This document shows positions 1-64,000 of a DNA stretch of 64,000 nt, piece after piece. The translations under genes and the position numbers were made by a program. Origin of the DNA: Nitrosotalea devaniterrae. Lineage in GTDB: Archaea; Thermoproteota; Nitrososphaeria; Nitrososphaerales; Nitrosopumilaceae. Every line of letters begins with the position of its first letter. Position 1 is the stretch's first letter. Location: contig LN890280.1 in NCBI GenBank assembly GCA_900065925.1, positions 736,451-800,450 on the forward strand. The letters are read 5' to 3'. The notes under the pieces were generated by a model. That model made no database searches. It was not told where the DNA came from and worked only from the letters and a program-made list of their open reading frames with translations.

Positions 1-855
1 AAAATTGATAGTTTTGCACCAAGGTTGTCATTTTTCTTTTGTTGCACTAGTGAATTTTTAGAAGAGATTGCAAAGTTCCGTGCTGCAAGAAGAATTTACG
101 CCAAGATACTAAAGGATAGATTCCATGCAAAAGACAAACGATCTATACAACTAAAATTCCATGTACAGACAAGTGGCGAGTCCCTTACTGCACAACAGCC
201 TGACAATAATATCGTACGTGTTGCGGTGCAATCTATGGCTGCAGTTCTTGGAGGATGCCAGTCACTTCATACCAATTCAAAAGACGAAGCACTTGCATTA
301 CCAACAGAGGCAGCAGTAAAAATTGCCTTGAGAACCCAGCAGATTGTAGGCCATGAGAGCGGAATAACAAAGACAGTTGATCCTCTTGCAGGTTCATACT
401 ATGTGGAAAATCTAACTGATCAAATAGAAGCAGAGGCAAACAAGTATCTTAAAAAGATAGACAGGATGGGAGGCTCACTTGTTGGAATAGAGCGAGGATT
501 TTTCCAGTCTGAAATTAGGCAAAATGCATATCGATTAAAGAAGGAAATCGATGGGGGAAACCGAGTCATAGTTGGTGTCAATAAATTCACTGATACTACA
601 AAGGAAAAACCAGACATAATGAAAATCGATGACAGTATCCAGACACAACAGATGGCACATCTAAAAGAGCTCCGTAGTACACGTGATAATACAAAGACAA
701 GTCATGCACTAGAAAAAATGAAGAGTGCTGCAGAAAAGAATGAAAACCTAATGCCGTTTATCCTGGATGCTGTAAACAACTATGCTACACTGGGAGAGAT
801 TAGCAATACATTCCGTGAAGTCTTTGGAATTTACCAACCAAAGGAGACATTCTAG
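1..855 (+). CDS. mcmA: methylmalonyl-CoA mutase large (catalytic) subunit, C-terminal part
   Basis: The frame is open from the first base, so the gene begins upstream of the window; 284 residues are visible. They hold family hallmarks: the FAPRLSFFF stretch, TSGESLTAQQPDNN, an EALALPTEAAVKIA segment and DPLAGSYYVE. The protein ends without a cobalamin-binding domain, as expected when B12 binding sits on a separate small subunit. Known role: isomerises (R)-methylmalonyl-CoA to succinyl-CoA; in thaumarchaea this is a step of the 3-hydroxypropionate/4-hydroxybutyrate cycle. The epimerase gene follows after 1 bp, so the two are surely co-transcribed. An internal TTG at 25 is not the real start because homology continues to base 1. 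Confidence 0.95.
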   Translation, partial: KIDSFAPRLSFFFCCTSEFLEEIAKFRAARRIYAKILKDRFHAKDKRSIQLKFHVQTSGESLTAQQPDNNIVRVAVQSMAAVLGGCQSLHTNSKDEALALPTEAAVKIALRTQQIVGHESGITKTVDPLAGSYYVENLTDQIEAEANKYLKKIDRMGGSLVGIERGFFQSEIRQNAYRLKKEIDGGNRVIVGVNKFTDTTKEKPDIMKIDDSIQTQQMAHLKELRSTRDNTKTSHALEKMKSAAEKNENLMPFILDAVNNYATLGEISNTFREVFGIYQPKETF

Positions 856-856
856 G

Positions 857-1255
857 ATGAGACTAGACCACGTTGCAATTGCAGTAAACAATCTAGATGA
901 TGCAGTAAAACAGTACAAAGAAGCCCTGGGGGTTGACGAAGTAGAAATTGAAAATGTAGAATCAGAAGGAGTCAGAGTTGCAATATTGCATCTAAATAAT
1001 TCTAGAATTGAACTAATGGAGGCCACAAAAGAGACTAGCCCAATTAAAAAATTCTTGGCAACAAAAGGTGAAGGGCTACATCATATCGCACTTGAAACAG
1101 AGGGAATTGAAAAAGAAGTAGATAGGATGAAAGTGTGTGGGATACAATTTCTCGGAGAAATTAGACCTGGTTCACGTGGAACAAAAATAATATTCATGCA
1201 TCCAAAATCATTGCATGGTGTGCTTGCAGAGCTATGCTCTCATCCAAAATCCTAG
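857..1255 (+). CDS. mce: methylmalonyl-CoA epimerase
   Basis: 132-residue VOC-fold protein beginning MRLDHVAIAV. Putative metal ligands are visible: His in LDHVAI, His in GLHHIALE and Glu in GVLAEL near the C terminus. It interconverts (S)- and (R)-methylmalonyl-CoA, feeding the mutase encoded immediately upstream. The ATG at 857 is chosen over a longer upstream frame because the family starts exactly here and a purine-rich AAGGAG lies 10 bp upstream, inside the end of the mutase gene. Its TAG stop overlaps the stop codon of the opposing regulator gene in one CTAG palindrome. Confidence 0.95.
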   Translation: MRLDHVAIAVNNLDDAVKQYKEALGVDEVEIENVESEGVRVAILHLNNSRIELMEATKETSPIKKFLATKGEGLHHIALETEGIEKEVDRMKVCGIQFLGEIRPGSRGTKIIFMHPKSLHGVLAELCSHPKS

Positions 1256-1815
1256 TCTACAAGCTTTAGTGTATCTGATGCAGTAATTATTCCAACAATC
1301 TTACTTTGCTTTGATACCAGGACACACTTTGAATATCGTATCAAAGATACTAGCGTCTTGACTGGAGTGTTATAGTCTACAATTGGGGGCCTTGCATCCA
1401 TGATTTCGGATATCTTGATTCGTTTTCGCTCAGTCTCATCGCTGTCCAAGATATGTTTTACAATGCCGTCCTCTGTTATGACACCTACAACTTCGGTGCC
1501 ATCAAAGATTGGCATCTGGCTGATTGACAACTCTTGCATCTTTTTTATTGCATCCTGTAGTGAATCATGGGCCTTGAGCTTGGCAATTTCTTTACTGCAA
1601 ATGTCTCCTGCTTTTGTAGATGATTGGCTATCAAGTGACCATAACACCTCGAATATTTTTCTTGCAGTGCCGTAGCTTGGCTGACATCTTCCAGACTCTA
1701 TCTGGTTTATCATCGAAGTGCTTACTCCTGTAAGTGACGCAAGTTTTTGCTGGGTAAGGCCTATCTTGATGCGAGCTTGTTTTATTGATTCTAGTCTTGG
1801 AAGCATGATGTGCAA
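1252..1815 (-). CDS. XRE-type HTH regulator with two CBS domains
   Basis: 187 residues. Residues 7-60 form a Cro/C1-type helix-turn-helix (LTQQKLASLTGVSTSMINQI, then GRCQPSYGTARKI). Residues about 70-187 form a CBS pair with VVGVITEDGI and KIVGIITASDT. CBS pairs usually bind adenosyl ligands (AMP, ATP, SAM), so the protein probably couples DNA binding to energy or methyl-donor status; its target is unknown. It converges on the epimerase gene, with stop codons overlapping by 4 bp. A start three codons downstream (MLPRLES) is equally possible. Confidence 0.85.
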   Translation of the reverse strand: MHIMLPRLESIKQARIKIGLTQQKLASLTGVSTSMINQIESGRCQPSYGTARKIFEVLWSLDSQSSTKAGDICSKEIAKLKAHDSLQDAIKKMQELSISQMPIFDGTEVVGVITEDGIVKHILDSDETERKRIKISEIMDARPPIVDYNTPVKTLVSLIRYSKCVLVSKQSKIVGIITASDTLKLVD

Positions 1816-1883
1816 TAAAGGTCTGATTCAATATTTCAAGCCTTGCTATGTTTTCTGATGATATTTTGAAAAAATTAAGGGGG

Positions 1884-2285
1884 CTACTTCAAGCCCGCTT
1901 TTCGAGCAAATTTTGCTATCACAAAGATAACAAGGGCAATTATTAGAAAATCAATCACAACGCCTACAAAGTCTCCTATTCCAAAACTCATTCCGTTTCC
2001 TACTGGTATTGTAAAAACTGCCTTTCGCCAGTCTCCGCCCTCTATGAATGCACTAGGAATTGGCATGATGAGATCTTGTACAAGAGCTGTTACAACTCTA
2101 CCAATGACGGTTCCCATTATGAAACCAATGGCAAGACCCAAGACTCCTGCTTTTCCAATGAATTCTTTGAATTCTGCAATGATGCCTTTTGGTGCGGGTT
2201 CTGGGGGTGTAACTTTTGGTGTAACTGCCTCTCTGATTTTCTTTAGCTCTTCAAGTATGTCGTTTTCTACAGTCATGTAATTCAA
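1884..2285 (-). CDS. mscL: large-conductance mechanosensitive channel
   Basis: 133 residues, near the usual MscL length. The signature AEFKEFIGKAGVLGLAIGFI followed by MGTVIGRVVTALVQDLIMP (residues about 40-80) is the first transmembrane helix and gating region. A second transmembrane helix follows (FGIGDFVGVVIDFLIIALVIF), then a short basic C terminus. The family forms a pentameric pore that releases solutes on hypo-osmotic shock. The N-terminal 35 residues are proline-rich and charged, longer than in bacterial MscL. A start at the fourth codon (MTVENDI) is possible. It stands alone. Confidence 0.93.
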   Translation of the reverse strand: MNYMTVENDILEELKKIREAVTPKVTPPEPAPKGIIAEFKEFIGKAGVLGLAIGFIMGTVIGRVVTALVQDLIMPIPSAFIEGGDWRKAVFTIPVGNGMSFGIGDFVGVVIDFLIIALVIFVIAKFARKAGLK

Positions 2286-2336
2286 ACCACTCTGTGGGTT
2301 ATATCATCTGTGCAAAAACAATAATTTCAAGGCAAA

Positions 2337-3038
2337 TTATTTTCTGACAAAAGCCAGTGCAAATTCCTCTATTGCCCTTTCCCAGTTTTTTGCTTTTACA
2401 ATGCCGCTTGCAACAAGTATTCCTTTTGCCCCTAGTTCAAGTGCTTTTGATACGTCTGTACCTGAAACAATTCCTGCACCGCATAATAGTTGGGTAGAGT
2501 TGTTTGCCTTTTTTACAGCCTTGACTGACTCTGTTATGATTTCTGGTTTTTCTTTTGATACTGCCTTTCCACTACCAATTAGCTCCGGTGGCTCTATTGC
2601 AATATAATCAGGGTTGAGCTGTGCATACACCCATGCTTCACTAACATCTTGGACGCAGACAACTGATATCATTTGTAACTCTCTGAGTCTTTTTACCAAA
2701 TCTTCAATTTCATTTGATGGTATCCTGTGCTCGCTGTGGTTTATGAGAGCACCTGCAACTCGCGATTTTTTTACAATCTCTGGAATGACGTAACCCGTTG
2801 TACTACCTACTTTGGAATTGTCAAGATGTTGTGCATATACATCTGAGGAAGACCTTGCCACTTCTGCGAGTAAATGTTGGGGAGGGCAGACTACTATTTT
2901 CAGTTTGTGTTTTTTTGCAATCTTTGCAGCACTTTTTGCCAAACGTGCTGACTTGGTACCGGAAATTTCATCATAGTTTTTAAAATTAATGATAAACAAA
3001 TTGCTATTCAAAAAATCTTGCACTTGCCCATATATCAA
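2337..3038 (-). CDS. tpiA: triosephosphate isomerase (archaeal type)
   Basis: 233 residues of TIM barrel. The catalytic His lies in INHSEHR, the catalytic Glu in IAIEPPELIGSG, the phosphate-binding loop in LCGAGIVSGTD and the C-terminal LVASGIVKAKN. The Lys of FKNY near the N terminus is the substrate-binding lysine. It interconverts DHAP and glyceraldehyde-3-phosphate in gluconeogenesis. The size fits the shorter archaeal form. The listed start is TTG; another in-frame TTG at 2999 would give a start at FIINFKNY, closer to the family's usual N terminus. Confidence 0.93.
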   Translation of the reverse strand: MIYGQVQDFLNSNLFIINFKNYDEISGTKSARLAKSAAKIAKKHKLKIVVCPPQHLLAEVARSSSDVYAQHLDNSKVGSTTGYVIPEIVKKSRVAGALINHSEHRIPSNEIEDLVKRLRELQMISVVCVQDVSEAWVYAQLNPDYIAIEPPELIGSGKAVSKEKPEIITESVKAVKKANNSTQLLCGAGIVSGTDVSKALELGAKGILVASGIVKAKNWERAIEEFALAFVRK

Positions 3039-3082
3039 GAGATCTTAGAAAATTCTTATACTGATTGTAAATTCCATAATTT

Positions 3083-3379
3083 GTGGTCCTCTCTGAAAAC
3101 ACCCTTGGTCTGCTAAATCAAATTGTATCAATTGATTGCAAGGGAGCACTTGACAGCACACAGGATGAACTCATCCGAGATACATTTCAAAAAATTCTAT
3201 CTACTGGAAATGTCTACAAAATAGATGATATTGAAAAGTGGCTGGAATCTACTGTGGCAAACCCTGTTGTCTCTGAGAGAATTCTAAATGTGGCACACTA
3301 TCAAAAGGCAAAATACGATGCTAAAAATCCATTAAAAATGGCTCATGATGATAGTTGTGGTTGCGGCGGAGATTGTTAA
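3083..3379 (+). CDS. conserved-looking small protein with C-terminal CGCGGDC tail
   Basis: 98 residues with a GTG start. The body is helical and acidic (LSENTLGLLNQIVSID, then DDIEKWLESTV) and the C terminus is a glycine-cysteine tail, CGCGGDC, preceded by His and Asp residues, suggesting metal or redox binding. I do not recognise the family. It is divergent from tpiA and convergent with rpl40e, whose stop codon begins one base after this gene ends. Function unknown; the tail resembles a metal-delivery or FeS-related motif only by inference. Confidence 0.7.
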   Translation: MVLSENTLGLLNQIVSIDCKGALDSTQDELIRDTFQKILSTGNVYKIDDIEKWLESTVANPVVSERILNVAHYQKAKYDAKNPLKMAHDDSCGCGGDC

Positions 3380-3547
3380 TTACTTTTTAATTCCAAGTGT
3401 TCTGTTCTTTAGTCTGAGGTAAACGTTGTGGCATTTACGACATCTTGATGCGCTGATTGGGTTTTTTGCACCACATGAAAAACAGACTTTAAAGTGAAGT
3501 CTAGCCTTTTGTGCTATTGATTTTTTCAGTGGATCTGTGATTGGCAT
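3380..3547 (-). CDS. rpl40e: ribosomal protein L40e
   Basis: A 55-residue basic protein read on the minus strand: it begins MPITDPLKKSIAQKARL, then carries a zinc ribbon CFSCGAKNP and CRKCHNVYLR, ending LGIKK. This four-cysteine layout and the MPITDP start are typical of archaeal L40e, a zinc-binding large-subunit ribosomal protein. The gene lies 22 bp upstream-to-downstream from the end of sucD on the same strand side, in the gap between sucD and the CGCGGDC protein gene. Confidence 0.92.
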   Translation of the reverse strand: MPITDPLKKSIAQKARLHFKVCFSCGAKNPISASRCRKCHNVYLRLKNRTLGIKK

Positions 3548-3569
3548 TTTCTATTTCTCCAATTTCCTG

Positions 3570-4490
3570 CTATTTGATTCTACCTTTTTCAAACTTTCCT
3601 GCCAAGAGCATGGGGACTTCGGCTGGTCTTTTGGCAACTGGTACGTTTGCTTTGGCATACATGGACACCTTTGATTCTGCAGATCCATAATTTCCATATA
3701 CTATTGCTCCTGCATGACCCATTCTCTTTTCTTTTGGAGCTGCTCTGCCTGCAATGTATGCAACAACTGGCTTGTCAAATTTAGTGTCAATGATATGTTG
3801 TGCAAGCATCTCTTCGGCATCTCCTCCAATTTCGCCTACTACTACAATGCCGTCAATGTTTGCACCGTTTCTTATTGTGTCAAATGCTTGGATTAGTGGT
3901 GCACCGTTGATTGGATCTCCTCCGATTCCAAAGCATATGCTCTGGCCAAAGTTTGCAACTGATAGGTTGTGTGATACCTCGTACATCAAAGTTCCACTTC
4001 GTGATATTACTGCAATTCTTCCTTCCTTGAATGGTGATGCTGGCATGATTCCAATCTTGATTATTCCTGGAATTATGATTCCTGGGGTGTTTGGACCTAC
4101 AACGATTGCATCTTTTTTCTTTGCCAAATCAACTATTGTCAAGGCGTCTTTTACTGGAACATGTTCTGGTATTGCAATTAGTAATTTAATTCCAGATTCC
4201 AGAGCTTCAACTGCTGCTGACAAGAAGAATTTTGCTGGAACAAATATTATTGAAATCTTGGCACCTGTTGCACTTACTGCTTCATTCATTGTCTCATAGA
4301 TTGGAACTCCTGCGTGCTTTTGTCCTCCCTTTCCAGGTGTTACACCTGCTACAACGTTTGTACCATATGCCAACATTTGTTGTGTATGGAATGCACCAAA
4401 CTTGCCCGTGATTCCCTGGACTATGACAGGCTTCTTTTTGTAATCCTTATCGCCTTCTTTGCCAATTAATAATTCGAAAAGATCAACCAT
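3570..4490 (-). CDS. sucD: succinyl-CoA ligase (ADP-forming), alpha subunit
   Basis: 306 residues. The CoA-binding Rossmann part is N-terminal (VIVQGITGKFGAFHTQQML), and the catalytic phosphohistidine is in RMGHAGAIV near residue 260. Other marks are VGPNTPGIIIPG and FGIGGDP. The beta subunit gene lies directly upstream with an 8-bp overlap, so both subunits are translationally coupled. The enzyme links succinyl-CoA and succinate with ATP formation in the TCA cycle; in this lineage succinyl-CoA is also an intermediate of the carbon fixation cycle served by the mutase at the start of the window. Confidence 0.94.
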   Translation of the reverse strand: MVDLFELLIGKEGDKDYKKKPVIVQGITGKFGAFHTQQMLAYGTNVVAGVTPGKGGQKHAGVPIYETMNEAVSATGAKISIIFVPAKFFLSAAVEALESGIKLLIAIPEHVPVKDALTIVDLAKKKDAIVVGPNTPGIIIPGIIKIGIMPASPFKEGRIAVISRSGTLMYEVSHNLSVANFGQSICFGIGGDPINGAPLIQAFDTIRNGANIDGIVVVGEIGGDAEEMLAQHIIDTKFDKPVVAYIAGRAAPKEKRMGHAGAIVYGNYGSAESKVSMYAKANVPVAKRPAEVPMLLAGKFEKGRIK

Positions 4491-5595
4491 TTTTATTCAT
4501 CTCAATTACTGCTGCATTTATTGCTTCTTCAATGGTGTCAAACATCTTTGTCCTTGAACCCTTGAGCATCTCTTTTGACTTATCAGCTTCTGCACCTGAC
4601 ATTCTTGCAAATACTGGAAGATCAATTATTTTATCATCATATGCTTTGATAAATGCTGTTGCAACTGTTGTGGTCTTGACAATTCCACCGTAAAGATTTA
4701 CCAATATTCCTCTTACTTTTTTCATCTTGCTAATCAAGGTGAGTGCTTCATACACTGTCTCAGTCGTTGCACCGCCGCCTACGTCCAAAAAGCATGCTGG
4801 CTTGCCTCCATTGTCTGATAACATGTCAAGAGTTGACATGACAAGGCCTGCACCGTTTCCTACTACTGCAATGTTTCCATCAAGTTCGACAAGTGAAAAT
4901 CCACTCTTTTCTGCTCGCTCTTCAAGCTCTGATACTTCTTGGAATTTACGCAATTCATCATGTCTAAACATTGCATTGTCATCTATGATGACTTTACCGT
5001 CTAGTGCCACAACTGAATCATCACCTAAAACTGCAAGTGGATTAATCTCTGCAAGCTCTGCTTCTTTTTCTATTGTAATCTTTGCTAACTTTTGTAAAAT
5101 GTCAATAAACTGGGTTAATGGTTTGTCTTTTAGTCCCATCTGTTTTCCTACTTCTTCTGCTGTTTTTGCATCAACGTTGCCCAGTCCTACCTCATGTATG
5201 ATTTGATTCTTGACTGATTCAATCTCAACACCGCCCTCTCCTGATGCAATAATGGTGTAGCATCTTTTGCCCCTGTTCAAAAACAATGAAAGATAAAGTT
5301 CCTTTTTGATGTCTGCCATTTTTTCAAGTAAGATTGCTTTTGTCTTTTCTCCCTTGACAACTTTTTGCATAATATCTGGATATTTTAGCTCAAACTCGTC
5401 TGCGTTTTGGCATTTCTGGATTGCACCTGCCTTTCCTCTTCCTCCAACTGCCATCTGTGCCTTTATGACAAAAGGAAATCCTAGAACTGCTGCATCCTTT
5501 CTACCTTGTTCGATATCTACTGATGTCAATCCCTTTGGAATTGGAATTCCGTAATCTGCAAACAATGACTTTGCTTGATACTCTAGTAGACGCAT
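4483..5595 (-). CDS. sucC: succinyl-CoA ligase (ADP-forming), beta subunit
   Basis: 370 residues with an ATP-grasp fold. MRLLEYQAKSLFADYGIPIP is the typical N terminus, VIKAQMAVGGRGKAGAI is the nucleotide-binding segment, AEINPLAVLGDD gives metal ligands, and FLDVGGGATTETVYEA with VRGILVNLYGGIVKT is the CoA-ligase half. It binds ADP/ATP and succinate and pairs with the downstream sucD product. The ATG at 5595 lies 27 bp from a TATA-like element, so the mRNA is probably leaderless. Confidence 0.95.
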   Translation of the reverse strand: MRLLEYQAKSLFADYGIPIPKGLTSVDIEQGRKDAAVLGFPFVIKAQMAVGGRGKAGAIQKCQNADEFELKYPDIMQKVVKGEKTKAILLEKMADIKKELYLSLFLNRGKRCYTIIASGEGGVEIESVKNQIIHEVGLGNVDAKTAEEVGKQMGLKDKPLTQFIDILQKLAKITIEKEAELAEINPLAVLGDDSVVALDGKVIIDDNAMFRHDELRKFQEVSELEERAEKSGFSLVELDGNIAVVGNGAGLVMSTLDMLSDNGGKPACFLDVGGGATTETVYEALTLISKMKKVRGILVNLYGGIVKTTTVATAFIKAYDDKIIDLPVFARMSGAEADKSKEMLKGSRTKMFDTIEEAINAAVIEMNKNG

Positions 5596-5617
5596 TGTGA
5601 TTTTTCATTTTTATGGT

Positions 5618-5626
5618 CTTTATAAT
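5618..5626 (-). promoter_or_regulatory. TATA box of sucCD
   Basis: On the minus strand the bases read ATTATAAAG, centred 27 bp before the sucC ATG. This is the spacing of an archaeal TATA box to a start of transcription at the ATG itself, so sucCD mRNA is predicted leaderless. Confidence 0.6.
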
Positions 5627-5823
5627 CTGTTTGATGTCTTGTCATCCTATAATACGTGGATCAAAAATGTTGTTTGGATCTAACTGCAATCTGGTGTTAT
5701 CTGTGCATGGTATTTTGATCACAAGTCTTGAAATGATATCTTGGATAATGTACTCAGATTACCGCATGTGGATTTTTGCATAATACAATTATACCAGTAT
5801 GCCGATTTCAACTAAGGTTTCAT

Positions 5824-5832
5824 AATTATATT
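5824..5832 (+). promoter_or_regulatory. TATA-like element before the candidate ncRNA
   Basis: AATTATATT centred at 5828, about 26 bp upstream of the first base of the structured region. The spacing fits archaeal TATA-to-start distance and is the main reason to place the RNA on the plus strand. The rest of the gap (5627-5823) shows nothing else I can support. Confidence 0.4.
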
Positions 5833-5850
5833 ATGATACGAAAAGTGTTT

Positions 5851-5936
5851 TGGGGTCGGTACCGAGTGTCAAATGACACCCTCTTGCCTGGTCCGGCCAC
5901 CAAAACTATGAATATTTTTCATGGTGGTATTTTTAA
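5851..5936 (+). ncRNA. candidate structured non-coding RNA
   Basis: In the 385-bp gap between sucC and the next gene there is one strongly foldable stretch. GGTCGG (5854-5859) pairs with CCGGCC (5893-5898); inside it ACC/GGT, GAG (5864-5866)/CTC (5881-5883) and TGTC/GACA close an AAAT loop. A second arm pairs CCACC (5897-5901) with GGTGG (5923-5927) and ATGAA with TTCAT, so the two arms share two bases at 5897-5898 and may be alternative folds. An AT-rich TATA-like element (5824-5832) sits about 26 bp before the first stem, and ATTTTTAA follows the second. I do not recognise a known family. No convincing reading frame is present. Confidence 0.45.
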
Positions 5937-5980
5937 GCCTCATTATCATAAAACTTGAATTTTATGATATATCAGTTATT

Positions 5981-6310
5981 CTAACTGAATTGCTCTTCCA
6001 GGGTATCTACACACTGGAGAAAAAGATCCTTGCTTTTTCGCATGAGCCAGTTTGGAAACTCGTCTAGTGAAAAGACAAATTGTTGCTGGAAACTTGGCAC
6101 TACGCCCCCTCCTGATGTGATGACCTGTACTATGATGAATCCTTCAGTGATGGTACAAACGGTCTCTTGGTATGCCTCTTCCTCCTCTTCTAGTGTATTT
6201 CTGTACAATACAAGCGGGGTCTTGGTCTTTGTAACATGTGAAGATGCCTTTTTTAATAAAACCGCAAAGTGTGAAATGAGCCAGCCGTCTAGGGTTATCT
6301 GCTTTGGCAT
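5981..6310 (-). CDS. hypothetical protein, 109 residues
   Basis: A complete frame starting MPKQITLDGW. It is acidic with a glutamate run (LEEEEEAYQE), a hydrophobic beta segment (GFIIVQVIT), a glycine turn and an aromatic C-terminal half (FVFSLDEFPNWLMRKSKDLF). No signal peptide, membrane helix or known motif is visible. It lies 45 bp downstream of the ileS stop on the same strand and could be expressed with ileS or from its own promoter. Function unknown. Confidence 0.6.
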   Translation of the reverse strand: MPKQITLDGWLISHFAVLLKKASSHVTKTKTPLVLYRNTLEEEEEAYQETVCTITEGFIIVQVITSGGGVVPSFQQQFVFSLDEFPNWLMRKSKDLFLQCVDTLEEQFS

Positions 6311-6355
6311 GGGATATTATGTATTTTTTTATTATTTAATGCAATGGATGAAGCG

Positions 6356-9300
6356 CTACTCAACTGAGATTCGAATCTTTTGACCATCCAGATCCTCATC
6401 TTTGTAGTTTTTGGCCTTGTCATCAAACTCTATTTTCTTTACTCTCACTAGATATGCAAGATCTGACTGTTTTTCTTTTGCCATCTCAAGGGACTCTTCA
6501 TCAAGGCCCAAAATGTATGCGGCATCCAAGATATCAGTAGGGGTGTACCCTCTTTCTTTTCGTAATACCTGTAGTCTTCTTGCAATGTCTCTTATCAGTC
6601 CCCTTGCTAACATTTCATGGTTTCTTGTTGTGCTGATAAATACAACAAGTGAATCACGATTTGACATTGCAAAGTCTTCTTTTTCAGAATATCCTACTAT
6701 GAAATCTTCTTTTGATAATTCAATCTTGTTGTCTCCTAGATCAAATGTGTATGCTCCATTTTTCAAAAGGCTGTCTACAATTGCACTTGGGTCTGTCTGA
6801 GAAAACTTGTCTAACAGTCTTCCCATGTCTTGTTTTGCCTTGGGGCCTATTTTTTTTCTCTCAAGTTCTACTTTTGGAATTATTGGAAGTTCTTTTTGCA
6901 ACAGACTTGATACTTGATCTAATCCTTCTGATTTTGCTAATTCTATGATGTTGTATTTTTCTACATTAAGTTGAGAAAGCAACAACTCTGAAAGTGATTC
7001 TATCTTTGCCTTTTGACCTGGCTCTACACAAATTATTGCCTTGTCAAGAGGCCATCTCCTCTTGAGTTTACCCTTCATTCTTGCTGCAGCAGATACTGAG
7101 ACTGTTTCTTTCATCAGGTCAAATGCCTCCTCGACTTTATCATTTGTAAGTGATGCCTGTGATACTGGAAAATCTTCAAGAAGTATGTTCTTTTTTGTGG
7201 CAAACATGGTGCCATACAGGTACTGGGTTGTAAATGGACAAATTGGATGGAGAAGTATGTCTAGGATTTGTAAAATCTCTGCAAGTGTTGCATATATTGC
7301 AAATCTTCGATCCTTTTGAGAATCATCTTCTGCCCATAACTCTTCACGAGTGATTGGGATGTATACTTGACTCACTGAATTTATCAGATAGTCGTCTATT
7401 GCTCTTGCTGCTTCATGGAATCTACACTTGTCTTGTGATTCTATAACTGAAGAAATTAATTTCTGAAGTTTTGACAAGACCCAGATTTCTGCTTCCTTTA
7501 GTAGGTTCTTGTCTTTTGCCCATTGTATGTTATGTGTTTTATCATACTTGTCATATTCACTATTTTGCTTAAAGTACAGGTGAAGGTGATACAGGGTACT
7601 TAGTATCTGGTATGGTCTTGATACTAGTTCATCTGTGCTAAAATTAATCGGCTCAATTGGACTTGATTTCCACATAAAGTATAGTCTGATCAAATCAACA
7701 GAATATTTTCCAAGCAATTCACTTGCATCCATTACATTTCCTTTGCTTTTACTCATCTTGTTTCCATTTTTGTCAAGCACATGGCCCTGGAACAAAAATG
7801 ACTTGAATGGTGCAATTGGTGCATTGTTGAAAATCACATTTTCTATTAGTAATGTATATGCCCACCCTCTTGTCTGATCTATTCCCTCTGTTAGAAAGAG
7901 TGCTGGAATGAGTTCCTTGTATTCTGAATCAGAAAGTGAAGCATATGGTGCAGCTCCACTGTTATGCCATGTATCCAAAACAAATTGCTCTCTTTCCATT
8001 TTATTTCCACACTTTTCACACTTGATTGATACATTGTCTATCCATGGTCTGTGTAACTCAAAGTTTGGTCCATCTGGGAGGTCAGAAGCTGATTTTACTA
8101 TCTCATCTCTTGAGAAGAACCACTTGCTATGGCTACAGTTTTTGCATTTCCACATTGGTAGTGGGCAGCCCCAGATGCGTTCCCTTGAGATGCACCACGG
8201 ATGTTTGTCCTTGATTATTTCTAAAAATCTGTTTCGTGGGGGCTCAAAAAAGTACTCGACACTCTCTGCTGCCTTTACTGCCTTGTCCCCAAGTCTATCA
8301 AGAAAATAAAAAAATCCTCTTCTTGCAAGCCAGAGAAGCTTGTGCTGTGATCTCCAGCACAATGGATATTGGTGTTTTATCTTACCGATTTTAACTAGCG
8401 CACCTTTTTCTCTGAGCGAATTTATTATTTTTTCATCAGAATCTCTTACAAATAATCCTGCATATACTCCAGCTTCGTTTGTAAATTTTGCCTCATCATT
8501 TATTGGATTGAAAATAGGTATTGACCTTTTTGACGCAATTTCAAAATCTTCTTCTCCGTTTGCTGGAGACAAGTGTACCAAACCACTGCCTGTTTGAATG
8601 TCTACAAAACTTTCTGCAACTGCTGTATGAAACTTGGGGTTTTTTGAAAATTCTTCCAGTCCCGGAATTTCATTTAGCAACGGGTGGATGTATTTTTTTC
8701 CTTCAATCTCAGACCCTTTGACAGTCTTGGTAACCAAATAATCTTCAATCTTTGCATCCTTCATGAATTCTTCTAATCTTTTTTCTCCAACAAGCCATGT
8801 CTCATTTCCAACTTTTACGTGGACATAATTTTCATCTGGGTTTAGGCCTACCATTGTATCAGTAACTAGTGTAAATGGCATTGTTGTCCAAACAATCAGG
8901 TAAAGATCTTCATCTTGTAACTTGACTTTGTAGTAAAGAGATGGGTCAACTACGGTATCATATCCTTGGTTTACCTCTGCGTGACTCAACGATGTCTGGC
9001 AACTTGGACAGTATGCTACTACCTTGTATGATTCTGATAAAATTCCAATCTCTTGAGCCTTTTTCAAATACTGCCATTCGCGCTCGATGTATTCATCCTT
9101 GTAAGTCCAGTATGCTTTTTGTTGGTTAAATGACATGCCCAAAAGTTTGTCAAGCTCAACCCATTTTTCATTAAATCTGTAAACAATTTTTTTGCATTCG
9201 GCAACTATTTTTTCAATTCCTACTGACTCTATGACTTGGGACTTGCCCCCTGAGATTCCTAGTTCTTTTTCTGCTTGTAACTCAACAGGAAGTCCTTGGG

Positions 9301-9553
9301 TATCCCAACCTGCATTAAATGTCACCTTGTATCCTCGTAGCGTCATGTATCTGTACCACAAATCTTTCATTATCCTTCCACGAAGATGTCCTGCATGCGG
9401 AGTTCCGTTCATTGTGGGCGGCCCTTCTATGAATGCAATTTTTTTTGTCTTGTTTTGTGATTCAAAAATTAATTTCTCTAAGTCTAGTACTGATATCTGG
9501 CTCTTTACTTCTACCTCTATCTTTTTTGGATCAAAATCCGTTGATAACTGCAT
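6356..9553 (-). CDS. ileS: isoleucyl-tRNA synthetase
   Basis: 1065 residues, the archaeal/eukaryotic-type length. The class I signature HIGH appears as HAGH (GTPHAGHLRGR, near residue 55) and KMSKS as NKMSKSKGN (near residue 600). The editing domain holds WTTMPFTLVTDTM. Zinc-binding cysteines occur in CPSCQTSLSHAE and CKNCSHSKWFF plus CEKCGNKM. It charges tRNA-Ile with isoleucine in the cytoplasm. The ATG at 9553 is about 30 bp from a TATA box. Confidence 0.97.
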   Translation of the reverse strand: MQLSTDFDPKKIEVEVKSQISVLDLEKLIFESQNKTKKIAFIEGPPTMNGTPHAGHLRGRIMKDLWYRYMTLRGYKVTFNAGWDTQGLPVELQAEKELGISGGKSQVIESVGIEKIVAECKKIVYRFNEKWVELDKLLGMSFNQQKAYWTYKDEYIEREWQYLKKAQEIGILSESYKVVAYCPSCQTSLSHAEVNQGYDTVVDPSLYYKVKLQDEDLYLIVWTTMPFTLVTDTMVGLNPDENYVHVKVGNETWLVGEKRLEEFMKDAKIEDYLVTKTVKGSEIEGKKYIHPLLNEIPGLEEFSKNPKFHTAVAESFVDIQTGSGLVHLSPANGEEDFEIASKRSIPIFNPINDEAKFTNEAGVYAGLFVRDSDEKIINSLREKGALVKIGKIKHQYPLCWRSQHKLLWLARRGFFYFLDRLGDKAVKAAESVEYFFEPPRNRFLEIIKDKHPWCISRERIWGCPLPMWKCKNCSHSKWFFSRDEIVKSASDLPDGPNFELHRPWIDNVSIKCEKCGNKMEREQFVLDTWHNSGAAPYASLSDSEYKELIPALFLTEGIDQTRGWAYTLLIENVIFNNAPIAPFKSFLFQGHVLDKNGNKMSKSKGNVMDASELLGKYSVDLIRLYFMWKSSPIEPINFSTDELVSRPYQILSTLYHLHLYFKQNSEYDKYDKTHNIQWAKDKNLLKEAEIWVLSKLQKLISSVIESQDKCRFHEAARAIDDYLINSVSQVYIPITREELWAEDDSQKDRRFAIYATLAEILQILDILLHPICPFTTQYLYGTMFATKKNILLEDFPVSQASLTNDKVEEAFDLMKETVSVSAAARMKGKLKRRWPLDKAIICVEPGQKAKIESLSELLLSQLNVEKYNIIELAKSEGLDQVSSLLQKELPIIPKVELERKKIGPKAKQDMGRLLDKFSQTDPSAIVDSLLKNGAYTFDLGDNKIELSKEDFIVGYSEKEDFAMSNRDSLVVFISTTRNHEMLARGLIRDIARRLQVLRKERGYTPTDILDAAYILGLDEESLEMAKEKQSDLAYLVRVKKIEFDDKAKNYKDEDLDGQKIRISVE

Positions 9554-9578
9554 TCAAGGATGACATGAACTATATCAT

Positions 9579-9587
9579 ATTATAAAG
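9579..9587 (-). promoter_or_regulatory. TATA box of ileS
   Basis: CTTTATAAT on the minus strand, centred 30 bp before the ileS ATG. The mRNA leader would be very short or absent. Confidence 0.55.
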
Positions 9588-9642
9588 GTACAATATTTGT
9601 TGGAAATATAAAAATAAAAATGATTTAGCTGTATCTTAACAT

Positions 9643-10263
9643 CTACTGAGCCATGCTGGAAAATGCTGCTGGCATGTATCCAATTTTGACTGCGTTGAGT
9701 ACTACTACTTGTGATGATGATAGGTTTCTATCCCATGATCTTATTATCAAGTGAGTTGTGTCCATTGGTTTTTGTGCAACTATCTTGAATGTAACATACA
9801 AGAAGTTTGTATCAGAGGTAGTTTGTGCAGTTACGCTCTTGAATACACCGTTTGGATCTGCTACAGATACGCCGCTTGTTTTATCGAATTCAATCCTTGT
9901 ATTGCTCTGGTATGATTGTGGATCGTTGCCATGTAGGTTCATGAAAACTATCACATGTTGGATGTTCTGTGAACCATCGTGGTGGTATATCTTTACAGTA
10001 ATCGTTGAAGGATTACCTACGTAGAGTTTCTGAGTTGCGATTGATTGTGAAAACTTGGAGATATCGATTGCCTTACCGTTGATTTTAAGACCATCTGAAT
10101 ATTGCACAAGTTTTCCTCCTCCGAATTCAGGACCATACGATACACCGTGTCCATTAATTGCATAAGCTGGTGTACTTGACACCAATACTGTTGCAATTAG
10201 AGCAAACAGGGTTGTAGCGATTAATGCTTTGACTGTTGTGCTAGTCATGTTGTCATAAACCAT
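9643..10263 (-). CDS. secreted protein of unknown function
   Basis: 206 residues. Residues 6-34 form a clear Sec signal peptide: MTSTTVKALI, a hydrophobic core, then a cleavage-type SSTPAYA. The mature part is beta-rich (LYVGNPSTITVKIYHHDGSQ, then VIVFMNLHGNDPQSY and LYVTFKIVAQKPMDT), like an immunoglobulin-like or cupredoxin-like fold, but a full set of copper ligands is not evident. No C-terminal membrane anchor or PEFG motif is present, so it is probably released or held at the S-layer. The start could be the sixth codon. Confidence 0.7.
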   Translation of the reverse strand: MVYDNMTSTTVKALIATTLFALIATVLVSSTPAYAINGHGVSYGPEFGGGKLVQYSDGLKINGKAIDISKFSQSIATQKLYVGNPSTITVKIYHHDGSQNIQHVIVFMNLHGNDPQSYQSNTRIEFDKTSGVSVADPNGVFKSVTAQTTSDTNFLYVTFKIVAQKPMDTTHLIIRSWDRNLSSSQVVVLNAVKIGYMPAAFSSMAQ

Positions 10264-10297
10264 GTAGGTATGCTATATAGCTATGTGTCTTATGGGA

Positions 10298-11509
10298 TTA
10301 GGATTTATTTTCTATAGCCTGTGAAGTCATGCTGATTTTAGAATCTACCTTGATGTGGATTCGCTCGCCACTGTGAACGTGGTCGTTGTAAATCATCTTA
10401 GTCTTGATTCCTTTTTTGTTAAGATATCCTTCAAGTAATAATGCCCATGGAATAGAGTGGCCGCTGTTAAGCTTGGATTCTATCACAAAGTGATTTGCGT
10501 TTGGCTCATAACGAAGATGACCAGAACATGTTATGTCAAGTGTAGAATCTACAAGTGATATTATTTCATCAAGTGTCTTTGATTCAAGATCAATACCGTT
10601 TTTGTTCAAAAAATTCAAAATATCTACTGCTTTATTTTTTGAGTTTATCATGGAATTCAAAACATAGCCTAACCCGTTTTGTGTTATTACCTGGATTGCC
10701 TTTAGTGCTTCTTGGGCATCGCTTTTTGTCATGTCACCCAAATTACTTATCTTGATTCCATTTTTCCATATTTGATCAAATGACTTGACTTGATTTGTTC
10801 CAAGTACATCATTTGAGTGAAATATTGCGCCTTTTCCATTGTTGCTATTTATCATGAGAATCTCAGAATCATCAAAACTGAAAATATTTTGTGCAATGTC
10901 TGATGTCTTTATCTTGATTCCAGCTGGTAGTCCATGAAATGTTTCAGAACCTACAAGACTTGGAGGAATGACCATTTTGATGTCAATATCTTTTCTTAAT
11001 GTATGGAGGAGCGCTTCTTTGCATTGGGATAACAAGTTGAGTCCCCATGAATCAATGACTACATGTATTGATGTCTTGGAGCCTTCTATCATGGTTTGTA
11101 ACTGTTTGAATACGTAATTTGCAGACAAGTGGAAGTATCTTTGCTCTTCTGAGCCTCTGGCCTTTTTGCTGTCTTCGCTTAGCTGTTTTAATTTTGTAAT
11201 TAGACTATTCATTGCATTTACTCTGTTAATTTGTTCCTGGATAATTTCATCAAAAGCATCTTCTGGTGCAATGGCGGTGCACATGATTGGTTTGCTTTTT
11301 GAGATTATGGCAATCTTTTTTCTTTCAAGTTTTAGTAGAGTTGGATAAACCTTGGTTCTTGGTAGGTTGGAATAGTATGCAAGCTCACCTGCAGAGATTG
11401 TGCCCTTTGTGATGAGGGTGACATAGGCCTGGGCTTCGTATTTGCTTAACCCAAACTCTTCGAGGCTTACGGCTAAGTCTTGACCTTTGACCATGAGTGG
11501 AATTGACAA
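10298..11509 (-). CDS. TrmB-like transcriptional regulator with C-terminal extension
   Basis: 403 residues. Residues 12-85 are a TrmB-type winged helix (LEEFGLSKYEAQAYVTLITK, then ELAYYSNLPRTKVYPTLLKLERK). A coiled segment follows (QEQINRVNAMNSLITKLKQL), then a phospholipase-D-like sensor region (SIHVVIDSWGLNLL, KMVIPPSLVG). An extra domain from about 330 (CSGHLRYEPNANHFVIESK, then IPWALLLEGYLNKKGIKTKM) resembles a thaumarchaeal regulator extension. TrmB proteins usually sense sugars; the ligand here is unknown. It is divergent from the cdv operon, with a palindrome in between that may be its operator. Confidence 0.85.
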   Translation of the reverse strand: MSIPLMVKGQDLAVSLEEFGLSKYEAQAYVTLITKGTISAGELAYYSNLPRTKVYPTLLKLERKKIAIISKSKPIMCTAIAPEDAFDEIIQEQINRVNAMNSLITKLKQLSEDSKKARGSEEQRYFHLSANYVFKQLQTMIEGSKTSIHVVIDSWGLNLLSQCKEALLHTLRKDIDIKMVIPPSLVGSETFHGLPAGIKIKTSDIAQNIFSFDDSEILMINSNNGKGAIFHSNDVLGTNQVKSFDQIWKNGIKISNLGDMTKSDAQEALKAIQVITQNGLGYVLNSMINSKNKAVDILNFLNKNGIDLESKTLDEIISLVDSTLDITCSGHLRYEPNANHFVIESKLNSGHSIPWALLLEGYLNKKGIKTKMIYNDHVHSGERIHIKVDSKISMTSQAIENKS

Positions 11510-11593
11510 GTTGGAAGGTAAACTGAATAGCTAAATTCATTGAACAAAGATTCGAAAAAATACTAAGCTGTATCTTCGGCTCGTGTTACCATG

Positions 11594-11613
11594 GTTACAC
11601 CACTTGATGTAAC
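11594..11613. promoter_or_regulatory. inverted repeat, candidate operator
   Basis: GTTACA, 8 bp, TGTAAC: a perfect 6-bp inverted repeat, with a further half-site GTTACC at 11585-11590. It lies between the TrmB-like gene and the cdv operon, just upstream of the TATA box of the latter. Binding by the adjacent regulator is an inference. Confidence 0.4.
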
Positions 11614-11620
11614 AAGGGCC

Positions 11621-11627
11621 GTATAAG
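11621..11627 (+). promoter_or_regulatory. TATA box of the cdvB-like/cdvC operon
   Basis: GTATAAG centred 28 bp before the ATG at 11652, predicting a leaderless transcript. Confidence 0.5.
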
Positions 11628-11651
11628 TGCAAAGTCAAGTCTCTTGCTAGA

Positions 11652-12215
11652 ATGATAAATCAATCAAAATGGGTAATTGAAAATGAAAGTAAAGGTCACC
11701 TCGTGCGTGCAAGTACAATCAAGCCAAGAATTGACTATGCAACTGAAATTGTAGATAGCCTACTTGACATTTTAGTACAACACCGACATGACGTGAATCA
11801 AAATAATTTGGATCTGTACAAGCGACTAGATAATAACTGCCAGTCACTTGCTACGCTTGAAAAACAAGTAAAGTATGAACTTGAACTTGCTTATACTATA
11901 GAATCCCTAAGACAGGTGCGAAGAAGTCTTGATTGTATTGTTGGACTAGGTAATGTTCCTACAGTCTTGTCTCCTACGATATCTGTTGTCAGGACGATTA
12001 GGTCTAAACTCTTGGCACTCATGCCTGCAATGGACTTTCAGCTAGGCGAGTTGTCATTATTATTGGGTGGAATAATCATAGATGCTGCCCACTTGGGAAG
12101 TACCACTCTTGATTTTGCCAAGGCAAATGAAACCTCAAGCAGGCTTTTGGATGAAGCTAAATTAATCGCTGACTCTAAAATTTGCAAGCAGTTCCCTAAT
12201 CTAGATTTCTGGTAA
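11652..12215 (+). CDS. ESCRT-III/CdvB-like protein
   Basis: 187 residues resembling the Snf7/ESCRT-III core of archaeal CdvB. It begins its homology at IKPRIDYATEIVDSLLDIL, runs through a long helical hairpin, and contains LSPTISVVRTIRSKLLALMP followed by QLGELSLLLGGIIIDAAHL, very like CdvB's segment of the form ..P.I.VVR.VRS.L...P and ..LGEIS.LL..I..... CdvB polymers constrict the division neck and are disassembled by CdvC. The C-terminal MIM motif and the winged helix of full CdvB are not visible, so this is a core-only paralogue. It is the first gene of an operon ending in cdvC (8-bp gap to the next gene). Confidence 0.75.
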   Translation: MINQSKWVIENESKGHLVRASTIKPRIDYATEIVDSLLDILVQHRHDVNQNNLDLYKRLDNNCQSLATLEKQVKYELELAYTIESLRQVRRSLDCIVGLGNVPTVLSPTISVVRTIRSKLLALMPAMDFQLGELSLLLGGIIIDAAHLGSTTLDFAKANETSSRLLDEAKLIADSKICKQFPNLDFW

Positions 12216-12223
12216 GGCTTGGC

Positions 12224-12802
12224 ATGATTAACTTCACAAAGAGTGATGGTCAATCTGACTTGTCAGGACATCTTGATAAAATCAAGACACTTTCTTCAAA
12301 GGTTGAATTAAAAATATCACAAAAAGACAAGGATGAAAATGACGCCTTTATCGAGACACTCTCTGTTGAAGAGTTAAAAGACATCAGACAAGTGATGCAT
12401 GCAGCTGAATATTTACTCACAAAATATCAAGATAAAAGAGACATCAAGCGCTTTTTGCAGGAATTTGTTGAAATTATACTCAATGCCGCAAACTCTGTTA
12501 ATGGCATGAAAGATGAACTTGAAGACTTGACAATTTCTGCAGAGTTTGCACTGCGTCAAATCCAGACACTGCACGATGATGTGGTAGGAAATTTGGCATT
12601 CCAAAAAGAATCTCAAACCAAGATTGATGATTTCAAGATTCCGTCACTTTTGGATACCATTGTTCCAGTAGTGGCACCTACAAAAATTGTGCCTGTAAAG
12701 GCTGAAATTCTCACACAAGATGTTGGTTCAATAAATTTAACAAATTCTGCTAGACGAGTTAACACCGGTGATTACCTTGGAAGAACTGCAGTCGAGATAT
12801 AG
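12224..12802 (+). CDS. unknown helical protein in the cdv operon
   Basis: 192 residues. Residues 30-135 are strongly helical and charged (LSVEELKDIRQVMHAAEYLL, DIKRFLQEFVEIILNAANSV, DLTISAEFALRQIQTLHDDV). From about 140 the chain turns proline- and hydrophobic-rich (FKIPSLLDTIVPVVAPTKIV), a linker that resembles MIT-interacting tails, and ends with a short polar segment. I cannot assign a family; it could be a very diverged ESCRT-III relative or a CdvC adaptor. It lies 8 bp after the CdvB-like gene and 11 bp before cdvC, so co-expression is near certain. Confidence 0.65.
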   Translation: MINFTKSDGQSDLSGHLDKIKTLSSKVELKISQKDKDENDAFIETLSVEELKDIRQVMHAAEYLLTKYQDKRDIKRFLQEFVEIILNAANSVNGMKDELEDLTISAEFALRQIQTLHDDVVGNLAFQKESQTKIDDFKIPSLLDTIVPVVAPTKIVPVKAEILTQDVGSINLTNSARRVNTGDYLGRTAVEI

Positions 12803-12813
12803 TTGATAATATT

Positions 12814-13998
12814 ATGAGTCTAGCCCCCCAAGAATTAGAAAATAGTGCAAGCAAATTTGCCGCAGAAGCAATAAAACTTGATTCCCAAGGTGCACGAGGA
12901 ATGGCAATTGCAAACTATCAAAGAGCCATTGAATCACTTGTTAAACTAATCCAACTTTATCCTGAAAACAAACTAAACAGAGTATACCAAGAGAGAACTG
13001 CAGCATATCAGAACCGCATCAAGGCACTACAGATGAACAATGTAGAGGTTGAACCAGCAGTAGATCCAAAAGCAACTCCTGAAGAACAAAAACAATCTTT
13101 GACCAAAAATGAGCTAGACTCACTTATCATGAAAGAAAAACCAAACGTAACATGGGAAGAAGTTATCGGTTTAGATGATGCAAAGAATGCTTTACGTGAA
13201 TCAATTGTATATCCTGCAAAACGACCAGACCTGTTCCCACTTGGATGGCCAAGAGGAATCTTACTTTATGGTCCTCCGGGATGTGGTAAGACAGTCATTG
13301 CAGCAGCTACTGCAAATGAAATTGATGGTTATTTCATCAACGTAGATGCAGCATCTATGATGAGCAAGTGGTTAGGAGAAGCAGAGAAAAATGTTTCAAA
13401 GTTATTCCAGATGGCAAGAGGCTTGGCAGAAAAAGAAGGCCTTCCAGTTATTTTGTTTATTGACGAAGTAGATTCACTTCTTGGTAACCGTAACAGTGAG
13501 ATTGGTGGAGAGATTCGTGTCAAAAACCAATTCTTAACTGAAATGGACGGAATAAACGGTAAAGGAAAAGACCTCAAACTCTATGTTATTGGTGCAACAA
13601 ACAAGCCATGGAGTCTTGACTGGCCATTCCTTAGAAGATTTACCAAGAGAGTCTATGTCTCACTTCCATCACTTGAAGCAAGAGAATCACTTTTCAATCT
13701 CTATACTGCTCCTTTGCACAAAGATGACAAGGTAAAGCCGATGGAGCTTGCAAAACTTGCAGATGGATATAGTGCATCTGATGTCAAAGATATCTGCCAG
13801 TCTGCACAACTAATGGTTGTAAATGACTTGTTCCACTCTCCAAACTTTGGAGAAGAAGTACTGGGTGAGCCAAAATCACAACCACGTGTACTTACAACAG
13901 CAGACTTTAAGGAAATCATATCCCGAAGAAAGCCAAGTGTGAGCATGGAAATGATACGAGCATACTACAAGTGGACTGAACAGTTCAAAGCACTCTAG
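12814..13998 (+). CDS. cdvC: CdvC / Vps4-type AAA ATPase
   Basis: 394 residues. Residues 1-75 are a MIT three-helix domain (ANYQRAIESLVKLIQLYPEN), then a linker, then one AAA module with Walker A GPPGCGKT (153-160), Walker B ILFIDEVDSLL (near 215), sensor 1 IGATNKP and arginine fingers in FLRRF. This is the Vps4 layout. It disassembles CdvB-type polymers during archaeal cell division through MIT-MIM contacts. It is third in an operon with the CdvB-like gene. A T-rich tail with ATTTTATTTTAAAAT follows the stop. Confidence 0.95.
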   Translation: MSLAPQELENSASKFAAEAIKLDSQGARGMAIANYQRAIESLVKLIQLYPENKLNRVYQERTAAYQNRIKALQMNNVEVEPAVDPKATPEEQKQSLTKNELDSLIMKEKPNVTWEEVIGLDDAKNALRESIVYPAKRPDLFPLGWPRGILLYGPPGCGKTVIAAATANEIDGYFINVDAASMMSKWLGEAEKNVSKLFQMARGLAEKEGLPVILFIDEVDSLLGNRNSEIGGEIRVKNQFLTEMDGINGKGKDLKLYVIGATNKPWSLDWPFLRRFTKRVYVSLPSLEARESLFNLYTAPLHKDDKVKPMELAKLADGYSASDVKDICQSAQLMVVNDLFHSPNFGEEVLGEPKSQPRVLTTADFKEIISRRKPSVSMEMIRAYYKWTEQFKAL

Positions 13999-13999
13999 A

Positions 14000-14016
14000 T
14001 TTTATTTTAAAATCTT
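14000..14016 (+). terminator. T-rich terminator region after cdvC
   Basis: Just after the cdvC stop lies a short AT-only palindrome (ATTTTATTTTAAAAT) followed by TCTTTTCTAATTTTC. Oligo-T tracts end transcription in archaea, so this is a plausible end of the cdv transcript. Confidence 0.35.
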
Positions 14017-14096
14017 TTCTAATTTTCAATGTTTTGAGTTTTTGGAAATTTTCAAACTTAGATCGGCATAAAATTTAAATTCCTATTAAAATCCAC

Positions 14097-15269
14097 ATGC
14101 AGAGGGTTTCAAGGATTCCAACAATAAAAGCCAAACATGCAAACAAGTTTGGTGTGTTGATTTTAGAAGACGGCACTGTTTTTGAAGGGATGGGTTTTGG
14201 ATATTCTACTATTACATTTGGTGAGGCAGTATTCAATACTGGAATGACTGGATATGTGGAGGCACTCACCGATCCTTCCTATAGTGGGCAAATTTTGACA
14301 CTAACGTACCCGCTTGTTGGAAACTATGGCGTTCCTGATCCCATGGCAAAAGATGCTGATGGCATACGAAAGAATTTCGAGTCTGAAATGATACAGGTGC
14401 GTGGTCTTGTAGTACACGAGTTATCCCTTACTGCAAGTCACTGGAACGTGGCCATGACACTTGATGAATGGCTGTATAATGAAAAAATTCCTGGAATTTC
14501 AGGAATTGATACCCGGGAACTTACAATAAAACTTCGAACAAGTGGAGTGATGATGGCAGCACTTGTTGTCTCTGACACTCCAATTGATGTACCGGAAATC
14601 AAAAAGAAACTAGAGTCTGCTAAAAAGTATAATGACGATGAATTCATGAGTACTGTTTCAATAAAAGAGCCTCAAACATTTGGCTCTGATGCTGAAGCAA
14701 TTGTAGTCATTGATACTGGAGTGAAAAATTCCATACTACGAAATGTTCGCAGTCTTGGCTATAAGGTAATCAAGGTTCCATGGGATTACTCACTTGAGAA
14801 AATCATGTCATACCATCCAAAGGGGATAATATTTTCAAATGGACCTGGTGACCCGATAAAATGTGCTCAAACAATGAAAACTGCCAAAGATGTAATTGAA
14901 AAAAATATTCCAACATTAGGAATCTGTCTTGGTGCACAAATTCTGGGACTAGCAGGTGGTGCAAATACTTACAAGCTAAAATACGGTCATCGTGGACAAA
15001 ACAAATCTTGCATTGACCTTGATAACAACCAAGTCTATGTGACAAGTCAGAACCATGGGTATTGCATAGACCCTGATTCACTAAAAAATACTGATTTCAA
15101 ACTATGGTTTACAAATACTGATGATAACACTGTCGAGGGAATAAAACATAAACAAAAGAAAATAATTGCCGTACAATTTCATCCAGAAGCATCACCTGGA
15201 CCTTTTGATTGCATGTTTATTTTTGAAGAGCTCAAGAAACTCATAGGGGAGGACAATGCCAAAAGATGA
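14097..15269 (+). CDS. carA: carbamoyl-phosphate synthase small (glutaminase) subunit
   Basis: 390 residues. The N-terminal CPSase small-chain domain holds FNTGMTGYVEALTDPSYSGQ and the C-terminal class I glutaminase has the nucleophile Cys in TLGICLGAQ and the His-Glu pair in FHPEASPGP. It hydrolyses glutamine and channels ammonia to the large subunit for carbamoyl phosphate, used in pyrimidine and arginine synthesis. The start ATG lies about 27 bp after TTTAAATT (leaderless). Its end overlaps the carB start by 14 bp. Confidence 0.95.
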   Translation: MQRVSRIPTIKAKHANKFGVLILEDGTVFEGMGFGYSTITFGEAVFNTGMTGYVEALTDPSYSGQILTLTYPLVGNYGVPDPMAKDADGIRKNFESEMIQVRGLVVHELSLTASHWNVAMTLDEWLYNEKIPGISGIDTRELTIKLRTSGVMMAALVVSDTPIDVPEIKKKLESAKKYNDDEFMSTVSIKEPQTFGSDAEAIVVIDTGVKNSILRNVRSLGYKVIKVPWDYSLEKIMSYHPKGIIFSNGPGDPIKCAQTMKTAKDVIEKNIPTLGICLGAQILGLAGGANTYKLKYGHRGQNKSCIDLDNNQVYVTSQNHGYCIDPDSLKNTDFKLWFTNTDDNTVEGIKHKQKKIIAVQFHPEASPGPFDCMFIFEELKKLIGEDNAKR

Positions 15270-18200
15270 GTCGTTAAAGAAGATTCTAGTTCTTGGCAGT
15301 GGGGCAATTAAAATCGGAGAAGCAGGCGAGAGTCACCAAGTGACCGTCAATTCGACTACTCCGGTAGCCAATGCCTCAAGGCCATACAGGAAGAAGGAAT
15401 CAAGAGTGTACTTGTAAATCCAAACATTGCAACAATACAAACTGATACAAGGTTTGCAGACAAGGTGTACTCGATTCCTGTAAATCCGAAATATGTGGAA
15501 TCTATCATAGAAGCAGAAAGGCCTGATGGCCTAATGCTCGGCTTTGGAGGCCAAACTGCGCTCAACTGTGGAGTAAAGCTAGATGAGCTTGGAATACTCA
15601 AAAAGTATGGTATCAAAGTACTTGGAACGCAGGTGTTGGGAATCCAGGCAACCGAAGACAGACAACTCTTCAAGGATGCCATGATTGCATGCAATGTCCC
15701 AGTGCTCAAAAGTAGGACTGTATACAATTTTGAGGAGTCAAAAAAAGCTGCAAAAGATATTGGTTATCCTGTAATCATACGTGTTGCATATACGCTTGGA
15801 GGAAAAGGTGGAGGAGTTGCACACAATGAAATTGAACTTCATGAAATTGTAACCCGGGGTCTTAATGCAAGCCTTGTGGGACAGGTCTTGATTGAAGAAT
15901 ACATTGGACACTGGAAACAAATTGAATATGAAGTCATGGCGGATTATACTGGAAATAATGTAATCATCTGTAACATGGAAAATGTTCTCTCTATGCGTGT
16001 ACATACTGGAGACAATATTGTGGTTGCACCATCTCAGACACTTGACAACTATGAATACCAGATGTTACGTTCTGCAGCATTGCGTGCTGCAAAACATGTT
16101 GGAATTGTTGGAGAATGTAATGTCCAGTTTGCACTAGATCCATATTCTGACAAATATGTGGCAATTGAGATGAATCCTAGGCTTTCTCGCTCTTCTGCTC
16201 TTGCAAGCAAGGCCACTGGATATCCTATTGCATACATGGCTGCAAAAATCGTGATGGGTCATACACTACCAGAACTTGTAAACCGAATCACAAAAACAAC
16301 AACTGCATGCTTTGAGCCGTCTCTTGATTATATTGTCTGCAAACATCCACGATGGGACTTTAGCAAGTTTGAGCTTGCTAACCGTAACCTAGGTCCTACC
16401 ATGAAATCTGTAGGTGAGGTCATGGGCGTTGGAAGGTGCTTTGAAGAGTCATTACAAAAAGCAATACGCATGCTTGAGATTGGAAATGATGGACTTGTTG
16501 CAAATCGTAATTCTGACAAAAAATATGATATTGAAGAAATTGAAAATAAACTACAAAAATCAGATGACCGCGTTTTGTACTATGTGGCAGAAGCACTACG
16601 ACAAGGAATGTCGGTTGAACAAATTTACAAACTTTCTGTAATAGACCCGTGGTTTATAGAAAAAATTCAAAACATTGTAAAAACTGAGAAAAAACTCAAG
16701 GAAGTAACAACACTTGACAACAAGTTGTTGCGTGAAGCAAAGGAGCTTGGATTCTCTGACAAACAGATTGGAAGGCTTGTTGGAAAAGATGATCTTGATA
16801 TTCGTAAAATAAGAAAAGAAGCAGGAATTTTACCCGTAGTGAAACGAATCGACACACTTGCAGCAGAATGGCCTGCAAAGACAAACTATCTGTATCTTAC
16901 ATATGGTGGAAAGGTCAATGACTTTGAGGTAACCTCGAACTCTCAAAAAATTGCAGTACTTGGTGCAGGGCCATATAGGATTGGCAGCAGTGTAGAGTTT
17001 GACTGGGGAACAGTAAACATGGTCTGGGGACTAAAAGAAAATGGGGTAAAAGAGGTCTCTGTAATCAACTGTAATCCAGAGACTGTATCCACTGATTATG
17101 ATATCTGTGACAGGTTGTATTTTGAGGAGCTAACACTTGAGCGAGTGCTAGATGTGGCAGATTTTGAAAAACTGGATGGCATTGTAACTGCCGTGGGTGG
17201 ACAGACTGCAAACAACTTGACTCCAAAGCTTGCACAAAATGGAATCAAAATAATTGGAACATCATTTGAAGATATTGACAGGGCTGAGAATCGCTCTACC
17301 TTTAGTAAAGTGCTTGATGATCTAAATATCAGGCAACCTCCATGGCAAGCATTCTCAAGTCTTGTTGATGCCAAAAAATTTGCAACCACTGTAGGATATC
17401 CAGTTCTTGTCAGGCCTTCATATGTTCTCAGCGGAGCTGCAATGAAGGTTGTATGGTCTGAAACACAACTCAAAAAATACCTAGCAGAAGCAACAAACGT
17501 ATCCCCTGATTATCCTGTTGTCATAACAAAATTCATGCTAAATTCACTAGAGGCAGAAGTTGATGGTGTGGGAGATGGGGAAAATGTGGTAATTGGTGCA
17601 GTCATTGAACACATTGAAGGTGCAGGAGTTCACTCTGGTGATTCCATGATGTGTATTCCGCCATGGACTTTGAACAACAAGGTGGTGGATACGATACTTG
17701 ATTATACAAAAAAAGTAGCAATTGCCTTTAAGATAAAAGGTCCATTCAACCTACAATTTTTGATAAACCAGGATCAGGTCTATGTCATAGAACTCAACAT
17801 CAGGGCATCACGTTCCATGCCGTTTGTCTCAAAATTTGTACGAATGAATCTCATCAATTTGGCAGCACGTGCTGTACTTGGAAAGCCACTTCCGATTATT
17901 GCAAAAGATAGATGGCGAAAGATACATCATTATGGGATCAAAGTTCCACAGTTTTCCTTTATGCAGCTTGATGGCGCTGATGTTATTCTTGGAGTAGAGA
18001 TGCAGTCTACTGGAGAGGCTGCATGCTTTGGTGAAAGTTTCTATGACGCACTAGCAAAGGGACTTACATCTGTAGGATATTCCCTTCCAAAAGAGGGCTC
18101 TGTACTAATCAGTGCAGGAGGATCTGAGAACAAGGAAAAACTACTCCAGACTGCACTCTTGCTCAAAAGCCTAGGATACAAACTACTTGCAACAGAGCAT

Positions 18201-18524
18201 ACTGCAGAATTTTTGTCTGATAAAAGAATAGGAGATGTTGATGTAGTATACAAGATTAGTGAACCACAACGAAAACCAAACATTGCAGACTTGCTATATG
18301 AGCGAAAAATTGATTTTATCATAAATGTCCCAAGTACTTCTACACTTGAAAAATACGTTGGTATGCTCTATGATGAATATCAGATAAGAAGAAAGGCAGT
18401 AGAACTTGGAATTCCTGTACTGATAACAACTGAGCTTGCTGATTCTTTTGCAAAGACTCTGGAGTGGTTACAACATAATGATACCACAAAGAAACCACTA
18501 GAGTCTTACGAAGATGTGGGCTAA
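15256..18524 (+). CDS. carB: carbamoyl-phosphate synthase large subunit, interrupted by a 20-nt intron-like insertion
   Basis: The start is the ATG at 15256, preceded by GGGGAGG and overlapping carA. It reads MPKDESLKKILVLGSGAIKI and GEAGE to 15330, then 20 extra bases (15331-15350) shift the frame; from 15351 the frame resumes exactly with FDYSGSQCLKAIQEE and runs to 18524. Removing the 20 nt gives 1082 residues, the normal length. The rest is canonical: two ATP-grasp halves (GFGGQTALNCGVKL and AVGGQTANNLTPKL), GGKGGGVAHNE, EMNPRLSRSSALASKATGYP, and a C-terminal MGS-like allosteric domain. It makes carbamoyl phosphate. Unspliced translation would stop at the TAA 15415-15417. Confidence 0.95.
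15331..15350 (+). other. 20-nt candidate BHB intron in carB
   Basis: The insertion lies between the GAG and TTC codons of the universally conserved (C/G)EFDYSG motif. It folds as a bulge-helix-bulge: central 4-bp helix GGCG (15325-15328) with CGTC (15345-15348); 3-nt bulges AGA (15329-15331) and AAT (15349-15351); inner 5-bp hairpin GTCAC/GTGAC (15332-15336, 15340-15344) with loop CAA; outer stem ATCGGAG (15313-15319) with CTCCGGT (15359-15365) across an internal loop. Cleavage after the second base of each bulge, as splicing endonuclease does, removes exactly 15331-15350 and restores the frame. Confidence 0.8.
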
Positions 18525-18535
18525 TTTTTTCAAGA

Positions 18536-19285
18536 TTAAATTATGTTTTTGAGTATCGACTCGTCTCCTATTATGGAGCCATCAAGTGTAACAATTTTTG
18601 CAGAATGGACCTCCTTGATTCTTTCAAGTATGGGAGAGATTGATTTTTTGTGATAACGTTTGTGTGTGGCATAAAAATACTTGTTAAAAGATGGCATTAT
18701 GATTATTTCAAGATCTCCTTTGCTTGATGGGAAGATGTTTTGTTTTTCAGTCTTGATTGATACCCACAGTCTTTGTCCATCTAAAACTGAGCCTTCCTGA
18801 AAATATACTGGATGGAGATGACCCATCACTATTTTATTTACTTGGGAGAAATTCTCAGATGGCATTACATGACCATGTGTTAGCAAAGTATCGCCTATGA
18901 CTAGGCCTGATGGGCCAGTCATGGTAACATATTCTGGAACCAAGTGCGCCAAGTTTCCATCATGATTTCCTGGAATTACTATGGTGTTGATTTTCTGTCC
19001 AATCTCAAAAAACATTGGCACCATCTGCCACTCTATCTTTGAGATTGAATCTATGCCTGATTTGATGTCTCCCAAGAGAATCAAACTATCCGGTTTTTCA
19101 GATTTGATTAGTGTATCAAGGGCAAGATGAATTTCTTCGACAATGTCTTCTGGTCTGACATTGATATCATTTGAGATCATGCCAATCTCAAACCCGATAT
19201 GCAAATCAGTTACAACCAGAAATCTTTGAGTATCTTCTAAAACCAGGGCTGGCTGTGAAGGAATGATCCTAGTCTTTACCATCAA
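18536..19285 (-). CDS. metallophosphoesterase
   Basis: 249 residues of the calcineurin-like fold. Metal motifs are visible: DLHIGFE near residue 27, GDIKSG near 72, GNHDGN near 107, and HGH with GHLHP near 138-157. It resembles the archaeal single-domain phosphoesterases often linked to DNA ligase or helicase genes; the substrate is not evident. It ends 12 bp after carB on the opposite strand (tail to tail) and is divergent from the SWIM protein gene 32 bp away. Confidence 0.85.
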   Translation of the reverse strand: MMVKTRIIPSQPALVLEDTQRFLVVTDLHIGFEIGMISNDINVRPEDIVEEIHLALDTLIKSEKPDSLILLGDIKSGIDSISKIEWQMVPMFFEIGQKINTIVIPGNHDGNLAHLVPEYVTMTGPSGLVIGDTLLTHGHVMPSENFSQVNKIVMGHLHPVYFQEGSVLDGQRLWVSIKTEKQNIFPSSKGDLEIIIMPSFNKYFYATHKRYHKKSISPILERIKEVHSAKIVTLDGSIIGDESILKNII

Positions 19286-19317
19286 AGATATACCTGTCTT
19301 TTTTCAATTAAATTCTT

Positions 19318-19623
19318 GTGAAAAAAGAGACTGGAAATGTAGAGTCTATCATATCATCAAATGGTGTAAAACTACACTTGTTTGAGCCAAGCAACAGAAA
19401 AATCTGGACTGTGGTTGGAAAGGATAACGAGCACTGGCTTGACTTGGATTTGGGGTATTGTTCTTGTGAAGATTATTACTATAATGCAATGGAAAAGGGA
19501 AGACTATGCTATCATCTACAGGCGGTTCAAACTGCAATCAGTCAAGACAAAGTAGAGACAATCAAATTCCAAGACTCTGAATTTGAGAGTTTCATTACTG
19601 CGCTTGTACATGACATCATGTGA
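19318..19623 (+). CDS. SWIM zinc-finger protein
   Basis: 101 residues with a GTG start. It has the SWIM pattern CxC...CxH: CSCEDYYYNAMEKGRLCYH (residues 50-68), preceded by the usual beta strands (KIWTVVGKDNEHWLDLDLGY). SWIM domains bind DNA or protein partners; archaeal stand-alone SWIM proteins are found with recombination and chromatin factors, but the partner is not clear here. It is divergent from the phosphoesterase gene and probably shares its promoter region. Confidence 0.8.
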   Translation: MKKETGNVESIISSNGVKLHLFEPSNRKIWTVVGKDNEHWLDLDLGYCSCEDYYYNAMEKGRLCYHLQAVQTAISQDKVETIKFQDSEFESFITALVHDIM

Positions 19624-19830
19624 TAAAGAAAAATATCTTGAATGTTGTTTTTGTTATATCAAACTAGTTTTGATTTAATGGAATACCGGGGGTGGGTTTG
19701 GTCAAATTTGTTCAATATCCACTCATTTTGATACAATTAGTTGCACTTACAACGATTAATGACATGAAGAAGATATCAAACTTGAGAATCTATGATCATC
19801 TTTAATGAATATGCCTGACATAAAATTGGT

Positions 19831-20436
19831 ATGATGAAGATAAGTCCAGATTTGTTAAAAATAGGAATAGAATTTCATGGTCACAAGTGTCCTGCAATGC
19901 CATTGGGTATGAGAGCAGGACTTGCAGCATTAAAAAAGTTAGGCGTAGAAAGAGCAAGTAACAAGGAATTGTACTGTTATTGTGAAACAGGCCCATCTCA
20001 TGCTACAGCATGTTTTGTTGATGGATTACAGGTATCCACAGGATGCACTTTTGGCAAGGGCAATATTGAAAAATTAAACCTTGGAAAAACAGCATTTACT
20101 CTAGTAGATATAAAAAATAAAAAAGCTGTTAGAGTTTCTCTGAATCCAGAATTTCAAGCAAAATCACTATCATCAGAATTTGTAAACCAGAGAAAAAAAG
20201 GAGTGGAACCTAAAGACATCAAACCAGAAATCGTGGATCCAGCTGTAGAAAAAATCACAACTATAGAGGATTCTGACATACTGAAGATAGAAGAAGTAAA
20301 GAATTTTGAGTTCAAACCAAAGAAGGGAACCTTTGATTGGGAACGATGCTCAAAGTGTAACGAAATTGTATTTGTCACTGGTTTGAGAGTTGTAGATGGC
20401 AAACACTATTGCATTCCATGCTCTGAATTAGTGTAG
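19831..20436 (+). CDS. FmdE-family protein (formylmethanofuran dehydrogenase subunit E-like)
   Basis: 201 residues. The FmdE domain spans 1-130: EFHGHKCPAMPLGMRAGLAA with metal-binding His and Cys, CETGPSHATACFVDGLQVST and GCTFGKGN. A C-terminal zinc ribbon follows (CSKCNEIVFV ... CIPCSELV). This organism has no methanogenesis in view, so FmdE here is more likely a metal- or molybdopterin-related protein of unknown task. Start ATG with TATA-like TTTAATG 28 bp upstream. The next gene, a TauE/SafE transporter, begins 10 bp downstream and is likely co-transcribed. Confidence 0.85.
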   Translation: MMKISPDLLKIGIEFHGHKCPAMPLGMRAGLAALKKLGVERASNKELYCYCETGPSHATACFVDGLQVSTGCTFGKGNIEKLNLGKTAFTLVDIKNKKAVRVSLNPEFQAKSLSSEFVNQRKKGVEPKDIKPEIVDPAVEKITTIEDSDILKIEEVKNFEFKPKKGTFDWERCSKCNEIVFVTGLRVVDGKHYCIPCSELV

Positions 20437-20446
20437 TTGGTATCAC

Positions 20447-21202
20447 GTGGATGCAATATTTGCTACCCCTGTGATCTTCTTCATCATTTCTTTTATATTT
20501 TCAATGCTCGGATTGGGAGGAGGTCAGTTATACACACCTATTTTGTTTTGGTTTGGAATGGATTTTAAAACTCAAGTAATCCCTCTCAGTCTTATGTTGA
20601 ACTTGATCACCACTTCATCATCCTCAATAACTTATGGATTGAAAAAGATGATTGATTGGAAAGTGGCAATTCCATTTGGCGTAACTATGGTAATCTTTGC
20701 ACCACTTGGGACATGGCTAAATCTGAATATTCCGACAAAGTTCATCATCGTAATTTTTGCCATATTTGCTGCAGGTGCTGCGATTTTAATGCTGAGTGGC
20801 TACAAACCAAAATCAGACGTGATCTCATCAAAAGGAAGAAAGATTCTAGGAATTTCAGGAGGATCTGGCATTGGTTTCTTAACTGGATTAACTGGTCTTG
20901 GAGGTGGTTCCTTTGTAATGCCTTTGTTGTACACTGCAGGAATAGATGCAAAACTTGCAGCGGCTACTTCGGCATTTACTGCAACTGCTGGAGGGGCATC
21001 AGGTTTTGTATCACATATTTTTACAGCAGTAGAACCTCAGTGGACTGTGTGGATTTTGAACATTGTTGCAGTAATAATTGGAAGTCAGGTAGGTTCCAGA
21101 GTGATGATTGCCAAACTTAAATCAAAAAATGTAAAAATGATTTTTGGATTTGTGTTGCTATTAGTTTCTGCAGTTCTTTTGATTCAAAATTTTCTTAAAT
21201 AA
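20447..21202 (+). CDS. TauE/SafE-family permease
   Basis: 251 residues with GTG start and about eight transmembrane helices. The repeated family motif is visible twice: SMLGLGGGQLYTPIL (near 20) and LTGLTGLGGGSFVMPLL (near 150). TauE/SafE proteins export or import sulfite, sulfoacetate or other small organic acids across the cytoplasmic membrane. Pairing with the FmdE-like gene 10 bp upstream hints at a shared substrate or cofactor, which I cannot identify. Confidence 0.88.
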   Translation: MDAIFATPVIFFIISFIFSMLGLGGGQLYTPILFWFGMDFKTQVIPLSLMLNLITTSSSSITYGLKKMIDWKVAIPFGVTMVIFAPLGTWLNLNIPTKFIIVIFAIFAAGAAILMLSGYKPKSDVISSKGRKILGISGGSGIGFLTGLTGLGGGSFVMPLLYTAGIDAKLAAATSAFTATAGGASGFVSHIFTAVEPQWTVWILNIVAVIIGSQVGSRVMIAKLKSKNVKMIFGFVLLLVSAVLLIQNFLK

Positions 21203-21237
21203 AAAATATTCTGTAAAATTATCCTTGGGATAATTTG

Positions 21238-21405
21238 TTAATCATGTGAGTTTGTAATAATGATCTTTTCTTTTGGTTTATCCCTGTAATTCTTGTCAGG
21301 TCCTTGATAATGCTCTCCTAACATACAAAAGATGCATATTTCATAATGCTGGTTCATTATCTGTCTTGAACACCCACATTTGCAAGGACATTTCTTAATT
21401 TTCAT
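21238..21405 (-). CDS. small cysteine-rich zinc-binding protein
   Basis: 55 residues read on the minus strand, ATG at 21405. It begins MKIKKCPCKCGCSRQIMN and continues CIFCMLGEHY, then a basic tail. The CxCxCxC plus CxxC arrangement strongly suggests a zinc-bound knuckle. Unknown function; small proteins of this kind are common in thaumarchaeal genomes. It is 36 bp upstream of the UspA gene's stop on the same strand side and convergent with the permease. Confidence 0.65.
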   Translation of the reverse strand: MKIKKCPCKCGCSRQIMNQHYEICIFCMLGEHYQGPDKNYRDKPKEKIIITNSHD

Positions 21406-21441
21406 TATTGTAAGACGATATTTATTGAATAAATGATTCCA

Positions 21442-21855
21442 TCATTTTACCACAAGTACTGGACTTTTGGACTTGTTGACAACAGAATTTGCTACGCTTC
21501 CAAGTATCATTCTTTTTATTGGACTTAAACCTCTTGAGCCTATCACTATGAGATCAAACTTTTCCTTTTGTGCAAAATCAATAATCTTTTTTGATTCATG
21601 CCCAAACAAAGTTTCTTTTTTAAAAGTGATTTTGTTTTTTATGGCCTGTTTTTTTGCACTTTCAAGAAACTTTTCAACCTTTTTTAGACGGTTTTGGGTT
21701 TCTGGAACATAAATCAAGTCTGGACTATCATACGCAACATGTAAAACATATAGTCCAGTTATCTGGGAGCCAAACTGCTTTGCCAGAATGATTGCTTCAT
21801 CTAGGGCCCGAAAAGAACCCTTGGAACCATCCATTGGGACTAGAATCTTTTTCAT
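21442..21855 (-). CDS. universal stress protein (UspA family)
   Basis: 137 residues from the ATG at 21855, chosen because MKKILVPMDGSKGSFRALDE is the family's N terminus; a longer frame to 21903 adds unrelated residues. The ATP-binding loop GSRGLSPIKRMILGSVANSV (pattern G-x2-G-x9-G-S) is present near the C terminus, followed by the final strand SPVLVVK, so this is an ATP-binding type. UspA proteins respond to starvation and stress. A CBS protein gene lies upstream on the same strand. Confidence 0.9.
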   Translation of the reverse strand: MKKILVPMDGSKGSFRALDEAIILAKQFGSQITGLYVLHVAYDSPDLIYVPETQNRLKKVEKFLESAKKQAIKNKITFKKETLFGHESKKIIDFAQKEKFDLIVIGSRGLSPIKRMILGSVANSVVNKSKSPVLVVK

Positions 21856-21972
21856 TGTTTTTGCCAATGAAACAGAAATGATAACTTGCCATTTAAGTAT
21901 CACATGAAATATCAGTGATGAAAATCAGTATTTTATATTAAAACAAGAAAATAACATCCGAGTATACTAATG

Positions 21973-22416
21973 CTACAGATTTGCCTTACTTCTTCTCTTA
22001 AAGAGTTCCGTGCAAATTGCACTTGTTTCAGAATCTGGACCCAGTCCACATGCACCTGTAAGATCACTTATTGTTACTATTCCAACAAGTAGCCGTTCTT
22101 GAGTAACCGCTACCTTGTGGACTCCTCTTAATCGCATGAGATTTGCAAGTGACTTTACAGTGTCATTTGGACTTATTGCAATCACTGGTGAGGACATTAC
22201 TTCCTTGATGGGCGTTGAGATAGGTTTTCCCTCTGATACGATTCGTCTTACAATGTCTTTTTCGGTCAATATTCCAATGACTGTGTTATCTTTCATCACT
22301 AAGATTGATCCAACATTAGCATCTTTCATCATCTTTGATGCATCTTGCACAGTAAGATCAGAATCTATTGTGAGGATTCGCTTACTCATTATGTCTTTTA
22401 CCAGTTTTTCTTGCAT
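21973..22416 (-). CDS. CBS-domain pair protein
   Basis: 147 residues composed of two CBS repeats: VKDIMSKRILTIDSDLTVQD with VIGILTEKDIVRRIV, then IKEVMSSPVIAISPNDTVK with LVGIVTISDLTG. The ligand is probably an adenine nucleotide. There is no DNA-binding or enzyme domain, so it likely acts as an energy-sensing partner of another protein. The stop lies 118 bp from the UspA start on the same strand; CBS and Usp genes often neighbour each other. Confidence 0.9.
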   Translation of the reverse strand: MQEKLVKDIMSKRILTIDSDLTVQDASKMMKDANVGSILVMKDNTVIGILTEKDIVRRIVSEGKPISTPIKEVMSSPVIAISPNDTVKSLANLMRLRGVHKVAVTQERLLVGIVTISDLTGACGLGPDSETSAICTELFKRRSKANL

Positions 22417-22545
22417 ATTGTTTGTGATCTAATGTACTTAATAAATGCAGATTGAAAATTAACTTTAGATTTCAAGCATCCATTAATCTTCTAACTAGTT
22501 GAACCAATGCTCAATATCTACAATATCTAATCAGAATACTGAATT

Positions 22546-23013
22546 TCATAGAAACTGATCTAACCAGTTACTGCCTTTGTCGTCGTTAACGAAAAAACAG
22601 TTTTCTCCATCAATTTCAATCTCTTCTAGCGGCTTTCTCTCATTTGTTTTTGAATCTACGATAACCTCATAGGCATGATTTTTTTTCTTTTTAGCGACTA
22701 AATCTACTTCTATGGATTGTCCGTCCGTTCTTTCAGATTGTTGAACCGCTGTTACCTCAACTATTCCACGTTTACCTTTTCTTACTTCTATAATTCCAGA
22801 TAAAATTGACTCATGTGAAGTGTATGCATCAATCAACATTGCCAATTTTAAAAGACAAGTTGCTCCAAAATCCTCATTTCTTGAAGAAATCTCTCTCCAA
22901 ATTTCTATGTAATCTGAATAATTCTCCTTATTAATAGAATGTTGAGCACCTAAATTCCACAATCTCTTAGCGAGATTCGTTGTTTCCTTATCGATGTTAT
23001 TGAAATTAGACAT
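22546..23013 (-). CDS. hypothetical protein, 155 residues
   Basis: Complete frame starting MSNFNNIDKETTNLAKRLWN. The first half is helical (ENYSDYIEIWREISSRNEDF, CLLKLAMLIDAYTS); the second is beta-rich and charged (RGIVEVTAVQQSERTDGQSI, EVDLVAKKKKNHAYEVIVDS). No known motif. The promoter side (23014-23254) contains two copies of GATGGGTATT(GT/AC)AAT at 23068 and 23106, possible regulator sites. Function unknown. Confidence 0.55.
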   Translation of the reverse strand: MSNFNNIDKETTNLAKRLWNLGAQHSINKENYSDYIEIWREISSRNEDFGATCLLKLAMLIDAYTSHESILSGIIEVRKGKRGIVEVTAVQQSERTDGQSIEVDLVAKKKKNHAYEVIVDSKTNERKPLEEIEIDGENCFFVNDDKGSNWLDQFL

Positions 23014-23067
23014 GATGAATCCTATTGGTTGTTATGATATTAACATTCTTGAAAGATTTTTTGTTAC

Positions 23068-23131
23068 GATGGGTATTGTAATTGGAAATTTGATACATTA
23101 CCTTTGATGGGTATTACAATATTAGTCCCAT
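23068..23131. repeat. paired 15-bp direct repeats upstream of the 155-residue protein gene
   Basis: GATGGGTATTGTAAT (23068-23082) and GATGGGTATTACAAT (23106-23120), 38 bp apart, differing at two bases. The second copy is also half of an ATGGG...CCCAT inverted repeat ending at 23131. They lie 55-118 bp upstream of the gene starting at 23013, a position fit for regulator binding. Otherwise the 241-bp gap 23014-23254 shows nothing I can support. Confidence 0.4.
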
Positions 23132-23254
23132 ACATATGCGCATATTTTCATGATCCATAAATTAAAGAAATTATATGTTGTATGAACTAGATTGGATAAA
23201 ACATGTGAAGAAATTCTAAATAAAATAATTCTGGAGTAAAAAATAATCTATGAT

Positions 23255-23554
23255 TTACTTTAATGGTATTGTGAAAAGATCTTCTTTTGAAACTCCTTTC
23301 CAGAGTCCAATCATTCCCTCTGCGGGAACTGCTTCCACCTTTGTTATTTTTTGGATCTTTATTTGATCCGGAGTCGGTGGCATCCAAAGCATTGCCATGT
23401 AATCACCTACATTTCCTACTGCATCAGCTTTGGCAGAAACTATCTTTTCTTTTGCAAAACCATTTGCAACAAGCGCATCTGTTGCACTTGTCTCTAAATC
23501 TCTTCTACCATGTGTGAAAAGATATACTGATTTTGTTGAATCTACTTGGTTCAA
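23255..23554 (-). CDS. hypothetical protein, 99 residues
   Basis: Complete frame starting MNQVDSTKSVYLFTHGRRDL. It looks like a small alpha/beta fold (DALVANGFAKEKIVSAKADA, VGDYMAMLWMPPTPDQIKIQ, MIGLWKGVSKEDLFTIPLK). No known motif recognised; no signal peptide. It is divergent from purD with about 85 bp between starts. Function unknown. Confidence 0.55.
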   Translation of the reverse strand: MNQVDSTKSVYLFTHGRRDLETSATDALVANGFAKEKIVSAKADAVGNVGDYMAMLWMPPTPDQIKIQKITKVEAVPAEGMIGLWKGVSKEDLFTIPLK

Positions 23555-23608
23555 TAAAATAATGGTTGTCTGGTGCTTTAATGAGTATTTCTAAAACCAA
23601 TCTTTGGA

Positions 23609-23616
23609 ATATATAC
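23609..23616 (+). promoter_or_regulatory. TATA box of purD
   Basis: ATATATAC-like element centred about 27 bp before the in-frame TTG at 23639; it decides the purD start used here. Confidence 0.5.
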
Positions 23617-23638
23617 CTCATAATTGAAGTCGAAAGCA

Positions 23639-24904
23639 TTGGTCAATGTTTTGGTTGTAGGCTCGGGAGGACGTGAGCATGCTCTGGGTTGGAAACTAGG
23701 ACAAAGCCCAAAAGTAGATAAAATTTATTTTGCACCTGGAAATGGTGGAACACAAAACAACGTGGATATTTCTTCAGATGATATTGAAGGTCTTGCCAAA
23801 TTTGCAAAGGAGAATAACTGTCTAACAGTCGTGGGCCCCGAAGTTCCTCTCTCAAATGGCATAGTTGACGAGTTTATAAAAAAAGGTCTAAGGGTTTTTG
23901 GTCCAACCAAAAATGCTGCACAACTGGAATCGAGCAAAATTTGGGCAAAAAATTTCATGAAAAGAAATGGAATTCTTACTGCACGCTTTGAAGTCTTTGA
24001 TGACCCAAAAAAGGCAATAGAATTTGCAAAATCAGTTGATTATCCACTGGTAGTCAAAGCAGATGGGCTTGCTGCTGGAAAAGGGGTGATTGTCTGCAAT
24101 GATTACTCTGAGGCAGTTGATGCGATTGAAAAAATACTAGTCCAGAAAAATTTTGGTGATGCTGGTTCAAAAATTATTCTAGAAGAAAGAATCGATGGTG
24201 TAGAGGCCTCTTTTATTGCACTCTCTGATGGAAACACTGCATATTCGATGGCCACAAGTCAGGATCACAAAAGAATCTATGATGATGACAAGGGTCCAAA
24301 CACTGGAGGGATGGGAACTTATTCTCCAACTCCTGTGATTGATGATTTCACTGCCAATGAAATTCAAAAAAATGTTATTGAAAAGACAATCTCATCGATG
24401 AAAAAAGAAGGAATCGTCTTCAAAGGATTCTTGTATGCTGGAATCATGCTAAAAGATGGTAAACCATATGTCTTGGAGTTTAATGCAAGAATGGGAGATC
24501 CAGAATGTCAGCCAATCATGATGCGCATGGACTCTGACCTGTTTGAATATATCCAAGCAAGCATTGATGGAACACTTTCTTCATTACCTCCGATCTCTTG
24601 GAAAAAATCTAGCGCAGTATGTGTGATAATTGCATCCAAAGGATATCCAGAATCATATCCCAAAGATGAGGAAATTACAGGTCTTGATGACTCTACTCCA
24701 AATTCCGCAGTCTTTCATTCTGGAACCAGAAAAGAAAATGGCAAAGTTTTGACAAGTGGTGGAAGAGTGCTTGGAGTAACTGCATTTGGGGACACACTAG
24801 AATCTGCAATTGCAAATGCTTACCTGAGAGTCGAAAAAATCAACTGGCCTTCAAAGTATTGTAGGAAAGATATTGGCAAAAAAGGTCTTACTTGGCGTAA
24901 ATAA
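23639..24904 (+). CDS. purD: phosphoribosylamine-glycine ligase
   Basis: 421 residues from the TTG at 23639 (MVNVLVVGSGGREHALGWKL); an in-frame TTG at 23624 would add five residues but sits too close to the TATA box. GARS N-domain, ATP-grasp (VVKADGLAAGKGVIVCND, GVEASFIALSDG, RMGDPECQPIM) and C-domain are complete. It joins glycine to phosphoribosylamine in purine synthesis. The final codons CTT ACT TGG CGT AAA TAA lie in the left copy of the casposon target duplication, so insertion left the gene intact. In the ancestral state its end overlapped the convergent folate gene. Confidence 0.95.
   Translation: MVNVLVVGSGGREHALGWKLGQSPKVDKIYFAPGNGGTQNNVDISSDDIEGLAKFAKENNCLTVVGPEVPLSNGIVDEFIKKGLRVFGPTKNAAQLESSKIWAKNFMKRNGILTARFEVFDDPKKAIEFAKSVDYPLVVKADGLAAGKGVIVCNDYSEAVDAIEKILVQKNFGDAGSKIILEERIDGVEASFIALSDGNTAYSMATSQDHKRIYDDDKGPNTGGMGTYSPTPVIDDFTANEIQKNVIEKTISSMKKEGIVFKGFLYAGIMLKDGKPYVLEFNARMGDPECQPIMMRMDSDLFEYIQASIDGTLSSLPPISWKKSSAVCVIIASKGYPESYPKDEEITGLDDSTPNSAVFHSGTRKENGKVLTSGGRVLGVTAFGDTLESAIANAYLRVEKINWPSKYCRKDIGKKGLTWRK
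24888..24904. repeat. left target-site duplication of the casposon
   Basis: TTACTTGGCGTAAATAA, identical to 36768-36784. It covers the last 17 bases of purD including its stop. The bases at either side differ between copies (C/T before, A/C after), so 17 bp is the maximum repeat; the true duplication may be 14-17 bp because T and A runs at the element ends are ambiguous. Confidence 0.85.
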
Positions 24905-24936
24905 AAATAGTAAACCCCCCGTTTAGGCGTGGAAAC
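24905..24936 (+). repeat. left terminal inverted repeat
   Basis: Starts AAATAGTAAA, then CCCCCCGTTT (24915-24924), then AGGCGTGGAAAC. Against the reverse complement of the right end it matches at AAA, AAA, CCCCCCGTTT, CGT and AAAC, with one single-base gap. Such terminal repeats are what a casposase recognises. Confidence 0.7.
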
Positions 24937-24999
24937 TGAAGATGTTTAGATAACTACTTGCGTTATGTTTTATTATATCAAATATGTTAGAAGTGTTTA

Positions 25000-25497
25000 T
25001 TGACGGTCACATCCAATAAACACTCAGTCTTTCAGAATTGGGTTTTGTTTATGCTTTTTCAAAACTATGATAAAAAAACAATGTCTTCAGATCAATTGCT
25101 ATTGAATTGTTGTGATACTGCATTAGGTGATCTTACTACGGAAAAAGTTGAAGAGGATTTAATTTTATTAGAGGATGAGAAATTAATTGTCAATCTCAAT
25201 GAAGGCACTGCAGCAAAGCCAATTTATCAAATAACATCCGGAGGAATATTGCATGTTAGACAAAATTTGATTAAGCCCATATTGGATCTAGTACAGCGTG
25301 ATGATTTTAAAAGAATCTCAATATCTTGTACGAATTCAGAACCACTTGTATCGGCTTTAGAACTTATGAGAAGTGAATCATCGCTTACCAATGGAGAATT
25401 TGAAAAACCAAAATTTAGTTCAAAAGTGGTCGAATATGCCATAAATCATGCTGCCCCTGTTGTTGATTTGATCAACAATATTCTGAAGATTATGTAG
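25000..25497 (+). CDS. winged-helix-like hypothetical protein
   Basis: 165 residues with a TTG start placed about 26 bp after TATTATATC. Residues 10-90 look like a winged helix (FQNWVLFMLFQNYDKKTMSS, LTTEKVEEDLILLEDEKLIV, then ITSGGILHVRQ), and the rest is helical. No enzymatic motif. It is the leftmost gene of the casposon, just inside the terminal repeat, so it may regulate the element; this is inference. Confidence 0.55.
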   Translation: MTVTSNKHSVFQNWVLFMLFQNYDKKTMSSDQLLLNCCDTALGDLTTEKVEEDLILLEDEKLIVNLNEGTAAKPIYQITSGGILHVRQNLIKPILDLVQRDDFKRISISCTNSEPLVSALELMRSESSLTNGEFEKPKFSSKVVEYAINHAAPVVDLINNILKIM

Positions 25498-25580
25498 TTG
25501 TCTTGTAAGTTGTCAAATTTTTTCTTTAGAGAAATGATTTAACAGAATTGGCATAGATCAAGTTATGATTCGTTAGAAAG

Positions 25581-26531
25581 TTAATTTTTCAATTCAACCC
25601 AATTAATTTCAGAACCACTCTTTTGGATTCGTTCTATAACTATTGGATATTTTGAATGAAAGAATACCATCAAATTTTGTAATTGATCTGTAATTTGAGG
25701 TAATGCAACGTTTGGCGGAAAGCCCATGGCACAGATTTTTACAATATTGTCTGTGACTACATTATATGTATTAAGATAGTTTCTTCTAGCATCTTCTAGA
25801 AAATCATACAAACTTTGTAAGTGTCTGATTTCTTCAGTTTTAAGTTTAATCAAATAACCTCCGCTCACAATGGCATTCCAATTCAACAATCTGATGTTGA
25901 CTAGAATTCTAGAAATGTTAGATTCAACTAATCCGCTTTTTTGTAGAATATCTTGTTGTATATTCTGTGTATTTCTGAGTTGCGAGCGTAGTAAATGAAT
26001 TTCTAAAAGAATGAGATTGACATTATTGCTAATTCTATTAAGATCATCATTTATCAAATCATGAGTTTTATCTATTTGTCGGTTCTCGGTTTTTCTTGTA
26101 ATGAGTCTCTCACCGAGCAATACAGTAACTGATCCAATTATCGAAGATTCTATTCCAGCTATAACTCCTACTTGAAAACGAAAATCTTCTAACCTCTGAG
26201 TAAGATCGAAACTGGTTATTGATGACGTATCTAAATCTTTTAGAATTGTATTAGTTCGGTTTAACGATTGTTTGATTTCTTGCAGATAGCTAGTAACATT
26301 CTCAGATGTTATGGTCTGTTTTCCATATAGCACATTGGTTTGATTCAATGTTTTATTGATTTTTTCTAGGAATGTGTTTGATTTATTAATTTCAAGTTCT
26401 AATGTGTCATTACTTGATTTATTTAAAGAAGATATTTCTGTTACTCCTGTAGCTTCTGGAAGTACAAATTGAATTACATTAACTAAAAAACAACAAAAAA
26501 TAAAAATCATAAAAAATCGTGTATGTGACAT
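25581..26531 (-). CDS. secreted or membrane-anchored coiled-coil protein (casposon cargo)
   Basis: 316 residues. The N terminus is a signal peptide or anchor (RFFMIFIFCCFLVNVIQFVL). Then follow many N-glycosylation-type sites (NKSS, NKTL, NQTN, NRTN) and heptad-like helices (LEKINKTLNQ, LQEIKQSLNR). A second hydrophobic stretch (FQVGVIAGIESSIIGSVTVL, near 125-145) may be a membrane helix, with a cytoplasmic or outer helical C-terminal half after it. No known family. Its gene is 7 bp downstream of the polymerase gene on the same strand, so probably co-transcribed. Confidence 0.6.
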   Translation of the reverse strand: MSHTRFFMIFIFCCFLVNVIQFVLPEATGVTEISSLNKSSNDTLELEINKSNTFLEKINKTLNQTNVLYGKQTITSENVTSYLQEIKQSLNRTNTILKDLDTSSITSFDLTQRLEDFRFQVGVIAGIESSIIGSVTVLLGERLITRKTENRQIDKTHDLINDDLNRISNNVNLILLEIHLLRSQLRNTQNIQQDILQKSGLVESNISRILVNIRLLNWNAIVSGGYLIKLKTEEIRHLQSLYDFLEDARRNYLNTYNVVTDNIVKICAMGFPPNVALPQITDQLQNLMVFFHSKYPIVIERIQKSGSEINWVELKN

Positions 26532-26538
26532 TTGAATA

Positions 26539-28326
26539 TCAGATTATGGTTTTATCAAAATGATTTAACGATATCGGCATAGACTCATTCATCACTTTCG
26601 AATCCATACTCTCTATCTTCCCTAACCATAATCGCTTTCTATCCGCATTAAGATTGAACTGCTTTGTAACCTCCTTGATCTTGCCAATTTCAGATATCTT
26701 GTTTTGAATTATCGATGACCTCAATCTTGAATTTCGCATGATCCTAATTTTATAAAACAGTTTTCCATCCTTTTCAAATGTCTCCAAGTGCTCAATATCC
26801 TTACCTGACAGTTTCCCAAATCCTCTCTGTTTCCATTTTCTATTGAACCGATAGAACCCATTCTGAAGGAAAAAGACGTCATCAGCCGAGCCGTCAAAAG
26901 AAAACTCGCCCAATTTGTCAGAATCCACATCTAGTTTTTTCGTACAACCGATGGAATCAGTGGCAAAGGCAACGACCTGTCTCTCGATGTTATTTTCTTG
27001 GACAAACCTGTAAAGTTGCGCCCTAGCATAGCCCGTGATAAAAGAAAAAATCACAGGATTGAACAAATTCCCAATTATCCAGTTGATCTTTTGGCCAGTC
27101 TTGCCATAGATTGAATTTAGTATGATCTTGATTGGCAACTGCATCGGATCATTTTTCCTCTTTAGTTCCAGCCTCTTTTGGTACATTTTTTCGATAAATT
27201 CCTTGTATGGATATGTTTTAGATCTTGAAATAAACTGGTATGAATCCAGAATCTTGTAAAATCTTGCATCCTTGCAGACTTGCAATTCCTCCAATGTAAC
27301 ATACGTTTCAAATTTTCCAGATGTAAAGATGATGTTATTTTTTATCCTAAATGGAAATGGCGGGATGTGTTCATTGTCAGGAATGTTTGCACGAATCCTG
27401 AAAAATCCCATCTTAGAATCAGGATGGATTGATTTACTTCTAATCCATTTTCCTTTGGAAAGATCTGGAATTTTTCTAATCGCATCAGGATATGCAGAAT
27501 TGATGTCATACAGATGTGCAGTTCCAATAAAACCTCGTTTTAGCATCTCAAATCTTCCGCCTACATAACTGCGGTAAGCCATTTTTTGGATTTCATATGG
27601 TATCGAGTCAAAGGTTGGAAATGCCACGCCATGATTTATCAGGACACGCTCTGCCAAGTATCCTGACGAGTACCATTTGAGCGAATAAAACCCAAATGCT
27701 TTATGAAATAGTTTAACCCATTTTTCTGAGAGTTCTTTTGTTAGAGTACAATCCTTGATGCAATAATTTCTGATCATCTTTTTGTTGTGATTGTAAAATG
27801 ATGGTGAAAACTCGTCACGCTTTTCTTTTATTTTCAGATATTCATCGTCTAATTTTCTTATGTTTTCTTGGTATGCTTTAACTAGTGATTTTCCATTGTA
27901 AAATTGGGCAATGTCATAAAATACCGACGAATGGTGTCTTTTCCTGATTTTTAGGCACTTGTTAGGTATGTACTCAAGCGTAAATTCCTTGAATTTGAAG
28001 CGTAATTTCCTATTTTTCTTGTATGAGAACAGTTCATTTTCTAATAGTTTCAAGATGACCTCTGCATCATATTCTAGATGATAAAAAAAATTCCATGATC
28101 CTTGGTATTTTTTATTGAATAGAAAATTTATCACAGATTCGGGTGTTATATTATCTAGGAATTTTCCGTCCGAATCTGCAATAAGAAAAATATTTCCTTG
28201 CCAAGTTTCCGTGTCTAACGCATGGACTTTACGCAAATCTGACTTGGCTTTATCACGATTTTGTTTCTTTCCTGTAAAGATCTTGTCAAGATCTTTGAAA
28301 TCAGTTATGGGGATGGATTTTCCCAT
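26539..28326 (-). CDS. family B DNA polymerase of the protein-primed type (casposon)
   Basis: 595 residues. Exonuclease motifs: ALDTE (D38, E40), Exo II NFFYHLEYD (D87), Exo III YCIKD (188-192). A YVGGRF motif (254-259), typical of protein-primed polymerases, precedes polymerase motif A DINSAYP (274-280), motif B KIILNSIYGKTG (400-411) and motif C FATDS (454-458). In motif C the first Asp of the usual DTDS is replaced by Ala; the second, the metal ligand, remains. It should copy the casposon DNA. It overlaps the upstream 113-residue gene by 22 bp. Confidence 0.9.
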   Translation of the reverse strand: MGKSIPITDFKDLDKIFTGKKQNRDKAKSDLRKVHALDTETWQGNIFLIADSDGKFLDNITPESVINFLFNKKYQGSWNFFYHLEYDAEVILKLLENELFSYKKNRKLRFKFKEFTLEYIPNKCLKIRKRHHSSVFYDIAQFYNGKSLVKAYQENIRKLDDEYLKIKEKRDEFSPSFYNHNKKMIRNYCIKDCTLTKELSEKWVKLFHKAFGFYSLKWYSSGYLAERVLINHGVAFPTFDSIPYEIQKMAYRSYVGGRFEMLKRGFIGTAHLYDINSAYPDAIRKIPDLSKGKWIRSKSIHPDSKMGFFRIRANIPDNEHIPPFPFRIKNNIIFTSGKFETYVTLEELQVCKDARFYKILDSYQFISRSKTYPYKEFIEKMYQKRLELKRKNDPMQLPIKIILNSIYGKTGQKINWIIGNLFNPVIFSFITGYARAQLYRFVQENNIERQVVAFATDSIGCTKKLDVDSDKLGEFSFDGSADDVFFLQNGFYRFNRKWKQRGFGKLSGKDIEHLETFEKDGKLFYKIRIMRNSRLRSSIIQNKISEIGKIKEVTKQFNLNADRKRLWLGKIESMDSKVMNESMPISLNHFDKTII

Positions 28327-28646
28327 ACTGCATCAGGTATTGGTACATCCTCACCTCTCTTTCGTCGTGCTAATTGTTTTCTGATTTCTAAGTATGTTAA
28401 ATCTGGATAGCTGTTCTGGATTTGCCTGATGTAATTGTGATAGCGTTTCATCTTGCCACTTCTTTTTTTGTTTGAGAAAATTGTTTTCTCTTTCTTGCTT
28501 GGCTGTGTGATTACGGGTTTCGTCTTAGTCAGCTTGTCAAGTTCTTTTTGTAATCTCTTGCGAAGCGCAATTACTTCCTTTATCTTTGGAAGTTTTCTGA
28601 GTGTGGCAAGATCTTTTCTGATCTTGTTTGCGTCAAATGATGTCAT
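28305..28646 (-). CDS. basic small protein coupled to the casposon polymerase
   Basis: 113 residues, very rich in Lys and Arg. N-terminal helical coiled segment (ANKIRKDLATLRKLPKIKEV, RKRLQKELDKLTKTK), a linker, then KRYHNYIRQIQNSYPDLTYL and EIRKQLARRKRGED. No known family. It overlaps the start of the polymerase gene by 22 bp, so the two are translationally coupled. It could be a DNA-binding accessory factor or, as protein-primed polymerases need one, a terminal protein; it holds Tyr and Ser residues that could prime, but this is only a suggestion. Confidence 0.6.
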   Translation of the reverse strand: MTSFDANKIRKDLATLRKLPKIKEVIALRKRLQKELDKLTKTKPVITQPSKKEKTIFSNKKRSGKMKRYHNYIRQIQNSYPDLTYLEIRKQLARRKRGEDVPIPDAVWENPSP

Positions 28647-28670
28647 GATATCATCCTAAAAATAAAAAAG

Positions 28671-29057
28671 TTAGAACACAAACCTCCATCTTCTTATTGG
28701 TCTGTTATTCCTAGAAACTCCAAGCCATGTTTTGAACTTGAATTTTCTTCCTTTCTTTAGATTGTCTCTTTTGGCCGCATTATTCCAGCCATTTAGCAAT
28801 GAAACATTTCTTGAATCATGTGCATGAAGTGAGATAATCCGCTTTTCGAATTTGTCATTTACCTTCTGCCAGACGTATGCACATGTAGAATATTCTGTTT
28901 CAAATGTCTGCGGGCCTTCTGATCTGAGTTCTAGGATATCGGGCTTTGTCTCACTTGTTGACGTGTATTCTCCGATTTTGATAAACGGAGTCAGGTCTTG
29001 CTTTTCCGCCTTGGTTTTGTGCGGTTTTGTGCCTGTTTTGGATAGTTTTGTACTCAT
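28671..29057 (-). CDS. hypothetical basic protein, 128 residues (casposon)
   Basis: N-terminal 30 residues are Lys/Thr-rich and probably disordered (KLSKTGTKPHKTKAEKQD); the rest is beta-rich (FIKIGEYTSTSETKPDILEL, ETEYSTCAYVWQKVNDKFEK) and ends GVSRNNRPIRRWRFVF. The pattern would suit a single-strand DNA-binding OB fold but I cannot identify it. It overlaps the AbrB-like gene upstream by 4 bp and lies 24 bp before the basic protein gene, in one minus-strand replication operon. Confidence 0.55.
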   Translation of the reverse strand: MSTKLSKTGTKPHKTKAEKQDLTPFIKIGEYTSTSETKPDILELRSEGPQTFETEYSTCAYVWQKVNDKFEKRIISLHAHDSRNVSLLNGWNNAAKRDNLKKGRKFKFKTWLGVSRNNRPIRRWRFVF

Positions 29058-29254
29058 TTCTTCCTGTCTCCTGATCGTATTGGAGTCAGGATGAGGTTTC
29101 CTTCTCCCGTCAAGGTCATCTTGACCTTCATTGTACCACCAAGAAAGTTCTCGGTGAATGTCTTGGGCAGAGTAACAATTTTTGAAAAATTCATGTTACT
29201 TACCTTTCTTGTTCCCAAGTCTAGATTTTTGATATGATTTTTGGGTTTACGCAT
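29054..29254 (-). CDS. AbrB/SpoVT-like DNA-binding protein
   Basis: 66 residues. The core MNFSKIVTLPKTFTENFLGG, followed by MKVKMTLTGEGNLILTPIR, is the swapped-hairpin AbrB pattern (xxx-V-x-LPK-x-F..., then beta strands ending LTPI). AbrB-like proteins bind DNA as dimers and often regulate mobile elements. It is the first gene of the minus-strand operon that leads to the polymerase, 4 bp overlapping the next gene. Confidence 0.75.
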   Translation of the reverse strand: MRKPKNHIKNLDLGTRKVSNMNFSKIVTLPKTFTENFLGGTMKVKMTLTGEGNLILTPIRSGDRKK

Positions 29255-29297
29255 GTATTGATGATCTTAAAATAATATCAATCTCTGATCAAAAGCG

Positions 29298-30008
29298 ATA
29301 AAACTGAATTCAGGTGTATCGCGTTTAACAGCATATAAAAGCAAGCGGGAAGTTTGGAAAGAAAAAGTTTTCCAGTTTATTGAGAAAAAATCTGACAAAG
29401 GTCAGTCACCAAATCAAAAGCAAATCATAGAATATTGTAACAAAAACATCAAGATCAAGAATACGGCGTGTAGAAAATTAATTGATGAACTAGTGAGCGA
29501 AGGCAGAATCAAATTTATCAAATCCAATGTGAATGATAAGTACTATTACATTGATGGTTTATTCAAGATGGATTTACTGGAAGCTACTATACAAGATTTT
29601 TTTGAAAGGTTTGATGCGGTATTAGATAAAAGAGAGTCAATATTTTCTCAGTCTACGCCTGAAGAACAAGCTGCAATAGTAAAGTTTGTACTCTCAAGTC
29701 TACTTAAAATCTCAAACATATTGCTATTCTCTCAGGCAGTTTCAAATCCGCAAAGTAACTCCAACAAGAAAACGCTAGTTGAAATCAAAAAAAGGATACA
29801 ACGACTCTATAGAATTATTGACAGTTTACCTGAAGACAGTGAGATCCGCATATGGTTTCTTTATCTATTATTTGGATACAAGGAAAGTTTTCGACAATTT
29901 CGCAAATCAGTTAATGGTGACTCGAAAAAGTTTATTGAAAATTTCATGGATGAGGTATTTTTCAAGGATATTTCTGAATTCGAGTCCACTGTATCCCGTA
30001 CGATATAG
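29298..30008 (+). CDS. winged-helix-like protein with no canonical start codon (casposon)
   Basis: The frame is open from 29289 and reads as protein from the start (LTAYKSKREVWKEKVFQFIE, then SPNQKQIIEYCNKN, NTACRKLIDELVSEGRIKFI), a helix-turn-helix with a wing. The first ATG/GTG/TTG in frame is the GTG at 29493, which would cut off the HTH. TTAAAATAATA (29267-29277) would place transcription start near 29300, at the in-frame ATA 29298 or CTG 29304. The C-terminal half is helical (FFERFDAVLDKRESIF, LLKISNILLFSQAV). Start uncertain; the gene could also be damaged. Confidence 0.55.
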   Translation: MKLNSGVSRLTAYKSKREVWKEKVFQFIEKKSDKGQSPNQKQIIEYCNKNIKIKNTACRKLIDELVSEGRIKFIKSNVNDKYYYIDGLFKMDLLEATIQDFFERFDAVLDKRESIFSQSTPEEQAAIVKFVLSSLLKISNILLFSQAVSNPQSNSNKKTLVEIKKRIQRLYRIIDSLPEDSEIRIWFLYLLFGYKESFRQFRKSVNGDSKKFIENFMDEVFFKDISEFESTVSRTI

Positions 30009-30009
30009 T

Positions 30010-30258
30010 TTGGATCCTCATCTTGCGATTTGTTCTGTTATGATGCACTCGGTGATACCGTGTTGATATTATGCGGAAATGTGGGAATGCCGCCCATATG
30101 CGGCAGTTATGTATCCAAAACCGCCTATATTGTATCAAAAATCGTGCGTGATTCGGCGGTTTTCGTGCGGTACCGCATATGTTGAGATCTTAGAGGTATC
30201 GCACAAGATCTCATAGTATCCGTCATGGATTCTCGATGTATCTCATACTAGGATCCAA
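30010..30258. repeat. nested palindrome island in the casposon
   Basis: A 283-bp non-coding gap (30009-30291), richer in GC than its surroundings, with many inverted repeats: TTGGATCCT (30010-30018) with AGGATCCAA (30250-30258) spans the whole; inside are TGCCGC/GCGGCA (30088-30105), AAAACCGCC (30117-30125) with GGCGGTTTT (30155-30163), the 12-bp palindrome TGCGGTACCGCA (30166-30177), and GAGATCT with AGATCTC (30184-30190, 30206-30212). The nested order suggests a replication origin, recombination site or regulatory RNA; which one I cannot tell. Confidence 0.55.
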
Positions 30259-30291
30259 TTTTTATGAATTAAAGATCTAAGATATCTCATA

Positions 30292-30861
30292 ATGCCAGAG
30301 CCAAAAACCTTGAAACAGTTACGTGATCTTGCTGAATTGAATCTCTGTGATAGATGTAAGCCGGTTTATTCGCAATTGCTAGAACCTAACATAAAATCTA
30401 TTGTTGAAGGATATTTCTATTATTGGAAGGACATGGAATGGAGAGTCACTGTCATGGTAATGAAACTAGAAGGGGCTTTCAAAAAATCTTCATTTTATCT
30501 AAATATTGATTCAGATTTTGCAGCAAAAAATTTAGACGAAATAAATTTCGAAGCATATGAAAAAGTTAATGACAAATCATTAAAATGGAAAATCGATTAT
30601 CTTCATGAGAAAGGAATTATTGGAGATTCATCTCACAAACTTTTAGACAGATTACGATTAAAAAGGAATGAAAAAATTCATCAACCTTTCAATGATTTTG
30701 TTGAGCAAGATCTGGTCAATTTCATGTATGGAGCACATGTAATCCAAAACATCTGGTTGACAATCTTTGCAGGCTTTGAACCTCAAGTAATCGAAAATAT
30801 GAGAAATAGTGTAGAAAAACTGTCTGAAATGTACTATGACATGATTGTAAAAACCATCTAG
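30292..30861 (+). CDS. HEPN-like protein (casposon cargo)
   Basis: 189 residues with ATG 28 bp after TTTTTATGAAT (leaderless). It is all-helical and contains LDRLRLKRNEKIHQPF, fitting the R-x4-H motif of HEPN domains (Arg-Asn-Glu-Lys-Ile-His), followed by the acidic turn and helix typical of that fold. An N-terminal CDRC pair is present. HEPN proteins are often RNases in defence or toxin systems. It is 9 bp upstream of another unknown gene, and the OLD nuclease gene follows in opposite orientation. Family assignment is by motif only. Confidence 0.5.
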   Translation: MPEPKTLKQLRDLAELNLCDRCKPVYSQLLEPNIKSIVEGYFYYWKDMEWRVTVMVMKLEGAFKKSSFYLNIDSDFAAKNLDEINFEAYEKVNDKSLKWKIDYLHEKGIIGDSSHKLLDRLRLKRNEKIHQPFNDFVEQDLVNFMYGAHVIQNIWLTIFAGFEPQVIENMRNSVEKLSEMYYDMIVKTI

Positions 30862-30870
30862 CTTTTTATC

Positions 30871-31494
30871 TTGTTAATGATAATCCAAATATTAGACTTG
30901 AAAAATATCTTTGATCAAATTCCTGAGAATATACGAAGATTCAGGTTTGAAGATGAATTTTTTGCAATGAGGAAAACTAATTCGGGTCAAGTAGATTTCT
31001 ATGTTAAAGATGTAAAAAAGAAATCACACGTTCATTTCTATGATTATAACGGTAAGTCGGGGTTTGTATTTACACGTGAAAATAGACGTGGAAAACATAA
31101 TGAACACACTACCATGCCAAACCCAATCGAGTTTTTAGACGTGATTAAAGAATTCATTATTTATGCATGGAGTAAAGTAGAAAGAATTGATGTCACTGAT
31201 CATGTCTTTATAGGAACGAAAGTCACACTTTATTCCATTCCAGTACTTACTTTGGATAAAATGCGAGACAGGCAGGCATATTTCAAACAAGAATTTACTA
31301 TCGAAGAGTTGTTATTTGAGAAAATAGACTTGCATGAAACAAAATTCGGTACCGTAGTGAATGAGAAGGGGAGAGAGACACATTTGATATTTGTAAGAAA
31401 CGGTGAAATCTATGGCCTATCTATAAAAGATCTAAACAATATGGAAAAAATATTTGAAAAGGATCCTAGAGTAAAAGCATTTTCTATGTTATGA
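30871..31494 (+). CDS. hypothetical protein, 207 residues (casposon cargo)
   Basis: Complete frame 9 bp after the HEPN-like gene, so co-transcribed. It is alpha/beta with aromatic strands (QVDFYVKDVKKKSHVHFYDY, GFVFTRENRRGKHNEHTTMP) and a later strand pair around THLIFVRNGEIYGLSI. Its stop overlaps that of the OLD nuclease gene by 11 bp (tail to tail). I do not recognise a family; a partner or antitoxin role to the HEPN-like protein is possible but unproven. Confidence 0.5.
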   Translation: MLMIIQILDLKNIFDQIPENIRRFRFEDEFFAMRKTNSGQVDFYVKDVKKKSHVHFYDYNGKSGFVFTRENRRGKHNEHTTMPNPIEFLDVIKEFIIYAWSKVERIDVTDHVFIGTKVTLYSIPVLTLDKMRDRQAYFKQEFTIEELLFEKIDLHETKFGTVVNEKGRETHLIFVRNGEIYGLSIKDLNNMEKIFEKDPRVKAFSML

Positions 31495-33463
31495 TTGTAT
31501 CAAAAATTGTTCTCAATTCTTGAACTCTAGTAGAGTACACTTCATCTAAATTCCACTTCGAGAAGTTATTCTTACAAAAATCTATTATTTTTTCTAATTT
31601 TTTCTTTCTACCTTTAATCCCAACATAATCTTCCAATTCGCCCTCTTTTAGAATGAAAATCTTATCAGAATATTTTGAAATTATTTTTGGTTCAATTTTT
31701 TTCCATTCTTGTATTTGATTCTGTTTTACATGGTTCAGCAAATCATTTCTATATTCTCTGGAATCCTCGTATTCAAGATCTGTGCCCAATTTACTCACCG
31801 TGTAAGATTCTGCGTTAAAAACAGACTTCATAGTTAATAGTAGACTATCATCAATAATTTCTAAATCCTTTTCAAAAACATTATCAAGATCTGCTATGAA
31901 ATACACAGATAAACCATATTTTTCCAAAAATTCCTTCCAAGTAGAAAAACTCTTTTTTCCACCAATATCCAGAAATTCAATATTATCATTTTTTTTATAA
32001 TGATCTAAAAAGAACTTGTAGAAATATTCATCAGATGGTCCTTCGACTAAAACTGTCTGATCAACAAAAAATATCTTTGATGAATTAGTGTAGTTCAGTA
32101 TGTTAATTAGATCCTTATCACTCGCAGTAATCTTTAGTGGGTGTACAACCTTGGTAAACTTAGTAGGTTTGTAGAAACGATATACTGAATTTATTGTCTC
32201 AGGAGTAATAAAAACTGGAGAATGTGTTGCAACAATGCATTGTAGATTTAGATCTTTTTGTGCATATTCGATTATGCTCATGCATTTTTTTTGCATTTGA
32301 GGATGAAGATGAATTTCTGGTTCATCAATTATCAACAAACCATCTTTAAGATCTGGTGCAAAAATGCTAAAAATAAAATGAATGATGCCTTTTTCTCCCG
32401 CACTTAAATCGGCGATTTCTACAGGATCATTATTTTTTACATCTTTGAAACTAAAGCCATATGTGAGTTTTCGTTGTTGTGTTCTCTCAACATGTAGATA
32501 TAATGAAAGATTTTGGCGTAAAAGTTTGTTTATGCTATCAAGAACAGGATCTTGAAGTAAATCCAATGGAGTTTTTCCATCAGGATTTTTGATTCCATCT
32601 TTTGACATTTCTAATTCTTTTCTACTTAATGCGTCCGATAACTTGGATTTTATGCGAAGGAAAATTGCAGGTTCATCATTGTTTGATATTCTGGTGCTGT
32701 CAGAACGAACTTTTCTTTTAATTGTAGATAACTGTTCAGTCCAATTTGCATCAAACGAGAAATTGGGGTCCATTTGATTGAAATTTCGATAGCTTCCAAT
32801 AATTGCAAAAGAATTTTTTAATGGTTTCCAACCTATGTTTTTCTCATTATTTGCAATTGTGATTATATTCTGTATGAATTCAAACCACTGAAGATAATTA
32901 AAAATAAAAAATTCTAATGGATTTAACTGGGATTCCAATTCTAACACATTCTTATTTTGCGAATTTTTGAATAACAACTTGATCGAATTCGCGGATTGCA
33001 ATTCTGATACTAAGACATCGGTGTTAAAAGGTGGGGGTTGATTAGTATAGTCACGAAATAATTCATTTATTTTGTTCACATTATTCTGAATGAAATTCAG
33101 GTTTTCTTTATCGTATTCACTTAATTCTAAAATAATTTCTACTTGTTTAGTTTCATGTATGCTCTCAGAATGCTTTTTTAAACTAAAGACATTTTGTCCC
33201 GATAATGTGAGTGTATTTCGTAAGGATAGATTGGTGGGATTTACTTTATAATTAATAGTGTTCTGCTCATCATATACAGATTCTCTAAAAAGTGCTTTTC
33301 TAAGCAATTCATTTATTATTTCTAAAAAATTGCTTTTACCAGAACCGTTTGGTCCTATCAATATGTTTAATCCATCATTGAATGTTATTTCTTGAGCATC
33401 AGCAATATTCTCATGATGTTCAAAACTCAGAATGTTTGATATGCGAATTGATCTGATTTTCAT
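31484..33463 (-). CDS. OLD-family ATPase-TOPRIM nuclease (casposon cargo)
   Basis: 659 residues. ABC-type ATPase: Walker A GPNGSGKS (37-44), signature DLSAGEKG (352-359), Walker B LLIIDEPEIHLHP (376-388) and H-loop ATHSP (H414). A TOPRIM domain follows with Glu in VLVEGPSDEY (E474) and ADLD (D525, D527). This is the OLD/GajA-type layout, nucleases known in anti-virus defence (class 1 OLD, Gabija GajA, retron and PARIS partners). No UvrD-like GajB lies beside it. The nearby HEPN-like and unknown genes might form a defence cassette with it. Confidence 0.88.
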   Translation of the reverse strand: MKIRSIRISNILSFEHHENIADAQEITFNDGLNILIGPNGSGKSNFLEIINELLRKALFRESVYDEQNTINYKVNPTNLSLRNTLTLSGQNVFSLKKHSESIHETKQVEIILELSEYDKENLNFIQNNVNKINELFRDYTNQPPPFNTDVLVSELQSANSIKLLFKNSQNKNVLELESQLNPLEFFIFNYLQWFEFIQNIITIANNEKNIGWKPLKNSFAIIGSYRNFNQMDPNFSFDANWTEQLSTIKRKVRSDSTRISNNDEPAIFLRIKSKLSDALSRKELEMSKDGIKNPDGKTPLDLLQDPVLDSINKLLRQNLSLYLHVERTQQRKLTYGFSFKDVKNNDPVEIADLSAGEKGIIHFIFSIFAPDLKDGLLIIDEPEIHLHPQMQKKCMSIIEYAQKDLNLQCIVATHSPVFITPETINSVYRFYKPTKFTKVVHPLKITASDKDLINILNYTNSSKIFFVDQTVLVEGPSDEYFYKFFLDHYKKNDNIEFLDIGGKKSFSTWKEFLEKYGLSVYFIADLDNVFEKDLEIIDDSLLLTMKSVFNAESYTVSKLGTDLEYEDSREYRNDLLNHVKQNQIQEWKKIEPKIISKYSDKIFILKEGELEDYVGIKGRKKKLEKIIDFCKNNFSKWNLDEVYSTRVQELRTIFDTIIT

Positions 33464-33577
33464 GTATTATCATTCTTGAATTCATGTCGTATTTAAGACC
33501 AATTTCATAATCAACTCAATTGCTGAATTCTAAACTTCAATCTAATGTTAAATATCGTGTAGAAGTTAGATTATTTC

Positions 33578-34396
33578 GTGAAATATCTACTAGTTTTATT
33601 TTTAGGCATAATAATTGTCCCTGCTTTAGCACAAAATGCTCCAACTAATCAAACAGATTATCAAAAATTCACGGATTCTATTAAAATTCTACAATCAGAA
33701 CACAAAACATCTGATACACTAGCATTTTTTTACGCAATTATTACTTTTATGGCTGGTACTATTATTGTTATAGTAATATCCTTAGGGCAGAAAAAGCAAT
33801 CAGATAAAATTCAAAAATTGGTGACACAGACAGTTACACAACAAAATGAAATATCAAAACTGATTGGACGGATCAATAAATTTGAGGAAGAACAAAAAAT
33901 ATTTCTCAATGAACTTGAAAAGACTAGAACCGCAAGAATAAGCTTTTATGGTTCAAAATTAATTACAGACTTTCAAACAATTCAGAAATATTTTGTCAAT
34001 GTGGAAAAACTGCCCGTTGCAGAATTGCAAAAAATGAATCCCACATTTTTTGCAAAATTTGGATTCTCGCATGTAATAACGCTTAATGTAAATAATGAGA
34101 ACGTGGAGATTCCAAACATACAATTTTTCAATGTTATGAAACAAGATCTTCAAGTTATAGAATCTGATTTGCCACCTGAAGTTTCATACTTTGCAGGTAC
34201 GATCATAGAGTTAGCTCAATTATGCTTCATTCCTATGAATGGTAATGTTGATTTCAATAATGAATTATGGAAAAAGACAAAGCAAGATGTTGAGACGGCA
34301 ATAGGTAGGCTTGATTCCTTAGTTGTTGTTAAAAAATCACTTAAAGATTATGAAGTGAAATTTGTTAGAAGTAATGTGACAATCAGGTTTGATTAG
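33578..34396 (+). CDS. membrane-anchored coiled-coil protein (casposon cargo)
   Basis: 272 residues with GTG start. An N-terminal signal peptide or anchor (KYLLVLFLGIIIVPALAQ) and a second membrane helix (FFYAIITFMAGTIIVIVISL, near 50-70) are followed by a charged coiled coil (KIQKLVTQTVTQQNEISKLI) and a cytoplasmic or outer globular region. No known family. Divergent from the OLD nuclease gene by 114 bp, so possibly a partner. Similar overall plan to the 316-residue coiled-coil protein at the other side of the element. Confidence 0.55.
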   Translation: MKYLLVLFLGIIIVPALAQNAPTNQTDYQKFTDSIKILQSEHKTSDTLAFFYAIITFMAGTIIVIVISLGQKKQSDKIQKLVTQTVTQQNEISKLIGRINKFEEEQKIFLNELEKTRTARISFYGSKLITDFQTIQKYFVNVEKLPVAELQKMNPTFFAKFGFSHVITLNVNNENVEIPNIQFFNVMKQDLQVIESDLPPEVSYFAGTIIELAQLCFIPMNGNVDFNNELWKKTKQDVETAIGRLDSLVVVKKSLKDYEVKFVRSNVTIRFD

Positions 34397-34477
34397 AGAA
34401 TCAAAGGATCATATTCTTAAATGAATCCTCAATTGACATTAAAATTTTTGATATAATTGATATTCAATTTTAGATTA

Positions 34478-35242
34478 TTACTGCCTTTTGTGTGCGCAGA
34501 TTCCTAGAAATTTCTTTTTGGCGTCTTTTGAATAATTACAATTTCCACATAGAACTTGATATCCTGATGGATAACCTGATTTTTTTAGAAATGTGTATAA
34601 TGCATTACCTCTCAGTTTCGATCCCCCATCATCGATCTTTCTACCATGAATGTGATCCATTGTTAAGAAATTTAACTGGTAGATCCCACAGCATGAACAT
34701 TTGGGTACATCTTTTGAGTAATATGAAAAAACTTCAATCTTTAGTTTTTTTAATCTTTTTCTCGCCAAAATATTTTTAGGTTCCAAAGAAAGTGTTGTGA
34801 CTTTATTCATATACGCTTTGGACAAATTACAATTCCTGCAAAGAACCTGATAACCTTCTGGAAAGTTTTTTCTTTTAAGCCAGAAATACAGGTGCCATCC
34901 GTCTAGGTTTTTTGGGTGTTTAATATTTTTTTTGCCATCAATATGATCAATAGAAAGAAATTCTAATTCTTGTTCACCACAAAAAGCACAACCTAGTGTT
35001 TGTTTAGAATAATGAGTTAGAACCTCTATTCTGATGGCTCTTCTTTCATTCATTCCATTTTCTTGTCTTTTTTTATTAGATTTATCGCGTCTTTCACCAA
35101 TCCATCTTTTTCTATCTCTTTCATTATATTTTTCCGGGTTTTTTAGCCTGTCAAACCTTTTTAGTTCATTTTGTTTTTTACCTCTCACAATCCATCTTTT
35201 TCTATCATATAGTTTTCTAGATTCAGGATCTTTCAGAGGCAT
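34478..35242 (-). CDS. tandem HNH-type zinc protein (casposon)
   Basis: 254 residues. A basic N-terminal 70 residues (RRDKSNKKRQENGMNERR) is followed by two copies of one module: CAFCGEQ ... DHIDGKK ... GYQVLCRNCNLSKA (85-142) and CSCCGIY ... DHIHGRK ... GYQVLCGNCNYSKD (182-240). Each has two CxxC pairs and a DHxxG motif as in HNH or treble-clef nucleases. HNH proteins are standard in casposons; the duplication is unusual. It lies 23 bp downstream of cas1 on the same strand, in one likely operon. Confidence 0.8.
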   Translation of the reverse strand: MPLKDPESRKLYDRKRWIVRGKKQNELKRFDRLKNPEKYNERDRKRWIGERRDKSNKKRQENGMNERRAIRIEVLTHYSKQTLGCAFCGEQELEFLSIDHIDGKKNIKHPKNLDGWHLYFWLKRKNFPEGYQVLCRNCNLSKAYMNKVTTLSLEPKNILARKRLKKLKIEVFSYYSKDVPKCSCCGIYQLNFLTMDHIHGRKIDDGGSKLRGNALYTFLKKSGYPSGYQVLCGNCNYSKDAKKKFLGICAHKRQ

Positions 35243-35265
35243 TGTTTTCTGATACTAGTCATAGA

Positions 35266-36360
35266 TTACACTAGAAAAGTAATTCTTTTATCAATACAAT
35301 AATCTGCCAAATTCTGAATCGCAATCTTAGCAATCGTAATCTCTTGAACACTCTTCAAACCATCTGAAGTCTTTTTCCCACGACTGAAATCATACCTTCG
35401 CTCCTTCCTGAACGTCCTCTCTAACAGTTCCAAAAACCTCTTGATCAGAGAATAATCCATGACAATCAAACCTTCCCTTGTACGAGAATAGTCCTTGAGA
35501 TTAATCCGGTACCCCTTGGCATCTGACTCTGCCATCTTCCAGACAGAATAATCAACCAGCCACCTAAAAGGCTCCATGATATCATACACTAGCATCTGAA
35601 AGCCTGACTGGTTCTTGTGATAGAAACCATAGTAGGCATCAAGCCCAATGCCGTTTATGAACTTGGAAATCTCTCCAGCTAAAACAGTATAGCCATAATT
35701 GAGTAAAGCGTTGATGACATCAGTTGCATTTCTCTTGGACGACGTAAGGGATTTGTTATTCCTAGAGTTAAACTCGAACCGTTTTGGAATTAATTTCTGA
35801 TATTCTTTAAAGTAAACCATTGCAGAATTTTTCTCTATCAGAATCGGAACTGAATGCACTATCTGATCTCTCATGCCTTCAAGTTTACAAATACCTGAAT
35901 CTAGTTCAGGTCTATTTGTAGACTTTAGAAAGTTGATCTGAGAATCAAGTTTTGCTTTAACAATCTGTCTTGACAGGTAATCCCGCTTGGATTCGTCTCG
36001 AAATGTATCATACTGGCCAATTCGATATTGTGTATTTGTCAGAGATTCAACTACGGGATTCAAGTATGTGATTGGTCTTCCGTAGACGTCAAGCAAGATT
36101 AGATTCCTATTGTGCTCTGACAATAACGCAAGGGCTTCTGTTGAAACATACCCTTTACCGCTCAATATGATTTTTTCATACGGCATTTTATTGACAAACC
36201 ATTCTTCGACCTCAGGTTCGCTGAAAGGATCAGCAGTGTTTTTCAATATGATTTTAGAATTTTTTACCTTGATTGAAAAACCATAGCCCTTGAGAAATTT
36301 TATGTTATAATGGTTATGCTGTCCTTTTTGAGCCATTTCTAAAAGATTTCCATTCTGCAT
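35266..36360 (-). CDS. cas1: Cas1 casposase (casposon integrase)
   Basis: 364 residues from the ATG at 36360; the frame continues to an ATG at 36438 but those 26 residues fall in the upstream gene, and a start at 36336 is also possible. It carries the Cas1 core: NALLNYGYTVLAGEI (catalytic Glu region), LDAYYGFYHKNQSG (His) and VYDIMEPFRWLVDYSVW (acidic metal ligand). No Cas2 or Cas4 is present. In casposons this enzyme cuts and joins the element's ends to a target, producing a duplication of about 14-17 bp, as seen here. Confidence 0.9.
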   Translation of the reverse strand: MQNGNLLEMAQKGQHNHYNIKFLKGYGFSIKVKNSKIILKNTADPFSEPEVEEWFVNKMPYEKIILSGKGYVSTEALALLSEHNRNLILLDVYGRPITYLNPVVESLTNTQYRIGQYDTFRDESKRDYLSRQIVKAKLDSQINFLKSTNRPELDSGICKLEGMRDQIVHSVPILIEKNSAMVYFKEYQKLIPKRFEFNSRNNKSLTSSKRNATDVINALLNYGYTVLAGEISKFINGIGLDAYYGFYHKNQSGFQMLVYDIMEPFRWLVDYSVWKMAESDAKGYRINLKDYSRTREGLIVMDYSLIKRFLELLERTFRKERRYDFSRGKKTSDGLKSVQEITIAKIAIQNLADYCIDKRITFLV

Positions 36361-36658
36361 AGCTGTGGATTCCTGTAAACAGAGAAACCGCCAATTCAAA
36401 AGCAAAGACTTCAAAGAAGGAATTTTTGATTTTCTCAATCAGATTAATACTGTGACCTTCCTTATTGGTCAGTATCAACTCCGAATTATCTCCACCGCTA
36501 ACACTCATCCCTGCTTTATCATTTGCATTCTTTAATGACATACTTGAAAATTGTTCATATGATGTAAATTCTGAAAGAGAAAGCCATGACATGGTCATGA
36601 AAACAACTGTAAATATTGCATAAAACATGAATTTTGCAAATTTCAGTCTACCACCCAT
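36314..36658 (-). CDS. small membrane protein at the right end of the casposon
   Basis: 114 residues. One N-terminal membrane helix (FMFYAIFTVVFMTMSWLSL), a short outer segment (MSVSGGDNSELILTNKEGHS) and a C-terminal hydrophobic stretch (FFEVFAFELAVSLFTGI). Its 3' end overlaps the start region of cas1, so the two are co-transcribed. Nothing identifies its role; it lies 109 bp inside the right terminal repeat. Confidence 0.45.
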   Translation of the reverse strand: MGGRLKFAKFMFYAIFTVVFMTMSWLSLSEFTSYEQFSSMSLKNANDKAGMSVSGGDNSELILTNKEGHSINLIEKIKNSFFEVFAFELAVSLFTGIHSYAEWKSFRNGSKRTA

Positions 36659-36734
36659 TCACATCATAACTCGCATATTGATTTTAAACAATTTCCAACA
36701 AATCATAACCTACGTTATGTCCTGATTGCGTCAT

Positions 36735-36767
36735 GTTTTTACGAAGAAACGGGGGGCTTTCCCTTTT
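36735..36767 (-). repeat. right terminal inverted repeat
   Basis: On the minus strand from 36767: AAAAGGGAAAG, CCCCCCGTTT, CTTCGTAAAAAC. It mirrors the left end with the same six-C core and one extra base before it. Inside, the plus strand has CGTTATGT and GCGTCATGTTTTT, related to GCGTTATGTTTTA near the left end (24960). Confidence 0.7.
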
Positions 36768-36784
36768 TTACTTGGCGTAAATAA
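36768..36784. repeat. right target-site duplication of the casposon
   Basis: TTACTTGGCGTAAATAA, identical to 24888-24904. Read on the minus strand it is the last 17 bases of the cyclo-ligase gene, starting with its stop codon TAA at 36768-36770. Confidence 0.85.
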
Positions 36785-37328
36785 CAGAGTCTTCTGTAAC
36801 TATGCAATCCATCTTGACATCATGGTCGTCATGAGGAAATGATTTTAGCACATGTTTTGAATATGTTAAACCTATTTTCTTTGATTTTTTTCCATGCAGG
36901 TATCTATCGTAGAACCCAAACCCATATCCTAACCTATATCCCTCACGGGTGAGTGCAATTGCTGGAACTAGTATGACATCTAGTTTTTTGACTGTCTCAC
37001 ATTTCTCCTTTGGTTCCATTACTGAAAAGTTACCAAGTTCAAGATCTGACAAGTTTGAAATTTTTTTAAAGACAAGGTCGTTTTTATCAACTCTTGGTAG
37101 TGCAATCTCTTTTCCTTGGTTGAAAAATTCTTGTAGCAGATCATGTGTCTGAACTTCACTTCCAATTGAATAGTATGTGCCAATCGATGCGGCTTGTCTG
37201 TAAAAGTCGATCTTTCTCAGATTGTCCCGGATTTTGTTGCTTGCAATTTTTATAAAATCAAGCGAAAGTTCATCTCGTGCATCTAGGAGCTGTTTGCGTA
37301 GCCTTGCTTTTTCAACTGGGTTGGACAA
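36768..37328 (-). CDS. 5-formyltetrahydrofolate cyclo-ligase
   Basis: 186 residues. Family marks: KARLRKQLLDARDEL at the N terminus, IGTYYSIGSEVQTHDLL, IALPRVDKNDLVF, and RLGYGFGFYDRYL, the nucleotide and folate-binding loop, then IGLTYSKHVL. It converts 5-formyl-folate to methenyl-folate with ATP; in archaea the folate or a methanopterin analogue may be the substrate. It overlaps folD by 17 bp, forming a C1-carrier operon. Its stop lies in the right casposon duplication, so the insertion did not harm it. Confidence 0.9.
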   Translation of the reverse strand: MSNPVEKARLRKQLLDARDELSLDFIKIASNKIRDNLRKIDFYRQAASIGTYYSIGSEVQTHDLLQEFFNQGKEIALPRVDKNDLVFKKISNLSDLELGNFSVMEPKEKCETVKKLDVILVPAIALTREGYRLGYGFGFYDRYLHGKKSKKIGLTYSKHVLKSFPHDDHDVKMDCIVTEDSVIYAK

Positions 37329-38181
37329 ATTCTTTACTAATTGATGCAGCTGTGACGGTGTTTTTTAAAAGCATCGCTATGGTCATTGGCCCGACTCCGC
37401 CTGGAACGGGTGTGACATATGATGCTTTTTTGATCACATTATCATAATCTACGTCTCCCACGAGTTTTCCTTCTAATCTTGCTGTGCCAACATCAATTAC
37501 TACTGCACCTTCTTTTACCATGTCCTGTGTTAAGATGAATTTTGCTCTGTCTCCAATTGCTGTTACTATTATATCTGCACCAAGACAATGTTCTTTGAGA
37601 TTTTGTGTTCTAGAGTGACATGTGGTTACTGTAGCGTTTTTTTCAAGCATGAGATTGTAGAGTGGTTTTCCAACCAAATTGCTTCTGTTTATTATGACTA
37701 CATTTTTTCCCTCTAGATTTATTTTGTAATAGTCCAACAATTCCATTACTCCAGAGGGAGTACAAGGTCTGAGAATTGATCTACCTGATGTCAAAAGGCC
37801 AATGTTGTAAGGCGTAAGTCCATCCACGTCTTTTAGGGGTGATATCCTAGAAGTTGTGGTAAATTCATCCAACTGACTTGGTAGTGGAAGCTGTACTAGA
37901 ATCCCATGAACTGTCTCATCACTGTTTAACAGGTTTACTAGGGAATTCATCTCTTTTTGAGAAAACGTGGCAGGAAGTTTGTGGTCTTTTGTGGTGATTC
38001 CAACATCAGCGCATGCCTTTTGCTTGTTTCTCACATATGTGGCAGAGGCAGGATCATCGCCTACTAGAACCGTGGCAAGGCATGGTATGATATCATCATT
38101 TGACAATTCCTTGACGGCTGACCTTACTCTCTCCTTAACTGATGATGCAACTAAAATTCCGTCTATTTTCTGTCCAGTCAA
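37312..38181 (-). CDS. folD: methylene-THF dehydrogenase / methenyl-THF cyclohydrolase
   Basis: 289 residues. Catalytic Lys region TYVRNKQKACADVGI, GILVQLPLPSQL, KDVDGLTPYNIG, NAD(P) motif INRSNLVGKPLYNLM, and PVPGGVGPMTIAMLL are all present. It interconverts methylene- and formyl-C1 carriers for purine and amino acid synthesis, fitting with the adjacent cyclo-ligase and nearby purN. The last codons overlap the start of the cyclo-ligase gene. Confidence 0.95.
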   Translation of the reverse strand: MTGQKIDGILVASSVKERVRSAVKELSNDDIIPCLATVLVGDDPASATYVRNKQKACADVGITTKDHKLPATFSQKEMNSLVNLLNSDETVHGILVQLPLPSQLDEFTTTSRISPLKDVDGLTPYNIGLLTSGRSILRPCTPSGVMELLDYYKINLEGKNVVIINRSNLVGKPLYNLMLEKNATVTTCHSRTQNLKEHCLGADIIVTAIGDRAKFILTQDMVKEGAVVIDVGTARLEGKLVGDVDYDNVIKKASYVTPVPGGVGPMTIAMLLKNTVTAASISKEFVQPS

Positions 38182-38285
38182 ACAAACTTGAATGATTTTT
38201 TGGATATTTAATCTTTGGAAATTTGCTCATCGTACAGATGTGATTTTTAGTTAAAATCATTAAGCACTTGCCTACAGTAATATTG

Positions 38286-38606
38286 TTGAAAATAGTATTT
38301 GACACAAATGAATATGTGAAAAAAATTGCAAAAAGTGATACGTATTTTCACACGTTTCTAAACAAAGAAAACATTGCAGCCGGGATTCTCAGATTGGGAC
38401 CGGGTGAAGAAGATACTCAAGAGCCCCATGAAAGTGATGAGGTTTACTATGTTGTAAAGGGCGATGGATTTCTTACCATTGATGGAAAAAATCATGATAT
38501 TTCAGAAGGCATGTCATACTATGTTGCTAAAAAAGTTGCACACAAGTTTCACGGAAACAAAAAAGAACTTGTTGTAATGTATTTTTTTGGCGGACCTGAT
38601 GTCTAG
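38286..38606 (+). CDS. small cupin protein
   Basis: 106 residues from the TTG at 38286 (MKIVFDTNEYVKKIAKSD); a TTG at 38268 would add six residues. The cupin motif is clear: PHESDEVYYVVKGDGFLTID with metal ligands His and Glu, and VAHKFHGNKKELVVMYFFGG with the final His. Metal-binding cupins of this size are sugar isomerases, dioxygenases or sensors; the substrate is unknown. Its stop overlaps the purN stop by 4 bp, tail to tail. Confidence 0.85.
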   Translation: MKIVFDTNEYVKKIAKSDTYFHTFLNKENIAAGILRLGPGEEDTQEPHESDEVYYVVKGDGFLTIDGKNHDISEGMSYYVAKKVAHKFHGNKKELVVMYFFGGPDV

Positions 38607-39220
38607 GAAATTATTGTCTTTCTGCCAACTATCTTGATCTTTCCCTTGGCAAAGAGCTTTACTGCCTTTGGGTATATCTTGTGTTCTTGCTTCAAGATTT
38701 TTTTGGCTATGCTCTCTTCAGTATCATCATCTTTTATTTTTACAACTGCCTGTAAAATTATGGGGCCGGTGTCCACTCCTTCATCTACAAAGTGAACTGT
38801 ACACCCCGAATATTTTACGCCGTATTCAAGTGCCTGTCTTTGAGAGTGTAATCCTGGAAATGATGGTAGTATGGCTGGATGAATATTCAATATTTTTCCC
38901 TTGTAATGTCTGATAAATTCTGGACTCATTATTCTCATAAATCCTGCAAGGCATATGAGGCCGTTTTGCGGCGTGACCTTGTATTTTTCCAAGACTGATA
39001 CCAGTTTAGAGTCGTATTCCCAATTTCCTCCCTTGAGGCCATTGCTCTCAACAATCTCTGTTTTTACGCCTAGTTTTTTCGCTATGTCAAGGCCTTTTGC
39101 ATCAGGTTTGTTTGCAATTACGAGTACTGGTTTGATTGGGATTTTATTTTTCTTGATTGCCTTCAAGATATTTTCCATATTGCTTCCTCTGCCTGAGATC
39201 AATATTGCAAGATTTAGCAT
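38603..39220 (-). CDS. purN: phosphoribosylglycinamide formyltransferase
   Basis: 205 residues from the ATG at 39220 (MLNLAILISGRGSNMENIL), the family N terminus; a longer frame to 39250 is unlikely. FMRIMSPEFIRHYKGKILNI, HPAILPSFPG with the catalytic His, and VHFVDEGVDTGPII with the catalytic Asp are present. It transfers a formyl group from formyl-folate to GAR in purine synthesis and uses the carrier made by FolD encoded nearby. Confidence 0.95.
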   Translation of the reverse strand: MLNLAILISGRGSNMENILKAIKKNKIPIKPVLVIANKPDAKGLDIAKKLGVKTEIVESNGLKGGNWEYDSKLVSVLEKYKVTPQNGLICLAGFMRIMSPEFIRHYKGKILNIHPAILPSFPGLHSQRQALEYGVKYSGCTVHFVDEGVDTGPIILQAVVKIKDDDTEESIAKKILKQEHKIYPKAVKLFAKGKIKIVGRKTIIS

Positions 39221-39379
39221 ACTTGGTTTTGTGCTAATATGAATAAACACTTTACTAATTTTAATTGAAGATCAATAGATCGGTGTTTAATCCATTACAC
39301 CAGATGTTGTGCTGAATTAATCTTGCAATTTATATCCAATCTGATGGGCACAAATCTCAAATTGAGTTCAAAGGTTAGG

Positions 39380-40342
39380 ATGACATCAAATGGAATTGTA
39401 GTAATGCATGGTGACAAGACAGTTAACCTTGATCCTAAACGCGGAACTGGAAATGGAATTAGTTTTGTATCCCACGCACATTTGGATCACTTACATAACC
39501 AAAAAGGACAGGGCGTACTCATTGCTTCAAGACAGACAACTGAGATTGCAAAACTTCGAGGCTATTTGATTGAAAACTCTGTTGAAGAATATGAGAATTT
39601 TTCTATGATTGATGCAGGTCATATACTTGGAGCAAAGGGTCTCTTGTTTGATGATCTATTTTACACAGGTGATATTTCTATTCGTGATAGGGGATTTATG
39701 AAAGGCGCAATGGCTCCAAAATGCAAAACGCTGATAACCGAATGCACATTTGGCATGCCAGAATATGTGTTTCCTACGATTGATGATACTGTAAAACGAG
39801 TAAATGAAATAATTTCAGAACTATATGGAAAAGGAAAGCCCGTCATTTTGCTTGGATATGAGCTTGGCAAGGCACAAATTCTCTCATATTTGTTCTCTCA
39901 TTGGCAACCATATTATCATGATTCTGTAAAAAAAGTCAATGATCTGTACCGAAAGTTTGGTGTACCTCTTAGCGAATCAATTGGTCATACCGAGGCTGAA
40001 TCAAATGGATTACTAGAGAAAAAACCATGGCTTATGATTGCACCAAACATGAGTGGAAGAAACGCCTTTGTCAAACACATGAAATCAAAGTATGATGCAA
40101 TAACAATTGGATTTAGTGGATGGGCACAATCTTCTAGATTTTCCTTTGCACGAGGACATGACTATTCCATTCCACTAAGTGATCATTGTGATTATAATGA
40201 ATTGGTTGACTTGGTAAAGCGATGCAATCCCGAGAAAATCTATACAGTTCATGGATTTGTAGATGAATTTGCTGCAGACCTTGTCAAGATGGGATATGAT
40301 GCTCAACCCTTACGTGAAGGCTCTATTGATGATTACATGTAA
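39380..40342 (+). CDS. metallo-beta-lactamase/beta-CASP exonuclease-like protein
   Basis: 320 residues from the ATG at 39380, preceded by GGTTAGGA and by TTTATATCC (39329-39338); a TTG at 39323 lies upstream of that TATA box. The metal motif HAHLDHLH, then DAGHILGAKGLLF, YTGDISIRD and PLSDHCDYNELVD with KIYTVHGF are as in ligase-associated or mRNA-processing exonucleases. It probably degrades nucleic acid ends. A role with the metallophosphoesterase at 18.5 kb is known for related bacterial pairs but not linked here. Confidence 0.85.
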   Translation: MTSNGIVVMHGDKTVNLDPKRGTGNGISFVSHAHLDHLHNQKGQGVLIASRQTTEIAKLRGYLIENSVEEYENFSMIDAGHILGAKGLLFDDLFYTGDISIRDRGFMKGAMAPKCKTLITECTFGMPEYVFPTIDDTVKRVNEIISELYGKGKPVILLGYELGKAQILSYLFSHWQPYYHDSVKKVNDLYRKFGVPLSESIGHTEAESNGLLEKKPWLMIAPNMSGRNAFVKHMKSKYDAITIGFSGWAQSSRFSFARGHDYSIPLSDHCDYNELVDLVKRCNPEKIYTVHGFVDEFAADLVKMGYDAQPLREGSIDDYM

Positions 40343-40503
40343 AATGATTATCTGATTTTCTCATGGTATTCTGTTTATTAGCGACGGAGTCGTAATAGAT
40401 GTGGAAGACTACCCATGACACAAAATGCGGTTGAAAAATATTTTGTGGATTATCCAATGGAACTTGTTATCACATGTAATGTTAAAATCTGGAGTAGTAT
40501 AAT

Positions 40504-40623
40504 TTGCAAATAGCTCTACTGAAAAAATCAAAAATTTGTAAAAGATGTAAAACAGAGTTTGAAGAAGAAAATGGTTATCCCGTATGCAACTATTGTCTCA
40601 AGTTGCTGGATGACTGGGAGTAG
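40504..40623 (+). CDS. tiny zinc-ribbon protein, 39 residues
   Basis: TTG start at 40504; it reads MQIALLKKSKICKRCKTEFE then GYPVCNYCLKLLDDWE. Two CxxC pairs 15 residues apart suit one zinc site. It is 3 bp upstream of a second small cysteine protein, so they may be one operon. The upstream gap (40343-40503) shows nothing I can support apart from AT-rich promoter-like DNA. Confidence 0.5.
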   Translation: MQIALLKKSKICKRCKTEFEEENGYPVCNYCLKLLDDWE

Positions 40624-40626
40624 GAA

Positions 40627-40785
40627 TTGTCTCTACAACATGTTGTTCCAAAAGAAATCAATGTGCATCTTCACCTTTATTCTAAAGAACCGTGGGAAGT
40701 GCAATTTGTAGATGAATGTGATGTGTGTGGACGTAAAACTGACGAGTTTGGATTGTGTGGCTGTGATATTGGAGGGGGAGATTGA
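40627..40785 (+). CDS. small cysteine protein, 52 residues
   Basis: TTG start at 40627. It begins MSLQHVVPKEINVHLHLYSK and ends with CDVCGRKTDEFGLCGCDIGG. CxxC plus CxC with acidic surroundings suggests zinc or FeS binding. It follows the 39-residue zinc-ribbon gene by 3 bp and converges on the slipin gene. Unknown function. Confidence 0.5.
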   Translation: MSLQHVVPKEINVHLHLYSKEPWEVQFVDECDVCGRKTDEFGLCGCDIGGGD

Positions 40786-40814
40786 AAGTCAGTCATAGTC
40801 TGAAAAGTATGTTT

Positions 40815-41786
40815 CTACTTTGAACCTGGCTGTTCTTGTTGAGGTTCGTCCTTTGATTTCTGTTGTTTCACTGCCTTTTTGGTGCTTTCGAGATATGCTA
40901 TGGTTGTTCCCAAGTTTCCAAATCCCATTGAATTGAGTGATTCTGATGGAACCATGACTATGGTGTTTCCTTGAACCTTTATCGATTCGTATAGCATGTT
41001 GGACTGTCTTAGTGCATATGCTACAGGATTATCAGCATATACTTTTGCTGCCTCTAGGAATTTTTGTGCGACTAGGACCTCGGACTCTCCATATGTAACT
41101 CTCGCACTTTTTTCACGCTCTGCTTGAGCTTGCATTGACATTGCAGATTCCAACTCTTGTGGTATTATTACCTGACGAATTTCCACGCCTGTAACTTCCA
41201 TTCCCCAGTTGCTTGCTTCGCTTGAAATTGTGGTTTTGATGTGTTGGTTGATCTCCTCTCTTTTTGAAAGCACATCTTGGAATAATGAAGAACCGATATT
41301 ATTTCGAAGTGTTGTTTGAGAAACCTGCTGTATCATTTGATTGAAATTCTCTACATTTAGTATTGCATCCTTTGCTCGTTGCTCTATTATTTTGTAACGA
41401 AGTATTGCATCAATAGTTACTGGAACATTATCTTTTGTCAGCATTCTTTCAGCTTTGAATTCACTCACTTTTTCTCTTACATCTACAACCAGTATGTTGT
41501 CTGCAAAAGGTAGTCTAGTTTGAACGCCTGGTCCTACTTGTCTATGATATTTTCCTAGTCTTAGTATTACTGCTCGTTCGTATTGTTTGATGATCATTAG
41601 AAATGCGGAGATGATGATCGATATTCCTAAAACAAGTGAACCATAAGTTATCCACGAATTATTGATTGCCAATCCTGCGCCGATACCAATGATGAGAATC
41701 AATACTCCTACAATAATGTGAGATCCTGAACCTTTTTGTTTAATCAAACGCTCTGCAAAATTAAATGATGAGTAATCTCTTGACAA
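40815..41786 (-). CDS. stomatin/slipin-type SPFH (band 7) protein
   Basis: 323 residues. Two N-terminal membrane segments (IIVGVLILIIGIGAGLAI and TYGSLVLGISIIISAFLMII), then the SPFH domain: YERAVILRLGKYHRQVGPGV, DVREKVSEFKAERMLTKDNV, and a helical tail (AMSMQAQAEREKSARVTYGE). Slipins form membrane scaffolds; many archaeal ones are partnered by a NfeD protease, which is not seen next to it. Gln/Lys-rich C terminus. It stands between a small zinc protein gene and uvrC. Confidence 0.92.
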   Translation of the reverse strand: MSRDYSSFNFAERLIKQKGSGSHIIVGVLILIIGIGAGLAINNSWITYGSLVLGISIIISAFLMIIKQYERAVILRLGKYHRQVGPGVQTRLPFADNILVVDVREKVSEFKAERMLTKDNVPVTIDAILRYKIIEQRAKDAILNVENFNQMIQQVSQTTLRNNIGSSLFQDVLSKREEINQHIKTTISSEASNWGMEVTGVEIRQVIIPQELESAMSMQAQAEREKSARVTYGESEVLVAQKFLEAAKVYADNPVAYALRQSNMLYESIKVQGNTIVMVPSESLNSMGFGNLGTTIAYLESTKKAVKQQKSKDEPQQEQPGSK

Positions 41787-41865
41787 TTTTTTGCACCTGA
41801 TATTACTGACACGTCCTGGAATTTAAAGGGGGACCAATCTATCTGATGCTTGAAAAACTATACTA

Positions 41866-43449
41866 TCATGTAAATTTGCGAATTGCCCTGTTATATGCAA
41901 CTCCAAATCTGTGTGCCTCATCTCTTGCATATTGCAAGACCTTGAGGGCAGGATTGCTTCTTGGCATGATTATTGGCTTGTTGGTTTTAGGCTGATAGAC
42001 TTCTTCATTTTCTTTTGCAAGTGATATGCATGGAACATTTACTCCAATTGTGTGTAATGCATCAAGTGCTGCATTTAGCTGACCCTTGCCACCGTCAATT
42101 AGTATGAGGTCTGGCATCTTTGATTTTTCTTCCTTTAGTCTAAGATATCGTCTCTTGACTATCTCATTTATCATTGCAAAATCATCTCTGCCTTTGACTG
42201 TCTTTATCTTGAATTTTCTATAGCCTGAGGTGTGGGGCTTTCCATCTATGAGACACGACATGGAGCCTACTGCATAATCTTCGCCATGGTTTGAAATGTC
42301 AAAACACTCTATTGTTCTTGGAATATTTGACAATCCTAGTTTTTCTTGGAGTTCCACAAGTGCAGGGTCTGCACCCTTTGTTATCACAAGTGATATATTT
42401 TTCATGATTAGATCAATGATTTCGCGTCTTTTTCCAGATGTTGGCATTATGATGTGTACTGAAAATCCGGATGATCGAGCAAGCACTTCTTCGAGTATCT
42501 CTTTTTTGTCTGGCATCTCGCTTACTACAACATATTTTGGAATTGGATTTGTGGAATAGTATTGAGATAAAAAGCTAGAAAATGTGTTATCGCCAACCAA
42601 ATCAAAAGAAAATTTGTTCCTGTCTTTTATCACTCCATTTGATAAGCGAAAGCTCATCAGGTGAGCAGATTGATCTTTTATTCTTATCCCGAAATATTCT
42701 TCATCAGATCCTATTCTTGGCGATTCCATTTTTTGTTTGACTTGAAGATTAGATAACCGCTGTAATGTTTCATGTATCTCCTTTGCTTTTTCATATTGTC
42801 GATTCTCTGATGCTTGTTTCATTTCCAAATTCAAATTGTTTACAAAGTCTTCTAGCCGTTGTTTACCTTTTAGAATTGATTCCAAATCAGCTATGTGTTT
42901 ACCATAGTCTTCCCCTGCCTGTTTGAACTGGCATGGTGCTTCACAGTTTCCTAAATGGTATTCTAGACAGGCTTCCTTTGGAAGCCTTTTGCAGATTCTT
43001 ATCTTGAACGTCTTACGTAACAGGCCAATTGATAGCATCTTTGAGCTACCATGTGTAAAAGGCCCGTATACTCTTCCTCCGCCTAGAAACTGGCCAGTTC
43101 TTGTTCTCCTTGCCACCATGAGGCGAGGAAACTCCTCATTTGTTATCCTGAGGTATGTGTATCTCTGTTGGTCTTTGAGCTCTATGTTGTACGGAGGTCT
43201 GTATCGCTTGATCATGTTTGCCTCCAACAAAAACGCCTCTTCCTCATTATCTGTTAGAACAAACTCAATGTCTGCAATTTTTTCTACAAGTTTTTGTGTC
43301 TTGTAGTTTTGATTTTTCAAAAAATATGACTTGACACGATTTTTTAGATTCTTTGCCTTACCAATGTATAATATTTTCTCAGTTTCATCTTTCATGATGT
43401 AGATGCCAGGGTGTGATGGGATTACGACTTTTGATATGTCAAGAGTCAT
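41866..43449 (-). CDS. uvrC: excinuclease ABC subunit C, lacking the C-terminal HhH region
   Basis: 527 residues, shorter than usual (about 600). GIY-YIG nuclease at the N terminus (HPGIYIMKDETEKILYIGKA), Cys-rich segment (CKRLPKEACLEYHLGNCEAPC begins near 145), UVR helix pair, and RNase H-like nuclease with ECFDISNHGEDY, LILIDGGKGQLNAA and RDEAHRFGV. It ends right after this domain, so the helix-hairpin-helix pair is absent. It makes both incisions around DNA lesions. It overlaps uvrA by 11 bp. Confidence 0.95.
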   Translation of the reverse strand: MTLDISKVVIPSHPGIYIMKDETEKILYIGKAKNLKNRVKSYFLKNQNYKTQKLVEKIADIEFVLTDNEEEAFLLEANMIKRYRPPYNIELKDQQRYTYLRITNEEFPRLMVARRTRTGQFLGGGRVYGPFTHGSSKMLSIGLLRKTFKIRICKRLPKEACLEYHLGNCEAPCQFKQAGEDYGKHIADLESILKGKQRLEDFVNNLNLEMKQASENRQYEKAKEIHETLQRLSNLQVKQKMESPRIGSDEEYFGIRIKDQSAHLMSFRLSNGVIKDRNKFSFDLVGDNTFSSFLSQYYSTNPIPKYVVVSEMPDKKEILEEVLARSSGFSVHIIMPTSGKRREIIDLIMKNISLVITKGADPALVELQEKLGLSNIPRTIECFDISNHGEDYAVGSMSCLIDGKPHTSGYRKFKIKTVKGRDDFAMINEIVKRRYLRLKEEKSKMPDLILIDGGKGQLNAALDALHTIGVNVPCISLAKENEEVYQPKTNKPIIMPRSNPALKVLQYARDEAHRFGVAYNRAIRKFT

Positions 43450-46258
43450 TTTTCAAAATGCGTTTTAGGTATTGTCCTGTGTAACTTCTTGGATTCTGTG
43501 CAACTTGTTCTGGAGTCCCAACTGCAACGATTGTTCCTCCACCATCTCCGCCCTCTGGACCTAAATCAATTATCCAATCAGAATTTTTGATTACGTCCAT
43601 GTTGTGCTCTATGATGATTATTGTATTTCCAAGACTCACTAGCCTGTTTAACACCTCCAGCAATTTTTGTACATCTGCAAAATGAAGTCCTGTTGTTGGT
43701 TCATCTAGTATGTATACGGTTCTACCTGTATCACGCTTTGATAATTCTGATGCAAGTTTTACCCGCTGGGCCTCTCCGCCAGACAATGTAGTAGCTGCCT
43801 GACCAAGCTTGATGTATCCAAGACCTACATCAGAAACAGTCTGAAGCTTTCTCTGAATAGAGGGAATGTTTGTGAAAAATTCTAGTGCCTCCTCTACTGT
43901 CATTGCAAGAATATCAGAAATATTCTTGTCCTTGTAGTGCACTGCAAGTGTCTCTGAATTGTAACGTTTTCCTTTACATTCATCACAGACAACATAAACA
44001 TCTGATAGAAACTGCATCTCTATTTTTTTGACACCGTCGCCTTCGCATGCAAAACATCTTCCATCTGCGACATTAAATGAAAACTGCCCTGGTGTGTATC
44101 CTCGCTCTTTTGATAATTCTGTTCCTGAATATAGTTCCCTGATTGGAGTAAATGCACCAATGTATGTGGCAGGATTTGAGCGTGGAGTACGGCCTATTGG
44201 GGACTGGTCTATGCCTATGACCTTGTCAATTTCGTCCATTCCAGATATTGCCTTGTGTCGTCCAGGCCTGTCTATGGAGCCATAAATGTCAGATGACAAT
44301 GCCTTGTACAATATGTCATTTACAAGGGTAGATTTTCCAGACCCTGATACTCCTGTTACTGTGACCATCATTCCGAGCGGAAACTCGACATCGATATTTT
44401 TGAGATTGTTCTCTGCGGCTCCCTTGAGAACTAGCTTACCTTTTTGCTTGCGTCTTTCTCTACCAAGTTTTATTGCATCATGATTTTTAAGATATTTTCC
44501 AGTAACTGATTTTTCACTTTTTAAAATTTCATTTATTGTTCCTTCAAAGACTACATTTCCTCCATGGACTCCAGCATCTGGACCTAGATCAATAATCCAA
44601 TCTGAACTTCTCATTACTTCTTCATCGTGTTCTACTACAAGTATTGTATTTCCCAAGTCACGAAGCTTTGTTAGAGTCTTGATGAGTTTTGCATTGTCTC
44701 TTTGGTGCAGTCCAATTGTTGGCTCGTCAAGTACGTATAGTACGCCTGTTAGGTTTGATCCTATTTGTGTTGCAAGTCTGATTCGTTGTGCTTCTCCTCC
44801 TGATAATGTGGAACTAACACGATTAAGTGTTAGATAATTCAGACCGACATTTCTTAAAAATTCAAGTCTTGATAATACTTCTTTTAGAATGGATTTTGCA
44901 ATGTATTTTTCTGTTTCACTTAGCTGAAGATTTTTGAAAAATTCGTAACATGAATCAATCGATAGATCACACACATCCATGATCGAAAGCGAATTTATTG
45001 AAACTGATAATGCTTCATCTTTGAGTCTTCTGCCCTTACATGTATTGCATGGAGTCTCTCTCATGAACTTGCTTAATTCTTCTCTTTTTGATTCAGAATC
45101 AGTTTCGGCAAAATTTTTCTGCAAGCTTGGTATCACACCATGAAAATTATTTGTATATTCCCACCTTGAATCAGTTGACTGGGATTCGTATGAGAACTTG
45201 ACTGCTTCTTCACTTCCGTATAAAATAACTTGAAGTTGTTTTGAGCTCATCTTGTTTATTGGAGTCATAAGGTCAAAGCCATATTTTTTTCCAACATCTC
45301 GTAGGGTTTGTCGTCTAAATGATGAGAACCTGCCTGACCATGGAACTATTGCTCCATCTAGGATTGATTTTGTCTTGTCTGGGATGAGTAAATCTGGTTC
45401 AAATTCCATCTTTACTCCCAAACCGTGGCATGTCTTACATGCCCCAAATGGTGAATTAAACGAGAAACCTCTTGGTTCAAGTTCGCCGATTGATATTCCA
45501 CAAAATGGACACGCATTGTTTTGGGAAAATATTTTTTCTTCTGTATCAAGAACCATGACATCTCCTTGACCTGCTTTGAGTGCAGTCTGGATTGATTCAT
45601 ACAGTCTGCTTTTTTCTTCCCAGGATGCCTTGACTCTGTCAACTACAATCTCTATGTTGTGCCACTTTTGTTTATCTAAAACTGGAAATTCTCCATCAAT
45701 CTCTACTATTTCTCCATCTACTCGAATTCTTGAATATCCTTGTTTTTTTACCTGCTCAAAGAGTTTTTCATAGGTTCCTTTTTTTCTCCTGACAAGTGAT
45801 GCTAAAATCAAGATCTTTCTTCCTTCTGATTCTTTTAGTATTGATTCGCAGATTGATTCTACTGATTGGTTTGATATTTTTCTTGAACACTTGGGACAGT
45901 GTGGGGTTCCAATTCTTGCATATAGTAACCTAAGATAATCATAAATTTCTGTTATGGTTCCAACTGTAGACCTTGGGTTTTTACTAGTTGTCTTTTGTTG
46001 GATTGATATTGCTGGAGACAAACCTTCAATTGAATCAACATCTGGCTTGTTCATCATCTCAAGGAACTGTCTTGCATAAGCTGAGAGCGATTCAACATAC
46101 CTTCTCTGACCTTCTGCATAAATTGTATCAAAAGCAAGTGTTGATTTTCCAGATCCTGATAGTCCGGTAATTACTACAAGTTTATTCTTTGGAATGTCTA
46201 CGTTGATATTTTTTAGGTTGTGCTCCCTTGCACCACGGATTATTAATTTGTCATTCAT
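43439..46258 (-). CDS. uvrA: excinuclease ABC subunit A
   Basis: 939 residues with two ABC modules: Walker [15 protein letters not shown] near 33 and [15 protein letters not shown] near 630; signatures [17 protein letters not shown] and [17 protein letters not shown]; two Walker B motifs [10 protein letters not shown] and [10 protein letters not shown]. Zinc modules are [18 protein letters not shown] and [11 protein letters not shown] with CDECKGKRY. It finds bulky DNA lesions and loads UvrB. Second gene of the uvrB-uvrA-uvrC operon, overlapping both neighbours. Confidence 0.97.
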
Positions 46259-48191
46259 TTCGTAATTGTTTTTGTATCCTTGTCAGTTTATCGCGATATT
46301 CAATTGCATTCTCAAAGTCTAGATCTTCTGCGTAACGCTTCATGGTAGCCTCTATCTCAATTGCAAGGGTCTGGATATCGTGCTTTGACATGTGTTTTGT
46401 CTCGTCTAGTACTATTGTTTGCTGAGGAATTGCTTTCACTATGCTAGCTGGAGTGATTCCCATCTTTTGATTGTATTCTACCTGTTTTTTTCTTCGTCTG
46501 TCTGTTTCAGATATGGCAAGTGACATTGACTGGGTCATTTTTTCCGCATACATTATAACTGAACCATCTACATTTCTTGCAGCCCTTCCAAATGTCTGGA
46601 TTAGACTTGTAATGTTTCTCAAAAATCCCTCCTTGTCTGCATCAAGTATTGCTACAAGGGACACCTCTGGAATATCAAGGCCTTCTCTTAGCAGGTTGAT
46701 TCCGACCAAGACATCAAATTCTCCTAGTCTGAGCTGCCTGATTATCTCAGTTCTTTGGAGATTTTCAATCTCAGAATGTAAGTAACGCACCTTGACTTGG
46801 TGCTTGGACAAGTATTCTGCCAAATCTTCTGCCATTCTCTTTGTCAGTGTTGTAACTAGAACACGTTGATTTTTTTCTACGCGTTTTTTTATTTCTATGA
46901 TTAAATCGTCCATTTGGTTTGTAGTTTTTCTTACTTCCACTGTTGGGTCTACAAGTCCTGTAGGTCTTGTTAATTGTTCAACAATTTGGAAGCTTTTCTT
47001 TTTTTCATAATCGCCAGGTGTTGCAGAAACAAAAATGGTATTTTTGATGTATCTTTCAAATTCTTCAAATTTTAGTGGTCTGTTATCAAATGCACTCGTG
47101 AGTCTGAATCCGTAATCAATCAGCGATTTTTTTCTGGTATGATCACCGTTATACATGCCATGAAGTTGGGGTAATGTTACATGTGATTCGTCAATCACAA
47201 GCAAAAAGTCATCCCCAAAGAAATCTAGTAAACAAAATGGTGGCTCACCTGGTTTTCTTCCATCAAAATGTCTTGAATAATTTTCAATTCCAGAGCAATA
47301 TCCAAGCTCTTCAATCATCTCTAAGTCATACTTGGTTCGCATCTCTAGTCTTTGTCTTTCAAGCTCTGGCAACTCTGACAATCTTTGTTTTAATTCGTCT
47401 CTGATTGACTGGACTGCAGTCTTTCTTACGTCTGCTGCAACAAGATAGTGTTTTGCAGGATAGATCTTAATCTTTGAAATCTGTTTTTTTTCTTCAAGTG
47501 ATACTGGATCACAAATTGATATCTTTTCAACATCGTCTCCAAATAATGAAATCCTTACAACTGAATCAGAATATGCTGGAATCACATCAATCGTATCCCC
47601 CTTTATTCTAAACCTGCCTGCCAAAAGTTCGGTATCATTTCTATCATATCTTGCACTGACAAGTTTTTTGATTAATGCACTTCTTCCAATCTCTATGCCT
47701 TTTTCAATCGTAATTGCCATTGTCTCCCACTCACTAGGTGAGCCAAGTGAATAGATGCAAGAGACTGTAGCAATTATGATTGTGGGCTCTCCTGACAAGA
47801 GCATCGCAGTTGCCTCTAGACGCAATTTTTCTATCTTTTCATTTATCTGGGTATCTTTTTCGATGTACGTATCTGTCTGGACGATATAACTTTCAGGTTG
47901 ATAGTAATCATAGTATGATACAAAATATCCGATATTGTTTTTTGGGAAAAACTGCTTTAGTTCTGCATAAAGCTGGGCCGCCAATGTCTTGTTATGTGAT
48001 ATAACCAGTGTCTTTTTTCCGGTCTTGGCAATTGCGTTTGCAACCGTAAATGTCTTGCCACTGCCTGTTACACCAAGCAGGGTCTGGATCTTCTTTTTTT
48101 GTATCCCTTGGACTAGCTGCTCTATTGCTTGTTGCTGGTCGCCTATGGGCGTAAATTCAGAAACTAGCTCAAAGCTTGGATTTTCTAGCAA
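46251..48191 (-). CDS. uvrB: excinuclease ABC subunit B
   Basis: 646 residues. Walker [17 protein letters not shown] near 42, beta-hairpin [16 protein letters not shown] motif [13 protein letters not shown], helicase motifs ([38 protein letters not shown]), and a C-terminal UVR helix ([20 protein letters not shown]). It verifies damage and holds the pre-incision complex. First gene of the operon; it overlaps uvrA by 8 bp. UvrABC is a bacterial system that thaumarchaea gained by transfer. Confidence 0.97.
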
Positions 48192-48245
48192 ACAATATCA
48201 ATTGACTCTGTTTCAAATTTAAAGCAAATGGTAATTATGATATCT

Positions 48246-48878
48246 TTACCAACTGGGCTCTTCTGAAACCTGCAGACCCTCTTTTGTCTTTATGATGCCC
48301 ATCATCTTTATGGTATTATTTGCAGTTGGAGTGTTGCGCTCTAGTATTTTTTTTGCAATATCTAGTCTTGTCTTTTTATCAAAGTGTTGCCCGATCTTGT
48401 ATTTTCCCCGTATTGTAACTGGTGTGACCTTGATTATTGCAACCTCTTCTACTACTTCCATATTTGGTGACATTTTTTCATATCCTCCTTCTGGCTGGTA
48501 TTTTTTCATCAGTTCGTTTAACGCCAGTGTCTTTTCTTTTGTATCTGTAACCAAGACTGCTTTTCCCTTGATTACAACGCTGATGTACAATGTGTCTGCC
48601 TGAGATGCATCAGTTGGAGATGAAAAATACGATGGTAAAAATTCAAGGCTTTGATCTACTTCGAAACCCACCTTTGGGTTCTTTGTGATGTTTTCAAGTT
48701 TTTCACCTCTTGGATGTGAATGCATGTAGATTGAGTCGTTTGCATAAACAAAATTCATTGGTATTATCTGTGGAAATCCATCCTTGTCTATACTGGATAC
48801 TCTTCCGGTCTCTTGTTGGTTTAAAAATTCGATTATCTTTTCTTTTGACTTGATCTCAAGTCTTCCAAGTAGTTGCAC
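48246..48878 (-). CDS. pyridoxamine-phosphate-oxidase-like flavin/F420-binding protein
   Basis: 210 residues. The split-barrel fold is suggested by IIEFLNQQETGRVSSIDKDG, FPQIIPMNFVYANDSIYMHS, HPRGEKLENITKNPKVGFEV and later VIKGKAVLVTDTKEK. This pattern matches family members that bind FMN or heme and reduce or sense small molecules. Substrate unknown. It lies 54 bp upstream of uvrB's start on the same strand side, and 49 bp from the divergent membrane-protein gene. Confidence 0.8.
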   Translation of the reverse strand: MQLLGRLEIKSKEKIIEFLNQQETGRVSSIDKDGFPQIIPMNFVYANDSIYMHSHPRGEKLENITKNPKVGFEVDQSLEFLPSYFSSPTDASQADTLYISVVIKGKAVLVTDTKEKTLALNELMKKYQPEGGYEKMSPNMEVVEEVAIIKVTPVTIRGKYKIGQHFDKKTRLDIAKKILERNTPTANNTIKMMGIIKTKEGLQVSEEPSW

Positions 48879-48927
48879 AAATCTTGATTATCAGAGATGA
48901 TATTTCTGCGTATGGTTTAATAGATAA

Positions 48928-49359
48928 ATGCAAGTGGCACTAACACAAGGTATGCAAAAGGGCTCTAATCCGATTGAGATTGCGATAGGCCTGATAGTAG
49001 GCGCTGTAATCGGATTTGCAAGCTATGTGTACACTTTGTTTGGCAATACAATACCGTCATTTTTTGCAGTATATTTCAAAGAAATTGGTGCTGCATTGAT
49101 AATGATGGCAGTCTTTGTATTTGCAGTTGCTTGGTTAATGAAGGCCAAGCCTCACAGAAGACCACAAAAATATCAAGTCAAGGTCTATGATGTGTGCGGA
49201 GTGGAAACCCAGATTGACGGTATTAGAACTGAATTTAAGACACATGATGTTGCCTGGAGTTTTATGAAAGAGTACAAAAAGTCCTATCCGCTCTTTAACT
49301 TTGCATTGGTATCTGATCTACCAAACTCTGAGAAACTAACGATATTTCGGTATCTTTAG
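48928..49359 (+). CDS. membrane protein, 143 residues
   Basis: Two membrane helices (IAIGLIVGAVIGFASYVYTL and IGAALIMMAVFVFAVAWLM, residues 17-70) followed by a basic cytoplasmic domain (KPHRRPQKYQVKVYDVCGVE, TEFKTHDVAWSFMKEYKKSY). No known family. Followed 56 bp later by a second membrane-anchored protein gene, possibly in one transcript. Confidence 0.6.
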   Translation: MQVALTQGMQKGSNPIEIAIGLIVGAVIGFASYVYTLFGNTIPSFFAVYFKEIGAALIMMAVFVFAVAWLMKAKPHRRPQKYQVKVYDVCGVETQIDGIRTEFKTHDVAWSFMKEYKKSYPLFNFALVSDLPNSEKLTIFRYL

Positions 49360-49415
49360 GAAAAACAATTTTATATTTTAATGGTGGTGACGATAGGCTG
49401 AACAAGAAAGTTCTA

Positions 49416-49913
49416 ATGATTCTTGTAATAGTTGCTGTATTGATAATATCTGTAATTGTATATTTTCTACCTGTTAATTACCAGAATACAGTTAACCACA
49501 TCACTAATGCAACAGAAGGCTTTAACCAGACAGCAATGTTAGAACGCGGAAATATGGCAATGGGATTCAATCAGACCCAGATTCATCATCACTTCATGTC
49601 TACTGCAACAGGCGGTGAAATTATGATCATGTCAGCTAACATGAGTGATGTACAGACTATGGATGAAATAAAAAATCATGTAAAAGATATTCAATACGAA
49701 TTCTCTCATGGAAACTTCACCAAGCCATTCTATATTCATGATCAAGTTGTTCCAGGCACTGATGTCATGACTACAAAAAAGAATTTGATTAATTATTCAA
49801 TAAAAGACATTGATGGAGGCTCTGTTTTAGTTTTAACCACTAATGATACTGAACTTCTTCACGCGATACAGCAATTCATGGATTTTCAGTCAAGTCAACA
49901 CATGGGTCATTAA
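49416..49913 (+). CDS. membrane-anchored extracytoplasmic protein
   Basis: 165 residues from ATG 49416: an N-terminal anchor (MILVIVAVLIISVIVYFLPV) then a Met-, His- and Asn-rich outer domain (MERGN-like LERGNMAMGFNQTQIHHHFM, ATGGEIMIMSANMSDVQTMD), ending FQSSQHMGH. His/Met richness suggests possible copper contact, which is only a suggestion. A TATA-like TTTATATTTTA (about 49368-49378) would start transcription near the in-frame CTG 49398, which would add LNKKVL, a good positive N-region; so a CTG start is possible. Confidence 0.6.
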   Translation: MILVIVAVLIISVIVYFLPVNYQNTVNHITNATEGFNQTAMLERGNMAMGFNQTQIHHHFMSTATGGEIMIMSANMSDVQTMDEIKNHVKDIQYEFSHGNFTKPFYIHDQVVPGTDVMTTKKNLINYSIKDIDGGSVLVLTTNDTELLHAIQQFMDFQSSQHMGH

Positions 49914-49969
49914 CTAGATCCGTGAACAAAATTTCCTGATATCCTGTTTTAATGGTTGATAATTGCGTT

Positions 49970-50569
49970 TCAGCTACAGCCTATGATCTTGCCGGTTTTA
50001 GAATCAATTGTTAGTGTTTTACTTGATTGCTTTGCAAATAATGTTACAATTACTTTTACAGACCAAATATTGTTTTGAAGAATTGTGTCTACTATATTAC
50101 AGGTACTATAATTAAACTGGAAGAATTTTTTTGCTATATCTTCAATCTCAGAAGCGGCCTCAATCTTTGAGTATAATTTACATCAACCTCGTTGTTATAG
50201 TATGATGTTCTATATACGGGATATGCTACTGGTTTTCAGAACTGTCTTCATCAAGTTTCAATCTTGGGTATGTTCTGTTTTTATCCGAGTTTCTTCAGTG
50301 TCCTATGATCGTTTGATGGCTCTTTTGACTGATTCCCGATTCTTTAGTAGGTAACATGTTGAACTATTGGTTTTGAAGTTCACTTTTGCTATGCTGCTTG
50401 TAACTAATCTTACAATCTTGGCTGGGTGAGTCTCTACATCAAACCATTGCCATCCTAAGTATTGCTTGTTGGATAGGTTTTCTTCTTCTTTTTGTACGGC
50501 TAGTTGCAGTGTCTTGAGATATTCGGGCTTTTGAGCAAGTAGTTGCACTGTGTTGTTGAAATCCTGCAT
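49970..50569 (-). pseudogene. decayed gene with at least four frameshifts
   Basis: Minus strand, start ATG at 50569 (MQDFNNTVQLLAQKPEYLKT, VKRAIKR). After the first stop (50303) reading continues in changed frames: DHRTLKKLG, KNRTYPRLKLDEDSSE, PVAYPVYRTSYYNNEVDVNY, and then an intact last part KIEAASEIEDIAKKFFQFNY to SKTGKIIGCS, stop at 49970. Each switch fits one inserted or lost base, two of them in A runs. No single frame covers it. It is either a recent pseudogene or contains sequencing errors. The original protein of about 195 residues is unknown. Confidence 0.65.
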
Positions 50570-50570
50570 G

Positions 50571-50606
50571 CGTACACATGTATACATATACATACACATA
50601 TACCTT
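50571..50606. repeat. short (TACA/TATACA) simple repeat
   Basis: TACACATGTATACATATACATACACATATACC-type alternating purine-pyrimidine tract just upstream of the pseudogene start. Read through on the minus strand it yields a MYMY-type artefactual N terminus. Confidence 0.5.
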
Positions 50607-50709
50607 TTTTTCATAAACAATTAAATGCATAAAACAGAGATTTAGGGTCAAAGACCCCATCTATGAAACACTGTTTCAATAATATCCAAGGCTACACAGG
50701 CTGACAAAA

Positions 50710-52755
50710 ATGATTGAAAATCTGATTTTATTCCAGATAATTGTATCATTATTTCTAGGAGGGGCCATACTTGGCTTGATATCTAGGAATGGTAGATTTT
50801 CACGACCTCTGATCTTCATTCCCTCCATGATGGGCGCAATTCTGACAATCTTGTTTTCCGTTACTGTAATTACCACCAAATCGATGTCATGGGAGGTTCC
50901 ACACGTAATTCCATTTTTCAATCTTGAGATCTTTGTTGATGGCATATCTGCATTCTTTATGTTGCTGATTGGAATCGTTTCATTTGCTGTTTCTCTGTAC
51001 TCTATGGGCTATTCAAAAGAGTATGAAATTAAAAAAAGAATATCCATTTTTGGTTTTCTTTTTAATATCTTTATTTTGTCCATGATTCTTGTTGTAGGAT
51101 CAAACAACGGATTTTTCTTTCTAATGTTTTGGGAATTGATGTCATTGACATCATTCTTTTTGGTCATATATGATCATGATAAAGAAGAGAATGTCAAGTC
51201 TGGGATGACATATCTTGTCATGACACACTTTGGAACTGCGCTTATTTTTGTTTCATTTTTACTCGGATATCTTCAAACAGGAAGCTTTGGGTTTGATTCC
51301 CTTCGAACTTCATCATCCTCATTTCCACATTTGATTAAAGATTTGATGTTTGTGTCCGCTTTTATCGGGTTTGGAACAAAGGCTGGAATTGTTCCATTGC
51401 ATACTTGGTTGCCCAAAGCACATCCTTCGGCACCAAGTAATGTTTCAGCACTAATGTCTGCAGTCATGATAAAAATGGGCATATATGGTATAATCAGAAC
51501 AGTCTTTGATTTTGCAGGTTTTGGAGCCTCACCAGATTATGCATGGTGGGGTGTACTCATGGTCATTGCAGGGTCTGCCTCTGCATTAATTGGTATACTC
51601 TATGCAGTAGTTGAGCGTGACATCAAGCGTGCACTTGCCTTTTCGAGCATAGAAAACATTGGAATAATTCTCATAGGACTGGGGCTGTCTGTGATTTTTG
51701 CGTCATACAATCTCCACACATTATCCATTCTAGCCCTTGTGGCAAGCATGTATCATACGATAAATCACGCATTCTTCAAGGGACTACTTTTCATGGGTGC
51801 TGGCTCTGTGGTTCATGCTACTCACACAAAAGATATTGAAAAACTCGGAGGGCTAGTCAAACAAATGCCTTGGACATCCATGTTATTTTTAATTGGTGCA
51901 ATCTCCATTGCAGGATTGCCACCATTCAATGGTTTTGTAAGTGAATGGCTAGGACTCCAGGCAATTCTTTCAAGTTCTCAGATCCCATCCACAATACTAC
52001 AGATCTCAATTGCATTTGCAAGTCTGCCATTTGCTTTGACAATAGGACTTGCAGCAGCCACATTTGTTAGATTGTTTTCGATGATATTTCTTTCAAAGAC
52101 AAGGGGCACGTCTCTACTACATATTCGAGAGGTGCCTCGTAACATGATTGCAGGTATGGCAATTCTTGCATCTGTCTGTATTTTATTTGGTATTGTACCA
52201 TTTTTGGGAATTTCTTTACTAAGTACAGTATTTCATCTTTCATCTTCGCCTTCCAGCCCATATGATGCAATTGCGTTGAAAAACAATGACATGACAAGTT
52301 TTGCAAATCTTTCAATGCCTGTTGTGGCAATAATGTTGTCTGCTGTAGCGCTTGGTATCTTTGGTTTTATTCGTGTAGTCGGTGGAAAAACGACAAAGAC
52401 AATTTATGGTACATGGGATTGTGGATTTGGAAAACTAAATGAGCGAATGGAATATACTGCTACATCTATCTCACAACCGATACGCGTAGTATTCAAATCT
52501 CTTTTCAAACCACATAATGAAACACACAAGGAATTTTCCATACCTGAAAACTCATATCTTGTAAAAACCATAAAATTCAATTCAACCACAAAAAACATCT
52601 TTGAGGAAAATCTCTACACTCCGATAATCTCTTCAACTCTCTTCCTGCTTGACAAGGTGCGCAAAATTCAGACTGGAAAAATAAATTCGTATCTGTTATA
52701 CATTATGATTACCATAATTTTGCTTTTGATATTTGTGAGGTTCAATCATGCCTAG
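50710..52755 (+). CDS. Hyf/Ehr-like complex, antiporter-type membrane subunit (HyfB/NuoL-like)
   Basis: 681 residues, about 14-16 transmembrane helices. Antiporter-family marks: FWELMSLTSFFLVIYDHDKE (Glu of helix 5), GFGTKAGIVPLHTWLPKAHP, SALMSAVMIKMGIYG, and FKGLLFMGAGSVVHATHTKD with conserved Lys and His. It should move protons or sodium across the membrane. First gene of six; its end overlaps the next gene by 8 bp. Closest in style to hydrogenase-4 subunit B. Confidence 0.85.
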   Translation: MIENLILFQIIVSLFLGGAILGLISRNGRFSRPLIFIPSMMGAILTILFSVTVITTKSMSWEVPHVIPFFNLEIFVDGISAFFMLLIGIVSFAVSLYSMGYSKEYEIKKRISIFGFLFNIFILSMILVVGSNNGFFFLMFWELMSLTSFFLVIYDHDKEENVKSGMTYLVMTHFGTALIFVSFLLGYLQTGSFGFDSLRTSSSSFPHLIKDLMFVSAFIGFGTKAGIVPLHTWLPKAHPSAPSNVSALMSAVMIKMGIYGIIRTVFDFAGFGASPDYAWWGVLMVIAGSASALIGILYAVVERDIKRALAFSSIENIGIILIGLGLSVIFASYNLHTLSILALVASMYHTINHAFFKGLLFMGAGSVVHATHTKDIEKLGGLVKQMPWTSMLFLIGAISIAGLPPFNGFVSEWLGLQAILSSSQIPSTILQISIAFASLPFALTIGLAAATFVRLFSMIFLSKTRGTSLLHIREVPRNMIAGMAILASVCILFGIVPFLGISLLSTVFHLSSSPSSPYDAIALKNNDMTSFANLSMPVVAIMLSAVALGIFGFIRVVGGKTTKTIYGTWDCGFGKLNERMEYTATSISQPIRVVFKSLFKPHNETHKEFSIPENSYLVKTIKFNSTTKNIFEENLYTPIISSTLFLLDKVRKIQTGKINSYLLYIMITIILLLIFVRFNHA

Positions 52756-53689
52756 TTTTCTTGAAATCACACTTGGTATAATCCAGGCTCTGATGTTGAT
52801 GGCGCTTTCACCTCTGATGACCGGAATTATGAGAAAGACCAAGGCAAAGACGCAGAAAAGAATGGGTGCCGGTATATTTCAGCCATATTATGACATGGTA
52901 AAACTCATGCGCAAAGATGAGGTGGTATCTGACCAGAGTTCGTGGATCTTCAGGTCTACACCTTGGGTAAACTTTGCTGCAATAGGAACTGCGGCATTTT
53001 TCATACCTGTGTTTCTCTCATATTCTCCATTTGGGCTTGTAGGTGACTTGCTTCTGGTGGTTGGTCTGTTTGGACTTGCTAGGTTCTTTACGATGCTTGC
53101 AGGGCTTGACACCTCTAGTGCATTTGGAGGGATTGGAAGCAGCAGGGAAATGATGGTTTCAACACTCTTGGAACCTGCTCTCTTTCTTGCAATATTTGTT
53201 GTAGCACTTACTTATGGGGGAACAAACTTGAGTACACTTGTAGAGGGTGCATCAAACTCATCGTTACTTCCACATCCGCAATTGATCTTTGCTGCAATTG
53301 CCATGTTTGTTGTCATACTGGGAGAGACAGGTCGCTTGCCATTTGGAAATCATGCAACACACCTTGAGCTTACAATGATGCATGAAGCAATGGTTTTGGA
53401 ATATTCGGGCAAAAGTTTGGCGTTAATAGATTGGGCCCAGTCAATAAAACAGGTCATACTGTTTTCATTAATTGTAAATATTTTTACCCCCTGGGGAATT
53501 GCATCATCAGTTTCTGCAATTTCGCTTGGTCTTGGGCTTGTAATATTTATCGTAAAGATTTCAGTATTTGCTATTTTTGTTGCCTTTCTAGAATCATCTA
53601 TTGCAAAATGGAGACTATTTAGAATTCCTGATCTGATTACTGTGGCAATTGCAAGTTCTTTGGTAGGACTGGTACTTTACTATCTTTAG
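52748..53689 (+). CDS. Hyf/Ehr-like complex, NuoH/HyfC-like membrane subunit
   Basis: 313 residues, about eight helices. Family marks: QKRMGAGIFQPYYDMVKLMR at the N terminus and the acidic loop GETGRLPFGNHATHLELTMM with HEAMVLEYSGKSLAL, matching the complex I NuoH 'GE..R.PFD.PE.E.E' region. It links the electron-transfer arm to ion pumping. Overlaps both neighbours (8 bp and 1 bp), so translation is coupled. Confidence 0.88.
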   Translation: MPSFLEITLGIIQALMLMALSPLMTGIMRKTKAKTQKRMGAGIFQPYYDMVKLMRKDEVVSDQSSWIFRSTPWVNFAAIGTAAFFIPVFLSYSPFGLVGDLLLVVGLFGLARFFTMLAGLDTSSAFGGIGSSREMMVSTLLEPALFLAIFVVALTYGGTNLSTLVEGASNSSLLPHPQLIFAAIAMFVVILGETGRLPFGNHATHLELTMMHEAMVLEYSGKSLALIDWAQSIKQVILFSLIVNIFTPWGIASSVSAISLGLGLVIFIVKISVFAIFVAFLESSIAKWRLFRIPDLITVAIASSLVGLVLYYL

Positions 53690-54363
53690 TGATTGTTATG
53701 GGAATGATACAATTTGATGTTTTGACAATTTCTGGAGCAATACTGTTGATTGCTACTTTTGGAGTTATTGCAAGGCGTGGTTTCATGGATTGGCTTAATG
53801 CATACAGGCTTCAATCTATTGTTCTTGCTGTAGTTACAGCAATCATTGGATATGTTACTGGAATCTGGGAAATTTACATTGCAGCAGGACTCACGTTTGT
53901 GATAAAATCATTGGTAATTCCAAAAGTTTTGACACATGTGACAAAGAGTCTTGAAATCGAATCTAAAACTGATTTTAATCCATATCTGAGCCTTCGTGCA
54001 TCCATCATTGTTTCGGCATTCCTTGTTACAATGTCGTATTTTCTCAGCCAGCAGATTCCTTTCAAATCTGATCCTGTGGTAAACGTGTTCTTGCCTGTCT
54101 CAATGGCCCAGTTTTTCTTGGGGCTTTTTGCTTTGGTAAATAGGAGAACCGCCCTTAGCCAAGTAGTAGGCCTTTTGGTAATAGAAAATGGCCTTTTCCT
54201 GTTCACTCTAGTCCTGACGCATGGAGTTTCTCTGATAATTGAAGTCGGCATATTTGCAGACATATTGGTTGGAATAGTTATCTCATCAATTCTTCTCTTT
54301 AGGATGAGTAGGACATTTGACAGCCTTGATGTGGACAGGTTAGAAAACCTGAGGGATGACTAG
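53689..54363 (+). CDS. Hyf/Ehr-like complex, HyfE-like membrane subunit
   Basis: 224 residues with GTG start within TAGTG at the end of the preceding gene. Six or so hydrophobic helices (LTISGAILLIATFGVIARRG, ILADIVGIVISSILLF-like C terminus) and the NuoK/HyfE pattern FFLGLFALVNRRTALSQVVG, then LLVIENGLFLFTLVLTHGVS with the membrane Glu. Small ion-channel subunit of the complex. Confidence 0.85.
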   Translation: MIVMGMIQFDVLTISGAILLIATFGVIARRGFMDWLNAYRLQSIVLAVVTAIIGYVTGIWEIYIAAGLTFVIKSLVIPKVLTHVTKSLEIESKTDFNPYLSLRASIIVSAFLVTMSYFLSQQIPFKSDPVVNVFLPVSMAQFFLGLFALVNRRTALSQVVGLLVIENGLFLFTLVLTHGVSLIIEVGIFADILVGIVISSILLFRMSRTFDSLDVDRLENLRDD

Positions 54364-55856
54364 TGAACTCAATCTCGGCAAATCTTACAATTGTATTTCT
54401 TCTTCTGACTCCCCTAGTTGGAGGAATTCTTGTAACGGTTTTTAGAAAAAAAAGAATAATCGAAATTGTAACCATTTGTTCTGCATCTCTTATACTGATC
54501 CAAGTATTTTTTATTTTGTATGCAATAATAAATGAAAAAACACTTTCTGCATTTGGAAATGCTTTCTATATTGACTCTTTTGGAGCGGTAATTTTACTTC
54601 CAATCTCTATAGTGGGATTTGTTTCTGTATTGTATTCGAAAAATTACATGGGAAGACAATACGATATTGGATTGGTGGATGACAAACACATTGTTCGATA
54701 TTATCAAGGTCTGAGTATCTTCTTGCTGTCCATGCTAATTGTTCCAATCACAAATAATTTGGGAGTGATGTGGGTTACTGTGGAGGCAACCACGTTAATT
54801 TCGGTCCTTTTGATAATGTTGTACTTTAAAGAAAATGCCATAGAGGCAGCATGGAAATATTTGATAATTGCAACAGTGGGACTATCGTTTGCTCTGATAG
54901 GAACTGTGTTTTTCTACTATGCAAACATCAGTGCAGGAAGTTCTGAGGATGCAATGAACTGGACAGGTATGGTGCACAATTCAAAATTATTTGATCCCAA
55001 TTTGGTAAAAATTGCATTTGTCTTTATTCTTGTAGGGTATGGAACAAAGGCAGGCCTTGCTCCGATGCACACTTGGCTGCCAGATGCGCATAGTGAGGCG
55101 CCGACTCCTGTAAGTGCACTCTTGTCTGGGGTTCTCCTGAACTGTGCCCTTTATGGAATAATCCGATTTCATATAGTAAGTAGCGGTACATTAGGACCTG
55201 CGTTCTCAAATCAACTACTGATAATACTTGCGGTTGTATCAATAGGCATAGCTGCTGCCTCGATTTATTTTCAAAAGGACATGAAAAGGATGTTAGCCTA
55301 TTCAAGTGTAGAACACATGGGAATTGTATCGCTTGGAATAGGATTTGGTGGAATGTTTGGAATCTATGGGGCACTGCTGCAGATAATCAACCATGCCATA
55401 GCAAAACCGCTGATGTTCTTTGCAAGCGGTACGGTTAGCCAAAAATATGAAACAAAAGTGATGTCAAAAATCAAGGGAATAATCAAAGTAATGCCAATCA
55501 CTGGAGCATTGTTTTTGATTGGAGGGTTTGCATTGGTTGGAATGCCACCGTTCAATATTTTTCTAAGTGAGTTTCTTGTACTCAGTTCAGGTTTTCAGAG
55601 TGGACAATTTCTTGTAACGATGATCGTGATATCCTTTCTTGTGATAACATTTGCGGTGTTTCTACGTCATCTGATAAAAATGACATTTGGAAATCCTGTA
55701 TTGGAAATGAAAAAAGACGACATGGGTAATCTGGCCATTATCCCTATGATAATATTAGCTACACTTGTTATAATATTTGGTTTCTACATTCCTGAACAAC
55801 TGCAAACCTTGTTGCACAATGCATCATCTATAATTAATGGAGGAAGCATTACATGA
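54363..55856 (+). CDS. Hyf/Ehr-like complex, second antiporter-type subunit (HyfF/NuoN-like)
   Basis: 497 residues, GTG start within TAGTG, about 13 helices. Marks: TVEATTLISVLLIMLYFKEN (helix 5 Glu), GYGTKAGLAPMHTWLPDAHS, PVSALLSGVLLNCALYG, MKRMLAYSSVEHMGIVSLGI. Second pump module of the complex, paralogous to the first gene. Overlaps the large subunit gene by 4 bp (ATGA). Confidence 0.88.
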   Translation: MNSISANLTIVFLLLTPLVGGILVTVFRKKRIIEIVTICSASLILIQVFFILYAIINEKTLSAFGNAFYIDSFGAVILLPISIVGFVSVLYSKNYMGRQYDIGLVDDKHIVRYYQGLSIFLLSMLIVPITNNLGVMWVTVEATTLISVLLIMLYFKENAIEAAWKYLIIATVGLSFALIGTVFFYYANISAGSSEDAMNWTGMVHNSKLFDPNLVKIAFVFILVGYGTKAGLAPMHTWLPDAHSEAPTPVSALLSGVLLNCALYGIIRFHIVSSGTLGPAFSNQLLIILAVVSIGIAAASIYFQKDMKRMLAYSSVEHMGIVSLGIGFGGMFGIYGALLQIINHAIAKPLMFFASGTVSQKYETKVMSKIKGIIKVMPITGALFLIGGFALVGMPPFNIFLSEFLVLSSGFQSGQFLVTMIVISFLVITFAVFLRHLIKMTFGNPVLEMKKDDMGNLAIIPMIILATLVIIFGFYIPEQLQTLLHNASSIINGGSIT

Positions 55857-57472
55857 ATCCGTTAATTCTTGATAATCATATTGGTAAAATATTATCTAAT
55901 TTTTCAAATCAAATAAAAAAAATTGATAACAAAAATAATGAAATATACATTCATCTAAAAGATGTAAACGATACACAAATAATCTGTAATCATGTTTATG
56001 AAAATTTGAATACAAAACTGGCAACAATAATCTGCACTGATGAACAAAAAACTGACAATGGCTTTGTAATTAGATATGTGTTTGAAAAATTAGATGCAGA
56101 TATTTTTATTTTTATTATAATATCATTAGAAAAAAACAACTGTTTTCCAAGTATTGTCTCACATGTGCCTGCAGCCGCCACCTATGAGCGTGAAATAAAG
56201 GACATGTTTGGACTTGTTCCTATTGGTAATCCTGATCTGCGGCCGCTGGTTTTGCACGAACATTGGCCAAATGACATGTTTCCCTTGAGAAAAGAGTTTG
56301 ATCTCAAGACAAAGGTAATACGACAGGAACAAGAATACCCATTTTTACAAGTGGAAGGTGATGGGATTTGCGAAATACCTGTTGGCCCAGTACATGCTGG
56401 AATCATAGAACCAGGTCACTTTAGATTCAGTGTTTTAGGCGAAAATATAATCAATCTTGAGACTCGTCTTTTCTACACTCACAAGGGAATCGAAAAACTT
56501 GCAGAGTCTATGAAACTTGATGAAGCACTGTTATTGTCTGAAAGAATTTCAGGTGATGAATCTGTTGCAAACTCTACCGCATATTGTCAGGCAATAGAAA
56601 AAATTTCACAAATAACCATTCCAAATAAAGCAAAAAAGATAAGAACAATTTTTGGCGAGCTGGAACGAGCCTACAATCACATTGGAACATTGGGTGGGAT
56701 TTCTACTGATGCAGGTTTTGCTTTTGGTGCAGCAAGATTACACATTCTAAAGGAAAGATTGATGCAGCTCAACGAATCTCTCAGTGGAAGTCGCATACTT
56801 TTTGGAGTAAATAAAATCGGGGGTGTAAAATGTGACATATCTGAGGGCAAGAAAAAGTTAATTCTTGAACGGATTGATGAAGTTTTGTCTGATTTTGATA
56901 AAGTAATTGTAATGCTCAAATCAAAATCATCTTTTATGGATAGATTGAAAGATACTGGCATAATACAAAAGAAAACTGCACATGACCTTGGCATTGTAGG
57001 AATTGCTGCTAGGTGTGTGGGAATTGATGTAGATACAAGATATGATCATCCGTATGCAAACTATGTTGTACATAATCACAGGACGCCTCAACAGGTTATG
57101 CAGTCTAAGATTGAAATGGAAAAAAGATCAGGTGATGTCCTAGCAAGATTTGAAGTTCGCATAAACGAAGTCCACGACTCGTTTAAAATCATAAGAGAAT
57201 CGCTTGATCTTGATACTGGCGGTCTATTTGCAGATGTTCCTGTGGAAATAACACCATATGGTTCTGCGCTTGGATATGCTGAATCTCATAGGGGGCAGAC
57301 ACTTCACTGGGTAATGATGGGTGAGAAAAACTCAATATTTAGATATAAAATCAGAACTGCCTCATTTTGTAACTGGAAAATAATAGAACACGCAGTACTA
57401 AATGACATTGTGCCAGATTTTCCACTGGTGAACAAAAGTCTGGATCTCTCTTATTCAGGTAATGATCTATGA
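55853..57472 (+). CDS. Hyf/Ehr-like complex, large subunit without NiFe ligands
   Basis: 539 residues. Residues 1-175 are a NuoC-like domain (VSHVPAAATYEREIKDMFGL); the rest is a NuoD/hydrogenase large-subunit domain (HAGIIEPGHFRFSVLGENII, YTHKGIEKLAESM, LERAYNHIGTLGGIS, SHRGQTLHWVMMGEKNS). In NiFe hydrogenases the first ligand motif is CxxC in ERICGIC; here it reads SERISGDESVANSTAY. The C-terminal DPCxxC is replaced by an ending without cysteine (SLDLSYSGNDL). So no NiFe centre can be held; it is like complex I or Ehr large subunits. Confidence 0.9.
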   Translation: MNPLILDNHIGKILSNFSNQIKKIDNKNNEIYIHLKDVNDTQIICNHVYENLNTKLATIICTDEQKTDNGFVIRYVFEKLDADIFIFIIISLEKNNCFPSIVSHVPAAATYEREIKDMFGLVPIGNPDLRPLVLHEHWPNDMFPLRKEFDLKTKVIRQEQEYPFLQVEGDGICEIPVGPVHAGIIEPGHFRFSVLGENIINLETRLFYTHKGIEKLAESMKLDEALLLSERISGDESVANSTAYCQAIEKISQITIPNKAKKIRTIFGELERAYNHIGTLGGISTDAGFAFGAARLHILKERLMQLNESLSGSRILFGVNKIGGVKCDISEGKKKLILERIDEVLSDFDKVIVMLKSKSSFMDRLKDTGIIQKKTAHDLGIVGIAARCVGIDVDTRYDHPYANYVVHNHRTPQQVMQSKIEMEKRSGDVLARFEVRINEVHDSFKIIRESLDLDTGGLFADVPVEITPYGSALGYAESHRGQTLHWVMMGEKNSIFRYKIRTASFCNWKIIEHAVLNDIVPDFPLVNKSLDLSYSGNDL

Positions 57473-58257
57473 TGGAAAAGTCTAGGAAAATACTAGGTAA
57501 TCATGTAGAAACCAGATCTCTTGACGATTTGATTATTGCTGATGATTATAGGGGCAAGATGGCCTTTATCTCCAAAATCGCAAATGACCATCAAGATTTG
57601 GAAAATGTGTGTCCTACAAGAGCTATATCCAAAAAAGATGACTGCACCATGACTCTTGATAGTGGCAAATGTATCATGTGTGGTTATTGTGCGGAATCTT
57701 TTCCAAAATTAGTTAAAATAGAAAACAAGTGTGCAAATCCTGCTAAAACAAAAAACCAACTAATTGAATATTCTGCTTCTCTAGAACATTTACCTGACAA
57801 ATCCTATGAGAAAATGGGCGTGGAACTACAAGAAAAAATTAAAAAATTATTTGGCCGTTCACTTGCAATACGTGAAATCGATGCAGGTTCATGCAATGGC
57901 TGTGAAATTGAAATTACTGCTCTTAATAATCCGATATATGATATTGAAAGATTTGGAATTCATTTTGTATCGTCACCTAGACATGCAGATGTATTGTTGG
58001 TAACTGGACCTGCTTCTAGGAATATGGAAACTGCCTTGCTGAGAACCTATGAAGCCACCCCCACGCCAAAAATTGTAATTGCTGTAGGTGCTTGTGCCTG
58101 TAGCGGCGGTATATTTGGTGATACATATGCAACAACTGGTGGAATTGATACAATTGTTCCTGTTGATGTTTACATTCCTGGCTGTCCACCTAGACCCGAA
58201 ATATTGATTCGGGGATTATTACTTGCCGTTGATAGGATGGCTACGCATGGAAGTTAA
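57469..58257 (+). CDS. Hyf/Ehr-like complex, ferredoxin-NuoB fusion (HyfI-like small subunit)
   Basis: 262 residues. N-terminal ferredoxin part with CPTRAI and CIMCGYCAES (one 4Fe4S set), then a NuoB/HyfI domain with all four ligands: SCNGCEIEITAL (two Cys), VGACACSGG and PGCPPRPE. Fusion of ferredoxin and small subunit is unusual: in Hyf these are separate proteins (HyfH, HyfI). It passes electrons to the large subunit face. Last Hyf-like gene; it overlaps a small zinc-protein gene by 11 bp. Confidence 0.9.
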   Translation: MMEKSRKILGNHVETRSLDDLIIADDYRGKMAFISKIANDHQDLENVCPTRAISKKDDCTMTLDSGKCIMCGYCAESFPKLVKIENKCANPAKTKNQLIEYSASLEHLPDKSYEKMGVELQEKIKKLFGRSLAIREIDAGSCNGCEIEITALNNPIYDIERFGIHFVSSPRHADVLLVTGPASRNMETALLRTYEATPTPKIVIAVGACACSGGIFGDTYATTGGIDTIVPVDVYIPGCPPRPEILIRGLLLAVDRMATHGS

Positions 58258-58402
58258 GGAGATTTACTGTTCAACTTGTAAGAAAAAACTAGGTACATAC
58301 AATGTAAAATATTTTTCAAATGACAGGCTAAACGAAATCATTTCGTATAATCATACTCGATGTATGCGTGAAGGGCATAGTGTGATAATCTTAAGACCCT
58401 AA
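58247..58402 (+). CDS. small zinc-binding protein at the end of the Hyf/Ehr-like operon
   Basis: 51 residues: MEVKEIYCSTCKKKLGTYNV, then HTRCMREGHSVIILRP. CxxC followed by a late Cys-His pair suggests one zinc site. The ATG lies inside the preceding gene with 11 bp overlap, so it is translationally coupled and likely serves the complex, perhaps in assembly. Not a known subunit. Confidence 0.55.
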   Translation: MEVKEIYCSTCKKKLGTYNVKYFSNDRLNEIISYNHTRCMREGHSVIILRP

Positions 58403-58528
58403 AATCAGGTTAGTTGTTTAAATTATGTTTTATGTGCTTGAAATGAGGTGTAATTTAGATTAACAAAACACGGCAGTCTATATTCCTTAATCTAATCATA
58501 TATTATACATTTGATATGATATGTGGTA

Positions 58529-58615
58529 ATGAAAAAAACTAAGCATTCTAAAGAATTTATTCAGAAAAAATTTGATGAATTAATGAAGAAACGTAAGAAA
58601 GAGGAAAATAACTAA
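58529..58615 (+). CDS. possible 28-residue basic peptide
   Basis: ATG 58529, 28 codons, very Lys-rich (MKKTKHSKEFIQKKFDELMK). ATATATTAT-like AT-rich DNA sits about 28 bp upstream. Too short for confidence; the gap 58403-58767 otherwise has only a small GATC-rich palindrome (CTGATCTCTGATCAG, 58635) that I cannot interpret. Confidence 0.25.
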   Translation: MKKTKHSKEFIQKKFDELMKKRKKEENN

Positions 58616-58767
58616 ACCATGACAAGTATTGTGATCTGATCTCTGATCAGACACAATTTTTTATTATCTTCTAAATATGGCAGTATTCAGAAAGTGACGA
58701 CTTGATTCTCACACCTGATAATTGAGTTGTAGTTTAAAAGCAAATTGTCTAGAAAAATATTTGAGCC

Positions 58768-58950
58768 TTGACTGATGAAATTACTGAGTCATCTGGAAAT
58801 TATGGGCATGCTGGTAACGAATGGGGTTCCAAAGATGATTCTGAAAAAATAGAGTGGGAAGAGCATTATGGGAGAAGAAATGGCAAGTGGAGAAAAAAGG
58901 TAGATGAGCATGATGAAGGTATTGATGTTGCAATAGGGGATAAGACTTGA
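58768..58950 (+). CDS. small acidic/charged protein, 60 residues
   Basis: TTG start; MTDEITESSGNYGHAGNEWG, then EEHYGRRNGKWRKKVDEHDE. Very polar, likely disordered. Its TGA overlaps the next tiny gene's TTG start (TTGA), a coupling pattern that supports both as genes. Function unknown. Confidence 0.4.
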   Translation: MTDEITESSGNYGHAGNEWGSKDDSEKIEWEEHYGRRNGKWRKKVDEHDEGIDVAIGDKT

Positions 58951-59090
58951 CTAAAAAATGTGAGATTTGTGGAAAAAAGCTTACAGTGAGTCAGAGTACA
59001 CATTGTTCTGATGAATGTCTCTTCAAAAGTATAAGGAAAAGCAAACCATTCGTGCCAAATCTAAATGATAGCAAATCATCTACAAACTAA
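58947..59090 (+). CDS. tiny zinc-finger protein, 47 residues
   Basis: TTG start overlapping the stop of the preceding gene. It reads MTKKCEICGKKLTVSQSTHC SDEC... : CxxC then CxxxC 11 residues later, matching FCS/MYM-like or TRASH-like small zinc fingers, with a basic polar tail. Function unknown. Confidence 0.5.
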   Translation: MTKKCEICGKKLTVSQSTHCSDECLFKSIRKSKPFVPNLNDSKSSTN

Positions 59091-59163
59091 TCTTTGTGTT
59101 TTCCGCGATGTATCAAAATGAAGAAACTTACTCTACAAAACTCTCAAAGGGTGTTTGGGAAAA

Positions 59164-60252
59164 CTACTTTCTTGGGTTATTCTGGTCTTTAAAGTAAGGC
59201 ATTATGCTTGATGCAAACTTGTCAATAGAGCCAAAGTATCCTGAACCCCAGAATCTTACAATGAAATGGTTGACACCTGCCTTCATGAATTTTTCAAAGA
59301 CTGGGATGATGTCATCTGGTGTGCCCATTCCAATTGATGATCGTGCAACATCATCTGGAATTGTCTGTGCGGCTTCTCTCATCTTTACAATCCATTCTTG
59401 GTTTGACATGGAATATTCTGTAAAGTATTTCTTGAAATCAAAACCTGCAATATCTTCAATGCCGTGAACTTTGAGAACTTCTGGCTTGAACAAACTAACT
59501 TTTACGGCATTTTTCATTTTTGCCCATGCAGTTTCTGCATCGTCTGAAAAGTATACGTCGATATCAACTGCATAGTTAAAGTTCTCATCTGTTCTTCCGT
59601 TTTCTTTCATGGATGCCTTGATTGCTTTTGCATGTTCTGCATACAACTCTGGTGTGTAACCAATTGGAATCCATCCGTCACCATATTTACCACATAGTGC
59701 AAGTGTTCTTGGTGCACCTGCTGCCATGTAGATTGGTGGTGCCGGCTTGCGGATACTTTTTGCTTGCAGACATGCTTCTTCTAATTGATAAAATTCACCC
59801 TTGAAATTGACCCTGTGGTCAGGTGATGAACCGAAAAGTAATTTGATAACTTGTAACTGTTCTTCAAATCTTCCAACTGGTTTATCCCATTGGATCTTGA
59901 ATTCTTTGAGATTCTGTGCCTCTCCTGCACCGATTCCAAGAGTTCCTCTTCCATGTGATACTCTGTCAAGTGTAATTGATGCAAGTGCGATGTTTGATGG
60001 ATGTCGTCTTACTGCATCTGTTACACAAGTTCCAAGTTCTACTTTGTGTGTAACTGCTGCAATTGCAGAAAGCATGACCCATGGGTCGTTTACTATTGCC
60101 TTGTCCCATTGTGGGACATTGCTGTGGTCCATGTACCAAATGGAATCATAACCTGTTTTGTCTGCTAGAACACAAGCTGTAATGATTTGATCTTCGTTTA
60201 ATCCAAGTCGCGCGACGTTAAGTCCCTGTTGAATTCCAAATTTTAGCGTCAT
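59164..60252 (-). CDS. LLM-class F420-dependent oxidoreductase
   Basis: 362 residues of the luciferase-like TIM barrel. MTLKFGIQQGLNVARLGLNE, YDSIWYMDHSNVPQWDK, VELGTCVTDAVRRHPSNIAL, TLDRVSHGRGTLGIGAGEAQ and IYMAAGAPRTLALCGKYGDG are typical of F420 enzymes like methylene-tetrahydromethanopterin reductase and F420-glucose-6-phosphate dehydrogenase. F420 use is known in thaumarchaea; the substrate here is not determined by sequence alone. Single gene. Confidence 0.88.
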   Translation of the reverse strand: MTLKFGIQQGLNVARLGLNEDQIITACVLADKTGYDSIWYMDHSNVPQWDKAIVNDPWVMLSAIAAVTHKVELGTCVTDAVRRHPSNIALASITLDRVSHGRGTLGIGAGEAQNLKEFKIQWDKPVGRFEEQLQVIKLLFGSSPDHRVNFKGEFYQLEEACLQAKSIRKPAPPIYMAAGAPRTLALCGKYGDGWIPIGYTPELYAEHAKAIKASMKENGRTDENFNYAVDIDVYFSDDAETAWAKMKNAVKVSLFKPEVLKVHGIEDIAGFDFKKYFTEYSMSNQEWIVKMREAAQTIPDDVARSSIGMGTPDDIIPVFEKFMKAGVNHFIVRFWGSGYFGSIDKFASSIMPYFKDQNNPRK

Positions 60253-60403
60253 GAAATCCTTCTATAGTTGTCTCAAACTAGATGTATTTAAGTCTAGTAA
60301 GCTTGTGATATTAGTTACTAATTTGGGTCCTATGTCACTTTAATTTTAGAAAAATCTTGTGTCATGGTATCATGACACGAAAATATGAAAATGAAAAAGT
60401 AGA

Positions 60404-61348
60404 CTAGAGTTTTCCGTCTACAATGTCCTTCAAAAGTTGGACTACGTCTGATTTTGTTACTGGCAATGGATTTGGATCCAAATGGCCCTTGTCTGTCATG
60501 ATGACATCTGCTGCTTGGTCATAAGGTGCCTTTAATGTCAGTTTGTCAAACTTTAGTTTTTCAATGACTTCTTTGAATTTGTCATAGAAAATGGACTTGT
60601 TGAATCTATGTGCAACTGTGGTGCATGATGATAACGAGTATCCATGTGGCACACCTTCGTTTGAAAATGCGTATGACAATGCATGACCTAGTGTGGTTGA
60701 TGCATTTCCAAATCCGATGCCTGAGAGCATTGAACCAAATGGATAGTTTTCTGGCTTGTTGTTCATTATTGCATCATAGAGAATATCAAATGCGGACTTG
60801 CACAGCATCTTGGTAAATTCGTTTCCTCGCTTGCTGTCGTATCCTTCTGTTGCTTGTGCACATGCATCACATACAGAATTTTTGACAATTGCTTCTGGTG
60901 TTCCATCCATGAAATATGCGTCAATTACTGCCATGTCTGCAAGGAATCTTTCGTCCTGCAAGAGCTTTTTCTTTCCTTCAAATTTTAGTACACAGTATGT
61001 TGTCATCTCTGCACCGGTTCCAAATGTTGTTGGGATGAGTATCTTTGGAATCTTCATCTCCATTCCAGCATATTTTGCAACATCAAGTGAGCTTCCTCCG
61101 CCAAGACCGATTATTGCAGATGGGTTCTTTGGTTTGAATTCTGCCATGACCTTGTTTACTGTTTCAATTGATGGTTCTGGCTCTACTTTGTCATATAACA
61201 TATAATCTTGAATCTTCATTCTTGCAAGCCACTTGGCTGATACATCCGGAGGTGCGGTTGTTACAACTAGGGCATTTTTTGGATATTGTGTTTCGGATAA
61301 AGCGTCTTTACCGAAATTAATTGTCTTTGGCATTCTAACTGTATTCAT
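60404..61348 (-). CDS. iron-containing alcohol dehydrogenase-type semialdehyde reductase
   Basis: 314 residues, shorter than usual (about 380). NAD(P) motif IIGLGGGSSLDVAKYAG, LIPTTFGTGAEMT, and metal ligands in DACAQATEGY and GNASTTLGHALSYAF plus the later EGVPHGYSLSS. In thaumarchaea a protein of this family reduces malonic and/or succinic semialdehyde in the carbon fixation cycle, so that is the best guess. It fits with the mutase, epimerase and SucCD in this window, but gene linkage is not tight. Confidence 0.75.
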   Translation of the reverse strand: MNTVRMPKTINFGKDALSETQYPKNALVVTTAPPDVSAKWLARMKIQDYMLYDKVEPEPSIETVNKVMAEFKPKNPSAIIGLGGGSSLDVAKYAGMEMKIPKILIPTTFGTGAEMTTYCVLKFEGKKKLLQDERFLADMAVIDAYFMDGTPEAIVKNSVCDACAQATEGYDSKRGNEFTKMLCKSAFDILYDAIMNNKPENYPFGSMLSGIGFGNASTTLGHALSYAFSNEGVPHGYSLSSCTTVAHRFNKSIFYDKFKEVIEKLKFDKLTLKAPYDQAADVIMTDKGHLDPNPLPVTKSDVVQLLKDIVDGKL

Positions 61349-61396
61349 GAAAAAATTATCTCTGAAACAATTATTATACTATTGCCTTGGAACGGC

Positions 61397-61903
61397 CTAA
61401 CTATGGAGCTGGGTTTTCTTGGATACTATAATCACGCCGATTGTGGATACTGCAATAATCATTCCTGCAATTGGTCCAAATTCTGGTACTGATGAAGTAT
61501 TTCCAACATTGATTGTAAAGCTAGCCGTCTCTGGAGGGATTGGCTGGAATAATATTCCAACGACTTGGACTGTCATTTGATATGTTCCTGCTGACTGGAA
61601 CTGGAATGGTATGGTCACTGCGCCTTCTGCAGTATGTGTAACGGGGGTTCCAAATACCTGATTATCTCCTTGGGTCAAAGAAACCTTATAGTCAATATGT
61701 TGTTGGACTGTATTTTGTTTGTTAAGGAAACTAATCTTAAGTTCTGTTTGGTCTCCTGGATTTGGTGTTGCGGGATTTGGCTCAAAACTAATGTTTAGTG
61801 TTCCTGCGCTTGTTGGTTTTATGGTTGGATCTGCATAAGCTGGAACCATAAGAATTGTCATAATTACTAGAGAACCAAGTAATCCTATTGCTGATACTTT
61901 CAC
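61397..61903 (-). CDS. PEFG-CTERM surface protein
   Basis: 168 residues from the GTG at 61903 (MKVSAIGLLGSLVIMTILMV, signal peptide ending PAYA); a longer frame to 61960 is not needed. The mature part has proline-rich beta strands (LNISFEPNPATPNPGDQTEL) like an immunoglobulin-like surface domain. The C terminus is VPEFGPIAGMIIAVSTIGVI followed by a basic KK: the PEFG-CTERM sorting signal processed by archaeosortase in thaumarchaea. Confidence 0.88.
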   Translation of the reverse strand: MKVSAIGLLGSLVIMTILMVPAYADPTIKPTSAGTLNISFEPNPATPNPGDQTELKISFLNKQNTVQQHIDYKVSLTQGDNQVFGTPVTHTAEGAVTIPFQFQSAGTYQMTVQVVGILFQPIPPETASFTINVGNTSSVPEFGPIAGMIIAVSTIGVIIVSKKTQLHS

Positions 61904-62048
61904 ACCGCTTCTTGACACACTAGGGCTTGTATCTTGTAATATATAAAAAAAGTGTAACAAAGGTAATGAACATTTGATTTATCTTTTCAAAATGCTAATA
62001 AAAAGACTCAAAATTGACCAAATTTTATTTGTTGTATGGTGACAATAA

Positions 62049-63326
62049 ATGATAATTAGAAATTTTCAACCAGTATCAACAAATTCTGCAAAAAAAGATG
62101 CTCTATCCATCATTGATGCAGGCATTGGTGCTGCAGATCCACGACTGTATCTTAAAAAAATTATTGTAAATGATCACTTGGTTCTGCCTGGAAGAAAAAT
62201 TGATCTTGCAAAATATGATCGTGTCTTTATCATTGCAATAGGAAAGGCGTCCTATGTGATGACTAGTACCGTAGACTCACTGACACGTATTGATGGAGGC
62301 ATACTGGTGGTTCCAAATAAAATTGGAGTGACAAACAAGAAATTCAAAATAATCAAGGCAGGTCATCCCCTCCCAAACAAGAATAGTCTAGTTGCAGCAA
62401 AAACGATCATACAGTTTCTTGGCAAAATAGATTCTAGTGACATGGTAATATTTTTGATATCTGGGGGCTCCTCATCTCTTGTTGCCATGCCAGATGGTAT
62501 CACACTGGAAGAAAAACAGACAACAACTGATCTATTGCTAAAATGCGGTGCAAGTATTCGCGAAATCAACTGCATCCGAAAACACTTGTCCAAAATCAAG
62601 GGCGGCAAGATGTTAGAGTATCTTAGATCTAATGCTGTGTCTCTTGTAATGTCTGATGTGGTAGGAAACGATCTCTCAAGTATTGCATCAGGAATGACTT
62701 ACTATGATAAAACAACGTTTACTGATGCCTATAAGATCTTGAAAAAATATCGTCTGGAAAAACTTGTCCCAAAGAGTATCTTACAACATTTGTCCCTTGG
62801 CATGAAAGGAAAAATCCCTGAGACTCCAAAGAAAGCAAAAATAAAAAATCACATTATTGCAACCAATAAGGACTGCCTTGATGCAATGAAATTGCGTGCA
62901 AAAGATCTTGGATATTCAGCAAAAATGTTAGATTGTTTGTCTGGAAATGTACAAGATCTTGGTCCGAAAATATCTAAAACATTTTCTGGCAAAAAAATGA
63001 ATTGTATTATCTTTGGAGGTGAAAGCACTGTAGTTGTAACGGGAAAAGGAAAAGGCGGACGAAACCAAGAACTTGTCTTGTATACTGCATCTGATCTGTC
63101 CAAGAAATACAATGATGTTACTGTAGCATCAGTTGGCACTGATGGGATTGATGGTGTAACTGATTGTGCAGGCGCAATTTGGCAATCGGATCAAAAACTT
63201 GATACAATAAAACAATATCTTGACAAAAATAATTCATACAATTTTTTCAAAAAGTATGGAGGCCTGATATTTACTGGTCGTACTGGAACAAACTTGATGG
63301 ACATTGGTCTTGTGCTACGAAAGTAG
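62049..63326 (+). CDS. glycerate 2-kinase (GckA/MOFRL type)
   Basis: 425 residues. The N-terminal DUF4147 part includes VFIIAIGKASYVMTSTVDSL and FLISGGSSSLVAMP, and the C-terminal MOFRL domain has IIFGGESTVVVTGKGKGGRN, then ASVGTDGIDGVTDCAGAIW. It phosphorylates glycerate to 2-phosphoglycerate, entering gluconeogenesis. The last residues overlap the convergent 128-residue gene by 12 bp. Confidence 0.92.
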   Translation: MIIRNFQPVSTNSAKKDALSIIDAGIGAADPRLYLKKIIVNDHLVLPGRKIDLAKYDRVFIIAIGKASYVMTSTVDSLTRIDGGILVVPNKIGVTNKKFKIIKAGHPLPNKNSLVAAKTIIQFLGKIDSSDMVIFLISGGSSSLVAMPDGITLEEKQTTTDLLLKCGASIREINCIRKHLSKIKGGKMLEYLRSNAVSLVMSDVVGNDLSSIASGMTYYDKTTFTDAYKILKKYRLEKLVPKSILQHLSLGMKGKIPETPKKAKIKNHIIATNKDCLDAMKLRAKDLGYSAKMLDCLSGNVQDLGPKISKTFSGKKMNCIIFGGESTVVVTGKGKGGRNQELVLYTASDLSKKYNDVTVASVGTDGIDGVTDCAGAIWQSDQKLDTIKQYLDKNNSYNFFKKYGGLIFTGRTGTNLMDIGLVLRK

Positions 63327-63701
63327 TAACTTACTTGCCTTGTTTTCGCCTGGATCTACCATTTGATATCTGACATCAAGATCTCTTTGTCTGATTATCT
63401 GATCAATGAACTTTACTCTTGTTTCAATGAAGATGTCATCAGTTGGCTTATTTTTTACAAGACGATCAAACATTGATTTTTGATCCAGCATTACTTTTAC
63501 AGTGTCACCGTTTTTCACTATGAATCTACCAATGCTCCAAAAAATTCCAACGTGAAGTGCAATGTACTTTGATTGCTCTGGTGTTACGATGTTGTAAAAA
63601 TATTCTGCGTGTATTCTACTCTCGTCAGATCTTGTCTTGGAATTTTCAATTGTCCACGAGATCTTTTTTTGATCACCATCAAAAAAGTAAATGTGTTCCA
63701 T
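63315..63701 (-). CDS. hypothetical protein, 128 residues
   Basis: Complete frame starting MEHIYFFDGDQKKISWTIEN. Alpha/beta with ESRIHAEYFYNIVTPEQSKY, LHVGIFWSIGRFIVKNGDTV and later FIETRVKFIDQIIRQRDL. No known motif seen. Tail to tail with glycerate kinase (12 bp overlap) and divergent from the last small gene. Confidence 0.6.
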   Translation of the reverse strand: MEHIYFFDGDQKKISWTIENSKTRSDESRIHAEYFYNIVTPEQSKYIALHVGIFWSIGRFIVKNGDTVKVMLDQKSMFDRLVKNKPTDDIFIETRVKFIDQIIRQRDLDVRYQMVDPGENKASKLLLS

Positions 63702-63766
63702 GTCAACATATTTACTAAATATGTCAATATATTTTCTGTAAACTACTGAATAAGAAAAATGAAAAT

Positions 63767-63982
63767 TTGCTTATCGTGCTAGAAGCAAATTCCTTCTTTA
63801 CAAATATGGTCGACGAACTTGTCGATTTTTCAGAATATGACCCAGAGCTTGCTGAGGGACTAAAGTGGATTGATGGCGAGGCACAAAAAAGAGGAATTAC
63901 ATTTTATGAAATGGTATTCCATGTATTGCACAGACACGATGTTGATTCTAAAGCTAAAGACTGGCTTGCAAACAGAAACTAG
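63767..63982 (+). CDS. small acidic protein, 71 residues
   Basis: TTG start, or GTG at 63776 (MLEANSFF). Helical and acidic: NMVDELVDFSEYDPELAEGL, EAQKRGITFYEMVFHVLHRH, ending DWLANRN. No known motif. AATATATTTT lies about 37 bp upstream of the start. Function unknown. Confidence 0.55.
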   Translation: MLIVLEANSFFTNMVDELVDFSEYDPELAEGLKWIDGEAQKRGITFYEMVFHVLHRHDVDSKAKDWLANRN

Positions 63983-64000
63983 TTTTTTGTAATTGTATCT

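Follow-up and report, generated by a model that had tools for sequence, protein, structure and literature searches.

A 60-nt imperfect hairpin upstream of sucC is very probably a standalone small RNA gene, read from the minus strand, in Ca. Nitrosotalea devanaterra (source genome: a single contig of 1,805,304 bases; "the window" is the 64,000-nt stretch of it analysed here). Its promoter is of the same build as those of an ammonium transporter gene and of an ORF next to a P-II gene, and its loop is complementary to the start sites of two other ammonium transporter genes, amt1a and amt1b. We consider it fairly likely that the product would be a trans-acting small RNA of the nitrogen regulon, which blocks the translation of amt1a and amt1b while the amt2/PII regulon is on. 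The features of the locus are collected in Table 1.

Table 1. Features of the small RNA locus (coordinates are positions in the window)
Feature	Position	Strand	Remark
sucC, neighbour outside the RNA unit; has a promoter of its own close by, TTATAAAG, ~30 nt ahead of the ATG	4483..5595	minus	sequence
Second palindromic block, GTATAATTGTATTATGC / GTATAATTRCATTATGC, preceded by RATGAGRT	5782..5798	minus	~50-60 nt 3' of hairpin
Small RNA gene, imperfect hairpin of 60 nt, kept in relatives	5847..5906	minus, 5' end 5906	covariance-model matches and covariation
Unpaired loop GGCAAGA (TCTTGCC on the plus strand), proposed seed for pairing with amt1 starts	5882..5888	minus	invariant
TATA box of the RNA promoter, TTAAAAATA	5928..5936	minus	fixed distance to hairpin
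BRE-like spacer ATGAGGC	5937..5943	minus	exactly 7 nt in every copy
Palindromic operator, 26 bp, TATCATAAAATTCAAGTTTTATGATA	5944..5969	.	present in 26/26 copies

The element lies in the gap between sucC and a 109-aa ORF (5981-6310). Both genes are on the minus strand, as are ileS and sucD on either side. The sequence-only reading had proposed a structured RNA in this gap. That part of it stands, since a stable G/C-rich hairpin, covariation and a dedicated promoter were found; the strand, the promoter and a proposed switch had been misread, and the true extent is 5847-5906. The hairpin folds better than shuffled sequences on both strands, with z of -3.45 on the plus strand (0/200 shuffles as stable) and -2.81 on the minus strand (3/200). 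A lack of compensatory changes in relatives had been set beforehand as one half of the refutation, the other half being a missing transcript. Among 20 distinct sequences such changes were found in 21 cells (both sides changed) compared to 7.6 in shuffles, with both-sided changes at six pairs, and pairing is kept in 94.3% of cells compared to at most 50% for slid controls; as the alignment had been fitted to the structure, these figures are tilted somewhat in its favour. Rfam 15 covariance models, at gathering and relaxed thresholds, gave no family matching the window (the best local scores were 16 bits against a gathering threshold of 54, and 10 against 50), and ARAGORN found 0 tRNA/tmRNA genes in it. 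The earlier statement that the element could not be matched to tRNA, SRP RNA or RNase P holds in the Rfam covariance search.

When the paired cells are read on the minus strand, G-U pairs far outnumber C-A (33 vs. 4), which places the RNA on that strand. A plus-strand small RNA with a switch is extremely unlikely: the plus strand folds well too, but the G-U/C-A asymmetry argues against it, the conserved promoter faces the other way, and relatives do not keep the plus-strand TATA element near 5828-5838. The plus-strand T run (5928-5936), a would-be terminator, turned out to be the complement of the conserved minus-strand TATA box, 30 nt before the hairpin. The second arm of the supposed switch (CCACC/GGTGG) is for the most part confined to the window copy and its pairs are lost in relatives, so that there is no conserved switch. 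A candidate second hairpin 3' of the first gave a mean z of -0.8 over 26 sequences. The palindromic block further 3' is kept in both orientation groups (see below), in the majority of their copies, and it may mark the 3' end of the RNA or be another signal. A tiny leaderless coding gene has a negligible chance of being the explanation. A 24-codon frame with a GTG start can be read through the window copy, but the hairpin lengths of 57, 59, 60, 61, 62 and 63 nt seen among relatives break the frame, and the RNA structure is kept.

The element was first traced by a DNA search of same-genus genomes and then aligned. In the alignment, the hairpin core is nearly invariant, and a palindrome and a TATA box are found on its minus-strand upstream side. 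The loop GGCAAGA is the same in 26 of 26 copies, whereas the stems vary; its computed unpaired probability is 0.97-0.99. Covariance model R1 matched 25 of 37 Nitrosotalea genomes and gave no match above threshold outside Nitrosotalea in the sampled genomes of the family and order. Model R2, built from all 26 copies, added only one weak match (G074, E 0.44), which was treated as chance. The two models were run on as many as 250 genomes of the family and 300 of the order. Pattern matches in non-archaeal and viral sequences reached at most 20.9 bits, a level expected from chance matches to the search pattern. In the source genome the RNA is single-copy, no second copy being found. Genome G033 has two near-identical copies of the locus on contigs C25 and C39, probably because two strains were binned together. 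In G021 the RNA is absent and the palindrome and TATA box are still kept. In two other RNA-less genomes (G028 and G012; loci L111 and L112), the gap from the 109-aa ORF to sucC holds a GC-rich hairpin of a different kind (GAAACTGTGGGC...GCCTACAGTTTC).

The cassette points toward sucC in one half of the genus and away from it in the other half, at the same locus. On the sucC tree the two orientations correspond to the two halves of the genus, with a few losses. The sucC promoter listed in Table 1 is conserved at its distance from the ATG in both orientation groups and in RNA-less genomes. Because the cassette is inverted in half of the genus and sucC has its own promoter, the RNA is best read as a standalone gene and not as a sucC leader. 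A cis-acting leader (riboswitch or attenuator) would fit the half of the genus to which the window belongs, where the RNA is 5' of sucC on the same strand, but in the reversed group (group B) the RNA points away from sucC, and we regard a leader as very unlikely. In most other genera examined, the distance from the 109-aa ORF to sucC is ~40 bp, which leaves no room for the RNA unit. Genomes of the inverted group have a 122-aa gene downstream of the RNA (L104:464-832), with no Pfam match and a promoter of its own; it is missing in the window's group.

The upstream region has the same order in 26 of 26 copies: the 26-bp palindrome (TATCAYAA...TTRTGATA in most copies), a spacer of exactly 7 nt, and then a TTAAAA box. 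Measured from its first T, the box lies 29-30 nt ahead of the hairpin in 25 of the 26. Only two other exact palindrome sites were found in the source genome, 2.5 kb apart. One is located upstream of an ammonium transporter gene (PF00909, E 1.4e-106) and the other in front of a 249-aa ORF that diverges from a P-II protein gene (PF00543, E 4e-20), and both share the palindrome-7 nt-TATA layout with the RNA gene. Matching operator sites are present at the amt gene and the 249-aa ORF/PII locus in many members of the genus, and the operator-7 nt-TATA arrangement is also found at amt of the nearest outgroup genus. Because this palindrome promoter is common to amt2 and the ORF divergent from PII, we place the RNA gene in an ammonium/nitrogen regulon, a membership that the shared operator makes probable. 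The 249-aa ORF (L145:5797-6546, minus strand) has C-terminal cysteines and no Pfam match. In G010 and G031 (L158:1501 and L167:1501) the operator, 7 nt and a TTAA-type TATA box are found upstream of a short secreted-protein-like gene, possibly a further member of the regulon. A related palindrome, TRACATAA-N10-TTATGTTA, is located upstream of the long Amt gene in several other Nitrosopumilaceae genera (L182-L202) and is a possible family-wide nitrogen operator.

The palindromes, the inverted cassette and the insertion into what is a ~40-bp gap in other genera could also be expected of a DNA-level element without any RNA, such as a mobile-element end, a recombination site or a barrier. We think this very improbable as well: the element is single-copy in the source genome and always at this locus, its pairing tolerates wobble as RNA pairing does, its promoter spacing is fixed, and its operator is common to amt2. 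A standalone RNA gene remains the preferred reading.

The Amt/PII/amo gene arrangement of Ca. N. devanaterra has been described previously (PMC4836417). In that work amt2 was named as the putative high affinity transporter gene and amt1a and amt1b as low affinity, with amt2 transcripts over tenfold higher (PMC4836417). From gene order and locus-tag numbers, we infer that the operator-bearing transporter gene is amt2, that amt1b is the paralog at 978 kb and that amt1a is the one at 1174 kb. Both amt1 paralogs start at UUG within A-UCUUGCC, and UCUUGCC is the exact complement of the RNA loop. TCTTGCC was found at 20 of 20 readable paralog-1 starts and 14 of 14 paralog-2 starts; the 34 sites are not independent, as the two paralogs share ancestry. 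Between -38 and +29, A-TCTTGCC is the sole contiguous invariant block common to both paralogs. The amt1 orthologues of genera without the RNA have TCTTGCC in 0 of 7 cases, their starts being ATGCC, ATGGC, ATGGT or GTGCC. In 475 kb of sampled stretches (about a quarter of the source genome), from which the background rates are taken, two other genes out of 458 show any candidate start set in this kind of sequence. The computed duplexes between loop and amt1 range from -11.5 to -13.6 kcal/mol, and the predicted pairing is short (7-8 bp). The TATA boxes upstream of amt1 suggest an mRNA leader of 0-3 nt, and with such a leader the loop pairing would cover the start codon. The match was noticed after the amt1 start sites had been read and is thus partly post hoc. 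We rate the amt1 start codons as likely targets of the RNA.

The amt1 genes were detected in 20 of the 22 genomes that carry the RNA and in 0 of the 8 that lack it, outgroup included (Fisher p 8e-6, inflated by the shared ancestry of the genomes). The tree gives 4-5 independent contrasts. Most of them agree with the association (on average 3.7 of 4) and none contradicts it; the phylogenetic sign test gives p 0.125, and 4-5 contrasts are too few for significance. The two RNA carriers without detected amt1 are incomplete assemblies (G017, 70%; G036, 78%). Alternatively, the RNA may be a standalone member of the nitrogen regulon whose loop has a protein or some other RNA as its partner, with the amt1 match a coincidence. 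The loop is internal and asymmetric, and two invariant C-G pairs close it, a shape that proteins commonly recognise; the match is just 7 nt long, and TCTTGCC occurs often in the genome (135 times in the 475 kb). Such a coincidence would have to place the match exactly on the start codon in both paralogs, at all 34 readable starts, and to leave it out in the genera without the RNA; the RNA and amt1 are also lost together. We therefore regard this alternative as rather unlikely and prefer the pairing with amt1.

In the preferred reading, the TATA promoter with the palindromic operator 7 bp upstream would drive the RNA, amt2 and the ORF divergent from PII, and a putative regulator bound at the shared operator would turn on the RNA together with the amt2/PII regulon. 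The folded transcript would expose the 7-nt loop GGCAAGA. In the cell, this loop is predicted to pair with the amt1a and amt1b mRNAs, which would be nearly leaderless, across their UUG start codon (5'-A-UCUUGCC), and amt1a and amt1b translation would be blocked as long as the amt2/PII regulon is on. Judged from its sequence, the locus carries what is looked for in a trans-acting small RNA: its own promoter, a compensated fold and complementarity to a target. We lean slightly toward a further proposal, that this new small RNA family acts as an ammonium-transporter switch, in which one operator turns on the RNA along with amt2 and the PII-side ORF, and both amt1 genes are silenced by the RNA via their leaderless UUG starts. 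Ammonium sensing and the control of uptake are largely unknown in ammonia-oxidizing archaea, and the papers that we searched describe no small RNA with a target in this group. If the proposal is true, this would be, to our knowledge, the first small RNA with a defined target in Thaumarchaeota (Nitrososphaerota). It offers a testable circuit (operator, small RNA and two named target genes) in archaea that dominate acid-soil nitrification, and it suggests a route to block translation of leaderless mRNA, namely by pairing directly over the start codon.

Compared with known archaeal systems, the Nitrosotalea operator is presumably unlike the NrpR operator. Tan1, from the uncultured planktonic marine group II Euryarchaeota, is likewise an archaeal non-coding RNA; unlike the RNA described here it is known only as an abundant transcript, and it is set apart by description (PMC5069720). 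The sRNA162 and sRNA41 of Methanosarcina mazei are archaeal trans-acting intergenic small RNAs from nitrogen-response studies. sRNA162 targets a transcription-factor mRNA and sRNA41 the ACDS mRNAs via ribosome binding sites (PMC5867862), whereas the Nitrosotalea RNA is predicted to bind nearly leaderless mRNAs at their start codon. Membership in the sRNA154 family, which has two target-binding loops, was considered and found unsupported: the element here is a single hairpin, and its model matches only Nitrosotalea among the genomes of its own order that were searched. sRNA154 of M. mazei shares with the Nitrosotalea RNA an archaeal origin, an intergenic location, restriction to a genus and a tie to nitrogen supply (PMC5867862), the last being probable for the Nitrosotalea RNA. 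It acts in trans on nitrogen-assimilation mRNAs, including by masking of translation initiation (PMC5867862), a mode of action that is predicted on the Nitrosotalea side. The two organisms are unrelated and the Nitrosotalea RNA is a single hairpin with its seed in an internal loop. The targets also differ, being nifH and glnA for sRNA154 (PMC5867862) and, by prediction, the ammonium-transporter start codons for the Nitrosotalea RNA.
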